From Prosopocoilus inquinatus (lineage: Eukaryota > Arthropoda > Insecta > Coleoptera > Lucanidae): a stretch of DNA of 64,000 nt. Below, piece after piece: positions 1 through 64,000 of this stretch. Within the stretch, counting starts at the first letter, position 1. Every line of letters starts with the position of its first letter. The stretch covers positions 11,612,001-11,676,000 of the forward strand of contig CM069875.1 in assembly GCA_036172665.1 (NCBI GenBank), given 5' to 3'. The position numbers were made by a program, and so were the translations under genes. A model generated the notes under the pieces. That model saw only the letters and a program-made list of their open reading frames with translations, was not told the DNA's origin and searched no databases.

Positions 1-3000
1 CAATGCAGCATTCTATGTAATATGAGCAGAAAAAGATCGATTATGTTAATGAATGATCTTTTTTCCTCTTAGAAAATCACTAACCTTTGTTGAACTTTCG
101 ATTGCGTTTTTATTTCCCGCTGTCACCTGCCTATTAATCCGTTCCTCAAAGTACGTTGCTATAAATATTAATGGAACTATTGATAAAGATACCAATGCCA
201 ATCTCCATTCGAAATAAAGCGCTAGGGCTAGAGCTATCGTCAACGTTGAAATTGAATTAAGAAGAACCACCAGAGGATGTCCTGCTGCCTGCGACCAATA
301 TATACTACTATCTGCTTCAATTTAGTGTAGTTTACTTACACCCTGTATAGCTGCAGCGTCGCTCGATAATTTAGCACATATCGCACCCACTCCGTTTTCC
401 TTTTTGTCGTACCATGCGATCTCCTGCCTCAATACCGATTCAAACATAAGTGCCCTCACTCGTTTCGTTAATTTTTCTCCCGCTATTCCTATCATATACC
501 ACTACAAAAAGACATTAGTCGACTTTAAATTTCATAATAAATTATACCTGGAAGAAAGTTGTGATTCCGCTCACTATCCCAATTATAAGAAAGTACAAGC
601 TGTATCTGTTGCCCTCGTTTCGTATTTCTTCCGGATCTTGTAGTTGGAAGATACCTATTACCTCGCCAAATACCACGGCATATACAGGAAACGATGCGCC
701 CGCAATTAAAGCAGCTATACTTCCAATTGTGATCTGCCACCATTCAGGTCGATTTATTCTTATAATTCCGGGGATGGAAGCGTGTTTGCGCGCTTCTTCC
801 TCTTCTGCAAGATTTATTTCCTGAAAATAAATAAGTAATTTTAAATTAAATTTTCGAAAAGAGTTACCTTGGCATCGTCTTCCTGTCTAAACTCTTCAAT
901 TTCGTTGTATATATCGTCCTTGAAGTTTGATTGTGAACCTTAAACATTATTACTTATTATTGGGCTGTGCAGTATTCTCAAGAAAACTTACCTTCATCTA
1001 AGTCGTCTGGGGATATTTGGGTGTTCACTAAATTATAATAAACACCTTGAAGAGCGATGAGGTTATCATGTGTTCCTTCCTCAACTATTTTTCCTTCCGA
1101 AAACACAATGATTTTGTCCGCGTTTCTTATTGTCGAGAGACGGTGAGCTACTATTATAGTGGTACATTCTTTGCTGATTGAATCTATGGCTCTTTGCACT
1201 TGTGCTTCGCTATTAGTGTCCAAAGCGGAAGTTGCTTCGTCCAAAAGCAAAATTGTCGGTTGACGTACTAAAGCTCTCGCAATTGCAATGCGTTGTTTCT
1301 GTCCTCCAGATAACTGTGAACCGCGTTCACCTACTAAAGTGTTATAACCATCGGGCAGGGTGGAAATGAAGTTGTGAGCGTTAGATTTCCTCGCCGCTGC
1401 CTCGATTTCTTTTTGTGTTGCGTCGGGCTTGCCGAACTTGATATTTTCTGCAATGGTCATCCCAAATAACACTGGTTCTTGACCTACGACACCAATTTGG
1501 TTTCTTAGCCATGCCAAATCAAATTCTCTCATATCGACGTCATCGATTTTTATCTACACAATTAGAATTAGAATCGAGATAAACAGTAAAACACACTACG
1601 AACATTTCCGGACGTTGGATCATAGAACCGTTGCATCAGTTGAATACACGTAGACTTTCCGCAACCTGAACTACCTACTAACGCCACAGTTTCTCCTGGA
1701 TTGATCTGAATATCGACGCCTTGAAGCACCTGAAATGTTTATGTTTAGTTTGGCAGTTATGTAGTGTTCTTTGAGCTTAAGAGGAGTTTATTACTTCGCT
1801 TATCGTCAACGTACAAAATTTTCTTGTATGGTTAAAACTATCCTCAAAGGAACCTTGAGGAAATATTATTTTCTATTACTAATACCCACGTGTCATTTAT
1901 TACAACAGTGATAATATACATTAGAAGGAGGACGAATGGTACAGCAAACTCACGCTGGCTCACTCCTTTACAATTTTGTACAAAAATATTTCTCTTTAAA
2001 CCTGATTCCTTGTATTTAAAATTATATTAGTTAAAACAAGAAGATTTAGATAATGAATAGGTAATGATTAAAGGAAAAAGTCAACGATATCGTAAATGAC
2101 GGTTATTCACCTTGACATCATCTCTTGACGGATAATTAAAGTGCACCCCGTTGAATAGTATACGCCCCTCGAATTTATCCAAACGTTTTCCTTGTCCTTT
2201 GCTCAGATTTATTACGGGCTCACTGTCGATAACGGAAAAGACTTTAGCAGCAGCTCCACGAGCAGCCCCAAAAATTTGTATATACGGTGCAGACATGCCC
2301 AAAGTGAATGTAGCCATTAAAATCGAGAAGAACACCGTGATTAATGTCGCGACGGTGTAGCTTCTCTCCTCAGGCGGAAGCTCCCACTCACCCAGTATTA
2401 ATCCGATGCCGTAATAGAATGACAAAGCGTACGAGCCAAACATGAAAAACCAAAGTAAACCATTGCTGATGGCCGTAAGTAACGATCGCTTGATGTTGTT
2501 CTTGCATGCAGTGATTAAATGCTCTTTATAACGGTCAATTTCCTTTTGCTGTCCGCCGAAAGCAAACACGGTCTTTATAGCACTCAAAACTTCTTCAGCG
2601 ATAGCACCTGCTGCACCGTAGGATTCCATTTCTTGCTGCGAAAATTTCGTTGTTAACTAAAAACAAAAAAGAAATCAAAACGCCTCGTCGATATACCAAG
2701 GAAATCTTACAAACGCCACGAAACCCATCGCGACGCTACTGAGTGGTAAATACGCCAAGCATATTAAGGCTAATTCCCAACCAAAAACAAAAGCGATGGT
2801 TATACCCGAAATAAAGGTGGCGATGAAGAAACAGAATGTGCCCGCCTTATCACCGAGGCCTTCTTCCAGTTTTGCTAAATCTCTGCAGAAGGAATTAGTG
2901 GTTGTTGAAAAATTGATTCAATTTGGAAAGTCTTACTCAGTAATACGGCTGGAGAAGTCGCCTGTTTTATTGAGATCATACCAGGAGACATCTTGGTTTA

Positions 3001-3592
3001 GAACCTTTTGCATATACAGTGACCTAATTTTGGAAATCTGAAATACATCAATATATTGTCCTTTTATGTCTGATCTCAATTTACAGAAAATTTACAGATT
3101 GTATTAAACATGTTTACCAGAAAGTAATTAATTTTCTTTACATCTTCTTTAGCTTATAGATCAATACATACCTGTCTTACACATGTATAACTGAAAATCA
3201 TTGTTGATATGTAGACAACAACAAAAGTACCGGCACCTAAAATTGCTGTATATATGGCAAAGTTTGATGCTGCTTCCATCAGTTGATCTTGGGCAATGAT
3301 ACGATCTTCTTCAGTTTCGCTGTTAGAGAAAGCGGTAGCGGCTATTACCATTTCATTAGTGATGTCGCCAAAGAATATCATCATCACTGGAGTTCCTACT
3401 CCACCAGCCATGCTACATGCCACAGCGATAGCAATCAAGAATTTGTCCAGACATGTGGCATATCTATACTGATGATAATGATGATAATTTAAGATTTAAT
3501 TGAGGACAAGAGTACTTACAAGTTTAAAATATGACACGGTTGGTAGTGTTTCATTTTCTACTTTTTTGGTATCATCGGCAGTCAAAGCTTCA
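1..3592 (-). CDS. P-glycoprotein-like ABCB transporter, partial (exons 2 to 12 plus start of 13)
   Basis: ATP-driven membrane exporter of the full-transporter ABCB (MDR/P-gp) family. I joined exons by GT-AG sites with consistent phase: 3520-3592, 3172-3468, 2937-3037, 2711-2882, 2111-2656, 1604-1729, 992-1553, 868-938, 548-820, 340-501, 85-288, and probably 1-12. They give about 860 residues. In order: a short cytoplasmic N-terminus, TMD1, NBD1 with Walker [10 protein letters not shown] (exon 1604-1729), signature LSGGQKQR and Walker [13 protein letters not shown] (exon 992-1553), an acidic linker, then the first part of TMD2. NBD2 lies beyond the left edge. Exon 3520-3592 begins in mid-codon with an in-frame stop just upstream, so a 5' exon with the start codon must lie further right; I did not find it. 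The family call is firm; orthology to a named insect gene is not tested. Confidence 0.95.
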
Positions 3593-3679
3593 CTGAAAAA
3601 GAATTAAACTTGTATACTTTTTTATATTGTTTCCTTGAGTTTTTCCTGAAACATGTTTGCAGTGTTATTTGTACCCGAA

Positions 3680-4075
3680 ATAAATTCATAAATGAAGTTG
3701 ATTCTTGTCCGATGAAATTGTAAGTAAAAAGTTAATAATCGTACTGATTTAGAAAATTTAAATGACATATTTTGTAGTTTTCTGGATTCATTAAATAAGA
3801 TATGGATCTGTCAATTTACATTTAATAAAAGAAAAAAATTAGTTCTAATTTAGTACTTGTTTCTCCTGACAACTCGTATTTTAGTTTATATTACGTTACT
3901 TTTTTGTTTCTCTTGACGACTTGTTTCTCCTGACAATTCGATTATTTACTTTTTTCACTCCTGACGAAGCTACCAATCGATAGTGAAATGTTGAGTGTTT
4001 CTCTGATCATAATTCTATCCGGTTCAATATTAAAAAAAAAAACTTTTTACTTACGAAACAAGTTCACTTGTGCAC
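3680..4075 (+). repeat. Dispersed repeat with hammerhead-like motif, copy 1
   Basis: This intergenic or intronic stretch shares several blocks with 23690-23890: GAAGTTGATTC near the left end, TCTCTTGACRACTTGTTT in the middle, the GACGAAGC hairpin with GAAAYGTTGAGTG, and TCCGGTTCAA followed by an A-run and TACTTAC at the right. Copy 1 is longer and more diverged. I infer a nonautonomous element or a fragment of a Penelope terminal repeat. Confidence 0.5.
3961..3988 (+). ncRNA. Hammerhead-ribozyme-like motif (degenerate)
   Basis: A perfect CTGACGA box is followed by one extra A, a 4-bp GCTA/TAGT stem, then GAAA. This is the order of the hammerhead core. The extra base before stem II is not canonical and stem I is not obvious, so activity is doubtful. 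The same arrangement recurs at 23797-23824 and 35634-35660. Confidence 0.3.
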
Positions 4076-4225
4076 AATACTTTTTATTTTATACAAAAAG
4101 AAGCTGCAGTTTTACAAATTGCCAAAAATGAATTTTCTCTGTACACGTACTTACTAATTATTGCGTTACTTTGAAACTTAAAAGAGGGAGTCAAAATTTT
4201 GAAATCTATGAGTTACAAACACAAA

Positions 4226-4413
4226 GGGGCAGTTGTACAAAGTAGATTTAAACTGACGTTCAACTGAACCAGGTTCAAAGTGAACAAAATCGCATCAAAT
4301 TTTATTTATGAATGCATTTATTGTCATATGTCTTTAAGACCCTAAGCGAATTTGTTTTCTTTGAAACTGGTTCGGCTAAACTTGAATTTAAATCGCCTTT
4401 GTACACCTGGCCC
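4226..4413. mobile_element. MITE family A, copy 1 (PIF/Harbinger-like)
   Basis: Palindromic element of about 188 bp with inverted termini resembling GGGCCAGTTGTAC. It is flanked by AAA on both sides, consistent with a 3-bp target duplication. Related copies lie at 17127-17312 and 20105-20290. The GGG(C) start and 3-bp duplication suggest PIF/Harbinger; there is no coding capacity. Confidence 0.75.
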
Positions 4414-4506
4414 AAAATGATTAACGGACGCAAGATGTGAACCAAGATACGTTGTTTTTTGGAGCAAATTCTTACAGTTTCAAAATTCTAGTGAAAATAT
4501 GTTATT

Positions 4507-4741
4507 CGTATACCTCGCATGACGTGGGGGCAATGCATTATTGAAAGATATAGGGTTGCAAATTTATGGCGTGAGGCTCTTTCAAGATGTACCCCTGATA
4601 TGTGGCAAATTTTTGTAATCATTATGAAAAATTAATTTTTCGTTTAAAAATATTCCACCTTTCATTATTACATTTGGAGAATCTGAATCAGAATCAAACA
4701 TTGAGTCGGATTCTTCTGTGGAATCAACGGAAGAGGAATAG
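4507..4741 (+). pseudogene. 3' end of a degenerate DDE transposase
   Basis: Read across two small frameshifts, this gives a basic stretch (RIPRMTWGQCIIERYRVA), a W-rich segment, then PPFIITFGESESES and an acidic serine-rich tail ending in a stop. That tail resembles the C-terminus of pogo/Tigger-type transposases in insect genomes. There is no catalytic core here. The identification rests on the tail pattern alone. Confidence 0.35.
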
Positions 4742-6116
4742 GGAATATTCTTAATGAATTCCAGTGCATGGCTTGTTTGGAATAAATTATAAAACATTGG
4801 AAAAGGTTCTGAGGCATATGTAATAGTAAGAAGTTATTTAAATACCCATGCAAGTAATAATTTCTTAACGAAAAAAGTAAAAAATTATTAAACATTTGTC
4901 CGAGTCGATATTTCTCGTTTTCATGGAATACTTCAATTATTATATGAGTACACTAAATGAAAACTCTGTAAAAAAAAAATAAAAATAAAAATTGACTTAT
5001 TGTGTTTATATGGTTCTTATGGAGAAAGCCTACAACCTGAACTGGGGTTTCGGTTACAAAACTGCATGATTGCTTTCTTAATTGAGTTTGAAATTCAAAT
5101 GTTTCCTGTATCAGTTATAGAAAATGTTTGTTTTTGCTTTATCTCGAAACAATCTCTGACTGACGCAAGTACCGCGTTCTGCATTTAACGTAAGTACATA
5201 CTCGTACACACCATACACGACAATCGAACTGGCAAGATTGGCAGCGGCAGTTTTCAAAAATGTAACCATAAATTTAAAAATGAACGTCAATCAAATTTCT
5301 AACGAGTATTTTATTATGATACCATACGAATTTCAATACAATTCTTTTAAGTGTAAATTTCTGCTTCCTTACTGAAATTATTGTTTAAAAATGAATGTAG
5401 AGTTATATTTTGCACTCAATAGTAGCACTACTTGTTTGGCAGCTCTTGCGGTTTATTAAAATCAAAAACTTATCGAACTCCTTGCCGAAATTTAAACGAG
5501 TTACGATGCAGATTGGTGGAAAAAAGTGCAGCTATTATTCCTAGAACGTTAAGTAATGTTCGAAGGACCTTTTACGATATTTATGAGTACATTGTTCGTC
5601 CGTAAAAGGCTAATTAAGCATTTGGTGTAGTACCAATTAATTTATAAATAAATATTTCTCAACACGAATTATGTTGCTATTTTATATTATAAAATTTTAT
5701 AAATCTCTAAAATTTGTCAACCAGAAAATTTGTCAACCTGCTCGATCAAAACTGTATAATTAAAAAATGTCTGTGAATTTAATTATTTTGTTTTTATTTT
5801 GAAAGCCCATGTATTTGGAAAACATACTGAAGATACATCCGGTTACGCAAAGTATTTATTGCAGATCATTTTCTGATTGAAATCAACCAATCAAAAACAA
5901 TCCGCAATAAATATTTTGCGTACCTTGAATGCTTCTGAACTAAGCTTAATGCGAGGCTACGTATTCTCGTTTAATGCTTCAATAGGAAAGAAATATAAAA
6001 AAAATGCATTGAAATTTCTATGGTGCAGTTAAAGTGGACACGTTACATTATACAAGATTTTTGATGTATGCAGAACCTTAGTTAATTTTGCCATATATCA
6101 TAAAAAAGTATGTATA
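4742..6116. other. AT-rich stretch with one hairpin
   Basis: No gene seen. A near-perfect 19-bp inverted repeat (TACGCAAAGTATTTATTGC at 5844-5862 against 5904-5922) forms a hairpin of about 80 bp that may be a small inverted-repeat element. Confidence 0.5.
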
Positions 6117-6626
6117 GACGTCTTAGAAAGTATCCGGAATTCGGAAATATTTCTTGAATTTTTTTCAATATATAGCTTTCCCAGCAGCTGAGGAGCGTAG
6201 TATTTTTGTCAAAATCATTTTTCCAAAGAATCAAATAAAAGACAACAGGCACTGAATTCTAACAATTCTGAATAAACAAGGAGATTTGAACAGGTATGGC
6301 AAATTTAAGAAAAGAGTAAAAATATGAAGCAACAGAGGGATTCATAATTAAAGAAGAAGGTTTGAAAAAAAGTTTTCACCGAGGAACCTAAGAAAAAATA
6401 CAATAATAGTGCCATTTTGTGCACAGATGAAGTACCAGTTGTAATCAGGTTGTAGTGATCTGATTTCAAGTTTCCCGAACATTCAGTATAATTCGTAGGA
6501 TTTGTAAGAAATTATATAAACAATTAACTGAAATTGTCTTTATTCTCTGTTTGAATTGTTTCATTCGTAAATTCAAAAACTGGAAGTTGCAGAGTTGTTT
6601 GCTTTTTTCCGGATACTTTCTAGACG
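6117..6626. mobile_element. TIR element flanked by TA (Tc1/mariner-like, nonautonomous)
   Basis: Inverted termini GACGTCTTAGAAAGTATCCGGAA and its near-complement TTCCGGATACTTTCTAGACG bound about 510 bp, with TA on both sides. No intact reading frame lies inside. It abuts the foldback element at 6627. Confidence 0.6.
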
Positions 6627-8947
6627 TACTATCTCATAACGTACGGAGGAGATTGAAATGGTAGCTACAGGTCATCAAAATAAAGCTTTTTTTTAATTCA
6701 CGTTTGACCAAACCCAGTAATAAGAAAATTACAGCAGTTTAACTTTCTTAATTTCTTCTTTAATTTACACCTATAGTTTCTTAATCAAAATTTTTTCACA
6801 AAATGCAACTTTATTATTAAATAAACTCTAAATTTATTAAAACCTCCACTCATAAAATGTCTCTGTTAATCTGTTTCCTAGTTTTGTTTTTAATTAGTAG
6901 GCGGTGCACAACGAGATGAAACATTGGAAACATTGGACATTAAAAGAAAAAATGAAATAGCCGTTACTTTAACGTGACTACATTTTTTTAAATAGTGCCT
7001 CAAATTTGAATTTAAAACGTAAAATATATAGGGAGATTCAGGCAACCCATTCATTAAAAGTTTACGGACTTCCTCTTTGAATTTCTATTTCATATTTTGC
7101 GGTTATAAATTAGCGATAATGGTCTATTAAAATATAATATTTCCAACTTTAGGGCGCTTCCGCTTATACCGGAAGTTGCTGTCAACTTTCTTATTTTAAA
7201 TGTAGTATTTTTTTATTGCATTTTTGAAATCTTCATGAAATTCTACAGATGTTTTGTGTAACATGAGATACAAGAAAAATTAGCTGTTTTCCATTTTTTT
7301 TTTTAAAGTTGCAGTACCTTGTTTATGATGCTGCCATCTTTGTGTAACAAAAGCCATAATTTCAATTTTTGGCCCATAGTAGGCTATACTCATAAGCTTT
7401 CAGGTTATACCTAATTTTACACAAAATTGTTTACGGGCTGGTTAAAAAGTAACTTCTATTCGAACTGGTTTCAACTGTCGAAAATTCATGTTTTTTAAAT
7501 AGAACACCCAGTATATTTTTATAGCATAAGAATCAGAATTAAATGTTCGTTGGAACTGTATTAGCATTCCCGATACCCATCTCTTACCTTTCTCTTTCTA
7601 TTCATGATTTTCTGTTTGACACATTTTTTCACTTTTCAGTATTATTCCTCAATAGTGTGCTATGAAAATTTAACAAACTGAGGTTTTTTAAATTAATTTA
7701 TTTCTGACTGTTATTTTAATTTCATTGAAAAAAAAACGAAAAATAATATTTAAATACATATGTATCACCTGAATTTATTATTTACGTATGCTGCATGTTT
7801 TAAAATTCTTGGTATGACTTTTTACACATTTACAAGGAGAAATTTACACTTACAATACAAAATTTTGTAAAAACTAATAAATAAATCAAAAATATTAAAA
7901 ATAATACACAAATTGTTGTTATAATATTGGGTCTCAGTTGTCGTCAGCTATTATTTATTAGTAATAACTTTCTCTTGCATCTAAGTAGTAACGTATTTTC
8001 CTCTATATAACATTTTTTTATTAACTGCTTGAATTGCCAATTTTCTTATCGTCGAATACATTTAATATGTCTGTGTTTGAATATTCATTTTTTGGTTCTT
8101 CATAACGATTAAAATGTTTTTCTGTTATTCCTACCAGACGGATGATTTCAAAAATTATAATTCCCCTGATTTTCATAGCCCACTGTTTAAAAACAATACC
8201 AAAAAATGGGAAAAAATTAGGTGCTAAAAGAAATCATGGATAACGAGTGAACTATAAGAGATAGGTATAGGGAATGCTAATACAGGACGAAATAACTTTT
8301 AATACTGAGTCACATGGTATAAAAATATACTTGGCATTCCATTTAAAAAATATGATTTTTCGACAGTTGAAATCAGTTCGAATAGAAGTTACTTTTCAAC
8401 CAGCCCGTAAACAATCAAGTGCAAAACTGGCCATGATCTGAAAGAATGTTACTGTAGCCTACTACAGGCCAAAAATTGGCATCGTTATTGTTGTTGCACA
8501 AAGATGACAATATCATAAACAAGGTTCTACAAGAATGAGCTTTTTTTAAAAAATGGAAATACCTCGGAAACGATAAATTTTTCTTGTGTCACATGTTGCA
8601 CAAAATATTTTTAGAATTTTATGAAAATTTCAAAAATGCATTAAAAAAAGGGGTAGTCCATTTAAAATAAGAAAGTTGACAGCAACTTTCCGGTATAAGC
8701 GTAAGTGTTCGAAAATTGAAAATATTATATTTTGATAGATCCTTATCGTTAATTTATAACTGCAAAATATGAAACAGAAACTCAAAGGAGAAGTCCGTAA
8801 ACTTTTAATGAATGAGTTGCCTGAATCTTGCCTGAAACTTTTTAGTTATTGCTTTTTTACCAAAAATTTATTAAGAAAAGCTCTTGAATTTGATCTCCCC
8901 TAGCTACCCTTTTAAATCTCCTCCGTAGGTTATGAGACACTCAGTAT
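6627..8947. mobile_element. Long foldback element, family B, copy 1
   Basis: About 2.3 kb with two arms of roughly 1 kb that are inverted copies of each other. For example, the block with TTATACCGGAAGTTGCTGTCAA near 7160 recurs inverted near 8690, and TTTACGGGCTGGTT near 7430 recurs inverted near 8395. The unpaired centre (about 7700-8060) is non-coding. The ends match both ends of the shorter copy at 21949-22558, in opposite orientation. Transcribed, it would fold into a very long hairpin. Confidence 0.75.
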
Positions 8948-10019
8948 ATTGTTAAAACTATGGGATCTTCGGTAATTATTTACAAAAGCTAACGTCTGAA
9001 AATGAAAAAATGAAAACGAGCGATGCTTGTGCAGCCGTGTTTTAAGATGTTTTGGAAAGCAAATATGTAAATATTTTCACACAGCAAACACAATTTATAA
9101 AAATATTCAGAAATGACTTATTTTATATAATAGGCGACAAAAAGAAATTGTACGCTATACTTTAAAATTAGGTAAATATTTAAAACAATGTAAAAATTGG
9201 CGTTTACACACGAAAAAATATATGTCTCATTTTTATTAAAAACAATTTAATTATTTAAAACAATCGCTTAGATTTTTTCTTAAATAATCTTTTAGGCGTT
9301 GCCTAAAGGTCGAAGTTTAATTATCACTATAATACCAAATATTTTTCTACTACAGTAAAAAAAATAAAATAAAATAATGGCTGCAAGCGACAGTTTTCAG
9401 ATAAAATGTTAAATATCTCCAGAATTGTTAGATTTAAGTATAGATTATAGCATAAGAAAAATGTATAAAATTTTATGGACAGTTCGAATTTGACATCATA
9501 CATGGGGTGTGACATTTGAAATAAAAAAGTTACATCCATTCAACACCACTGTTTAGATTCATCCTGTACAGATTATGTGTTATAGACCTGTAAAATTTAA
9601 AACAAAAATTTCTTGATTTTGTTTTGTATCGTCAGTAGTTATCTGATATTAGATACTCCGGTTCATCTTTACAGAAATAAACTACACAAATAAATTTAAA
9701 GAAAATGATTAAAAATAGGATATTTTAAAGTAAAAATAATAATAATAATGATAATAGGTAAACATAACGTAAATAAATCATTAGTAATTTTCGTATTAAA
9801 ACAATGGAGATAATATCGCGATCAGACCAGCCAGAGTGATAAGCTACAAAATTTGCGAAAAATAACAGCTTTAGATAAAATTAATCCACAAATATACAAA
9901 TATGGTGAAATAGTTTAAGGTAGAAATTAACAGCAAATTTATTGCTAATGCAATCTTAATCTAGCGATACGCCATCGATGATTTGCACTTAATAAATACA
10001 AATAATCAATTATATTTTT
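8948..10019. other. AT-rich stretch, nothing recognised
   Basis: No gene, RNA or clear repeat boundary seen. The short open frames have the composition of random AT-rich sequence. Confidence 0.4.
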
Positions 10020-10380
10020 GATCCAAATTTCCAATGAAATGGTTCCACTGTATAAAATTAAAAAAGTTAGATATTGTACCCATTTTCCGTGAACACTATG
10101 ATTTAAGTTAGTAAATCATTTATAAAATAGTAGGCTTTGGGAGCTAATACTTTAGAGACATAATTAATTTGATATCCTGAATGCGATGTGATGATAAAAA
10201 ACCTAACGATCCATTTAAATAAGTTGAAAACAATTGAAAATCTCGAAAATCTGATTTTTTTTCAAAAATGCCATAAAATCAAAGAGGAAAAGTTCTAAAG
10301 AATTTCTAATTTAAATTACTTCGTAAAAATACAAATAATAAAGTTGGCTATTGTAGCGGCTTCAAATTAACACCCTATAT
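10020..10380. repeat. Dispersed repeat M, copy 1
   Basis: Shares diverged blocks with about 29430-29700: AAATAGTAGG(C/G)TTTGG, TTTTAGAG(A/G)CATAATTA, GCGATGTGATG, AACAATTGAAAATCTC and TTACTTCGTAAAA. Non-coding; element type unknown. Confidence 0.4.
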
Positions 10381-10390
10381 ATTTTTTATA

Positions 10391-10950
10391 CACTGTGTCC
10401 CGCAACGTAATGTCACCACTTAACCCCTGTGAATATCAATTTCAACTGAGTAAAAAACTCTTACTAAGATTTGTTCTAAAGTAAACCGTTTAAAAAATAT
10501 TGAGTGTTTAATGTTCAATTTTTTACTTTTTTAAATTTTAATAATAATGATAATTTCTCCGTTCAACTAAGAATCAATTCAAATAAAAAAAAAAATAAAG
10601 CAAACTGTTTTTCAAGAATACGACGTGTTTTGTAATTTTCGTTATACTGCTGATAGTTACCTAATCTTTTTGGATGATCACAAAAATATGTCGAATTCTT
10701 GAAAAACAGTTTGTTTTATTAGTTGTTTTTTTTATTTGAATTGATTATTAGGTGAACGGAGAAACGATTAGGTAAAATTATAAAAATTACTTATAAAAGA
10801 GAAACGATTAGGTGAACTTATAAAAAATAAAAAATTGAACATTCAGTATTTCTGAAACGGTTTACTTTAGAAGAAAACATTATTAGAGTTCTTTACTCAG
10901 TTTAAATTGATTATCACCTGGATGAAGTGGTGACATTACGTCACACAGTG
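10391..10950. mobile_element. Palindromic TIR element of 560 bp
   Basis: Starts CACTGTGTCCCGCAACGTAA and ends with the near-complement TTACGTCACACAGTG, with TA on both sides. The two halves are inverted copies over most of their length: CAAACTGTTTTTCAAGAAT near 10602 is repeated inverted near 10694. A Tc1/mariner-type MITE or foldback is the likely class. No coding frame. Confidence 0.7.
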
Positions 10951-11264
10951 TATAAATTTTTCCAACACATCTAATAGTGTATAACCAAAAACTAATTGTC
11001 TATTTAGGGCACAGATTAACTTTAAATTTTATTCCTATATCAATTGTTAGATGTAATACGATGAATAGTCAAGGTTATATCGATTATTTTTGTGGTGATG
11101 CTACGAATGTCAATGGCGCTGGTATAAGAATTTTACGAGTGCGCAGGACAAGTGGAACACCCTGCATATTTTTTTACTTATTTATAAGAAAAAACTTTGT
11201 TTTCCAATCTTGAAATACCTGAATTGTAAACTTTCGTTCTAATTAATTAATTAGAGTAATCAAG

Positions 11265-12160
11265 TAATTACTGGATCGTATAAGTAATTACAAAAAAAAT
11301 CACTTCTTTGATTGTACTTAATTTTTAATACTTTTGCAGTATTTGAAATTTTGCATCAAACTTACGTGTAATTTATTTATTTATTAAGCCCGCAATAGAC
11401 GATCACAAATTGCATGAAATTTATATGTAATTTATGACAAAACCTATTTTTCAACGTATACAGCGAGCAAAAAGAATTACATGTATTTATGCGTGTAAAA
11501 TTGATAACAAAGAGCAAGTTTTATTTCTCAAGGTTTTTGACGTGAAATTTTAGTAAATTCTAGTGACTTTGATTGTTACTGTTGGCTCAGATGAATGAAG
11601 AACGACTTCAGCTGGCATATGTGGGTATATGTTTATAAATAATTTTAGCTTCCAGGCAGTTTAATCAGTGCTGACCAAGTGCTTTCGGCTTGGATGATAT
11701 CCTTGATACATAATCCAACATTGCCAGCTGCTCAAAGAAAATAACTTGAAGTTAGAAGCATGAATGAGTTAGCATTTTCACCAACATTGACATTCTAAAT
11801 TACTATTTAGCAGAACATCCTTTTATTAATATAATTGAAACGTGTATTGCAAATTACAATTCATGAATTTATACACACATATTTACATGAATTTTTACGT
11901 GAAATTATTGGAACATGTATTCTACTTCAACAGAGAAAGCTTTTCTGAGTACGCTGATACCAAATACTTCATACTTTCTCTGAAAATCATTTAAAATAGC
12001 GGTTGTTGATCCCAAATAAAACATATTCTGCCTTAAATGACTTTGATGTCAATCAAAACGTCAATTTTAATTCTTCAAAGTAAAAAAAAATTCAAATAAA
12101 CGTCTTGCTTTTTACCAATAAAAATAAGTAAACTTTTAAGATATCATTGACTGAGTTTAC
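11265..12160. repeat. Dispersed repeat P, copy 1
   Basis: Blocks recur in the same order at 15715-16350: ATCAYTTCTTTRATTGTA, GCTGATACCAAATACT, GATCCCAAATAAAACAT, CCTTAAATGACTT, AATCAAAACGTCAATTTTAA and TTCAAATAAACGTC. No reading frame is kept. The element class is unknown. Confidence 0.55.
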
Positions 12161-12171
12161 AGGAACATTTA

Positions 12172-12335
12172 AGGTCGGTGTTACGGAAACTGGTGTTAGT
12201 AACATTGGCATAAAATGGCGCGTAAACGGGACATAATAACCGCTGTTACAAAACCGGTTTAGTAACTCCATGCCCGCGAGGTACCAGGCGTGGCGTTACT
12301 AACACCGGTTTTATAGTTCGCGTATTAATATATAA
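12172..12335. repeat. Short inverted repeat, possible MITE
   Basis: AAACTGGTGTTAGTAAC near 12190 is matched inverted by GTTACTAACACCGGTTT near 12293. The enclosed sequence is GC-richer than its surroundings. No target duplication is clear. Confidence 0.4.
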
Positions 12336-12558
12336 ATATTTTACGTTCGTAGTGAACGATGCTACTAACCTGGTTTGTTTGGTCGTAAGCTCTGTTCGTT
12401 ATGTATGCTCGTTGTAACTGTGTATTTCTGCTTTATTCATTCACTGTTGGCAATGCAATCAGCTGTTCTAAACAGATTTAAATAACGTCCATCGAGTAGC
12501 ATGTGTAAACGGGGATCGCAAAGCGACATTACTAACAACCGACGTTATTAACCGGAGC

Positions 12559-12735
12559 GCGACAGTTCGGTGTACGACAGTTTGGTGTATGATAATTGGG
12601 TGCACGCGACAATTGGGTGTATACGACAATTCGGTGTACGACAATTGGGTGTACGACAATTCGGTGTACGACAATTGGGTGTACACCAATATGGTGTACG
12701 ACAATTGAGTGTATGACAATTCGGTGTATATTATA
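12559..12735. repeat. 15-bp minisatellite
   Basis: About eleven tandem units of GTGTACGACAATTNG type. Units ending TTCGG and TTGGG tend to alternate, suggesting a 30-bp higher-order unit. Because 15 is divisible by three, long open frames with five-residue repeats appear on the minus strand, but they are a by-product of the repeat. Confidence 0.85.
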
Positions 12736-15714
12736 GGACAATCTTTGTTGAAAATGCGCTTTTTTCATTCGACGTTGCTCGTTGCCTGAAATTGAACCGA
12801 TGCTTAAAACTGAAATTTAGTGCTTCTCATTTACCGATCTTGAAACGACTTTTATATTAATTGAATGTTAACACTATTCTTGTACACTCGTTTTTACGTT
12901 GTATGTATTCTGATTTAATATTTGTTTCGTAAACATTTCTACGAGTTTTCCTAAAAACTAATTATGTTTAGCATCACTTTTTTCAATTTCCTCGTAAAAA
13001 TTTAGTTTCTTTAATTTTTTCCTATGAGATGGAAAGAAAAGTATTAAATATTAATTGGCCATTGTTAAAAAAACTGTAAGTTTAAGCATTTTTGTAGCTA
13101 CCAGCTGAGCTTGTTTTTTTTTCTTTTTTCCAATTGCGGTTTCTATTTTTAACTCCGACCATTATGGGTTGTAGCTTTACACATTTTAATCAGAGGTAAA
13201 CTTTTTCTAAATTTTTTAATGTTTAGATGGAACTTATTTGTAACATCTTGCAGGCTTTTAAGAAGACTTTAAATAAATCTGAAACTGTCAGCTTAATGAA
13301 AAAAATTGCTTTTTCGATCTAAACATATAAACCCGATCAAATTTACTTTCAAAATTTCATACTCAGGACGTCATTTCTTTAATTAGGAACTGTAATGTTC
13401 ATTTTCTGTGATTATACCAGTTTTCATGCGTATTTCGACGTTTGCAATTTGACGAATACCATTTACTGTTAAATTTATTTTTGTTGTATTCTCCTCCAGC
13501 TTCCTTCCTAATAACTTTTTCCAAATTAACAACTTTTCTTATGTTTCTAGAAACTTCCTCTAATATTCTTCTTAATTCTTGGGGATCTCTTTCTTTTCTT
13601 CATTTTTTTTTTGAAATTTCCATCAATGCTTTTTCAAAGTTTTCATAAGTTTCCTGCAAATTCTTTCCAGTTTCTGAGTTTTTAGAATTTCTTCTAGGTC
13701 TAGACATGGAACCTCAAATAAGAATTAAAAAAATCTGTATCTCTTGCATCCTTCAAATATTAAGAGTTACATTCATCTATGAAGTCTGCTATTTTCAGTT
13801 GAATGGGAGGTACTTTCCTGGGAGTCTTTTTTATATTTTAATCAAAGTTTGGTCTAGGATTAGAACTTTATTTTCTGGCAGAAAAAAATACAGTATTTTT
13901 TTCAAAATTGACAGTAATCAATATTTTTCCATTACTTATCAGCTGACTAATCGGCGTCGGTGTTACGTCATCGTTGGTAAACGATAAATGAACTTTCACC
14001 CTGTACAGGTATTTAAATAAATGTGATGTTTTTTTAGCTTATTTGCTCAATCAGAATTGAATGACAAATCAGCCTAATAAGAAAGAAAAAGTCGATAACT
14101 TAAACATGTATGTGTACACATAAATACATTGCATGTAAAGTACATAAAAAACTGGAGTGCTAATTGAAAGAAATAAATGTTGCGCAATAGTTTGTAATAA
14201 TTGTTAACATTCCGCAGCAGTTTATCAAAACTTTATTAATCTTTCAATGATAGCTAATAGTTTTTGTGCATTTTTTTTTTCTGAAAAAATAAGTTTTGAG
14301 AAATCGACTTATTTAAAACTTAAAGAAAATTATACGAAAATACAGTATTTGAAATAAACTGCTCCACATAAGATAGGAAAAATCATTTAAAGAAAAGTTT
14401 AAAATCAGAAAAACAAATTATCTTCCTTGTGGATAGTGCATTTGATTTTTTTAAACGTTAATTGGCCGAGGCATTGTAAATTTTTAAGATAAAATTTGAA
14501 ATTGTAATTGTTTTATGAACAATTAAAAATATTTCAATGAAAACACAAAATCACTATGTGTCGATAAATTGGGGGAATATTTTCAAATAACATAACAACA
14601 GAACAATAATAATACGAAAACAATTTAATTGTTTACAAAATACATAGGTAATTTAAACACATTAAACTTGTATGCATTTAAAATTTACTTTTAGCCATGT
14701 TTCTTAACTTATTTGGAGGAGTTTATTTGTGAGACAAATATTTGAAATGTTAAAAAATATCTTTCTTATCTTTTTTTTATATTCTATATTACACCTCGAC
14801 AAGTCGAACACTTTAGGCATATGGAAGTTATTGCGTAACTTATCTCTCATAATAAGGAACGAATTTTTTTTTAACTCTCAGCTGTGCAAACTTTACCAAA
14901 AGTCACTGGGTTAAATAATAAGTAAACAAAACTAAGAAACATCGTGATAGAATTTGCCAACATTCAATAAATAGGTAAACAATTTCGATTATCATTAGCG
15001 CCACTTACTCATTTGCATTTGCTTGTTCCTTAGTCTTCAATTTTTTCTTCATTTTTTTGGACGATCTATTTCAAACCAACAAACGGAGACTTGCTTTCAC
15101 TACAATCTAATTCAAACGACTAATTCACTCGAACCATATGCGTCGATTAAGATAACGGACTTGTAATCTTTGTGATCAAAGATACCAGAGATACCTTTGT
15201 CGCGTGTCAATTTATTTACTCGGAATCGCGTGAAAGTGTGTGAAAACTTCTTGACTAATGACCAAATCAAATCACTTTACTCATTTTTTCTTCTTCAAGA
15301 AACATTCGTTTTTTGTTTAAGACAAAAAAATTATTTCACAAGAAAAAATTATGGGAATTTGTCATATGTTCCCCCTTCTAGAATTTTAATTTTTTTATAG
15401 GTTTGCTTAAAATTTGGAAAGTATAACTTAAATAAATATTTAATTTGAATTTTCCGACATATCACTGGGTATCGTAGGATTTTTGGTTTCGCCGGAAATG
15501 ACATTAACTTTCGTATTTTAAATGGAATCTGGAGCTATAGATCTAGAGCCTGAATTTTAATTTTTTGACACTGACAAATTAAATCTCAAGACCAACTTAA
15601 TACAATGAAGAACAGGTGTACGCGATTTTTTGCAAGCCACATCACTTGGTAAGTTTGGTTTCCATGACAACCTTGAAAGCCATCTTGTAATCTTAAAAAC
15701 CATGAATTGTTAAT
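12736..15714. other. AT-rich stretch, nothing recognised
   Basis: About 3 kb without a supported gene. Open frames (for example 13706-13987) show no recognisable domain, no splice context and AT-driven composition. No clear inverted-repeat element was found. Confidence 0.4.
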
Positions 15715-16350
15715 TTTGGTTCTAATGAGATCAAGTAGGTAATTAAGAAAAATCATTTCTTTAATTGTATTTGATTATTAATATTGTTACAGCATTTGAC
15801 ATTTTTATTGGAATATAACTCCTGTATTTTTAGTCTAGTTCATCGGAGAATGTTTTTCTGAGGCTGATTTACTCACTAATGGTGTAAAATACGTTTAACG
15901 TTAACTAGAGTTTTATTATTCTTTTGGTTGTTCAGAGACTGATTAAGATGTCAAACGTAGTTTAACTATGAATTAAAACGTAAAACGTAGTTTAACTATG
16001 AAAGAAAACAGTGATTTGTTACTTAATCAGTAGTTAATAAATTGCCTGTTTAATCAGACACTGGGCAACTCAGCCTGAGTAAGCTGATACCAAATACTCG
16101 TACTTCATACTTTGTTTGAAAATAATATAAAACGTCGGATGCAGATCCCAAATAAAACATGCTGTGCCTTAAATGACTTAAAAGATTATGTAAGTAGTAC
16201 ATTATTTTTAAAAGTATACAATCGGGAGCATTAAATTTTAGTCATCAATGTTAATCAAAACGTCAATTTTAATTCTGTAATGTAAAAAATTCAAATAAAC
16301 GTCCTGCTTTTTATCAATAGTGTTGAAAATAAATAAATTTTTAAGATATC
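15715..16350. repeat. Dispersed repeat P, copy 2
   Basis: Second copy of the repeat at 11265-12160 in the same orientation, with an extra stretch around 16180-16250 that the first copy lacks. Confidence 0.55.
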
Positions 16351-16568
16351 AATCTCACTATTGAAAATTAAGTCATTAATCTCTTTATTTTTAATAAAAT
16401 ACAAGTCGGGTGCCAGCCTTTGATCACCAATGACGACCAACATTTACGTATTGCTCACGACTGTACATAATCTAACATTAAAAATTTACAAATTTCTCAT
16501 TTTTCTCTTAATTAGAGATCCAATTTAAATAAATTCCTCGTATTTTTTACACATACGTATATCAAAAT

Positions 16569-16597
16569 ATTAATAATAATAATAATAATAATAATAC
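16569..16597. repeat. (AAT)n microsatellite
   Basis: About nine AAT units in a row. Confidence 0.9.
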
Positions 16598-16999
16598 CTT
16601 TTTATATGAGCCGTAAGAATAAATGAAAGGCTTAAAAGTGTTTTAAATTGCTGTTTTTTTTGTTTAAAACATGTTTAATTTTGGGTCAATTCGAAACATT
16701 TTTTTTTAAATAAAGATCTGTTTAAAATAAAAAACAAAAGTTTTGTTCTTAAGAAAACATTTTTTTTCTAATCCTGTATTCAATAAATGCAAGAAAAGAA
16801 TCTCCGGAAAATTAAGTATCTGCTACGCAATTTAGAACATCCTATTATTATTATTGGAGTAAATACCTTGGAGAATATACTAAAACTAAACTTGTAGTTT
16901 TAGCAAGTTCTTCAGTTTTATTCATACCACCCTTTATACAGGGTGACTCTGATAGTTATGCAAAGCTTGAAACATACATTACTATAAATGGTAACAAAA

Positions 17000-17095
17000 A
17001 GTTAAAAGTTTTCGAGAAAATCACAGTTGAAAATTTTTCCAGAACTGTTTGAGAACCAGGCCAGTGGTTCTCAAACAGTTTTAGAAAAGTTTTCA
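17000..17095. repeat. Hairpin of about 95 bp
   Basis: AACTGTTTGAGAACCA and its complement TGGTTCTCAAACAGTT face each other across a few bases, with imperfect pairing extending outward. It follows a TATACAGGGTG sequence like the ends of many insect MITEs. Confidence 0.5.
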
Positions 17096-17126
17096 ACTGC
17101 GATTTTCATGTATTATATATTATATA

Positions 17127-17312
17127 GGGCCAGTTGTACCAAGGGGGTTTAACGACGTTCAACTGAACCAGGTTTAATGTGAACAAAATCGCATCAAATT
17201 TTGTTTATGAATGCATTAATTGCCATATATCCTTAAGATGCTATACGAATTTGTTTACTTTGAACTTGGTTCAGTTGAGCGTCAGTTTAAACCTTCTTGG
17301 TACAACTGGCCC
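17127..17312. mobile_element. MITE family A, copy 2
   Basis: Best preserved copy: it starts GGGCCAGTTGTACCAAG and ends CTTGGTACAACTGGCCC. ATA occurs on both sides, fitting a 3-bp target duplication. Confidence 0.8.
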
Positions 17313-17631
17313 ATAGTCATATATTATACGTAGGTATTAAGCTTTGTACACTTATCAGTTACCTTGCACTCTTCGGTTTCTTCGGTCAAATTGTAGTTCT
17401 TACTTTGATATTAGAGAAGCTGTTATAATTGTCATAACACTTCATAGATAGCATTAGTGAAAATGACAGAAGATATTATGATAATGATTTACTGTTAGTA
17501 TTGAATATGCAAATAAGTAATATTTCTTTAAAAGTTTGCCACAAATCTATGAGATGATAGCTACTCATTTAGGTCTCGCAAAGACAATCTAAGTTTGTTT
17601 GCAAGTTAACAAATTTCTTGAATTGGTTAAG

Positions 17632-17720
17632 GTTCACCGGAAACAGTTTTTCGAACTATCTCGGAACTAGTTCAAGACTAACGAGCTCAAAGCAGGTTAA
17701 GAACTTTTCGACAGGCATAT
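17632..17720. repeat. Terminal inverted repeat of a Harbinger-like remnant (left)
   Basis: About 90 bp (TTCACCGGAAACAGTTTTTCGAAC and onward) that recurs inverted at 20790-20885 with substitutions. Confidence 0.45.
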
Positions 17721-17812
17721 TAAGTTGAACTTTATCAAGTCGTAGTTTCTCATTGAAATTGCAGTTTCGAGTCAACGTGGAGTAATTTATGTAATAGAGA
17801 GATCGTTTAATA

Positions 17813-19053
17813 CGCTGCTCCAAGAAATTAACGCACCATACAGTAAAATAAATTTTTCGTTTTCTTTATTTAAAATTTGAAACGGTTGACGTTGATTTCG
17901 AACAATTTGAAAACAATTGTTTAATGTGTTATACAGTCATCATTTATAAGTAAAAAGTAAACAATACAAACAATAAAATCAAAAGTTGAAAAATTAAAAA
18001 AAAAAATTTTTAATAAATGACACCAATGTCATATCAAATCCTCCTATTTGGAATAACATATTGTTACCGACGATCCACACATAAAATAAGCGAAGTTATG
18101 TTATTTTGTTCCAATTCCTTCCATATTTCCACAAGCCAACTTTAATAAAAAAATTATTTAACACCAATAAGTCCGTGCGCGCCGTCAAAGAAATTTCTAC
18201 TCACGCCATAAAAAAGCTTCCGCCAAATAACATGGTATTCAAATCTTGCAGTGAGCACACCGCTCATTTGGTCGTTGGTATACACGAACGCGTCTACCAC
18301 ACTTGTAAAAATAAAATCTAGATTCATCTCTAAAGAGAACTCGACTCCAGTCGATCTGTAACCAAATCACATGAAATCTAACAAATTCCAATTGGTCTTT
18401 GTGATGTTCTGTAGAAAGCCTGGACCTTGGACAGACACATGATACGTCAAATTAGCTTCCCCAAGATGTTAACAAACAGTTTCGATACTAATTGGAATCT
18501 CATGTACTTCCCTTAATTCAAATTTGTAATTTTTGCTTTAAGCTCTGTTCTAAAGCAAAAAGTGCCAAAAAAAGTTTGAACATGGGTTGTTGCACTTTGT
18601 CTGCCTTTCCTAGGCCTTCGAGAATAATTATCAATCTCTCTAGACCTTCGCACCATTCGTCACACCGAGATTTGGAACACACCGAATCTTCCTCCTATTC
18701 GACAATAGCTTCTGTTTTATTCTAAAAATACCACTGCTTGAGTGCATTCTTCTTTGGTCAAATTTCGAAATTCGTGTGGTATAATGACGAAGAAACACAA
18801 AGACAAAAAACAATAAAGTCATTTTAAGAATAAGACGTAAATTTAAACAATAAAATTGAGATAGATTTTATTGTTAATGAATCTGTTTGTTTTAATTTTA
18901 TGGAATCATCCTGATAATCAAACGTAAAATAAATGTTGGAAAATGAACCTAGTATGCTTAGTTATTTCATAGGAATGCCAGTTACTATAAATTTTGAATA
19001 AAAAAACGAAAATTTCTTATTTTATTGGGTGGTGCGTTAATTTATTGGAACAG
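17813..19053 (-). mobile_element. Tc1-like DNA transposon, degenerate
   Basis: Inverted termini of about 45 bp (CTGTTCCAATAAATTAACGC on the minus strand) bound 1.24 kb, with TA on both sides. The minus strand holds a decayed transposase. Across frameshifts one can read DWSRVLFRDESRFYFY, containing the first catalytic Asp, then YQRPNERCAHCKI and FDGARTDLLVLNN, in the order expected of Tc1 proteins. The part with the later catalytic residues is unrecognisable. Stops and frameshifts make it non-functional. Confidence 0.7.
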
Positions 19054-19144
19054 TATATTATAAGCCAATCACATAACAAAATCTAGATATTACAACCAAT
19101 CGTATTCATCCTTGGTCTACCTTTTTCTATCTTTTCGAAATTAT

Positions 19145-19276
19145 TTCAGAACGAAGGCCTGAACTGGTTCGCTATTATTCAATTGTTGCCAGTGACAGCG
19201 TAGATGAATTAATTGCAGCTGCTACAGTTGTAATGTTGGGTATCTCCCAAAGTTTAAAACGACGTAAGAAACGACG
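19145..19276 (+). pseudogene. PIF/Harbinger-type N-terminal fragment
   Basis: An open frame reads RPELVRYYSIVASDSVDEL, an Ala/Val-rich segment and LKRRKKRRR before a stop. An acidic-then-hydrophobic-then-KRRKKRR start resembles the N-terminus of Harbinger nucleases. An inverted, more damaged copy is at 20634-20760. Confidence 0.4.
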
Positions 19277-19489
19277 GCGATAAAGTAGTTTTAGATTTTC
19301 GCGCACACATTTTACTACTTATTTATTTTGGTGAGGTTAAAGAGTAGGTAATATTTTGACCATCGATTCTGACATAGCAGTAGCCAGCTGAGTTTATTAG
19401 AGAAACCACAGATCAAAGAGAAACTCAGCTGGCTTGTAACTTGTTTGAATCCCGAATGTTTTCATTTTACTGCTAGTACAAGGTGCATA

Positions 19490-19545
19490 TCCACCAAAAT
19501 TTTGAACAAGTTTAGAGCTTCTCAGAGCTAGCTCGACAAAAAATT
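19490..19545. repeat. Inverted repeat partner of 20955-21008
   Basis: CACCAAAATTTTGAACAAGTTTAGAGC with AGAGCTAGCTC is matched inverted at 20955-21008. Confidence 0.4.
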
Positions 19546-19791
19546 CGGAGTTTATGCCAACTTGGAAGTATTTTCAGATGGACGTGTTTTTTTTTAGTTA
19601 TCGTTGCTCTTTAAATCCGGTAAGTGTATGAAAATTACACTTGAAGCGATTTCTCGCGATATGTACAAGTATTAGTTTAGAGTACGCCAGAGTACAACGT
19701 ACTTTTTATAAGTTTTTTTTTTAACTTGAAACGGACAAAATTATGAAGGGAAAAGCACTCAACGTAACATGAAATGTGTACGCGGAAATGT

Positions 19792-20092
19792 AATAGCGTT
19801 TTCCACTGGTATATTCAACGTGCCCAAGTGTACACTCTGCAGAATTATACGTTCCACTAGGGAGATACCGAGAACTGCGCATTCCACTAAGGCAATCTGC
19901 TCCTCAGCGGTGTACACCAGTGTGCACTTTTCTATACGAGCTATATGAGGCGATGTAGAGAGTGCAAAACAAACATGGCGGAAAAATTGGTTCGCTCTGC
20001 GTGCGTGCACACCGTTGTAGATTCTGACGTCATTTGTTCGCACAGGAAGTGCACTGCAGTAACTCTAGTGCAACCCAGTGGAAAACGTTATT
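19792..20092. mobile_element. MITE of about 300 bp, family K
   Basis: Inverted termini AATAGCGTTTTCCACTGG and CCAGTGGAAAACGTTATT. The 94-residue minus-strand open frame across it matches no family I know and is probably incidental. Confidence 0.55.
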
Positions 20093-20104
20093 ATATATTT
20101 ATAA

Positions 20105-20290
20105 GAGTCAGTTGTACTCAATAGGTTTAAACTGACGTTTAACTAAATCAGGTTCAAAGTGAACAAAATCGGACAAATTTTGGTTATGAATGCATTAATT
20201 GCCATAAGTCCTTAAGATCTTATGCGAATTTGTTTACATTGAACCTAGTTCAGTTAAACTTGAGTTTAAGCCGCCTTTGTACAACTGGCC
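20105..20290. mobile_element. MITE family A, copy 3
   Basis: Third copy, with a damaged left end (GAGTCAGTTGTAC) and a good right end (TTTGTACAACTGGCC). The interior matches the other copies closely. Confidence 0.75.
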
Positions 20291-20379
20291 TTAGATAATT
20301 TAAGCAGCACAAAATTTTTTACATACTTATACAGGCCAACTTACTTAATAGTACATGCCAGTCCAACTCGCCGAGAGTG

Positions 20380-20383
<4 letters not shown>

Positions 20384-20416
<33 letters not shown>
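20384..20416. repeat. (AAT)n microsatellite
   Basis: About ten AAT units in a row. Confidence 0.9.
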
Positions 20417-20419
<3 letters not shown>

Positions 20420-20633
20420 GAAGTAGTACCTATATTATTCCTTATTTAAACCTTGGTGTAGTTTTTTGTAGTTTAGTTTCTTACGTCTGTCTCTACCTAA
20501 AAGAATTCTTTGATATCTTTTATTTATTGCTAGTTTTAGTTTAACAAACTTATTCATACGTGCCACACTCCTAGTTACACTAGAGTTACTCCAATGTAAC
20601 TCAATGTAAAACATTATAAGACTTTTTACTTAC

Positions 20634-20760
20634 GTCATTTTGAACTTTGGAAGGCCCCCATCATTACAACTGTGTAGCTGCTGCAACTAATTAGTCTTCG
20701 CTGTCGCTGGTTGTTGTAATAAATGAATAATAGTGAACCAGTTTCAGACTTTGTTCTGAA
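20634..20760 (-). pseudogene. PIF/Harbinger-type N-terminal fragment, inverted copy
   Basis: The minus strand matches 19145-19276 (CTGGTTCNCTATTATTCA, GCAGCNGCTAC, CAAAGTTNAAAA), but with stops. It is a transposon remnant and not a host exon. Confidence 0.45.
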
Positions 20761-20789
20761 ATAATTCCGAATTCCAACAGATTTCGGCG

Positions 20790-20885
20790 TGTACAGGTCG
20801 AGCAGTTCTTAACCTGCTTTAAATTCGATAGTTCTCAACTAGTTTCGAGCTAGTTCGAAACACTGTTTTTGGTGAATACGCTCCT
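20790..20885. repeat. Terminal inverted repeat of a Harbinger-like remnant (right)
   Basis: Inverted partner of 17632-17720. On the minus strand it reads CACCAAAAACAGTGTTTCGA and continues to AGCAGGTTAAGAACT. Confidence 0.45.
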
Positions 20886-20954
20886 TCAGGAGTGGGCTCC
20901 GGTTCGTTAACAACTCAGATTCGGCGAATATGAGAAGCGTCCTCACCAAGTTCA

Positions 20955-21008
20955 AATCTTTTGTGGAGCTAGCTCTGAGTAGCTCTGAACCTGTACACAA
21001 TTTTGGTT
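20955..21008. repeat. Inverted repeat partner of 19490-19545
   Basis: Minus strand ATTAACCAAAATTGTGTACA followed by CAGAGCTAGCTC matches 19490-19545. Confidence 0.4.
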
Positions 21009-21488
21009 AATACGCGCCTCTAGAGATGGTGCTTCTTGACATATTCAACAATTGCAAGTACTTCAAGTAGGAAATTCGATAAAATTTGAAAAAAGACGAT
21101 CCCACAATGCAACTAGAATTTGCCGATCATGTTGGAAATAACCAGACTACTGTTTTTGAAACTCGATGCAAGCAGGGTTAATATATTGATACTACGGCAA
21201 AAACTTAGAGAAAAATATTTTTTAAATTTTTCTCGGAACTGAAGATTTGTTTTCACAAATTATGAGAATTCTATAACGTTGCACATAGACAAAAATTACG
21301 AGATGAGATAATGCATTTCCGAGTCATATAAAATTACACATAGGGGTTTTAATATTACGTTGTTGTGGTTACTCATGTGTATAGTATTTCTTTGAAAATG
21401 ACAAAAATTATCGAAACAGCGATAACTACTAATAATTAAATATAGTGTTTAAACTGCAGGTTTCATTTATTAATAATTATAAAATTTA

Positions 21489-21560
21489 AAAAAAATTTTG
21501 TTGCAAACCGTTTTTGATTGCGGTGAAAACCTCGAGCGATCGTAGGATGTCGCTGTTTTA
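21489..21560 (-). repeat. Fragment of palindromic satellite-like family F
   Basis: CCGTTTTTGATTGCGGTGAA and AACCTCGAGC match the monomers at 47817-48645. The match stops after the CTCGAGC site. Confidence 0.6.
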
Positions 21561-21930
21561 TCTATAAAATTTTTGTTAGAAGTAATTTATTCATTGATTT
21601 TTTTCTTACCTTTCGCTTTGTTGAAAAGCTTATTTTTTTAATTTATTTTAGCACTCTGAAGATGAATATTCCCACACACTAGGTACCTTCATTTTTGATT
21701 CCTAACTTTCTAATAGAAACGATTTTTGTTCGTCCGAAACCATTCTGGCCATAACTTAAAAAAATTAACATTCGTTCTGTGACAATTAAATTCCAAAGCC
21801 AACTTTGGCCTGTTTTCAAAAAACTTCAGGGTACTTTTTACATTAGTATCTTGGAGACAGAACGCACGAGTTGAGCAGAGCTTATCTGAACGTACTCTAA
21901 CAATGAGATTCCTAATTTATTTGTTATCGC

Positions 21931-22931
21931 TATGGGTCTAGGAAATATACTGGATGTCTCATAAATCATAACCTACGGAGGAGATTAGAAGGGTTGCTAG
22001 GGGAGAGCAAATTAAAGATTTTTTCTTAATAAATTTTTGGGAAAAAAGCAATAACTAAAAAGTTACAAGAGTTTAAAGTGAAATTAATTAACAAGCAAAA
22101 GTTACTCCCTGCAGTAATATTTTACGTTTTAGATTCAAATTTGAGGCATTTATGAGTTAATTGAACACTGCTTTACAATAAACAACTATTTTAAAAAATG
22201 TAGTCACGTTAAAATAACGGCTATTTCATTTTTTCTTTGAATGCCCAAACACGACTTTTCGTCTCGTTGTGCACCGCCTACTAATTAAAAACAAAACTAG
22301 GAAACAGATTAACATGGACATTTTATAAATGGTGGTTTTGATAAATTTAGAGTTTATTTAATAATAAAGTTGCATTTTGTGAAATAATTTTGATTAAATA
22401 AGAAGGCTACAGGTGTAAATTAAAGAAGAAATTAAGAAAGTAAACTGCTGTAACTTTATTATTCGGTTCTGATCAAAAGCGAATTAAGAAAGAAAGCTTT
22501 ATTTTGATGTCCTACAGCTGCTCTTTCAATCTCCTCCGTACGTTGTGAGGCACCTAGTATTTTGCGCGGTTCAAATTCTAATGAAGCGGACAATATAATT
22601 AGACAGTAGCGTGTAAATAAACGCGAGGTCTGCGGAGACAATTAACGCCGCTACAGAAATGGTGTTACTCAGTATAACAAAAAACAGAGCTATATTGCCG
22701 CAATAAAAAAATACAGTTATGCAATCAACTCTTCTTGTTTCAGTGTATAAAGGTTTCTAGAGTAATTAGTTGACCAGTTGTACCTCGATCTCGGAATATA
22801 CGGCCACATTGCATCATATAGTAAGAACGCCGTAAATTATATTCACCGTCCCATTACACGATGTGCCTGTTCGATACATTTTTACGGCGCTACTAAAACG
22901 ATGGCATGTACTTATTCCAATCCTATCCTTA
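21931..22931. mobile_element. Family C element, copy 1, interrupted by a family B element
   Basis: Flanked by GTTATCGC at 21923-21930 and 22932-22939, an 8-bp target duplication. The sequence right of 22558 matches the copies at 39975 and 50783 through CAATCCTATCCTTA. Its left 18 bp are split off by the inserted B element. Ends are imperfect inverted repeats around ATAGGA. No reading frame; superfamily uncertain (hAT or P by duplication length). Confidence 0.75.
21949..22558. mobile_element. Family B element, copy 2 (internally deleted), nested in family C
   Basis: About 610 bp with ends TACTGGATGTCTCATAAATC and CGTTGTGAGGCACCTAGTA. Both ends match those of the 2.3-kb foldback at 6627-8947, in opposite orientation, but most of the arms and the centre are missing. 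Confidence 0.7.
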
Positions 22932-22939
22932 GTTATCGC

Positions 22940-23497
22940 ACTAGGCCGTGATTTTAAATTAATAGGTTGTCTATCAATTTTGAGATTTTGAGATCAAGAT
23001 GACATCTATGAGAAAGTGGGTTCAAGTTTCTAAAATGGTTTGCCGGCAGGTAAATATGAAGATGTTAAAAATGGAAATGAACAACGAATAATAGATTTTC
23101 TGTATTGTGAATTACTTGAGAAGTATTTCCATTTTTAATGAAAAATCAATAAATCAAAAAAATATATAAAGAAATATGTAGCTATGCAGAAGAAGTTTGC
23201 GGAACTACAAAATGCGGAGGATACCAAAGAACAGCAGGGTGAAATAACGATATCAAACACGAGACAAAGCAGAAAAAAATGGAAGATTTGTATATTTCGG
23301 TAGCAAATTGGACATTGCACACAATATAAAAAACAGAGAATTAAAGTCAAAGAACTTATCAAAGAAGGCAAAAGGAAGCAGTCGAAAGAGTTTGGGCATA
23401 AATAGGAAAAGATAGTAGAAGTAATGCCAAATTACTAAACCGGGTGGAAAGTTTCAAACCCGAACATAGCAAACTTGCTTTGAGAACTACGTTTCTA
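22940..23497. other. Stretch with decayed coding-like fragments
   Basis: Plus-strand pieces such as YVAMQKKFAELQNAEDTKEQ (near 23170) and AKLLNRVESFKPEHSKLAL (near 23425) look like decayed protein-coding sequence of unknown origin. Stops separate them and I cannot name the source. Confidence 0.25.
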
Positions 23498-23661
23498 TAG
23501 ATTACTGCTCGCCATTTAAAGATGCAAAAATTTCAGCGACCTGTATTACATATACATATTATATATGTATTTTACTTTTACTTTTCTCGTTAATTAAAAA
23601 AAAATTCTTTCCTTTAACACCATTACCATTTTTGTATCTTTAAATGGCGAGCAGTAATCTA
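23498..23661. mobile_element. Short palindromic TIR element
   Basis: TAGATTACTGCTCGCCATTT, continuing about 14 bp further, is repeated almost perfectly inverted at the right end. The centre is AT-rich and non-coding. Confidence 0.7.
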
Positions 23662-23689
23662 CAGAAATATAATTGAAGTTGATTCGTGC

Positions 23690-23890
23690 CCGATGAAAAT
23701 TGTAAATACAAAAACCGGACAGAAATATGGTGGGAACACACTCAACGTTACCTTTTCGTTTCTCTTGACAACTTGTTTATTTACTTTTTTTCACTTTTGA
23801 CGAAGCTATAAATCTATAGCGAAACGTTGAGTGTGTTCCCATCATATTTCTGTCCGGTTCAAGATTAAAAAAACTTTGTACTTACAGAAA
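23690..23890 (+). repeat. Dispersed repeat with hammerhead-like motif, copy 2
   Basis: Second copy of the 3680-4075 repeat. The segment CGTTGAGTGTGTTCCCATCA with ATATTTCTGTCCGGTT on the right is also present inverted at the left (23705-23752), so it is a tail-to-tail arrangement. Confidence 0.55.
23797..23824 (+). ncRNA. Hammerhead-ribozyme-like motif (degenerate)
   Basis: TTGACGA, one extra A, a perfect 6-bp stem GCTATA/TATAGC with loop AATC, then GAAAC. Position 3 of the core is T where C is required, so this copy should be inactive. Confidence 0.35.
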
Positions 23891-24306
23891 TATTGTTTTA
23901 TATGCCATTTTGATGTGTTCATTTGTTTTAAAATTTTCATGTAAGGGCGGTCCAGACGGGCCACTCAAACGAGCAAACACACGATACGCTCGCTCGTCTG
24001 AATTGGTTACTCTATAAATGCAGGGTTTTAATAGGAAACTCCTCGCCTCTCTGTGGCGCAACACTGACGCGTCTGGAACGGCCCTAAGAATGTCTTGTGT
24101 TGCAATTAATTCATGTAGTTGTTTTAAGCCGAGCCTAGCTTAAGAATTTAGAAAAACGTACTCATAACTAAGAAAGGAAAAAAAACTGCAGAGAATTACA
24201 TCTTCATTTACTAATTCTTTAATTTTTTGTGTAACATTTGCATTAAAATATTAAAGTCAAAATCACGAACTTCAAAAGTCTTTTACCAATAAGGAAACTG
24301 TAATTT

Positions 24307-25261
24307 TTAACGTTTGCTATTTTTACGACGAGATTTAGTAGAATTATAGTTGTACACTTTGCCACTCCGAGTCCTCCCAGCAACTTTCCCATCGTGACTT
24401 GGATTTTTTACGTTGATTTTCCTGCCTCGTAAGGTATAGAAAGTTCTAATTGGTGGTATGTTCTTTCTGCATTTCTTTGTTTTGCTTCCTGGTTTTAGCA
24501 GAGCTGACATAGATTCATCTGTTATAGTCAACACAGAAAGCTCATTTGCTGGGACCATCTTGTTAGAAATGGTTGGGTTGCTAATTGTACGCCATGTACG
24601 CGGTGTATCTCCAAAATCTAGTTGTACATGATATTTTGGATCACAGAGTTGATGTTTTGATGAACCGTTGCCTGGGTCCGTACTTGAATATTTTGGATTT
24701 GAAAAAGGGCAAGGATTGGGACGAGTGCAAGATATTTTTGGTTCGTAATAAGGATTGTTTCCGTACGACTCTATTTGTTGACTGTTAAAACTTGAAAAGT
24801 TTTGACCCGTATTTACTCGATCTTGGAAAGTATTCGGAGCACGCACAGTTTTGCATTGTTGCTCATTAAGAAATGTCTGATTATTGGCAGGACAAATGTA
24901 ATGAGGGCTGTTGTGACAAAATTCATGATTTTCAAAAGCATGATCGTAATTAAAAGATGAATAGTAAGGGTTGACATTCGCACAATCGTTACACAGTGGT
25001 TCATTTCTGAGAGAGGAGTTCCGAAGATTGTTACCATCTGATACGTTCATATTAGATTCCGGATAGTCGCTAGTAGTTGATTTATGATTGAGAGTTTCTG
25101 TGTATCTTGAAGGTTCTCCTATATTTGAGTTGCGGCTAGTTGGTTGTGTATGAGGTGTCAATGATGATACGTATTGCAATGCTCTCTGCTGGCTTTCCCT
25201 GTTCTTCACCAAGTTGTCCATCATCCAAGATGATTTTCTGCCTTTGTCGAGACATTTCTTT
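24307..25261 (-). CDS. Last exon of an unrecognised Asn/Ser-rich basic protein
   Basis: A 305-residue frame from ATG 25224 to the stop, 12 codons longer if it begins at the splice acceptor TATATTTTAG just above 25261, where it stays open in mid-codon. I therefore call it a terminal exon. The protein is hydrophilic and rich in Asn, Ser, Pro and Tyr, with scattered Cys pairs (NEPLCNDCANVNPYY) and a very basic C-terminus (GRTRSGKVYNYNSTKSRRKN), suggesting a disordered nuclear or nucleic-acid-associated protein. No signal peptide, membrane segment or known domain is seen. Upstream exons were not found. It is by far the longest intact frame between the transporter and the Gypsy element. Confidence 0.65.
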
Positions 25262-25439
25262 CTAAAATATACAATTTTAGTCCAGTCATTTAGTAGTTTT
25301 ACCAGGAAATTTTACCAGAGATTAGATGTTTGAGATTTTTATAAATTTTTCGAAGCTCTTTTCGAATTTTCAGAAAATTTTCTCTAGTTTTATCTATTAC
25401 ATAACTATTTTCAGATAAAATAGCAACATCTTACTATCG

Positions 25440-25985
25440 CTTTTTGACCTGACATTGCAGTAGGATAGACAAATTGAAGCGGGATTTGCTCCTAATAAGT
25501 CCCCCATGCAAAGCGGCTATGCTTGCTGTCAAAGCATAACGAAAGATTTAGAAAAAAATTGTGCAAATCGTTTTTGATTGCAGTGAAAACCTCGAGAAAC
25601 CTCTCTGAAGAAGCCCCAAGCAGGGCTGAAACAGCTGTACAGAGGCTGCTCGAGGTTTTCACTGCAATCAAAAACGATTTGCACAAAATTTTTCTAAATC
25701 TTTCATTATGCTTTGACAGCAAGCATGGCCGCCTTGCATGGGGGACTTATTAGGAGCAAATCCCCCTTCAATTTGTCTATCCTACTACAATGTCAGGTCA
25801 AAAAGCGATAGTAAATGTCGCTATGTTATCTGTTCATCACAAGTCGTTTTTGTTTGCAGTGGGAATGTCGAGCTACGTCTCTGCTGAAGAAGCCCCAAGC
25901 AGGGCTGAAACAGCTGTACAGAGGCTGCTCGAGGTTTTCACTGCAATCAAAAACGATTTGCACAAAATTTTTCTATAACTATTTT
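25440..25985. repeat. Palindromic satellite-like array, family F, locus 1
   Basis: The left part is a minus-oriented monomer (from CTTACTATCGCTTTTTGACC). Orientation switches near 25605, and a full plus-oriented monomer and part of a second follow. The segment from the CTCGAGG site to GACTTATTAGGAGC appears in both orientations, forming a large hairpin. Blocks match 47817-48645 at high identity. Confidence 0.75.
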
Positions 25986-26282
25986 CATTGTAAAATGAGT
26001 CCCGAAGGAGATTGACATTGGTCGCCATTTCTCCAATATAGCGGTACTAGCGGCAAAGATACGAGGTGGCAAAGCGAAAATTCAGAAAGCATACCTCAAA
26101 ATCTATAAAAATGCCCAATATTAAAACTCTTGAAAAACGTTCCTGCTAGGTCCCCTTTTTGGCTCCAAATAATAGACTAGGAAAATAAACGTCACAAAAG
26201 GCGGAGCTGAGTCGTTTACTATCTTTCTCTAGTAAATCAGACGTGTGTCGTAAATTACTCTCGCTGTAATGCTGAACATAAC

Positions 26283-26620
26283 AGAGAATATGAAATAAAT
26301 AAAAAAGCTTTTTAAAAGCGAGCTAAAAGAGTAATTTATTGACTTACTTGACGTTTCGCAAATATAATAATATAAGACGGGCCTGGCCGCATCAGTAATG
26401 ATACTCTTGGTTTACAAGTTATATCTTTGCCGATAATTTTTTTTACCACTAACAATCTCTTCACAATTAATTTAAAAAAATTTAGTACGCTAAATTGTTT
26501 ATATTTCCGTTATTCACTTTTGATAAAGCAAATAATTATATTTACGAAACGTCAAGTAAGTTAATAAATTACTCTTTTAGCTCGTTTTTAAGAAGCTTTT
26601 TTATTTATTTCATGTTCTCT
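26283..26620. repeat. Palindromic repeat, family G, copy 1
   Basis: Arms of about 75 bp containing AGAGTAATTTATTGACTTAC and TTGACGTTTCG are inverted copies. The centre matches 47560-47700, including ATATAACTTGTA and GATGCGGCCAGG on the other strand. A degenerate hammerhead-like core lies at 26520-26549 (TTGATAA, stem, GAAAC). Confidence 0.55.
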
Positions 26621-26640
26621 ACAATTCTCACGAGCAAGAA

Positions 26641-27149
26641 CTATCCAAAAGCTGAACATAACCTAACATTTAAGAATGTGAAGACAACAGGATTAAACAA
26701 GTTACTACAGTTTTATAAGTTGGTAACTTGCACATTCTATTGGAAAATTGTTGACAAACTCATTGCATACTTTCCAGGAGACATTTTTATTTTATTGTGT
26801 TAGGTTGTGTTTATTAATGTTTCGTTGACTTGCAGCTGAAGTAAGCTCACACAAGCATTGTATACATTTTTTTAATTACAAATAAATTAACTAATTACGT
26901 ACAATAAGCACAACTAAAATAATTTGATTGAAGCTTTTCATCCTAAGTTTTAGTGTTAAGCAAAAGTTTACACAGCAGCTCTCTGTGAAGCGAGTATTTT
27001 CAGTTTGTTTGGCGTAACCCATGCATTTTTACAGTCCAATAGACTCCGTTTCAAATTTCGCGCCAGTTTTAGGACCGCACACTTTCCTAATCTATTGGAT
27101 TGTTTACTTTATTATAAATACAAAAACATAATGAACTAAATAGCGCTTT
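26641..27149. other. AT-rich stretch, nothing recognised
   Basis: No supported gene. The 102-residue open frame beginning at 26495 starts inside the palindromic repeat and has no recognisable domain. Confidence 0.4.
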
Positions 27150-27154
27150 AGAAT

Positions 27155-27250
27155 GGTTTGCACTGTGTGCACTGAGTGTATTTTCATCTAGTTTTAACCT
27201 TATGGAATAAAATGAGATGAAGATACACTCAGTGCAAACAGCGCATCCCA
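27155..27250. repeat. Small hairpin repeat, copy 1
   Basis: GTGCACTGAGTGTATTTTCATC is inverted about 50 bases later (GATGAAGATACACTCAGTGC). A second, more diverged copy is at 27835-27925. Confidence 0.6.
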
Positions 27251-27291
27251 ATCGAAACTGCTATATGTTTTTTACTTGGGAGATATTTTTG

Positions 27292-27680
27292 TTAATAGTA
27301 ACAAAACGGCATATTTACGAACCGTGCACATTTATCCTTAACATTGACTGCTCCTCCCGAACATTTTTTTGCTATTGAAACAACGGTGCCTTTCTTCATA
27401 TTCCTTAGTGTGTACCATAGGCCTGCGCTGAACATGTAAGCGTACATGCACAATTTAAAAAGGGAAGGTTCTATAAGCCACGGTGCATTGTTTAGCACAA
27501 TTTCGCTCTGGTAACCAAATTGCTGTGAATTAAATTAAATTAAATTAATGAAAACCTTACGTGGGGTGTGAAAATTTTGTCAATGTAGCGTCTCAGAACG
27601 ACGGTGATCAACGCCAAAGGTAGATTTACTGCGTTCATCATCGGGGAGAATTTTACGTAACCATTTGACTGCGCGTCATA
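27292..27680 (-). CDS. Last two exons of an unrecognised protein
   Basis: Exon 27561-27680 (40 codons) has an acceptor ATTTCAG and donor GTAAGG. Exon 27292-27522 has acceptor ATTCACAG and ends at a stop. The intron is only 38 nt, both exons are phase 0 and both stay open throughout. The 116 visible residues include two possible membrane segments, around NLPLALITVVL and LFKLCMYAYMFSAGLWYTL, and a Cys-containing tail ending FVNMPFCYY. I do not recognise the family. Earlier exons should lie to the right, in sequence now rich in repeats, and I could not pick them out. Confidence 0.55.
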
Positions 27681-27834
27681 CTGAAATTTGACATTGGTGT
27701 CGAATTAGTTTTTTGATTTACGTTCGTCGAGTCCAGAAAAACTGAGTGAAATGTCATCGAAACTGAAAATGTCAAAATCAAAAGATGTGTATTTGTTTTT
27801 TTAGAATACAGTAACCTCTTTTAGTGCTCTCGAT

Positions 27835-27925
27835 TGACATGCACTATGTGCACTGAGTATACCTTCACCTCGTTTTAACCTCATGGAATAAAATGAGATG
27901 AGGATATTTTCAATGTTCTATGTCC
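27835..27925. repeat. Small hairpin repeat, copy 2
   Basis: Contains CATGGAATAAAATGAGATGA as at 27155-27250, with more mismatches in the right arm. It overlaps the start of the next element. Confidence 0.5.
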
Positions 27926-28109
27926 GCCAAAAAAATCTAGGACAACTCTCTGCATGCATTTTTGAGTTATTTTATTAGTTTGAATGCACCTTTAAACAAA
28001 TCTCTTGCTGTTTAGAGTTTGTTTTTATGGCAGTGTAAAAAATACACACATCATATTTCCAGCAGGATATACGTGTATTACATGTCTCAGATTTTTTTGA
28101 AGGGCATAG
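27918..28109. mobile_element. MITE family E, copy 1
   Basis: Ends CTATGTCCGCCAAAAAAATC and GATTTTTTTGAAGGGCATAG are inverted. The interior shares the sequence around TTATTAGTTTGAATGCA with the copy at 60224-60407. Confidence 0.65.
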
Positions 28110-28185
28110 TACAGTTGCGGCCTTTGAAAACTGGTACACTTTGATAAATGCAATGTTTCGGTGGTGTAAACTGATCCTGATCACA

Positions 28186-28492
28186 TTCTTTTTAGACTCA
28201 GAGTAGACCCTGTTACGGCGACATTTTTGTTGGTATTACCACCAATATTACTAAAAAATATGGTTAGAATTTGAAGATTATTGTTTCTGAAGATCGGAGC
28301 CCCGAATAGTAAATGTTGCGAATGATTTAATTTCCTTTTACCTTACCATTACCGAACATAATAAGTATTCTTCCAAATCATTATAACAAAATAGTAAGCT
28401 TCATAATTTTTGACAGTGTCAAAATTTGACTTCCATCAAAATACATACCCTTAACAAAAAACCATAGCACTCTAGAGTCTAAAAAGAAAGTG
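28186..28492. repeat. Possible short TIR element
   Basis: ATTCTTTTTAGACTCAGAGT on the left is matched by ACTCTAGAGTCTAAAAAGAA on the right. No reading frame. The class is not clear. Confidence 0.35.
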
Positions 28493-28862
28493 AACAGCTG
28501 GTATAATTTGTTCACAAATTAAAAGACTGGCGGTGTTGCCTTGTCAAGAATACAACCGGCAACGGTGTCCTGCTTACAAATTTGGTAACAAAATTGGCAA
28601 GTGTTTGAAATAATCGATAAGAAGTGCTTTCTTTCGCTTAAAAGTTTGAATCGTGTTTCGAATAGTTTGGACCTGAATTTCGTAGTTGTTGTAACAAAAC
28701 ACCTGGCTTGAATCTTTCTTTGTATCTGTAAATATTCATAATTCAATCCAAACAAGTTTTAAAAATAGAGAGGTTCAAAGAAAAGAAAGTCTATTTTTGA
28801 ATCAAAATACGTTTGGATCACGATTTTGTGAGCGAAAGAAAGCACCTAAGGTTATACACACA

Positions 28863-29319
28863 TAAAAATTTTTGGGATTAATTGTAATCTGCCCATTCGG
28901 TGTTAAATATGGATAAAGTTTTATCTGAAAAGTTGTTAATCTTCATCGAATTTTGCGTTATAATTCTCTTTTTCCGACTAAATTGTATCTAAAAGTGAGT
29001 GTTTACTCCAACAAGGATAATCTTAACTCTGCTCTACTACATACGTTTAAATGGTAAACATCCTAACACCGTTTTTTGTAACTCCGCAAACGGATGGACG
29101 CGAGGGAACACCGAAAAAGTGTTCCCTGGCGTCCAAAAAGTGTTAGAATTAACGCCAGATTTTTATCAGTGAACACTCACATTTAGATACAATTTAGTCG
29201 GGAAAAGAGAACAATAACGCCAAATTAGATAAGGATTAACAACTTTACAGGTAAAACTTTATTTATATTTAACACCGAATAGGCAAATTACAATTAATCC
29301 TACAAAAAAATTATGTGTA
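28863..29319. mobile_element. Foldback element, family H, copy 1
   Basis: Arms of about 200 bp start GGATTAATTGTAATCTGCC and pair with GGCAAATTACAATTAATCC. In the centre GGACGCGAGGGAACACC pairs with GTGTTCCCTGGCGTCC. A matching copy lies in opposite orientation at 41012-41445. Confidence 0.75.
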
Positions 29320-29329
29320 GTATGTGCAG

Positions 29330-30060
29330 CATATTTTAAAATTAGTTCGACGTATACAGAGTGCTCCGTTTAGCCTGGGCGTTAGGTCATTAGGTATTAA
29401 TTTTCAGAATGTTTGTATGTTTGTATTAACTCCATTAAAAAATAAAACAATTGAAAATCTCACAAACCAAACAGTCATTTGTCTTTCCGATACTGCCTTA
29501 AAATCGAGCGGAAGAGGTTCTAAAACTTTCCTGATTTAAGTTACTTCGTAAAACGTCAAATAAAAAAAGTTAGACATTTTCTTTGAATACCAAGATTTAT
29601 TTACCAAATAATAAAAAAAATAGTAGGGTTTGGAAGACAATATTTTAGAGGCATAATTATAATTATTATGACGCGATGTGATGTGATGTTATGCAGCAGA
29701 AAGTGAACGTTGGTTAGCATTCATTTTCACCTTTTCAAAGGAAAACGAATAATTAGATTAATTTGCAGTGATTTTACAAAGCGCACAAATGAAAGTCAAA
29801 TGTATCTAGGATCTAACTACAAAATCGTGTTATTATGAGTTTAGCAGCCCTAGGGAACATTACTTTAAGTCATATTTTTAAGGTAGATATGAAGTACTTT
29901 CACGTATGCTAGGGGAGAAATGATATTATGTTTTATTGAAAAAAGTTAAAAACAATTGAAAATATCAAGAACCTGACATATTTGTTCCAAATTTCATGTT
30001 GATAGTCTTAAAGATGGCGGAATTAATGCAAGAAGAAATAAATCTGTGTAGGTAAAGTTG
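29330..30060. repeat. Dispersed repeat M, copy 2, plus shared flank of family H
   Basis: The first 90 bases (TTTTAAAATTAGTTCGACGT, then CGTTTAGCCTGGGCGTTAGG) also flank the family H copy near 40990, so the element is longer than its foldback part. From about 29430 it matches 10020-10380. Confidence 0.4.
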
Positions 30061-30189
30061 GATATAAAAAAAAGATTTAGTAAAAGATATGTTTCCCTTT
30101 TAAAATTAGGAAGAATGCCGAATTTGAATGTCCGGAAGAAAAATAGAGCCATAAGAAAATTACAAATGTTACAAATAACGAAAAGCTTA

Positions 30190-30420
30190 CATAATAAGTC
30201 ATCCCATACAAGGCGGCCGTGCTTGCTGTCAAAGGATAATGAAAGTTGTAAAAATTTTGTTGCAAATCGCTTTTGATTGCAGTGGATCCTTCGAGCATCT
30301 TCTGTACAGCTGTTCCAGCCCTATTTGGAGCCTTGTCAGCAGAAACGTAATTTGAAAGTTCCTCTACAAACAAAACCACTTTTCCGAAGATACACGCAAA
30401 TGCGATCTAAAAGTAACGAA
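30190..30420 (-). repeat. Diverged monomer of family F
   Basis: Matches the 47817 monomer (AAGGCGGCCNTGCTTGCTGT, TTTTGATTGCAGTG, AGCAGAAACGTA) with more substitutions than the array copies. Confidence 0.6.
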
Positions 30421-31529
30421 AAGCTTAAGTAGCCACATCCTACGATCACTTTTTTTAAAGTTACAGATTTACTTATTCTTAGATTATTTGAACTGCAAAA
30501 TATGAAATCATTCTGCGTAATGCGAAGTCAATTCGGGGACACACAGTATTTATGGACAGGGATACAAAAGTAATAAATAATAAAAGAAATTGCGTAAGAG
30601 AGATGGAGGAAACCTTTGTACGTTCTCGCCTCTTGCGGTGTTTGTTGTCACTGAATGTCTGTGATCTCCGTCATCTTAATCAACAGTCGATATATAAGAA
30701 GAAGATTATAAACATTACCCACCACTTTCCTCTCGGCATTCTCTCATTATACATTTCAAGTTTCGGTAACGGACACAAAATTCACGATTACTAAAATTAA
30801 TTTGTTAAAAAATTATTAATTTATTTAAAAAAATTAGAAATGCTATGAATTTTATGTCAGTTGAATAACATGAACCCTTTTCATTACACGATATTAAAAT
30901 AAGTAGGACGCATTTCATTAGTCGGTCAACAACACCGGAACGTACACTACTTTTGCAGTACCTCATCCCCTTTGCGTAAGAGGAAATGGTTTTGCATGAG
31001 CTCATACACTCAAAAGTCGAGGACCGACACGCTATGTAAATACCTGTCGTGCTTTTTCTGAAACTATTGCGGACTTTGGCGCATAGAATTTTACAGATAT
31101 AAATGACCTAAATTTTATGAATGGTAAAAATATTCCGTGTTACTTTGCATGCTAATCTCGGTTTCTGCTTGAAGTAGGTAACTACAAACAGGGTTAATAC
31201 CTTATTATTACAGTTAGGCGAAAAATCTTGATCAACTTCTACCACTTCTGTTCAAAGGCGCGGTGTCGTGAACGGTGTCACTGCATCGTGCATCGTGTAT
31301 TGCATTAAATTTTGTGCGCGGTGCTGGAGTCCAATGAGGCAGTGAAGTGGGAGGTAAATCAAGAGCGTTTCAAGAATTTTCGCCGAACTGTACATTTTAT
31401 GTTCGGTGGCGTAACATGTGCATGCTTGATCAATGCAATTAAGTGAATATTTTTCTGATCTAGGACAGAATTTACCTCCAGAGAAAGCTTTTTAAAACAA
31501 AAAAATGGGTTGGTAATAACGTCAATGCA
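30421..31529. other. Mixed stretch, nothing recognised
   Basis: No supported gene. A GC-richer part around 31240-31410 has no recognisable frame. Short frames at 30552-30794 and 30805-31005 lack domain signatures. Confidence 0.4.
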
Positions 31530-33062
31530 AGAAAAACCTTACAAATTAGTTCTAACCAAACAACACGGAAATACGGAAATAAATAGTCCAAAGACCCGAA
31601 AAAAGTTCTTATTCTAACGAATAAATAAGTATATAATTCCCTGTTATTTGATATCTAAAAATCCTGAAAATAAATGTAATATATGTGTATTATGTATAAA
31701 TCGTCAAATAGCAACCTACAGATGAGAGCAAATCACACCCACACACCAAAGCTAAGAGCACTTTAGGAAAATTTTATCTCGGAGAATCCTCTCCTTATCA
31801 AATATCCAGTGCAAATGCGCTTAACTGTCTCTAACACCCCTTTATATATGATTTAAATACGAAATACGACATAAAGCAGCCAATTTTTTTTTACTTAAGA
31901 TCTAAAAAATAATAACGATAACAATCATAATAATCATATATATCTAAAAATGAACCGTCAAATAACAACCTACAAATTAGAATAAATCAAATAATACGGA
32001 ACTAGGTATTGGTCCGTTGTCTGAATTCATTAAATTGTTTTTATTTTTCCGAATAAAAATACTTTTGTAAGCCTTTAATTCCCTATTATTTGAAACTTCC
32101 TTAATGAGTTTTAAATTATCCTTAATAATACTGTGTCCTGTATTGTAAATATGTTGTGCAACACTTGATTTCTCAAACCTATTGTACCTGCAGTGACTTA
32201 AATGTTCTTTAAAACGTGTTAATATATTTCTTTTTGTTTGTCCAATATATTTATTAGTACATTCGTTGCACTTAATTTCATAAATTCTAGATTTCTGGTC
32301 AACATCAACTTTAACTTTCAGGGTTTCCCAATAAATTCTTTATGGTATTGTTAGTTAAAAAACCTAATCGTAAGTTTTGGGTTTTAAAATATGTTTTAAA
32401 CCTTTGGTGCAAAACGGATCGAAGGCATTTTAACAAATTTTCCTAGAGATGAAGTTGCCGTTAAAGTGCTAGAATTTTGGACCTGCTTCCTATAGCTAAT
32501 TTTCCTAATCACATTATCTACTATTTGGGAGGTATAACCGTTATGAGCCGTAACATTTTTAATATAATTAAGTTCTTTATCATATCGGGGTTTAGTAAGT
32601 GGAAAAGAGAGTAATCTATTTACTAAAAAAATTTAGAGCCGCGAGTTTATGTTGTACAGAATGTTGTGATTCATTAATTATAAACCGGCTTGTATTTGTA
32701 TCTTTACGATAAATGTCGATTTCTAATTCATTTTTGCTGTTTCTAATTATACGAGTGTCTAAAAAGGGAATCGCACCATTTTCTTCATTTTCGTAAGTAA
32801 ATTTAATATTTTCAAATTTTGAATTTAATTTTCCAATAAAGTACTCCAAATCACACTTCTTATTATCAAAAATAGCAAAAATGTCATCCACATAACGTAA
32901 CCAAATTCTTGGAAATTACTGATCATTATCTCTTACGTCATCGTTTTCGAATTTACTCATAAATAAATTGGCTAGAAACGGTGATGAACAGTTACCCACT
33001 GCGGTTCCTTGAACTTGTTCAATATACTCACCATTTATTTGAAAACAGTTCTGAGACATGCG
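31530..33062 (-). mobile_element. Penelope-like element, 5'-truncated copy 1
   Basis: The minus strand encodes the second half of a Penelope RT, with the active-site motif YVDDIFAIF, followed by a GIY-YIG endonuclease segment (YEIKCNECTNKYIGQTKRN, 32300 down to about 31990). Together these define the EN+ Penelope group. Stops and frameshifts break the frame, including a TAA between NDQ and FPRI shared with copy 2. The 3' flank contains the intact site that is occupied in copy 2. Confidence 0.85.
32616..32930 (-). pseudogene. RT fragment of Penelope copy 1
   Basis: Best preserved coding stretch of this copy: LRYVDDIFAIFDNKKCDLEY, then NGAIPFLDTRI and KDTNTSRFI. This is the RT palm and thumb of a Penelope polyprotein. 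It is interrupted by a stop at the upstream end and runs into a frame break downstream. Confidence 0.8.
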
Positions 33063-33065
33063 ACA

Positions 33066-33096
33066 TACTTCCCGCCTCTTGTTAACATTTCTAAAG
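33066..33096. repeat. 31-bp filler shared with 38255-38285
   Basis: TACTTCCCGCCTCTTGTTAA then CATTTCTAAAG lies between the two Penelope heads. The same sequence, with one mismatch, occurs at 38255-38285 in unrelated surroundings. Confidence 0.5.
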
Positions 33097-33119
33097 TCGT
33101 ACTCTCTTACTTACTCTCT

Positions 33120-34362
33120 TTCCAAATGAATATCGAGCTCAGTGCGTTTCCCAATCCTCAAGATAAATTTTCGGTAAAAAACTCAATGGAGTTTATAAAT
33201 AAGTTTAAAAATGTTTCTTTACAAGAAGGGGAAATTATGGTCTTGTTTCACGTTCAATCCTTATTTCCTAGTGTGCCCATACCTGAAACACTAACTTATT
33301 TGCGGAAACTACTGACAGTTAATAATGTAGATAAAGATAAATTGGAGAAATACGTCAGGCTCACATCTCTTTGCATGTCGCAGAATTGTTTTCAAATCAA
33401 TGGTGAGTATATTGAACAAGTTCAAGGAACCGCAGTGGGTAACTGTTCATCACCGTTTCTAGCCAATTTTTTTATGAGTAAATTCGAAAATGACGTAAGA
33501 GATAATGATCAGTAATTTCCAAGAATTTTGTTACGTTATGTGGATGACATTTTTGCTATTTTCGATACCAAGAAGTATGATTTGGAGGATTTTATAGGAA
33601 AATTAAATTCAATATTTGATAGTATTAAATTTACATACGAAAAGGAAGAAAACGGTGAGAAAAGATACAAATACAAGCCGATTTATAATTAAAGAATCTC
33701 AACATTCTGTACAACACAAACATGCGACTCTAAATTTTTCAGTAAATAGATTACTCTCTTTTCCGCTTACTAAACTCCGATACGATAAAGAACTTAAATA
33801 TATTAAAAATTTAGTTGCAGTTCATAACGGTTATACCCACCAAATAGTAGATACAGGTCCAAAATTCCAGCACTTTAACGGCAACTTCATCTCTAGGAAA
33901 ATTTATTAAAATGCCTTTCGATCCGTTTTGCACCAAAGGTTTAAAACATATTTCAAAACCCAAAACTTACGATTAGATTTTTCAACTAACAACACCATAA
34001 AGAATTTATTGGGAAACCCTGAAAGTTAAAGTTGATGTTGAACAGAAATCTAGAATTTATGAAATTAAGTGTAACGAATGTACTAATAAATATATTGGAC
34101 AAACAAAAAGAAAAATATTAACACGTTTTAAAGAACATTTAAGTCACTACAGGTACGATAGGTTTGAGAAATCAAGTGTTGCACAACATATCTACAATAC
34201 AGGACACAGTATTATTAAGAATAATTTACAACTCGTTAACGAAGTTTCAAATAATAGGGAATTAAATGCTTACAAAAGTATTTTTATTCGGAAAAATAAA
34301 ACCAATTTAATGAATTCAGACAACGGACCAATACCTAGTTCCGTATTATTTGATTTACTCTA
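33120..34362 (+). pseudogene. RT and GIY-YIG polyprotein remnant of Penelope copy 2
   Basis: RT is open to NDQ, then a TAA identical to that of copy 1, then RT continues. After a small deletion the frame shifts, and it resumes near 33690 (NTSRFIIKESQHSVQHKHA). The GIY-YIG domain is in frame again from about 34045 (YEIKCNECTNKYIGQTKRK) to the stop at 34362. The family endonuclease nicks target DNA for retrotransposition; this copy cannot make the protein. Confidence 0.8.
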
Positions 34363-34609
34363 ATTTGTAGGATATTTCATTTTTAGATATATATGATTAT
34401 TATGTTTATCATTATTATTTTTTAGATCGTAAGTTGAAAAGAAAATTGGTCGCTAGATGTCGTACTTGTTATGTCAATAATCATCTGCAAGATGTCGCTA
34501 CCTAAATCATATATAAAGGGATGTTAGAGACAGTTAAGCGCATTTGCACTGGATATTTGATAAGGAAAATCTTCTGTAAGTTGTTTTTTGACGATTCATA
34601 CATAATATA

Positions 34610-35313
34610 CAGGGAAGGGCAAAAGTATGGAACCGGCTGAATATTCCGAAAACTGTTTGACGTATCTATTTGAAATTTGGTGTGTGATTCAGAGTCAATA
34701 GGACCTACATTACCAATTTGTTTCAATAGTTTATCTGCTCTTGATTCTGAGATCCAATGCCTACTTGATTTTTTTTTAATGGTCCTATTGACTCTGAATC
34801 ACACATCAAGTTTCAAATAGATACGCTAAACAGTTTTCGAAATTTAAGCCGGTTCCATGTTTTTGTCCTTCCCCGTATTTGTTTTCATATTTTTAAAACA
34901 ACTTTTATTGAAGTTTGCATTAGTTCTATCTTAAAAACAACCCATAATCTTGTAGCCTCCTAGTTTTTTTTGTTAAAACTAAAATTTTTGTCGAATATCA
35001 AACAATAGACCATTTTTCTTAAGTTTTTCATCAAACGTTATTTTCTCGAAAATTTTCATATGTAATAGATAAATATTTTTATGTAGTCGTTTAGAGAATT
35101 AAACGAGCTATTAAATACAGGAAGGAAATCAGCATATTGTTATTTAAAAAAAAATCAAGTAGGCGTTGGATCTCAGAAACAAGAGCAGATAAACAATTGA
35201 AATAAATTGGTAAAGTAGGTCTTATTGACTCTAAATCACATACCAAATTTCAAACAAATACGTCAAACAGTTTTCGAAATATTAAGCCGGTTCCATACTT
35301 TTGCCCTTCCCTG
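34610..35313. mobile_element. TIR element inserted in Penelope copy 2
   Basis: Starts CAGGGAAGGGCAAAAGTATG and ends CATACTTTTGCCCTTCCCTG, with TA on both sides. A third, internal copy of the terminus lies near 34845-34876, so the left 265 bp form a palindrome of their own. The sequence on both sides joins up exactly as in the uninterrupted Penelope copy 1 (about 31685-31700). No reading frame. Confidence 0.85.
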
Positions 35314-35633
35314 TATATATTACATTTATTTTCAGGATTTTTAGGTATCAAATAACAGGGAATTATATACTTATTTATTCGTTAGAGTAAGAAGGTTTTC
35401 TCGCATCTTTGGACTATTTATTTCCGTATTTCCGTGTTGGTTAGAACTTATTTGTAAGGTTTTCCTGACGGTTAATTTTAGATCTTTACGTATTAATTTA
35501 CATTTACTTCCATTTAGACATATGTATCTTTTAGGATGATTAGATTGTTGTTAGTTTTTATCATTTTTATTATTTTATTAGGATGATTAGGTTGTTTTCA
35601 GATCTTTTTAGTGCTTTAAGGTTGGTAGCGCAC

Positions 35634-35668
35634 TGAAGATGGCAGCTTAGCTGCCGAAATACGTATCT
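35634..35668 (+). ncRNA. Hammerhead-ribozyme-like motif in the Penelope terminal region
   Basis: CTGAAGA, one extra T, a perfect 6-bp stem GGCAGC/GCTGCC closed by TTA, then GAAA, then palindromic TACGTA followed by TC. Core boxes are intact. A very short or palindromic stem III is known for hammerheads in Penelope-like elements, which act as dimers. The extra base before stem II is the main doubt. Confidence 0.5.
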
Positions 35669-35700
35669 ACGGAGGTTAATTTCAATTATCTCTTAAACCA

Positions 35701-38254
35701 CAGTTTCCTTTACTATTTTAGTTGAGTTCTTCAACTCATGTACAAATTGAATGAAAATTTGTCTTCCAAATAAATAAGAAGTTCCTTAATTTTCCCGTCC
35801 TCAGTTGTTCCATTTAGACAAATTAGGACATTAGGATATGTCAAACAGGTTAATATGTTGATATGTCAAATTTTAAGGTCAAAGTTTGTAAATAAATAAT
35901 ACATTATAGCAAATTGAAGAATATGCTTTTATTTAATTAGATGAAATCTTTCAGTGAATACTTGAAAAAATAAACTTATCAATATCAATATTTTGTTAAG
36001 TAAAGGATGATGAAACTACTTTCTTACTTCTGCTTCCTTACCTCGTAAGTAAAGTATAAGAAACGTATAATTTAAAGGAAAGAGAGGGGGTGAGATAAGA
36101 TTGACATGAGATTCGGTGTAAAAGAAACGCGATTTATGTACCGTATTGTTATGGTTTGGAACACCGCTTTTCAGGATACAACCTGTATACACGAATTTTC
36201 TCAGGGAATTGCAAAAGGCGCGATTTATTTCTCGAGCATTCTCTGTCTTTTTTTTTTCGTTTCCCATTTGAACCGACGCACAGTGCGTCGAATAATAGGC
36301 GTAAATGGACAAAAATCATAATTTTTCTTTCTCTAAGTTTTTGGTCTTGGAAATATATTATAAATAGTTGTAGTAACTGAAAATAGAATAATATCACTAG
36401 CATATACAGGGTTTATCATTAGTATAGATTTCTTCAACAACATCTTAACTATTAATTATAAAAAATATGTCTTACACTTATACAAAAGTTATTGTCTATA
36501 ATTAACTCTATATCAGAAAATTATTTTCACGTATACAGCATGTTCCATAAGTGAGTTATCTACCAAACTTATACTTTTCTTTAATGGAATATACCAATTT
36601 CGATAGATCTCTTACAAACTTACAACTGTAGTCCTAAATCGAAATCTACAGCTCTTCCATTTAATTAAAGAATAAAATGTAGAAGTATTTTATTCATATT
36701 CAGCGGCGAATATTTACCTAACTAATTATAAATATCGTGTAGAATATTCCTTATGAATGAAAGTAATACTCTTGATGTATGTTTGCATAGAAACAATTTA
36801 GACAACTTAAAAGTTTAAATTTTACAAGAAAATTAAATGGAACGCCCTCCATATTTTGACACAATTATGTAGCTATAGTATAATCCATCTTCTGATAACG
36901 ACATTTCAAGGAAATAAAGAAAAAAGAAATCAATCGTATTTTGCCGAATTAAAAAAAAAAAATAAGTAACCCTAGAGGCTAAAATATTTGATGATGAATA
37001 TCGATTAGATGTAAATTAAGGATTAATAAAATTAAATTTTCATTAGATAAAAAATACATTTAGAAGCTTTTTTTGGGTAGTAATTATGTATTCTTATAGT
37101 TTATTTCAGCTGTAAGCAGTTTTAGTAGCAAACTTAATTTATGTTCTCGGATCACTCATAAATGTCAATACTTCCTCAAGATTTAATAGAGAAACGTAAT
37201 TGTACCCTTTCTTTTCCTTTTTGTTTATTTTCTTGAAAGATGATTCTTCGCCTCCACTCGCTCTAGGAAACTCCGTAAGTCTTTCTTCACCAAACTCAAC
37301 AAACTGTATGCTAAATTAAATTGGCCTTTCTAAGAAAATATTGTAACATTGTGAATAAAATTCGACTTCGAGAACATTGCTTCCATAATCTACTACAATT
37401 CAGGTAAAAATAAGAACAAGCTTGAATTCTTTCTCTTTTTACATTAACCACATATTCTGATATAATAAAATGTTTTAAAATGTATCTTTTGATTTTGATT
37501 GTTTCGATTTTGATGTTTCCTTGACAGGAAATTCATAAAAATTTGTCTATTGATGATATGGGAAATGTTGCTAAAACAAATTTGTCGTTGAATTACCAAC
37601 ATATTAGCAGGTAGTAGCAGGAGAATTTCTTGTTTTCGTAAAACGTGTGGATAAAGGAATCAGATTTAAAAAAAATATTCGATATGTTTTTTTACGTATT
37701 TTTGTAATATTCGATTAAACTTTACTTTTAATTCTTGAAATAAGATTATTTTCATTTGCAGTTTTAATGTTAAAGTATCCTCACAAATTGGTTTGAACTT
37801 ATTCATATGTGTAATTGAAGACTCCATTGTTAGGATTAACAGTGAAAATTATTTAGATTTTTCTTTTTAGTTGATTATGTAAGGTAATATTCACAGAATC
37901 GTAAATGCCACTGTGGGCATACAGTCCTTGAAGTTTCAAAAACTATATCATAAATAGTTACAAAAAACAAAGATATTAAAGAAATAGTGATTTTATTTAG
38001 TTTTTAGATATTAATGGGTGAATACAGCAATATTTTTGTCTCTTAAAAAAATATTACGTTTTCGATTTTTGTCAACAGCTCGACGCACTGTACGACGCTG
38101 GTGATATCTAAGGTAATTATCTTATTGCGTATCTGTGGTATGGACATCAAAGAAGGGTCAGAAAATACTAATTTGGTGTTTATGGACAAGATTTACGACT
38201 TCACTTGCACCTGTTTGCTTGTTGCAAGAACAAACGCACACCACCTTTGTGATC
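35701..38254. other. AT-rich stretch, nothing recognised
   Basis: No supported gene. Overlapping open frames on both strands at 36016-36403 share the same bases and show no domain. GTTCC at 36541 and GGAACGCCCTCCATAT at 36839 may be the ends of an old inverted-repeat element. Confidence 0.35.
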
Positions 38255-39966
38255 TACTTCCCGGCTCTTGTTAACATTTCTAAAGGGGCGTGGCTTTTTT
38301 AAAATGCACGTGTGGTGAGGCGGGTTCTTGCAGTTAAAGACTACCGTTATGGCATAAATGTCAATCAGCCAGGCTTTGTTTACACAGTCTAGATCAGGAA
38401 TGGGCCTCGGCAGAGAAGTGGACTCCCACCACCCGGCTGCGAAGGTTGTATTTATTTTCCGGGCATATCTCTACGAATGATATTATGATTTTCCCAAATA
38501 AGCGAGAGTGGGGAGAACGCTTTTCGCATTCGAAAAAGCATCGCATTTTGAGTGCCCACCTGCAGCAGAAACTTGAAACACGCTGCCTCTATTCTTGTCG
38601 GTTGGTTCACATTACTAATTTTATTGCTATATTCGGTCCCGCGTATTACAATTTCTGTATGACGGAGAGATTAAATTGCGTTTATATTTAACCTTTCACG
38701 CCATTGATCGTTCCTAACTTAGCTTTGATTCTGTTGGCTCTTCATGCTGTCACAATGATTTCAATTCATGCAAACTCTTCTTACGTACTTTAGGATGGCC
38801 CCAATTTTGGCTTAATTAATTTGTGACGCGCCTTGAGCGAGTCATTCGTCTTGTGTCCCCAGCGCCTAGGTAGTGTTTGGAAGGGCTGTTGTACCGTTTC
38901 GCTTGTGTCCGTCCATGACACGAAACATTTTGGTTCTCCTGAGGAACTTCGTGGAGCTTTCCTCAGCGTACGATATTTCGTCGGTTATTACATGGCGCTG
39001 GTGGACTAAAACTCAAGTGAGTTGTCTTAGCCTCGTCCTGTTGTGAAAGTCAGGTATGTTTGTTTGTCACCTAAAATGTGGTCTCGCACAAAAACAGAAT
39101 GTTCTTTGGAAATTTGGATTTAGAAATTTCTGTTTAAAGTTTGCAAGTACGAATTCTCAAAAGTTGTAAATAAAAATACGTTATTCTGAGGTTAATTTAC
39201 GCCTCGTTTTACAGTATAATTTCAAGAAGCATGTGCACTTATCGTTTTATTTCAAAGCTTTTTTTTATTGAAGTTCACCGAAATGAATGTGCGTATGCCT
39301 TACTTATTAAAAATTTCAAAATTCTACGGCTAAAGAAACCCTTCCAATTAAGTAAATGTATTAAGTACCAATCAAAATAGGTTTTAGTGTTACCAGAAGC
39401 TAAAATAAATAATCAGAGAAACCGTAAATCAGGTTCAACAGACAAACTAAGGGTACCCAAAAATGACGTTTTCCCGTTTTTCTCCGAGGATCACTTCCAA
39501 TATAAATGTTTAATGCCTCACTTTCGTCCGCCTAATAAATCTAATTAGAATAGAAATACATAATTACCTAAAATTTTTATCAAAAATTGAACGTCTTATT
39601 TATTTTTTTCAATTTTAAAAATTGTTTCACTAGAATTGTTATTATGAGTACAAATAAAATCTAATGAACAGGATAAGTTAATAATGGAAAATGGAAGCAA
39701 CAGTTTTAGCAATCTGGCAGGTATTTGCAAACAACTCATAAATCACGTATTACTCGCACGCCTTTCATATTTGCGTCGTTTCCCTTTTCCTGCAGTTAAA
39801 ATTCTGCCCAGACAATAATGGTGGACGTAACTACTCTTGGTAACGAATATAATGTGGCTTTATTACGGTTTTTATGTATGTGGCTTTGGTAGTTACCACC
39901 ACTGCATCGTAAAAGCTTTAGGATACTTCATTGTAATGCAAAGTCATTAGATACAATGTACGAAGT
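38255..39966. other. Mixed stretch with GC-richer parts
   Basis: GC content is higher at about 38210-38620 and 38830-39060. Donor-like sites (CAAGTGAGT near 39014, GTCAGGTATGT near 39050) could mark a non-coding first exon, but there is no frame to support it. The 81-residue frame at 38446-38691 has no known domain. Confidence 0.3.
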
Positions 39967-39974
39967 GTTATGAC

Positions 39975-40366
39975 TATATATAGGAGAAATATATTTTGCG
40001 CGGATTAAATTCTAATGAAGCGGACAATATAATTAGACAGTAGCGTGTAAATAAACGCGAGGGCTGCGGAGACAATTAACGCCGTTACAGCAATGGTGTT
40101 ACTCAGTATAACAAAAAACAGAGCGATATTGCCGCAATAAAAAATTACAGTTGTGTAATCAATTCTTCTTGTTTAAATGTGTAAAGATTTTCAGAGTAAT
40201 TAGTTGACCAGTTGTACATCGACCGGCGAACTTTATTACGACATTGCGTTATCTAGTAAGAACGCCGTAAATTATTTTCACCGTCCCATTACACAATGTG
40301 CCTGTTCAATACATTTTTACGGCGCTACTGAAACGATGGCGTGTACTTATCGAAATCCTATGCTTA
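39975..40366. mobile_element. Family C element, copy 2
   Basis: 392 bp, flanked by GTTATGAC at 39967-39974 and 40367-40374. It starts TATATAGGAGAAATATATTT and ends AATCCTATGCTTA. The interior holds GCCGTAAA pairing with TTTACGGC. Non-coding. Confidence 0.8.
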
Positions 40367-40488
40367 GTTATGACTACAGAACGGAATTATATATTTTGTT
40401 CGGTTTATTTCGAGCATATTTGCGTTGACACGTCGCTGCAGTGCTATACGTTTGCCGCCTTATTGGTATACAATTGAACAAAATATAA

Positions 40489-40530
40489 AATTTTTTGTTA
40501 CAAGTCGTTTTTGATTGCAGTGAAAACATC
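40489..40530 (-). repeat. Fragment of family F
   Basis: TTGTTACAAGTCGTTTTTGA then TTGCAGTGAAAAC matches the family F monomer over about 35 bases. Confidence 0.5.
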
Positions 40531-41011
40531 TAATTTCGTTTTTATGTATGCATAATATAAAAATAGGATATCCAATTGAACAAATATCATCAATTAACAA
40601 ACTATTTTCTAATTTCTATTTGTTGAAGGTAACGTACAAAATATTTTTCGATGTTTCTAGATTTTTAGAAATTAATTAGCGCCAATAAAATATCCTTGAT
40701 TAAAAGAGCTTAAGAGATCCTATAGTTCACGGGGATCGCAAATTTAATTGTCTTTTTAAATAATTTTTATTTTCGTATAGTTCTTGCTCGTGAGAATTAA
40801 AGAAACGATTTGAAACAAACAAAATACTTTAGAAACGAGATAAAAATACAAATACCTCCCAAGTTGAGTGGCCTATTAAAAGTTTTCGGGGAAGGGAACA
40901 TACAAACATTCTGAAAATTAATACCTAATGACCTAACGCCCAGGCTAAACGGAGCACTCTGTATACGTCGAACTAATTTTAAAATATGCTGCACATAATA
41001 CACATAAATTT

Positions 41012-41445
41012 TTTTAGGATTAATTGTAATCTGCCTATTCGGTGTTAAATATGAATAAAGTTTTACCTGTAAAGTTGTTAATCCTTATCTAATTTGGCGT
41101 TATTGTTCTCTTTTCCCGACTAAATTGTATCTAAATGTGAGTGTTCACTGATAAAAATCTGGCGTTAATTCTAACACTTTTTGGACGCCAGGGAACACCT
41201 TTTCGGTGTTCCCTCGCGTCCATCCGTTTGCGGAGTTACGAAAAACGGAGTTAGGATGTTTACCCTTAAAACGTATGTAGTAGAGCAGAGTTAAGATTAT
41301 CCTTGTTGGAGTAAACACTCACTTTTAGACACAATTTAGTCGGAAAAAGAGAACAATAACGCCGAATTAGCTGAAGATTAACAACTTTTCAGATAAAACT
41401 TTATCCATATTCAACACCGAATGGGCAGATTACAATTAATCAAAA
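41012..41445. mobile_element. Foldback element, family H, copy 2
   Basis: Inverted relative to 28863-29319, with the same arms and the central GGACGCCAGGGAACACC hairpin. Flank 40890-41011 also matches the flank of copy 1. Confidence 0.75.
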
Positions 41446-41640
41446 AAAAATTTGTGTGTTTACTCCAACAAGGGTAAGCTTTATTCTGTTCTACTACATA
41501 CGTTCAAAGGGTAAACATCATAATTCTGTATTTCGTAACTCCATAAAAGGATGGACACGTGGGAACACCGGAAAAGTGTTCCCTGGCGTCCAAAAAGTGT
41601 AACTCCAGATTTTTATCTCTGTACAGTGTAACTTTTATTT
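41446..41640. mobile_element. Partial third copy of family H
   Basis: TGTTTACTCCAACAAGGGTA, ACTACATACGTT and GTGTTCCCTGGCGTCCAAAA repeat the half-element of copy 1, with more substitutions. Confidence 0.6.
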
Positions 41641-42217
41641 GAATATTTATTTTTTCGTTAAATTAATAACTAGAGAGGTATGAAAGAATCCATCTTAAGT
41701 CCCATTTAAGCCGGATTCTTTTATACCTCCATCCTGTATGTGTCATAGCCTACTGCGGTTCCCATTTAAAATTAGAAAGTTTGGCAGAGGGGGTGCAGTT
41801 TTTACAAAAGATAATAACGTTAGTGAAATGTACGCTAATTTGTGAATAGAATAATTTTGGAATTTTAAAAATATCTTCTCAAACAGCTGAGATATTTTGA
41901 AAATTAATTTTTCAGGAAAATTCGTCGATATTTTGCCGAACGAATCGAGATAGTTAACTTTTGTTTTCTCCACTGAGTTTTTCTCGAAAAAGTGGCCTGG
42001 GTCGCGAAAATGGTTTCCTTCTATTCCTATAAATAACTGAGAAACCTTGAGAAATCATCAAAAATGGACCACTCTATACAGTAAGGCATAAATAAAATCT
42101 CGTATAAGAAGGGCGATCTCTGAAAGTCTTGCATATTGATGTAATAGAAATTAATTTTTTAAAATCAAACAAACGTTTTGTTCTTTTCTCGGTATTCTCG
42201 TCTTAAACGTCGTCTGG

Positions 42218-42639
42218 TTGGACACAACAACGTCATACATAATAAATAATTTCAACGTTCGTTCTCAGAACAAACTCCACATGGCCGAGAATAATTATTT
42301 TCAACAAGCACTCCGTCAAATACGCAGAAAAGCAAAGCGATTTTGCCGCCTGGCATCCTGCTATTGTTTCGGGCGCTCACCTATTTTTTTTCTGCTGATG
42401 ATCGCTGTAATCTCTCAACGTCCGATGCCATTATCGAATACGGGCACCGCTCCAAATCGATTTGCGTTCAAATTCGACTTGTCAAACTGGTCACCTACGG
42501 CGGACGGCTGGACAGGCTCAAAAAGAAGGCAATGGCACACGCCAACCCATCGCCCAATTCAAGGAATCCACTCTCCTTTAACATAGATACGAAGGAATGC
42601 TGCTGCGTAAACTTGATGAAAGATATTTATCACTTGTAA
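42218..42639 (+). other. Overlapping open frames, unassigned
   Basis: Two frames stay open across the same 400 bases (122 codons from 42218, 98 codons from 42343). Base composition is less AT-rich than the surroundings. Neither product shows a known domain. This may be decayed transposon sequence; no splice or promoter context supports a gene. Confidence 0.2.
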
Positions 42640-42770
42640 ATTGGTTTGCATGTTTGCTGTAATAACGCGTTTCTAAAAAAAGCTTAATTTCTCATTTTTC
42701 ATTTTGGGTGACAACAAACTTTGATCTCGTATTGGCAATTTAACGGAAGTAAGAACATACGAAGATTAAA

Positions 42771-42840
42771 AAAAATAAATTGTAAAACTAATTTGCAACT
42801 GTAGATGTGCAGTTGCAAAATAGTTTTACAATTAATTTTG
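42771..42840. repeat. Hairpin of about 70 bp
   Basis: AATTGTAAAACTAATTTGCAACTG pairs with CAGTTGCAAAATAGTTTTACAATT across a short loop. Confidence 0.7.
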
Positions 42841-43199
42841 ATGTTGATGTTGAGATGTTTTATTCGTCTGCACCCTTTGAGCAGGGAAGACTTTATAAGT
42901 AGTGGTTTTACAATATTGTCACAGCCTAAGTTGGGACGCAATAAATTCTACATTCGGGCAAAGGCCGCAACCTATTGGTCAACCGCTTCTTTCGCAGGAT
43001 GATGTAAATCTTAATTGTTACAGTGTTTTCGAGAAGGCATGCCACCTTTACGTCATGAAATGTTCCAGCAAGTAAGCAAAGACTGCGGGATACTTACACA
43101 GATTTCTAGCAGCGGATGAATTAGCTATACATATGTATGTACAGTGTGTCCACAGATTTTCTGCAATGGTAGAGTGACATGTAATGTTGTTAAAAAAAT

Positions 43200-43520
43200 T
43201 GAGAAACAGCAATTAAATTGGCCTTATAAATTACACGAAAATTTTTATTAGTTTTTAATATGGGAAAAAATTATTCAATGTAATTCCCATCCACCTCTAC
43301 GCACTTTTCTACCCTGTACCTAAATTACGTGTGCACGTCTGTTAACGTTTCAATTTCTATTTCACTAATTACCGTTGGTATTTTTTCATTTAAAATTTTT
43401 GAATTTGTACCATGACCAATGAATTAGTCTAAAATGTCCGATTCATCTTCCAGGCAAATGGTCTTCAAGCGACCCTCTAATTAAATTTGTGGAATGTGTA
43501 GTATGTCCATCCTGTTGAAA
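43200..43520 (-). pseudogene. Decayed transposase C-terminal fragment
   Basis: The minus strand read through several stops gives EGRLKTICLEDESDIL, EIEIETLTDVHT and FRYRVEKCVEVDGNYIE. The last segment resembles the end of DDE_3-type transposases in arthropods. No catalytic residues can be assigned. Confidence 0.35.
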
Positions 43521-43814
43521 ATAAATGTTATAACATTTGCAAATAACTGAAGTGATTCAAATTTTCTTCTAAAAAAATAAGGGCTAATAATTTTGTCATT
43601 TCCCATAACTTTAACTAGAAGTATTAATTAACAACAAGAGCTTTTCACAGATCCGGGTAATACGATAATTCTGAATGTAATTTGAACTTGGACAAATTTT
43701 TGAGAATAAGTAAGCATGTTTTCTGTATTTAAAGTCGACGATTATTTTTTGTGAAAACCGAAGTCGTAGCAGTATGTCCCCGGATTGACTTCGCAATAGC
43801 TATAACGGACTAAA

Positions 43815-44300
43815 AAATTTTGAATTCAGATTTCATGCTACAAAATGGAATTTTTTCTTTGATCGATTTTCATCCCTTAAAATCAAATTGGGAAATATCA
43901 GATGAAATTTATCTGATACGATATACAGCGTGGACTCCGAGAATAGAGTACCGCTTAAGAGTAAAAAGCCCTTACTTCACAAGTTACAGGAAAATGTCAT
44001 AAGAATAGTCGTTCAGAACAAAAGGTATAGTTTGATGTGATGTTATAGCCTCCTCTCTCAAAGTAAAAAAATTACATTTATTGTGAACCACTTTTTATAC
44101 ACATTACATTAGGAAATACTGATGGGGTTAAAAGTTCATTTAATTCTGAGTGATTACTTCAACGCGTTTCGAAACTTTAGGCTTTCTTGTAGCATTTATT
44201 ATTCACTGAAATAATCCACGCTGTATACCGTTCAAGATAAATTTTTTTCTGACATTTTCCAATTTGACTTTAAGGGATGCAAAAGCGTCCTGCGTTAATA
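43815..44300. mobile_element. Foldback or TIR element
   Basis: ATCCCTTAAAATCAAATTGG and CGATATACAGCGTGGA on the left (43870-43934) are repeated inverted on the right (44216-44281: TCCACGCTGTATACCG, CCAATTTGACTTTAAGGGAT). The centre is non-coding. Confidence 0.6.
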
Positions 44301-47300
44301 ATTTTTTATGAAATCGATAAAAAAAAACGAAACCGTGCATTGACATTTCGAAATTCGCCGTCCGGCGGATTTAAATAAACTTAACCCAAAATTCCGCCCA
44401 AAATTAAATTGATTTGCACAAATACGGCGGAATATTACTCTATTTGAATTGAAAACAATTTTTTTGAAGAATTTATATTAGTAGGTATTTGAAATTATAC
44501 ACTGTGTTCACGGATTTGTTCTTTATTTTTCAAAATTTATGAAAATTTCTTACCATTTAATGACTATGGCATACTACAATATTGCAGATATTGATAAAAT
44601 AACTATAAACTTATGTCCGTTTTCATAATCAGACTTTAAGGAAGTCACTGTAAGAATAGGGAAACAAATGCATTTTTTTAGGTTACAGTAACTTTAAATT
44701 TAATCCTGAAAGGATTAAAAAAGTGGTTCGGATTATTATTGCAACGAAGCGGCGAGATATTATAAATACAACATCTAGGCGGCTCTACGTATTTGCTGGC
44801 TTCGCTCGATATAGCAATATTGAACAATCGGCGAGTCAGAAAAGCGGCGTTACTCACAGAATTATACTGGTTAAATGGATGTCTGCGAGAGATGCGCGTC
44901 AGAAACCTCAGTGTCAGTAGCGGTCGGGCGCCGTGCGATTTTAAATATATATTTGTATAATAATTTATTATATTTTACCTATTCAAAAACAACGAAGAGT
45001 TATTATTATCTGTTGGAATTTGTAGTTGTGAATATTCTGGAGGATATCTAACTGCGCGAAACCTCGAGTAGTTATATATGATGAGATATGAGCGCGGGTA
45101 ACAACGTAACGCAGGTTCCGTACTGGGACCGCCGCTATCTGAAACCAGTTTAATCCAGTTCACTTTTTTAGATCCTCCGTCTGGTCATGTATTATGAATA
45201 AGGGTCGGAGATTCCTAGGATATCTGGTAAAAACCAGTATAAAGATAAACAGAGCAGCGACGTAGATTTCAACGTCGCCGCTGAATGGCTTTTATACCCG
45301 AGCCACTCTCACCCTCCGCTCATTGCATCCGAAGCAACCGTTTGATGTAAATTACGTGTTTAACATAATTGCCTTTATAGTTTCTTTAAAATTAATAATT
45401 ATGAAAACATTATAATTCTTTAATGTAGCTTTTAAAAAGACTGGCATAATACATTTAATTCATACCAATTATAGCGCCGTCACTGACGCGTTAAAGATTA
45501 GAACTTTTTCCGACTATGATCGCTTCAGCATATTAATAGTTCCTCGTATATTTAACGAAACCTTCCGCCTAAAATGCGCCTAGGCCTAATTATGAAAATG
45601 GCCGTTAACAAAACAAACTGTAACGAAACTTAACAAAAATATGTTTCTATAAGATTTGTAATTATTCCTGATAATTCACTTAAAAATTGACTAACGGAAA
45701 AGTAGCGAACGTTATTAACTATGACGTCAACATCAAAAAGAAGTGAGTCCTACCGTCTAAAAAAGTTTAATAATAATTAATAATTTCAATATTTAACAAT
45801 AAAATAATTAAATTACAACTATTTACCGACGTCTGTTACATTGACGCTATTGTTTTACTGACGTGTAGTAAATATTACACTGACATTAAGAAAAACATCA
45901 ACCTGAAGTAAACATATTTTTACTTATATTCCGGGCTAAACAGCTCTTCTTCCTCCCGATCTCAGAGTGTAAAGGTCGTAGCACACCATAGCGCAGCGAA
46001 CGGAGGAGCGGCGCGGCTCCGCGAAGATACCTCCGCACACTGCAAGCGAAACTTCGCCGTGGCCATAAAAGAGGCCGTAAATAAACACAATTTAACATCA
46101 TAAAGATTCCGAATTTCTGAACCGTTTTACTGGCATACCCAGCTCGTTTTACGACAATTTCAGTTGCGTTAATAATTTTTGTAAATGCAGTGAATGATAA
46201 AAAAATGTTAGATAATAAAAACATTTGCATTTTGACAGTAAAATAAAATTAATTAATTAATTTAATAACTCTTTGACTGCATCCGTACCGTAGCGTAAGG
46301 ATAGAACTTTATTTTTTATTTTCGTGTCGGACAAAATTTGTGATGCGATTTGCGTGTTACGACCTTCTCAAGTCTACGAATATTAAATTTTTGTTTATGA
46401 TGCCACTTACGACGCGTGTGCCCCGTTTTAATTGAGTATCGCGCAACTTTAGGCACTAAAAAGCAATTTTGTGTGTTCCATACTCGTTAGATTTAGAACG
46501 TCGTCGGAAATCAAGGACACCAAGAACGCTGTTTATTTGAATTGAAGTAGAAGATAACAATTTGCTGCAATAATTACGTTCTAAAAAATTTTCCTTTCAT
46601 TGTAATCTGCGACCGATAATACTATACATAATTTATACTTTACATAATTTAGATACATAAACGCATGATCTCGTTCATCAATAGTACTTTTACTACACAG
46701 ACAAAAATCGGTAGCTAGCCGTCGCTAGCTGAAACACGCACAAGTGGCTTCGCGCAAATAAGACACAATCGTACCAGGTTACAGTGCAATAAATATGGCG
46801 GTATTATTTTTACAAAGAAATCATAAATGGATCATAGAAATTCCTCGTTTGAATCCTTTCTCGAGTCCACGTGGACTAGTTTCCGCTTTCAAATTATTAG
46901 CCAATCACGTAACAAAATTCAGAAACTATAACCAATAGTGTTCATCCATTTAGACCAGAGCAAAATAACATTTTCTCCGCGTCGTCCTAGGTTGGGGTAG
47001 GGTCGCCGCGGTTCGCCACGTTAGATGTACGATAGCTGCGTAGCGGCGCCGCGGTTAACCGCGGGTTGCAACAGTATGCGCACTCTCATAAGAATACAGC
47101 AAAAGATATTTTCTTCGCCGCGCTAGATGTGCGACAACCTTAAGGCGCGCGATTCTATGTTGAGAGTTTTTATAGCCACGTTTCTATTTATTTTCCGTCG
47201 CTAGCTCTTAGGCTATATCATACCACCGGCAAATTTTATTTTTTGTCGCGTATCAGACTATGGTAATTAATGATACCGAATTTTCGGTGCACCGTTGCCG

Positions 47301-47427
47301 AAAAATAATGTTAAAATTTCCAAGGAGATTTTTCTTCTTTATTACTTAATATTGATTATGTTCATTAATAAGGAAAATTTTACGGGCGTTTTTGTCTTTT
47401 GTTAATAAAAACATTGAAATTTTCGTG
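44301..47427. other. GC-richer stretch without a recognised gene
   Basis: CpG-rich patches at about 44720-44940, 45050-45330, 45940-46090 and 46980-47150 stand out from the AT-rich background. A hairpin CAGCGACG/CGTCGCCGCTG lies near 45264-45293. The frame at 45898-46230 (minus) has no known domain. A block near 46890-46950 (AGCCAATCACGTAACAAAAT) matches sequence just outside the Tc1-like element near 19065. These could be old transposon pieces or promoter-like DNA. Confidence 0.3.
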
Positions 47428-47715
47428 TAGTTCTTGCTCTTGAGAATTGCAGAAGATATGAAACAAATAAAAATTCTTTTAAAAACGAACTAAAAGTGTA
47501 ATTTATTAGCTTACCTGACGTTTCGCAAATATAATTATTTGCTTTATCAAAAGTAAATAACGGAAATATAAACAATTTAGCCTAATAAATTTTAATAATT
47601 ATTTGTGAAGAATTGTTGGTTAAAAAAATTATCAGCAAAGATATAACTTGTAAAACAAGAATATCATTACCGATGCGGCCAGGTCCGTCTTAACATACTG
47701 GTACGCTCCAGTATT
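47428..47715 (-). repeat. Family G repeat, copy 2
   Basis: Shares GTAGTTCTTGCTC, TAATTTATTAGCTTAC, GACGTTTCGCAAATATAATT and GATGCGGCCAGG with 26283-26620. The minus strand at 47521-47550 reads TTGATAA, one extra A, a perfect 7-bp stem GCAAATA/TATTTGC with loop ATTA, then GAAAC. This is a hammerhead-like fold with two core changes, so inactive. Confidence 0.55.
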
Positions 47716-47816
47716 TACTGCAAGAGTTAGGGAAATCCTGGTTAAACCTAACTACAGTATGCAAATAAATTGTTGTAACAATAATTATAACAATTCTAAC
47801 AATGATAAAATATTTT

Positions 47817-48645
47817 AGAAAAATTTTTGTGCAAATCGTTTTTGATTGCAGTGAGAACCTCGAGCAGCCTCTGGACAGCTGTTTCAGCCCTGCTTGGGGC
47901 TTCTTCAGCAGAAACGTAGCTCGACATTCCCACTGCAGACCAAAAACGACTTGCCCAATTTATTCGCAATTGCGATGTAAGAATGATGAACATATAAAAT
48001 AGCGACATCTTACTATCGCTTTTTGACCTAACATTGCAGTAGGATAGACAAATTGAAGCGGGATTTGCTCCTAATGAGTCCCCCATGCAAGGCGGCCATG
48101 CTTGCTGTCAAAGCATAATGAAAGATTTTAGAAAAATTTTTGTGCAAATCGTTTTTGATTGCAGTGAGAACCTCGAGCAGCCTCTGGACAGCTGTTTCAG
48201 CCCTGCTTGGGGCTTCTTCAGCAGAAACGTATGGGGGACTCATTAGGAGCAAATCCCGCTTCAATTTGTCTATCCTACTGCAATGTTAGGTCAAAAAGCG
48301 ATAGTAAGATGTCGCTATTTTATATGTTCATCATTCTTACATCGCAATTGCGAATAAATTGGGCAAGTCGTGTTTGGTCTGCAGTGGGAATGTCGAGCTA
48401 CGTTTCTGCTGAAGAAGCCCCAAGCAGGGCTGAAACAGCTGTCCAGAGGCTGCTCGAGGTTCTCACTGCAATCAAAAACGATTTGCACAAAATTTTTCTA
48501 AAATCTTTCATTATGCTTTGACAGCAAGCATGGCCGCCTTGCATGGGGGACTCATTAGGAGCAAATCCCGCTTCAATTTGTCTATCCTACTGCAATGTTA
48601 GGTCAAAAAGCGATAGTAAGATGTCGCTATTTTATATGTTAATGA
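47817..48645. repeat. Palindromic satellite-like array, family F, locus 2
   Basis: Monomers of about 315 bp begin AAAAATTTTTGTGCAAATCG. One full and one third of a monomer run on the minus strand, then orientation flips at about 48232 (AACGTA/TGGGGGAC) and one and a part run on the plus strand. Each monomer keeps an open frame that includes VGMSSYVSAEEAPSRAETAV. Copies within the locus are nearly identical. Confidence 0.8.
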
Positions 48646-50381
48646 TAAAATAATAAAATAACAATATAATAATATAGTTTTTCTAATAAATAAACAGGGA
48701 AGTTTCCGATTATTACTATTTCTCATTTAATAAACTTAGAAAACTACAAAATATATCGTTCAAATTTGCAAAATCTATTCTTTTATTAATGGAATTATTA
48801 CACATTTTTATTTTACACATTTCAATAAATCTACGTTTAAACGTGTTGCGTTAATTATTGCAGCAGCCTGTATGAAGTGGAAATATGTATTTGTCGAAAT
48901 TTGCTAAATGCTTTTATATAAGTAGTCACATTAAGTTATATAACATAGGCGAAGGAAGTATTTAACATATAAATAATTAAGACAGAACTATTTACTTTAT
49001 TTCCTCCTTGGAGTTAAAAAATTAACTATCTTGAATCCAACTTCTTCCGCGTATGGTCTCAAGGAAACTACCACAATGAGTTAAAAAGTAGTTCCAATAG
49101 GACCATATTTTCACCTCTGTATCTTTCCTACCTATTTACAAATATGTTATGTCATGCACGCTTAAAAATCCCAACTAAATTTTTGATGTCACAACTAATT
49201 TTTTAGTGAAAATAGTCCCAATTGATGGTGTGTTAGTTGTGGAAATAGTGTAATATTCGTGATGATTTTTGTTTTCAGCAACAAAATAAAAGTTGCATAA
49301 ACTAATTTTGATATTTCTTAACAATGAAAAAAAGTAATGACAGCTTATAAAAAGGCAGAAATAACTAAATTTTTATTTTATGGAACTAAAACACCTACAA
49401 TTAATTTGTCTTATTTGTCACAAGCACAATGGAATTTCTAAAACGGTTTTTATAACTATAGGCGTCAAATTGTCTGACTAAAAAGTAAGCAACGATAGCA
49501 TAAACAATACAACAAAACAAATTATAGTTGAAATTACCATGTAATTTTTAAGCGTTTGGTCGTTCCAGCTTATGCATTTTAGAATTATATTCCTTATCAT
49601 TAGATTTTTGTCGGTACTGGTAATAATTTGTGATTGATATTACGATTTTATGGTTCCGTTGATTGTATTTATGATGTTGCCATGTAATTATTATGATCCT
49701 GCTTTCATTTTATGCACCTGAAACGTGTGCGTTGAAATGAAAGAACTAACCAACATTGCAACTGAAGACCGGCACATAAATTTAAGTATTGTTGTGTTAT
49801 GTAATAATTATGGTAGAGAATCGTTAGAAAAGGTGTGTTCTAATAATAAACTATTACAGGTGTTGATTCATAGTTTGTAATACTTGTTTTTATTTGAAAG
49901 TGTTTCAGGATATTTTTCTTACATTTAGATTTTTGTATGCTGAGAGTTTTCTGCCGTAACAAAGACCTTGTGTTAGGTCATGGATATCTAAGCATAAACA
50001 CACTTAATTGGATGAAATTGGTATCAAACAAACCGAATGAAAAAGAATTGTACGTCGAATTTTACCACAAGCAAACAACTTGATTGGCTCGCGTTACCGT
50101 CGCCGTTCCAGCAATAAAAAGCTTTTATCAACCGCCTTCCTCGTCAACTGTGACTAATTAGACGCCCCGGGATGTTTCTTCACCTGATGATTGTGAAAGA
50201 ATCTCACGAACTTATGCGAATTTTTTTCTATTTCGTTGAAACACCTTCCGGTTCAATATTTGCCCGGCAACAGTCACAAAAATTTGTTTGTGTGAGTCAC
50301 ACGATGCCTGTTTTGTCCTCGCAACTCCTTTTTTAATATTGACTTAGCCCAACGAGACAATCCTGGCTGGCGTGTAGTTAA
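48646..50381. other. AT-rich stretch, nothing recognised
   Basis: No supported gene up to about 50050. From 50080 the sequence becomes GC-richer, upstream of the candidate exon that follows. Confidence 0.35.
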
Positions 50382-50464
50382 ATGCGGTTTGCTTGGTCTA
50401 TTAATAATCACTGTCGTCGTATCTTACATGTCCTAAGCCTATTTCTGGTCTGGACGGTCGTTAG
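50382..50464 (+). CDS. Candidate first coding exon with signal-peptide-like N-terminus
   Basis: ATG opens a 27-codon frame beginning MRFAWSINNHCRR, followed by a hydrophobic run (ILHVLSLFLVWTVV), then a splice donor GTTAG|GTGAGT at 50465. This is the expected layout for the first coding exon of a secreted or membrane protein. The next exon was not found in the window and the next 13 kb are mostly transposons, so this could be chance. Confidence 0.25.
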
Positions 50465-50782
50465 GTGAGTACTTATTATATTTTCTTTTTCTCTTGTGTG
50501 CGTTTACTTTCTGCGAAATATACAACATTGAATTTTGCACTCGCGGTTCTAGTAGACGGGGGATGATTAATGAACCCGCAGCAGTTTTACGATTGGAATA
50601 ATAACGAGAAGGTGGCGCGACGGTTTATTGCTGGAGGTTAGCGTGCTGAGGCAAATAAAGCGGGGTAATCATCATTATGGATGGGGGATTTACCGGTGAC
50701 TCGACAAGGAGGGTTCAACATAGTTGGAATAAATTTCTACAAATTAGAGAAATTAAGAAATATACCCTTACTTAGTTATGGT

Positions 50783-51178
50783 TATATATAGGAGAAATAT
50801 ATTTTGCGCGGTTCAAATTCTAGTGAAGCAGGCAATATAAAATATTAGACCGTACCGTGTAAACAAACGCGAGGGCTGTGGAGACAATTAACGCCGCTAC
50901 AGCAATGGTGTTACTCAGTATAACAAAAAACAGAGCAATATTGCAGCAATAAAAAATTACAGTTGTGTGATCAACTCTTCTTGTTTAAATGTGTAAAGAT
51001 TTTCAGAGTAATTAGTTGACCAGTTGTACCTCGACCGGCGGACTTTATTGCGACATTGCGTCATATAGTAAGAACGCCGTAAATTATTTTCACCGTCCCT
51101 TTACACAATGTGCCAGTTCGATACATTTTTACGGCGCTACTGACACGACGGCGTGTACTTATTCAAATCCTATGCTTA
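50783..51178. mobile_element. Family C element, copy 3
   Basis: 396 bp, flanked by GTTATGGT at 50775-50782 and 51179-51186. It is very similar to copy 2 throughout, including the GCCGTAAA inverted repeat. Confidence 0.8.
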
Positions 51179-51186
51179 GTTATGGT

Positions 51187-52653
51187 TCTCTATAATATTT
51201 TAAAGATCTCGGATGTTAATGGGGGTTTACACGAGGCCAGTGACTTGTAGCAGTTACTACAGTGCTGGATTTTAGTACTTGCTTAGTGTAAATACGTACT
51301 TTAGTACTAAATTTCAGCAGTTGCTTTAGTAAAGATTCCAATCCTTTGAATAGAAAGCAATCATATTTACTGGCGCAAGTGGATACCCCATTCTCACTAT
51401 CCTGACAACCACGCTTATGATTTCAGCCCACGGGTCACTGAAATAAACAGTTGGAAAATTTCCGACTGTACGGGCCACGCCCGTCGTGGATGATTATCTA
51501 TTTAGTCATGAATAATAAATGTGTTTTTAAAATTTGTAAATATTCGCCTTATACTGTAGACAGAGCTGAGAAATGTTTGTGAAAGAAACTAACGAGTGTT
51601 CAGTTAAAAAAGCGGTCTAGTTATGAATTTATTCTGAACGTCTAGGTTCTTCATACGACTAGCGTGAAGCGTTACTTGCATTTCTAACCTCACTTTAACT
51701 CAAAAAAGACATTTCAAAAATAAACGTTTATTAGCGAATAGTTGTATTAAGTATAAATATTAGAAAAAAAAATGCAGGGGCAGCTTTTGAGTTTTGTTGG
51801 TTAAGTTAACCGTCAACTTGTCGAAGTTAAAATTCAAATGACGTTAATCACGACATGCGTTCCCGACAACAAGAGCCTGCTACAGACTATTTGACCGTTT
51901 TTTTATTGAACACTCGTTATTACTACTTTTCCAGCAAATCTATCAATTTACTGCGGTCGTTATTTACGTATAACCTGCGAAATGCTTATGATAAAAGCTG
52001 CAAACGAACTGAAAACAATTACAAAATTATTTTATGTAAGTTGTTTAGGTCATGATTTACTACACCGTGTAATATATTAATTTCTTTTCTTCTTTAAAAG
52101 TGATTTAAATTATCCGCATTAATTCTAAACAGAAAAGAAACAACGATAACAACAATTTTAACATAAATAAAAAAATTCTCCGATGCTGTTTCCAGAAAAC
52201 GGTTAACGATCGATCGACATGGACGCATGTAACGGAAATGATAAATTTCGATAGCAGCCAGCAGCAGTTTTGTTAGGCGTCTCAAATTCGCTGCAGTTCT
52301 CTAAAAATGTCTCAATTTTTTTGTCTACACATAGAGACCACAATTGTTTTTTATATTTGATACGTGGATTGCTTTAGTAACATAAACAAGGCAGATCATC
52401 TATTTGCTAAATGGCAGAGATGCTTAAATATAGTGTAATAAAATACAAACTTCACATTTTTCATGCTCCAACAGATGTGTATTTGTGCTTTAGGAAAAAA
52501 TAATAATTAAACTGCCTTTGTTTTCATTATGGTGGTGTACACTAGAATGGAAATAACGAATATTTATTATTAATTACGACAATTAATAACCGTTCACAAT
52601 TTTGTTACTCTCTAAGTAGGCCATTTTTGTTGGTATCACTAAAAAAATGTTTG
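51187..52653. other. AT-rich stretch, nothing recognised
   Basis: No gene supported. Short frames at 51855-52055 and 52094-52285 have no domain and no splice context. Confidence 0.35.
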
Positions 52654-52985
52654 TCAGAAAATTGATTGACGCTTACTTTTAATTTTATGGTTATATTTTA
52701 CAAAACTACCGCTGCTACTGTTACCAGTTTGACTAAAGCAAGGCTGAAGCATTCCGTGAAAACCAGATGTATCGTCTCGAGCAAACAGTTGATCATTATT
52801 TATTTTTCCATTAAGGAAATAATTAATTAATAATGTACGGAAATGAAATAGCAAGATCTTCTTGTTGTCGCTGATATCTCAGAACTTTTACCATGGTCAA
52901 TTGAACCTCATTTAGAATTCTGTCTATTTCTTTCATCACCTCCTCCAACGCGCATACTTTTGGATTCTTCAGTTTTTCAAATCCT
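52654..52985 (-). pseudogene. Coding-looking segment next to the Gypsy insertion
   Basis: From about 52985 downward an open frame of non-repetitive, helix-like protein appears (GFEKLKNPKVCALEEVMKEI, then VKVLRYQRQQEDLAISFPYI) and stops. A second frame carries on from the same place (NYFLNGKINNDQLFARDDTS) to a stop at 52654. One frameshift joins them, which suggests a decayed exon or decayed transposon gene. The 5' side is cut off by the LTR at 53006. Family unknown. Confidence 0.3.
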
Positions 52986-53005
52986 GCTCTTCTAGTCTTT
53001 CATAT

Positions 53006-53339
53006 TGTGGCGAGCCATTCAGCACTACGTCACACTGACGGCGTCAAGAAGTCGGTTCGCTGTTATGCGTCATCGGCCGTCACGCCACCGGGACCTACAT
53101 CGAACAGACTAGACTTTACCAGCGTAGAGAATTCGAGACGGCCGCAAAGGGATATAAAATCGGCCAAAGTTGACTCAGGAGGCAGTCGAATTCTAACGGC
53201 GATCGTCGAAGTTAGATTTTAGTGTGTAAATAAATTGTTACAAATAAATTAGTTCGTAAGCAGTATTAAATTACGGTTAAGTTTTTACCGAGTGTTTTAT
53301 TCGTTTAAATAAATAAATTTAAACCCTAGAAACGTAACA
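53006..53339 (+). repeat. 5' LTR of the Gypsy element
   Basis: Contains TATAAAA at 53153-53159, an initiator-like GGCAGTC about 30 bp downstream (near 53183), and AATAAA signals near 53228 and 53243. These give a standard U3-R-U5 layout. Confidence 0.95.
53153..53159 (+). promoter_or_regulatory. TATA box of the Gypsy 5' LTR
   Basis: TATAAAA with a CAGT initiator 30 bp downstream. The same pair is present in the 3' LTR at the matching place. Confidence 0.6.
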
Positions 53340-53340
53340 G

Positions 53341-53358
53341 TGGTGTCAGGTGTGGGGT
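53341..53358 (+). promoter_or_regulatory. Primer binding site
   Basis: TGGTGTCAGGTGTGGGG starts one base after the LTR. It begins TGG as expected for pairing with a tRNA 3' CCA end. The tRNA was not identified. Confidence 0.6.
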
Positions 53359-53440
53359 TTGTGCAAATAAATAAACAATTTAAAGTAAATTAAATTTAAT
53401 CAGGTTATTAAGTAAGTACAGTATCGGAAAAAAAAAAACA

Positions 53441-55451
53441 ATGGCTACTAGAAAAGTGTCGTTGAAAGACTTAAAAGTGGCCGAATTAAAAACCGAATTG
53501 GAAGAACGAGAGTTAGAAACCTGTGGTTTGAAAGGCGCACTTCAACAGCGTCTCCGATCCGATTTGTTGACAGCTGGTGAAGATCCAGAGACGTTCCTTT
53601 TCGAAATTTCGTGTGGTTCCGTCGATTTTAATAAAATCTTGAAAGATGAACTTCGACAACAATCCAGAAATTTAGAGGAAAAGCTTCTAGAACAATCTGG
53701 AAATTTCAAGGACGAACTTCGAGAACAATCCAGAAATTTGGACGAGAAGTTTCTAGAACAATCTTGAAATTTCAAGGACGAACTTCGAAAACAATCCAGA
53801 AATTTGGACGAGAAGTTTCAAGAACAGTCTGGAAATTTAGAGAAACTTCGAGAACAATCCAGAAATTTAGAGGAAAAGCTTCTAGAACAATCAGGAAATT
53901 TCAAGGACGAACTTCGAGAACAATCTGTAAACTTCAAAGACGAGTTGCAAACTAAATTGATGGAACAATCCAGAAATTTAAAGGAGAAGCTTCTAGAACA
54001 ATCTGGAAATTTGGACAAATTACAGAATAAATTGTTGGAACAATCTAGAGACTTAGACGAGAAATTTCGAGAGCACTCCAGAAATTTTGACGAGAAATTT
54101 CTAGAACAAACAAAAGGACTCGAAGATAAATTAGTGGTAAAAATTTCAGAAGAAACAAAGAACCTGCAAGAAAATGTGGAGGAAATAATATTTCAGCAGG
54201 ATAACAAAATCAAAAATCTGGAACAAATCATGGCGGGGTTGCGAGTGTTCGGGGATCAGCCACCAGTAGAAACACTAGAAAATAATGAAACCCGAATTGT
54301 GGAAGGACCAGCAGAAAATTCGAAATTAAAAATAAAATCACCGACGTTCGATGGAAAATCTTCTTGGCCCAACTACTTCAAACAGTTCGAAGCAGCAGCA
54401 AAGGCAAACAGATGGACGGCCAGCGAAAAAGCCACTTCGTTAATTGTGGCCTTGAGAGGAGACGCTATCGATGTGCTACAGACGATGCCGCCAGAGGAAC
54501 AAGAAGACTTCGACAAGCTGGTGAATAGGATGGAAATGCGTTACGGACAGGCCCATCTGACCGAGGTATACCATGCGCAGTTGAGGAATCGCTGTCAGAA
54601 ATCCGGAGAAACTCTTCAAGAATTCGAGGCGGACGTAGCGCGTCTGGCCCAGTTGGCAAATCCCACAGCTCCCGTTGAATTCCTCAAATGTTTGACGGTG
54701 CAGACCTTCATAGATGGAATCCGTGACCCAGACAACCAGCAGGCATTGAGAATGACCCATCCGAAGACGTCCAAGAACGGCTTATGCCTTGGAATTTGAG
54801 GCGGCGAGACGAGTTTCAAGAGGGCATGTCAAGGTGCGAGCGGCTATGGACTTCCAAGAGGAAGAAAAGGAAGAGTCCGCCAACGCAAAGGTGGGATCTG
54901 CTAATAAGAGGCAATCCAAGGAATATGCCACCGCCGAGGATGTTCGCCGCATTGTGGAACAGGTTCTCAAGAAGAAGAAGCCGCTGGAAAGGCCAGGACG
55001 AAGGACATGTTCGCAGGCGATGTCCAAAGCCCAGACAGGATCCAAGGAAGCCACAGTTAAACTAAGCCGGGCCGGTGCAGAGGGGCAAACTTCGACCCGT
55101 GTTCAAAGGCCCCCAAAGACGAAAGCCAAACAAGTAATATCCCTACGGCAGTTAACCAGCAGTGTCTTCGTGGATGTCACCATTGATGACATTCCTCACA
55201 CCATGTTGTTGGATACGGGTGCGACGAAGACCATCCTAAGACCCGACGTCATTAAGTCATCTGGACGCACCGAGCCGACCAAGTGGAGACTGAAAACTGC
55301 AACTGGAACATCAGCAACTGTCCACGGTGAAGTAGAGGTTATCATCACCATTGGTTCAACTCCAATAAAACACCGTGCACTGGTGGCAGATATAGAGAGG
55401 CAATTTTGGGCATGGACGTCATGTGTGCCCACGGGTTCCAATTGGACTTGA
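53441..55451 (+). pseudogene. Gypsy gag and protease region, broken
   Basis: Starts at ATG 53441. Residues 6-40 form a SAP-like helix-turn-helix (LKDLKVAELKTELEERELE). About 150 residues of 11-residue repeats (QSRNLEEKLLE, QSGNFKDELRE) follow, predicted coiled coil. Next come the gag capsid-like core (SPTFDGKSSWPNYFKQFEAA onward) and a retroviral-type protease with LLDTGATKTIL near 55207. Damage: TGA at 53765 in the repeats, a frame change near 54785, and a zinc-knuckle remnant (GHVRRRCPK) left in another frame near 55000. Confidence 0.9.
53641..54120 (+). repeat. 33-bp coding repeats within gag
   Basis: About fourteen imperfect units of 33 bp, each encoding 11 residues of the type RNLEEKLLEQS. 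They also leave long minus-strand open frames, which are shadows. Confidence 0.85.
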
Positions 55452-56086
55452 AGCGTGGCGTGATGGCGGTCAATAATAAGGAGTTGGTTCTACATCAACG
55501 AGGGGACGTGGCCGCTCGAGTAGTCCTCGCTGAAGACGTTGTATTACCCAGCAGGACTGAGGTTATCGTCGACGCAAAACTGGACGGTGTTTTTCAAGAT
55601 GGGCAAGTCATTATGGTTGAACCTAATATTGATGATCAGAAGATTGGAAGAGGAGTCCTCGTTGGGAAAATGTTGTTGACGGCGAAGGAGGAAGTACCTG
55701 TCCGCCTGATGAACGTCAATTGTTTCTCCGTCAATATCAAGACGGTTCTAAAAGGTCTCTCCTGGACAACGTGCATGGTGTACCTTGACGACATAATTGT
55801 CGTGGGAAAGACGTTCGACGACCACCTAAGGAACCTGGAAGGAGTGTTCCAGCGGCTTCGCGGAGCTGGACTAAAGCTTAGCCTCAAGAAGTGTCACCTG
55901 TTCCAGAAGGAAGTGAATTACCTGGGGCACATTGTTAATGGAAATGGAATCGCCGTGGACCCTGTGAAGATTCAGGTGGTGAAAGACTGGCCAACTCCCA
56001 GAAATAAACACCAAATAAGGAGTTTCCTTGGCCTGTGCACTTACTATCGGCGCTACGTTCCTACAGGCGGGGTAAGGCTCCCATGA
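55406..56086 (+). pseudogene. Gypsy pol: pre-RT segment joined to the end of RT
   Basis: Begins with the C-terminal side of protease (GMDVMCAHGFQLDLKRG), continues through a spacer, then jumps at about 55755 into RT at VYLDDIIVVGKTFDDHL (active-site YLDD) and runs to the LGLCTYYRRYVP motif. The RT fingers and first half of the palm are absent: roughly 150-200 residues lost at the junction. RNase H is absent beyond 56068. Confidence 0.9.
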
Positions 56087-57060
56087 GACAGTACAACGTT
56101 GGAAGTCCTTTTGAGAGAGTTGCCATCGATGTAGCCGGCCCGTTTCCAGAAACGAATGGTGGAAACAAGTACATCATCGTGGTAATGGACTACTTTAGTA
56201 AGTGGGTTGAAGCTTACGCCCTACCTAACCAAGAGGCAGTCACTATTGCGGAAGTCCTTGTCAGGGAATGGATCAGTCGGTATGGTGCACCTATGGAACT
56301 GCATTCAGACCAAGGAAGGAACTTTGAATCGGCCTTGTTCAAGAACGTGTGTACTCTGCTCGGCTTACGAAAAACTAGAACAACTGCACTCCACCCACAG
56401 TCGGACGGAATGGTGGAAAGGTTCAATAGAACCATCAACCGACATTTGTCCACGGTCGTTTCCGATCATCAGAGGGACTGGGACACGTACATACCCCTGT
56501 TTCTAATGGCATACCGCTCATCCGTTCATGAGACAACAGGGGAGACTCCCGCGAAAGTGGTATTCGGGCGAGAGCCGAGACTGCCCTGCGACCTGAAGTT
56601 TGGTGTGAAGCCTGGCGAAGTCTCTGCCGACGAAGATTACGTGAGCAAATTACGCAGGAAAATGGATGACATCCACAACCAAGTGCGTCACAATATACAG
56701 ACGGCCAGCGATCGGATGAAGGAGCACTATGACATCAACGCTCAAAACGGGGGATACCAACCTGGAATACTAGTCTGGCTTTATAACCCCCAAAGACGTC
56801 GAGGCCTCTCCCCAAAACTGCAGACCTCTTGGGAAGGTCCTTACAAAGTGATGAAACGGATCAACGACGTCGTTTACCGCATCAAGAAGGTCCCCCATGG
56901 CAAACCCAAAGTAATCCACTTCAACCGGATAGCCCCTTACCATGGAGAAACAAATGAACGGACAGTACAAAGGGCGCAAGTTTCCGAAGTGAACTTCGAA
57001 ACCTTCATGTCTCATCACGCTGAAGGAAGTAAGGCACGGTTTGGAGCGACCACGGAGAAG
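56050..57060 (+). pseudogene. Gypsy integrase, N-terminus missing
   Basis: Reads from GKAPMRQYNVGSPFERVAID in one frame through the D,D,E core: AIDVAGPF, LHSDQGRNFES and SDGMVERFNR. The C-terminal domain follows (PGILVWLYNPQRRRGLSPKL, then PYKVMKRINDVVY). The HHCC zinc-binding domain is missing. The core is open and well conserved, unlike the preceding RT. Confidence 0.93.
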
Positions 57061-57066
57061 CAACAA

Positions 57067-57511
57067 GATCTCTTTAAAGTGCCACTGGAGTACAGTCTGG
57101 CCCACTGCGTAGCAGAAGACCTGAAAATGTCCAAAGGAATTGCTCAGGTGTTTAGGAAGAAATTTGGCCAAATCGAGGAGCTCCGAAGACAGCATCCCGT
57201 GGTAGGCAAGAGCTTGCAGATCACTGATTCGACGGCAGATCCACCAGACGAAGTTAGCCATCCCCAAATTGGGCTGCGGATTGGACGGACTAGACTGGAG
57301 AGTAATTCGAAGCATGCTGGAAGTCATCTTCCACAGGACGGGAATTGAAGTTTTAGTCTGCAGCCACCACCCACAGGCAACAGTCAGCAACAGCGAAACC
57401 GTAGACTGCTACTTCTTCCAGACGGGAAGTTGCAAGAATGGGCCAGCTTGTAGATTCCGACATCCTCCTTCAAGACTATCCCAGGAACATTTCGAGACGA
57501 AACGTTTTTAA
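57067..57511 (+). pseudogene. Macrodomain (OARD1/TARG1-like) plus CCCH zinc finger at the pol C-terminus, broken
   Basis: In frame after integrase: DLFKVPLEYSLAHCVAEDLK, MSKGIAQVFRKKFG, then VVGKSL. This matches, residue by residue, the first strands and ADP-ribose-binding loop of the OARD1/TARG1 macrodomain. After a junction at about 57230-57255, another frame gives LAIPKLGCGLDGLDW and an amphipathic helix and strand, as in the family's last third, with the conserved catalytic-type Asp in GLDGL. The middle 40-60 residues, where the family's Lys lies, are deleted. A C-x7-C-x5-C-x3-H finger (CYFFQTGSCKNGPACRFRH, 57407-57463) follows before the stop at 57511. These enzymes remove ADP-ribose from proteins; the role in the element is unknown. 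Confidence 0.8.
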
Positions 57512-57522
57512 GAAGGGGGCAG
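57510..57522 (+). promoter_or_regulatory. Polypurine tract
   Basis: AAGAAGGGGGCAG lies directly before the 3' LTR, where plus-strand DNA synthesis would be primed. Confidence 0.8.
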
Positions 57523-57856
57523 TGTGGCGAGCCATTCAGCACTACGTCACACTGACGGCGTCAAGAAGTCGGTTCGCTGTTATGCGTCATCGGCCGTCAC
57601 GCCACCGGGGCCTACATCGAACAGACTTGACTTTACCAGCGTAGAGAATTCGAGACGGCCGCAAAGGGATATAAAATCGGCCAAAGTTGACTCAGGAGGC
57701 AGTCGAATTCTAACGGCGATCGTCGAAGTTAGATTTTAGTGTGTAAATAAATTGTTACAAATAAATTAGTTCGTAAGCAGTATTAAATTACGGTTAAGTT
57801 TTTACCGAGTGTTTTATTCGTTTAAATAAATAAATTTAAACCCTAAAAACGTAACA
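57523..57856 (+). repeat. 3' LTR of the Gypsy element
   Basis: Same length as the 5' LTR, with about three substitutions and no gaps (for example CCGGGGCC for CCGGGACC and CCCTAAAAAC for CCCTAGAAAC). Confidence 0.95.
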
Positions 57857-57860
57857 ATAT

Positions 57861-60223
57861 GATTGGCTGAAGTACATTTTTGCTGAAATATGGCGAAACC
57901 AATTAAAAATGCACGCCGTTCTGTAGACTCTAACTAGAGGGTCTCTAATTTACCATATTGACTATTGCTATGTTATTTTAGTTGAAGGTGTAATTTTGAT
58001 TATGTTAAATAAGTTTTTCCTACATTTTTGGGATGTATTATTATGATTTCGTATCAGAATTTTGTTTAAAGACAGTGTAATTTTCGTGTATCAAGGGAGA
58101 GTTGTAATTCCAAGGTTTTTCGCCTCAAATAATACTTACACTATAACACAAGTTTTGTTCCATGATTTAAATTATATGGGTTACGAGAAAACACATTGAA
58201 CCCCAACCTAAAATCAGTCTTGAAGCTTCTACGATGTAACAAAGGACTACAGGACATTGCTGATATGAAGGCATCTCTTAAACCTAGCAAAAGGTGAACA
58301 CATTGTAAGCCAAAATGGTCATCTTCGGCCAAGAAGTCTTCAAGCATCACGACAAGACAAGAACACATTCGTGGTAACAAAACAAAATATGTACGGAGAT
58401 TATTGTTTGATATTTGTAAAGAGAATTCATTTAGGAACATTTTAAAACATTACATAAGTCGGTAGCAACAGTAATAAGGAAGTCAAAAAATATCCACCAA
58501 ACATAACATCGGGAATTATCGAAAAAAGTCACGATAAAAAACCAGCAAGCAATCCGCGTCGGGTATTATCCAATAAAGAAGTGATCAAAAAACCAGCAAA
58601 CATAATGTCGGGTATTTTGGAAAAAGTCAATTAAAAACGGATGTATAGTGTTGAAGTTATCGATGAAATAAATTTATGAACGAGTGCGTGCGTGTACATT
58701 AATAATAAACTGCAGATGGGACAAAAGCCGTAAGATGAACAAAAATATTAACATAACGTGGGGAACTATTTAAATCACTTATCAATTTTATTAAAGGATT
58801 GTTCAAATAAATTCAACGTTAAATGTCAAGACGAGTAATAACCATTTAAAGGAAAGCTAGCGCAGTATTGCAAAAATAAATATCAGACAATTAATAACTC
58901 CATTGCAGGATTTGTTATAACCCGTTTAAAAGAAAGAAATACATTTCATTTATTGTTGCAAAATCAAAATTTTGTTAAATAAACCCATAGAAGAAAATAA
59001 ACGATTTTAATTTGTTCTAAATTTCATTCAAAATTATAATTGAGCTTTTATTTATAACAATTAGAAAAGAACCCAAAAGATTGTTATAAACAACAAACAA
59101 AAAGGTCACGACCCTGGACCTATAAGAGTTTCATGTTAACAAAAATTTATATGCGTTATTATAAACAAAAAATGTTGTACGAAAAATAACAATAACAGCA
59201 TATAAATATATGGGGCATTTATAAAAATATTTGGCACGCAACCAATGTAGGACATTTATATAAATAATTGACGCAACCAACGTATGACCAGAGAAAGCAA
59301 GAGCATTTGTTAATAACAACGCGAAGAGGAAAATTTGCAACGAGGGAAATATGAATTGCAGCCGCGATTTAAAACATTCGATGCTAGAGCAGGATCAGAT
59401 GCGTTGCAAGTTGCTTACGTTTTCGCGCAAGGAATTCGACGTTATAGGGTGTCCCGAAAATTAATGAAACAAAACTTGCTCATTAATTTAATTAATTTGA
59501 AATTAAATTATTAAATTGAATTAATTATTTAACGGATTCAATTAATTAAAATAAAATTTTGAATTGAACATCAAAAAAAATTGAAAATAAAGTGACTGTA
59601 TCTACTGACTGATTACTGACAACATTGAAACTTCAATCGTGTTAGGTAGGTGACACACTTTGTTGGCAAGAATGTTTAACAAATGTTGCACAAATCGCAA
59701 TTGAATAACTGACGTGACTAACAAAATTAAAAACAACTGATAACTCTTTATTAACAATTTAAATAAAAATTTTACATTATACACAAACACACATTAAACA
59801 TCGTTACAAAATAAAAACATGTCGAAGAAACTGGATAGCAGTAACAGTTCAGAAACAGATAGAGAAAGAGAAGAACAAAGAAAGGTGTTCAAAGAAAAGG
59901 GTAAACAGAAGAGAGAAGAAGAGTTAGATGAAAAACGAGCAGCCACGTCACAACAAGAAGAAGAAGAAAAATAATATGACAATTTCGTACTCGTAATCTG
60001 ACTATACTGTCAAATACGAAGAAATACTTATCTGTGACGGACTCTGGTATAAATAAGGTACTTACTTCAGCAGTCGAGGTGGTATCAATGTACTAAAATC
60101 ATAAACTTGAAATTCAAAATAAACATAATCGTTTCATCTGACGTCTATATTTCATTGTGATACCAACAAAAATGTCACCCTAACTCGCCTACTTTGACGA
60201 GAAAAAAGAGTGAATGCTTAATA
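57861..60223. other. AT-rich stretch with unassigned small frames
   Basis: A 99-codon minus-strand frame at 58141-58440 and a 51-codon plus-strand frame at 59819-59974 are noted but match nothing known. An AT-only inverted repeat lies near 59475-59550. Confidence 0.3.
59819..59974 (+). CDS. Small charged open frame, 51 codons
   Basis: ATG to TAA encodes MSKKLDSSNSSETDREREEQ and continues with Lys, Glu and Gln to a QQEEEEK end. The product would be highly charged and probably helical. Low complexity of this kind can arise by chance in purine-rich DNA. No promoter or splice signal supports it. Confidence 0.15.
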   Translation: MSKKLDSSNSSETDREREEQRKVFKEKGKQKREEELDEKRAATSQQEEEEK

Positions 60224-60407
60224 CTATGCCCGCCAAAAAAATCTGGGACATGTAATATGTTCTACTGTAAATACAACGAAGTGTTTTTACATTACCATAG
60301 AAACAAGCTCTAAATAGCAAGAGGAATGGCTTAAAGCTGAATTCAAACTAATAAAATAATTAAAAAATGCGTGTAAAAATTTTTTCCAGATTTTTTGGCG
60401 GGCACAG
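60224..60407. mobile_element. MITE family E, copy 2
   Basis: Ends CTATGCCCGCCAAAAAAATC and GATTTTTTGGCGGGCACAG, with TA on both sides, fitting a Tc1/mariner-type MITE. It lies just beyond the stop side of the mariner gene. Confidence 0.75.
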
Positions 60408-60496
60408 TACATACAAAATGATATACGTGAAAATCGCACGATTGATTCGCGCAGCTGTCAAAAATATGAAAGCCGTTGAAATGATGCACGCGAAAG

Positions 60497-61500
60497 TCAC
60501 TCGAACCAATTTCTAAAGCACGCTTTCCACTCTAAAGATGGTACCTCAGAAACCAGTGTCCGGAATGTTTCAACCACTGCTTTAGCCGACGAAAATCGCT
60601 CACCACGCATTTTATTTTTGATATTTGGGAATAAAAAGAAATCATTAGGTGATAAATCAAGTGAATATGGACATTGAGTCATTAATTCAACATTTTTGTT
60701 AGACAAAAAATCAACTGATTGACGAGCTGAGTGAGTGCTGGCGTTGTCACGATGAAGAATAATTCGTCGATTTCGATTGTTTCTTTTTATTTGATCGATG
60801 ACTTTCGGCAAACAAATTGTAGTATACCAATCAGCATTCACGGTTTTTCGATCCTTTAAAGCCACGGTTGCTACATGTCCAGTTAAACCAAAGAAACAAG
60901 CAATCATTTGCTTCGCAGCACTGCGTGAACGCACAACTTTAGTTGGTTTTGGTTCATTTTGAGATACCCAAACGGTAGATTGTTGTTTACTTTCTGGTTC
61001 CTACGAATAGATCCACGTTTCGTCACCAGTAACTATGTTATAAACTAAATTTGAACGACCTCCGTTGAATTTCTTGAGCATTTCTTCGCACCATTTGACA
61101 CGACCCTGCTTTTGCGCTTCTGTTAAATTGTGTGGATCCAACGACTGCAAAGCTTTCGTACGTTCAAATGATCATGCAAAATTTGGTGTATTGCTTTCAT
61201 GTCAGTGCGTAAGGATGCTTGAATCGCACGGTGTGTTACATGTCGATCTCTCTCAAGCATTTCACGCACAGCATCTACATTAGTGGCAACAACAGATGTT
61301 GATGGACGACCTTCACGAAATTCATCACTGAGAGAGGTACGTCCACGCTGGTATTCGGCAAATCAATTATAAACACTGCTCTTTGATGGTGCTTCATCTC
61401 CAAAAGCCAAATGAAGCCGATCGAGGCATTGTTTCGGCGTTAGACCACATTTGAAATCGTAAAAAATCATGGCACGAAAATTTTCACGCGAAATTTCCAT
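60497..61500 (-). pseudogene. mariner transposase, DD34D, inactivated
   Basis: Begins at ATG 61500 (MEISRENFRAMIFYDFKCGL) with the mariner helix-turn-helix region. The three catalytic aspartates are all visible: GDETWIY, HRDNASTH, and 34 residues later SPNDFF. It ends near WKACFRNWFE. Damage: TGA for the Trp in VYN-FAEYQRG (near 61365), a one-base loss in the segment RWI-PHNL (near 61130), and a stop after ETWIYS (near 61005). Cut-and-paste DNA transposase by family; this copy cannot make it. Terminal inverted repeats were not found. Confidence 0.9.
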
Positions 61501-61792
61501 GTTTACACAAAATTACTTTTTCTCAAATGTCGTACAAACAAAACTAGTTCACTTGGATAGGAACTGTCAATAGAATTATAGGCGATAAACGTCAAATTTT
61601 TCACATATGACAGTTGATAAACGCTAACAATTCTAGACCTACTAGATTCCAGAAAATTTTCCAGCAGCCCACGTAAGTGAAGTATCTATCCGCGTAGCTA
61701 TGTGTTATTTAAATATATTAGAAAATCTTTCTCAAGGTAAAAATAAATAAAATAAGAGTCTAAATAAACTAGGAGTAATAAATAATATAACT
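61501..61792. other. Stretch between mariner and the Mag-like element
   Basis: Should contain the 5' end of the mariner element, but no terminal inverted repeat was recognised. No gene. Confidence 0.3.
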
Positions 61793-62050
61793 GTTTGCAG
61801 CGGCAACGTCCGATAATGACAGTTAGAGCCAAACTGCACGAGCGGGTTTTCCGTCGCATTAAACACGCTGCGGATTGCAGCTCTGAATGGAAACTGTTGG
61901 GTCCAGTACAATAAAGAACAGCAAAGAAAGTGCGCGGTTTGTTTATAATGAAAAAAGCTGAGTTATCACATTTTTAAGATACTTACATTTCTGTCATGAA
62001 TAAAAGACTTTCTCATTTGTATTCATCTTCCTGCACTAACGAACCTAACA
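61793..62050 (+). repeat. Probable 5' LTR of a Mag-like Gypsy element
   Basis: The right end is set by the primer binding site TGGCGCTGCGAACAGG at 62053-62068. The left end (TGTTTGCA) is a guess, because no second LTR is in the window. It contains AATAAA near 62000. Confidence 0.35.
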
Positions 62051-62068
62051 ATTGGCGCTGCGAACAGG

Positions 62069-63093
62069 ATGCTCAAAATGGATTCAAAAATGGAAAGTAT
62101 TCTGCAAAGTATGGTCACGCTTTTGCAAGCTCAACAAGAAGAATTGCGCTTCTAAAAGAACAGCAGAAGTTTTCTACTTCAAATAAACCAATAGTGGATA
62201 ACTTAGCAGCTCGTATTGGAAGATTTACTTTTGTCGATCGATTCTACATTCTCCCATTGGTATCAACGCCATAAGATCACCTTCTCAGAAGCATCCTCAA
62301 CTCTTTCGGCAGAACTCCAGCTGTCACTTCTACTCAACGGTCTTGGTGATCAGGAATATCGTCAACTTTGTGGTCGCATTTCACCGAACAAGTCAACTGA
62401 AATTAAATTTGATGATCTTAAAATTTTGGAAGTGCTATTTTCCGATACACGCACATCATGTCAACGTCGTTTTTATACTCTTACTGCAAAGGCAACAAGC
62501 CGCAACATTGACACTGCTTTAGATGAAGTAAACCTGGAAGGAGATATATTTCCATTTGACAAATTAGATCTTGACAAGTTCAAACTCCTTTTGGCCGCAC
62601 TTCGCATGAGCGATCCTTATTATCAACCATTTAGTTCCAGTTTTACAAATGGGGCTCAACTTTGAACTGAGGCTTAAACCCTTAGCAACGATTATTTCAA
62701 CAATTGTTGTGAAGTATTTAAGCTTCGGTTCAAAGTTAAACTGTCATTGTATAACTGGGCCTTAGAACTATTATTCTAAAAGACAGTCAGACGTCGACGT
62801 TTTCTGAGATCAGGGACAAATGCCGTTCTTATAATAACCGAGTCATTGGCACAAATATTGAATGCAGAGTAGGGAATAATGCTGTGGAACTCAACGCTGT
62901 CAACTATAAAACTAAACCGACATCCGGCCAGATAAAAAAGTCTGAATCTTATTCATCGTCATGTCAAGACTGTGGATTAACAGAACACCGACGCATCGAT
63001 TGTCCATACAAAAATGCTACATGTAATTATTGCGAAATTGTTGGCCACTTGTCTAAAGTTTGCCGAAAACAGAAGGACGAGAGAGAAGGATAA
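62069..63093 (+). pseudogene. Mag-like Gypsy gag, broken
   Basis: Start MLKMDSKMESILQSMVTLLQ, then frame changes near 62147 and 62240. The capsid-like part reads WYQRHKITFSEASSTLSAEL, then SLLLNGLGDQEYRQLCGRIS. Two zinc knuckles follow: CQDCGLTEHRRIDC and CNYCEIVGHLSKVC. Between them, 62645-62765 carries a foreign piece with an inverted GGGCTCAACTTTGAA/TTCAAAGTTAAAC pattern and an ACTGGGCC end, like the family A MITEs. Confidence 0.75.
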
Positions 63094-63108
63094 CGTGAAG
63101 ATGAGACG

Positions 63109-63579
63109 TTGAAGGGAGTACGGAAACGAAATACTTTCGTTAAGACAATTTATCTTCAGGACATTCACCTTTTGAATGAGCATTACGGAAAGTTTTTCAA
63201 CGTCAGCATCAATGGAATCAATGTTAGAATGCAAGCAGACACTGGTGCTGATATTTCTACCATTGGCACGACAACTTGGAAGCAAATTGGTACACCAGTC
63301 CTCGACGAGTGCCGGGCAAAAGTTCTTAATGCGGACGGAAGCAAAATAGAAGCTCTTGGTACCTGTGAGGTCAATTTTACTTTCAACGGAAATTCCACCA
63401 CGGCCCCTGCTCTGGTTCTAAACAATGATGCATGCCTTAGTGAAAAAGTACTTTCCGGTCTTGACATCATCAAATGGACAAATGTCAATACTGCCACCCT
63501 GACTGGTGTCAGTGATAATTCGCTACAGTCGCAGTATCCACAATTATTTGGACAGGATGCTCTTGCACAAAGACGCTAG
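63109..63579 (+). pseudogene. Mag-like Gypsy protease region
   Basis: Open frame in which FFNVSINGINVRMQADTGAD contains the aspartic protease active site DTGAD, followed by the expected flap region. It ends at LAQRR and a stop. RT does not follow, so the element is truncated or interrupted by the MITE fragment that begins at about 63627. Confidence 0.8.
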
Positions 63580-63626
63580 TTCATTTGGAGCACGACCTGT
63601 ACATTGTGGTTATCGTCCAGTCGTAC

Positions 63627-63719
63627 TAACCATTCACCTTGCTATTTAGAACTTGTTTCTATGGTAATTTAAAAGCATGTCGTTATATTACATGTCCCAG
63701 ATTTTTTTGGCGAGCATAG
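63627..63719. mobile_element. MITE family E, copy 3, half element
   Basis: Matches the right half of 60224-60407 on the other strand (TTGCTATTTAGAACTTGTTT) and keeps one terminus (GATTTTTTTGGCGAGCATAG followed by TA). Confidence 0.6.
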
Positions 63720-64000
63720 TACGTCTCAAATGTATCCGTCATACATTATTGTTTATGTAAAAGCTGCATTCTCAGTACAGTATAGATACGGTTACCAATA
63801 TACGTACTTTCTACACTATATTCTATGTAAACGATCTCTACCGCAGAAAGCTTGAACATTGCAAACTTTCTCCACTATTGTTGCTCTAACTACGTCAATA
63901 TAAATGATTCCATTTAAAATTATAATGATGTTTCCTGCAGTCCAATACATTTATACTAGCGTTATGATTCTGTTTTATCTAAATGAACCTGAAGGCCCGC

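What the first reader, a model, noticed from the sequence alone, without database searches (positions are those of the whole stretch)
57067..57511. A macrodomain and a CCCH zinc finger downstream of integrase in a Gypsy retrotransposon
Seen: after the integrase C-terminus the same frame runs into DLFKVPLEYSLAHC and MSKGIAQVFRKKFG, and a shifted frame gives IPKLGCGLDGLDW. Both lie in the order found in OARD1/TARG1-type macrodomains, which hydrolyse ADP-ribose from proteins. A C-x7-C-x5-C-x3-H finger follows immediately before the polypurine tract. Known: several RNA viruses carry macrodomains that counter host PARP activity. Inference: an ancestor of this element captured a cellular ADP-ribosylhydrolase, possibly to counter ADP-ribosylation-based defence or to act during DNA integration. 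I do not recall a described Gypsy lineage with this layout, but cannot check. This copy has lost the middle of the domain.
Basis: partly seen in the sequence, partly recalled or inferred. Interest (0 to 1): 0.88.

Follow-up and report, generated by a model that had tools for sequence, protein, structure and literature searches.

The report
Retrotransposons carrying an ADP-ribose-removing enzyme
A very young jumping element in an insect (probably beetle) genome carries, fused to its integrase, a captured copy of the cell enzyme that strips ADP-ribose marks, and other element families in the same genome carry the same kind of enzyme at other places, which suggests that ADP-ribose marking matters for controlling such elements.

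Summary
The window holds a damaged 4.85-kb Ty3/Gypsy element (LTRs 53006-53339, 57523-57856; 3 mismatches in 334; duplication ATAT). After integrase come two pieces of a TARG1/OARD1 macrodomain (E 1.5e-10 and 9.4e-6 against human TARG1) and a CCCH finger. The middle, with the catalytic lysine, is missing. It is no fragment caught by this copy: 81 of 95 copies examined in the same genome carry integrase-macrodomain-CCCH-polypurine tract in one open frame; 14 of 20 LTR pairs are identical. Relatives occur in several beetle genera. A model of one superposes on TARG1 at 0.8 A; catalytic Lys and Asp are kept in 96 and 94 of 97 rows; the domain shows purifying selection. New: other Gypsy families of this genome carry TARG1 domains between protease and reverse transcriptase, or after a distant integrase without CCCH; an unnamed protein has one before integrase. 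Best reading: a captured, probably active ADP-ribosylhydrolase. Activity and target are untested. The papers searched list no such layout.

The parts
53006..53339 (+). 5' LTR (TGT...ACA, 334 bp)
   Evidence: 331 of 334 identical to the 3' LTR
57523..57856 (+). 3' LTR
53002..53005 (.). target-site duplication ATAT, left
   Evidence: flanks
57857..57860 (.). target-site duplication ATAT, right
   Evidence: flanks
53384..53764 (+). Gag start with an N-terminal SAP domain
   Evidence: PF02037 E 8.8e-8; the same start is seen in 6 of 8 5' pieces of other copies looked at
53768..54796 (+). Gag remnant (33-nt repeats, then Gag-like sequence); no CCHC knuckle found by pattern
   Evidence: Gag assignment by eye and by likeness to P0009, Pfam gave only sub-threshold PNMA
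54756..55448 (+). aspartic protease region
   Evidence: PF13650 E 2.6e-8
55331..56083 (+). remnant of reverse transcriptase (incomplete)
   Evidence: PF00078, profile positions 135-205 of 205 only
56008..57036 (+). integrase: core and p58-type C-terminal domain; no N-terminal zinc-binding domain found
   Evidence: rve E 1.1e-12, Integrase_p58_C E 1.1e-11
57037..57240 (+). N-terminal half of a TARG1-type macrodomain, in the integrase frame
   Evidence: E 1.5e-29, profile 1-65; TARG1 E 1.5e-10
57212..57367 (+). C-terminal part of the macrodomain, in another frame, with the catalytic Asp motif GCGLD
   Evidence: E 1.6e-18, profile 99-142; TARG1 E 9.4e-6
57398..57469 (+). CCCH zinc finger C-x7-C-x5-C-x3-H
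   Evidence: PF00642 E 1.2e-6, above cut-off
57510..57522 (+). polypurine tract next to the 3' LTR
   Evidence: read; in copies with the full layout the open frame runs through it

Best explanation
The window element is a recent, non-autonomous-looking copy of an abundant Ty3/Gypsy family whose Gag-Pol frame reads SAP-Gag, protease, RT, RNase H, integrase, TARG1-type macrodomain, CCCH finger, polypurine tract. The macrodomain descends from a cellular OARD1/TARG1. In complete copies it most likely is an active ADP-ribosylhydrolase: it would take ADP-ribose off glutamate/aspartate of proteins, or off nucleic acid, where host ADP-ribosyltransferases have placed it during the element's life cycle (on capsid, Pol proteins, cDNA or the integration site), with the CCCH finger holding the enzyme on element RNA or cDNA. 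Shown: presence, one open frame from integrase to the polypurine tract, catalytic residues, predicted fold, selection, recent mobility, and recurrence in other families. Inferred: enzymatic activity (about 0.75), function against host ADP-ribosylation of the element (about 0.5), role of the finger (about 0.4).
Against: No activity was measured. One Diabrotica lineage has Arg and Glu in place of Lys and Asp (P0004, P0126, P0127), so activity is not needed everywhere, or the domain is decaying there. pN/pS of the macrodomain (0.30) is higher than that of integrase (0.11). Within the young family the finger alone does not differ from neutral (ratio 0.88, P 0.5), and the model does not place it with confidence. 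The copies were picked by protein similarity to the window, 95 scored of 6042 first-look candidates, which can depress non-synonymous counts in the part covered by the query. The window-type domains stay under the Pfam Macro cut-off.
Confidence: 0.7

Rival explanations
1. Integrase tether: the macrodomain (with the finger) does not need to cut; it binds ADP-ribose at damaged or PARylated chromatin and steers or helps integration, as chromodomains do for chromoviruses.
For: In the window family and in L118 the domain follows the integrase C-terminus in the same frame, where targeting domains sit in other Gypsy elements (recalled). 16 of 16 assessable insertions have 4-bp AT-rich duplications.
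Against: Other families have the domain between protease and RT, or between RNase H and integrase, which suits a freely released protein better. Catalytic Lys and Asp are kept, more than binding would need.
Confidence: 0.25
2. Passenger: a captured host sequence without benefit, carried along because it does no harm.
For: Higher pN/pS than integrase (0.30 against 0.11); the window copy and 13 others of 95 lack the intact arrangement; catalytic residues replaced in one Diabrotica lineage.
Against: Excess of synonymous variants (P 0.00038); kept in several beetle genera at about 50% identity (48-58% to the first row) with its catalytic residues; found in several element families at different positions.
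Confidence: 0.05
3. One ancient capture, later passed between Gypsy families by recombination, against several separate captures from host OARD1. (This concerns origin and is compatible with the best explanation.)
For: On macrodomain trees a single clade of the tested element domains is not rejected (AU p 0.70, 0.76 and 0.88, and the constrained trees found even had the higher likelihood; with P0335 p 0.13-0.16).
Against: On the integrase tree the macro-bearing rows are rejected as one clade (p 0.023 for all; p 0.0034 for the window family plus L118), and positions differ; but one gain with many losses is not excluded, P0335 is a very long branch, and macro-less rows were drawn as relatives of the window's integrase.
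Confidence: 0.4

Closest known systems
TARG1/OARD1/C6orf130 (terminal ADP-ribose protein glycohydrolase)
   Same: Sequence (E 2e-34), fold (0.8 A), catalytic Lys and Asp
   Different: Here part of a retrotransposon Pol, after integrase and followed by a CCCH finger
Ray-finned fish epsilon-like endogenous retroviruses with extra macro domain reading frames (Basta 2009, as cited in PMC4977317)
   Same: A retroelement with a captured macro domain gene
   Different: Described there as additional open reading frames of fish retroviruses (one passage read; Basta 2009 not held); here TARG1-type, inside Pol, in Ty3/Gypsy elements of insects. Which macro family the fish ones belong to was not seen
RNA-virus macrodomains (alphavirus nsP3, rubella p150)
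Kadipiro virus VP8 (dsRNA virus, recalled)
   Same: Best match in the library of viral models, 39% identity, E 8.2e-18
   Different: Another virus type; only the library's name and score were seen
Gypsy elements with integrase-fused chromodomains (chromoviruses; recalled)
   Same: Accessory domain at the integrase C-terminus
   Different: Enzyme fold instead of a histone reader

Membership tests
Ty3/Gypsy LTR retrotransposon | LTRs, target duplication, polypurine tract | tested here: met
   16 of 16 assessable other copies have 4-bp duplications
Ty3/Gypsy LTR retrotransposon | Order protease, RT, RNase H, integrase | tested here: met
   window pieces (RNase H and part of RT absent in this copy); single-frame relatives P0254 (RNase H to CCCH) and P0272 (RT to CCCH)
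TARG1/OARD1 macrodomain | Closer to TARG1 than to other macrodomains | tested here: met
TARG1/OARD1 macrodomain | Catalytic Lys84 and Asp125 | tested here: met
   96 and 94 of 97 element rows; in the window copy itself the Lys part is missing
TARG1/OARD1 macrodomain | Hydrolysis of Glu/Asp- or nucleic-acid-linked ADP-ribose | not testable with these tools
   needs an assay
Pfam PF01661 Macro | Score above the curated cut-off of 22 bits | tested here: inconclusive
   Window-type relatives at most 20.7 bits; L119 15.2; above it: L116 39.3 and L118 36.4, P0335 23.4
CCCH zinc finger | C-x7/8-C-x5-C-x3-H and Pfam cut-off | tested here: met
   28.7 bits, cut-off 20.5; motif at the same spacing in 81 of 95 copies; several relatives have the motif but score below the cut-off
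Host OARD1 gene fragment inserted in this copy only | Absent from other copies | tested here: not met

The most novel reading that the evidence does not exclude
TARG1-type ADP-ribosylhydrolases are a recurrent, exchangeable counter-defence module of insect LTR retrotransposons, inserted at three boundaries of Pol (protease/RT, RNase H/integrase, end of integrase) in at least four lineages. This would mean that ADP-ribosylation of element proteins or cDNA is a general restriction of LTR retrotransposons in these insects.
Probability: 0.45. Interest if true: 0.92.

Novelty: new variant of a known kind. Interest (0 to 1): 0.82.

Why it matters
Macrodomains are known as tools of RNA viruses against host PARPs (recalled). 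A TARG1-type eraser kept in a very recently mobile, abundant retrotransposon family, and present in several other lineages, would make ADP-ribosylation a candidate layer of genome defence against retrotransposons, testable in insects. It also means that database genes called 'ADP-ribose glycohydrolase OARD1-like' in Leptinotarsa (an integrase domain is annotated on P0133) and very probably Diabrotica, Macrosteles and Nilaparvata are pieces of transposons.

Tried and rejected
Host fragment caught by one copy: rejected. Chance motif: rejected. A host OARD1 in the same genome: not recognised. A dipteran OARD1 query gave 151 matches (150 of 1304 first-look candidates scored, listing cut), led by element-like frames of 1914-1916 residues; a spliced or weaker host gene could lie below. 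L122 was first thought to be a host exon, but it has protease-like sequence before it and sequence like the RT side of L119 behind it (read by eye; Pfam not run), so I take it as an element remnant. Relatives in IMG/VR: none for A1 or P0335. Host species: not named by any tool; 'beetle' is inferred from the best relatives, whose beetle families are recalled. Rfam: no match in the window. The number of captures could not be settled.

Literature: 10 searches, seven of them on this question, judged by titles and abstract starts; only open-licence PMC papers are held, so 'not described' is limited to that. PMC4977317, PMC5087735 and PMC9411070 were read as passages; all other papers as search listings only; Basta 2009 was not held.

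Rows dropped: of 337 proteins at hand 230 had a macrodomain match; 218 with 105 or more profile columns went into trees and catalytic counts; dereplicated at 80% to 97 plus human; 70 of these 98 rows in the careful tree. In the integrase tree 2 of 31 rows were dropped as short. The selection test used 81 of 95 loci: 80 of the 81 with the full layout (L065 left out, frame too short upstream) plus L070, whose finger pattern is broken. The 97 element rows are dominated by one species, Aromia moschata, and in them 'element' means a CCCH pattern behind or an integrase-end pattern before the domain.

Full report
Observation. The two macrodomain pieces lie in two frames: 57037-57240 in the integrase frame (profile positions 1-65) and 57212-57367 in another (99-142). 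Each piece alone finds human TARG1 in the PDB, E 1.5e-10 and 9.4e-6. The CCCH finger passes its Pfam cut-off. Positions 66-98 are absent from this copy; the catalytic lysine is position 75.

The element. The LTRs are 334 bp with 3 mismatches, flanked by ATAT. Inside are a SAP-domain start, Gag-like sequence, protease, an incomplete RT, an incomplete integrase, the macrodomain pieces, the finger and the polypurine tract. I found no CCHC knuckle in the window's Gag frames, nor in any of 38 related models picked by a Gag-like pattern, using a strict pattern; one Molorchus model (P0290) nevertheless carries a CCHC domain in the precomputed annotation.

Other copies in the same genome. The window lies in a 650-Mb assembly. 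A search with the integrase frame gave 98 matches at 95 scored places, out of 6042 first-look candidates, so the copy number is a lower bound. I read pieces of all 95 scored places. In 81 of 95, integrase, macrodomain, CCCH and polypurine tract form one open frame with the same spacing; 14 do not, including the window copy. Of those 81, 79 have both the Lys and the CGLD motif, one has Val for Asp, and in one the motif was not matched. Of 20 LTR pairs, 14 are identical (4 of these compared over 298 positions only), 4 differ at one and 2 at two positions; all 16 pairs whose ends aligned fully have a matching 4-bp duplication, the other 4 were not assessed (counted from its rows). Two of the 20 (L006, L007) have the same flanks and probably lie in one duplicated segment. 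So the family moved very recently.

Selection. Among 81 copies, macrodomain variants were 38 synonymous and 40 non-synonymous (pN/pS 0.30), integrase 59 and 22 (0.11), linker 9 and 8 (0.24), CCCH plus tail 14 and 18 (0.37). With expectations weighted for transitions the macrodomain ratio is 0.45 (P 0.00038), CCCH plus tail 0.54 (P 0.063), the finger alone 0.88 (P 0.5). The part of the macrodomain not in the search query gives 0.47 (P 0.0067), so choosing copies by similarity does not explain it. The domain is thus constrained, but less than integrase and no more than the linker before it. The finger's constraint rests on its presence across relatives, not on this test.

Relatives elsewhere. 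Database proteins of Harmonia, Diabrotica, Aromia, Molorchus, Exocentrus, Gonioctena, Callosobruchus and others join integrase or Gag/protease pieces to the macrodomain and often the finger. P0254 (source 'lgn') and P0272 (source 'jgi'), organism unnamed, read RNase H or RT through integrase, macrodomain and a CCCH motif in one frame. In 97 element rows the Lys is kept in 96 and the Asp in 94; exceptions are P0004 (Arg and Glu, as in the Diabrotica 'OARD1-like' P0126 and P0127), P0297 (Gly for Asp) and P0327 (gap). On the macrodomain tree 27 rows of this type, not every one with element parts of its own, form one clade (98/97), next to large leaf-beetle proteins P0330 and P0332 and the unnamed P0333 (30 rows, 97/95). 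Hemipteran 'OARD1-like' proteins P0129 and P0141 fall inside; that they lie in elements is inferred from their sequence.

Other families in this genome. A dipteran OARD1 query gave 151 matches (150 of 1304 candidates scored), more than 20 of the listed ones in open frames of 1500-2016 residues. Pieces around eight of them show other layouts. L116: CCHC Gag and protease before, RT after the macrodomain (frame 1914 residues without stop). L123: CCHC and RT, protease-like sequence by eye. L121: an RT piece behind it (below the Pfam cut-off). L120's flank gave no Pfam hit, and L117's flanks were not fetched; these two are grouped with the others by the macrodomain tree only. L119: RT after it, protease before it (scores around cut-off in L134, the flank of a second copy). 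L118: integrase before the macrodomain, no CCCH seen, and a tail with three DEIPLxEL repeats. In P0335 (source 'lgn', unnamed) the domain stands between what I read as the end of RNase H (motif recalled) and integrase. All nine domains aligned (L003, L116-L123) keep Lys and Asp.

One or several captures. On the macrodomain, 143 columns cannot decide: one clade of the tested element domains is not rejected, and the constrained trees even scored higher (with P0335 p 0.13-0.16). On integrases, macro-bearing rows as one clade are rejected (p 0.023; window family plus L118 p 0.0034), and the window family's integrase is closer to three macro-less ones (52-61%) than to L118's (39%). One gain with many losses is not excluded; the different positions make several insertions or transfers the simpler reading.

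Mechanism. Passages of PMC9411070 say that TARG1 cuts ADP-ribose from Glu/Asp of proteins and from phosphate ends of nucleic acids, and reverses thymidine-linked ADP-ribosylation; Lys84 and Asp125 are proposed as its catalytic dyad on protein substrates. With both residues kept, hydrolysis is the likely activity. The variable position, always at a boundary between Pol enzymes, suits a protein freed by protease, and speaks against a role tied to integrase alone. The most likely target is ADP-ribose placed by host enzymes on element proteins or cDNA. This step is inference.

Known things. Ray-finned fish epsilon-like endogenous retroviruses with macro domain frames are the nearest precedent seen (PMC4977317, one passage). 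None of the seven searches on the question listed, by title or abstract start, a Gypsy element with integrase, macrodomain and CCCH.

Noticed in passing
L116-L123 with flanks L124-L136: Other Gypsy families of the same genome carry TARG1 macrodomains between protease and RT, or after a distant integrase without CCCH
   Followed up: partly
P0335 (unnamed protein, source 'lgn'): Macrodomain between what looks like the end of RNase H and the integrase zinc-binding domain
   Followed up: partly
L126:1-639: Tail after the L118 macrodomain with three repeats of an acidic DEIPLxEL motif
   Followed up: no
window:53384-53764; 5' pieces such as L097, L098, L100, L104: The Gag frame starts with a SAP domain (DNA-binding type, recalled), also annotated in many Aromia models
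   Followed up: partly
window:53644-54132: 33-nt tandem repeats encoding an 11-residue, coiled-coil-like repeat in Gag
   Followed up: no
P0330, P0332 (Diorhabda, Diabrotica): Large leaf-beetle proteins with a TARG1 domain that keeps Lys and Asp, and no retroelement domain found; possible host genes related to, or derived from, the element domain
   Followed up: no
G000 C5 39.9-40.3 Mb and 48.3-48.7 Mb; C6 about 36.7-37.6 and 42.1-43.2 Mb: Matches recur at nearly constant offsets, which suggests segmental duplication or an assembly duplicate
   Followed up: no
16 of 20 copies: Target duplications are ATAT (10), GTAT (3), ATAC (2) or ATTT (1): a preference for AT-rich, ATAT-like sites
   Followed up: partly
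window:978-2653 (-): Two pieces of an ABC transporter gene
   Followed up: no
window:62207-63576 and 60497-60997: Remnants of another retroelement (DUF7083, aspartic protease) and of a mariner-type (recalled) transposase
   Followed up: no
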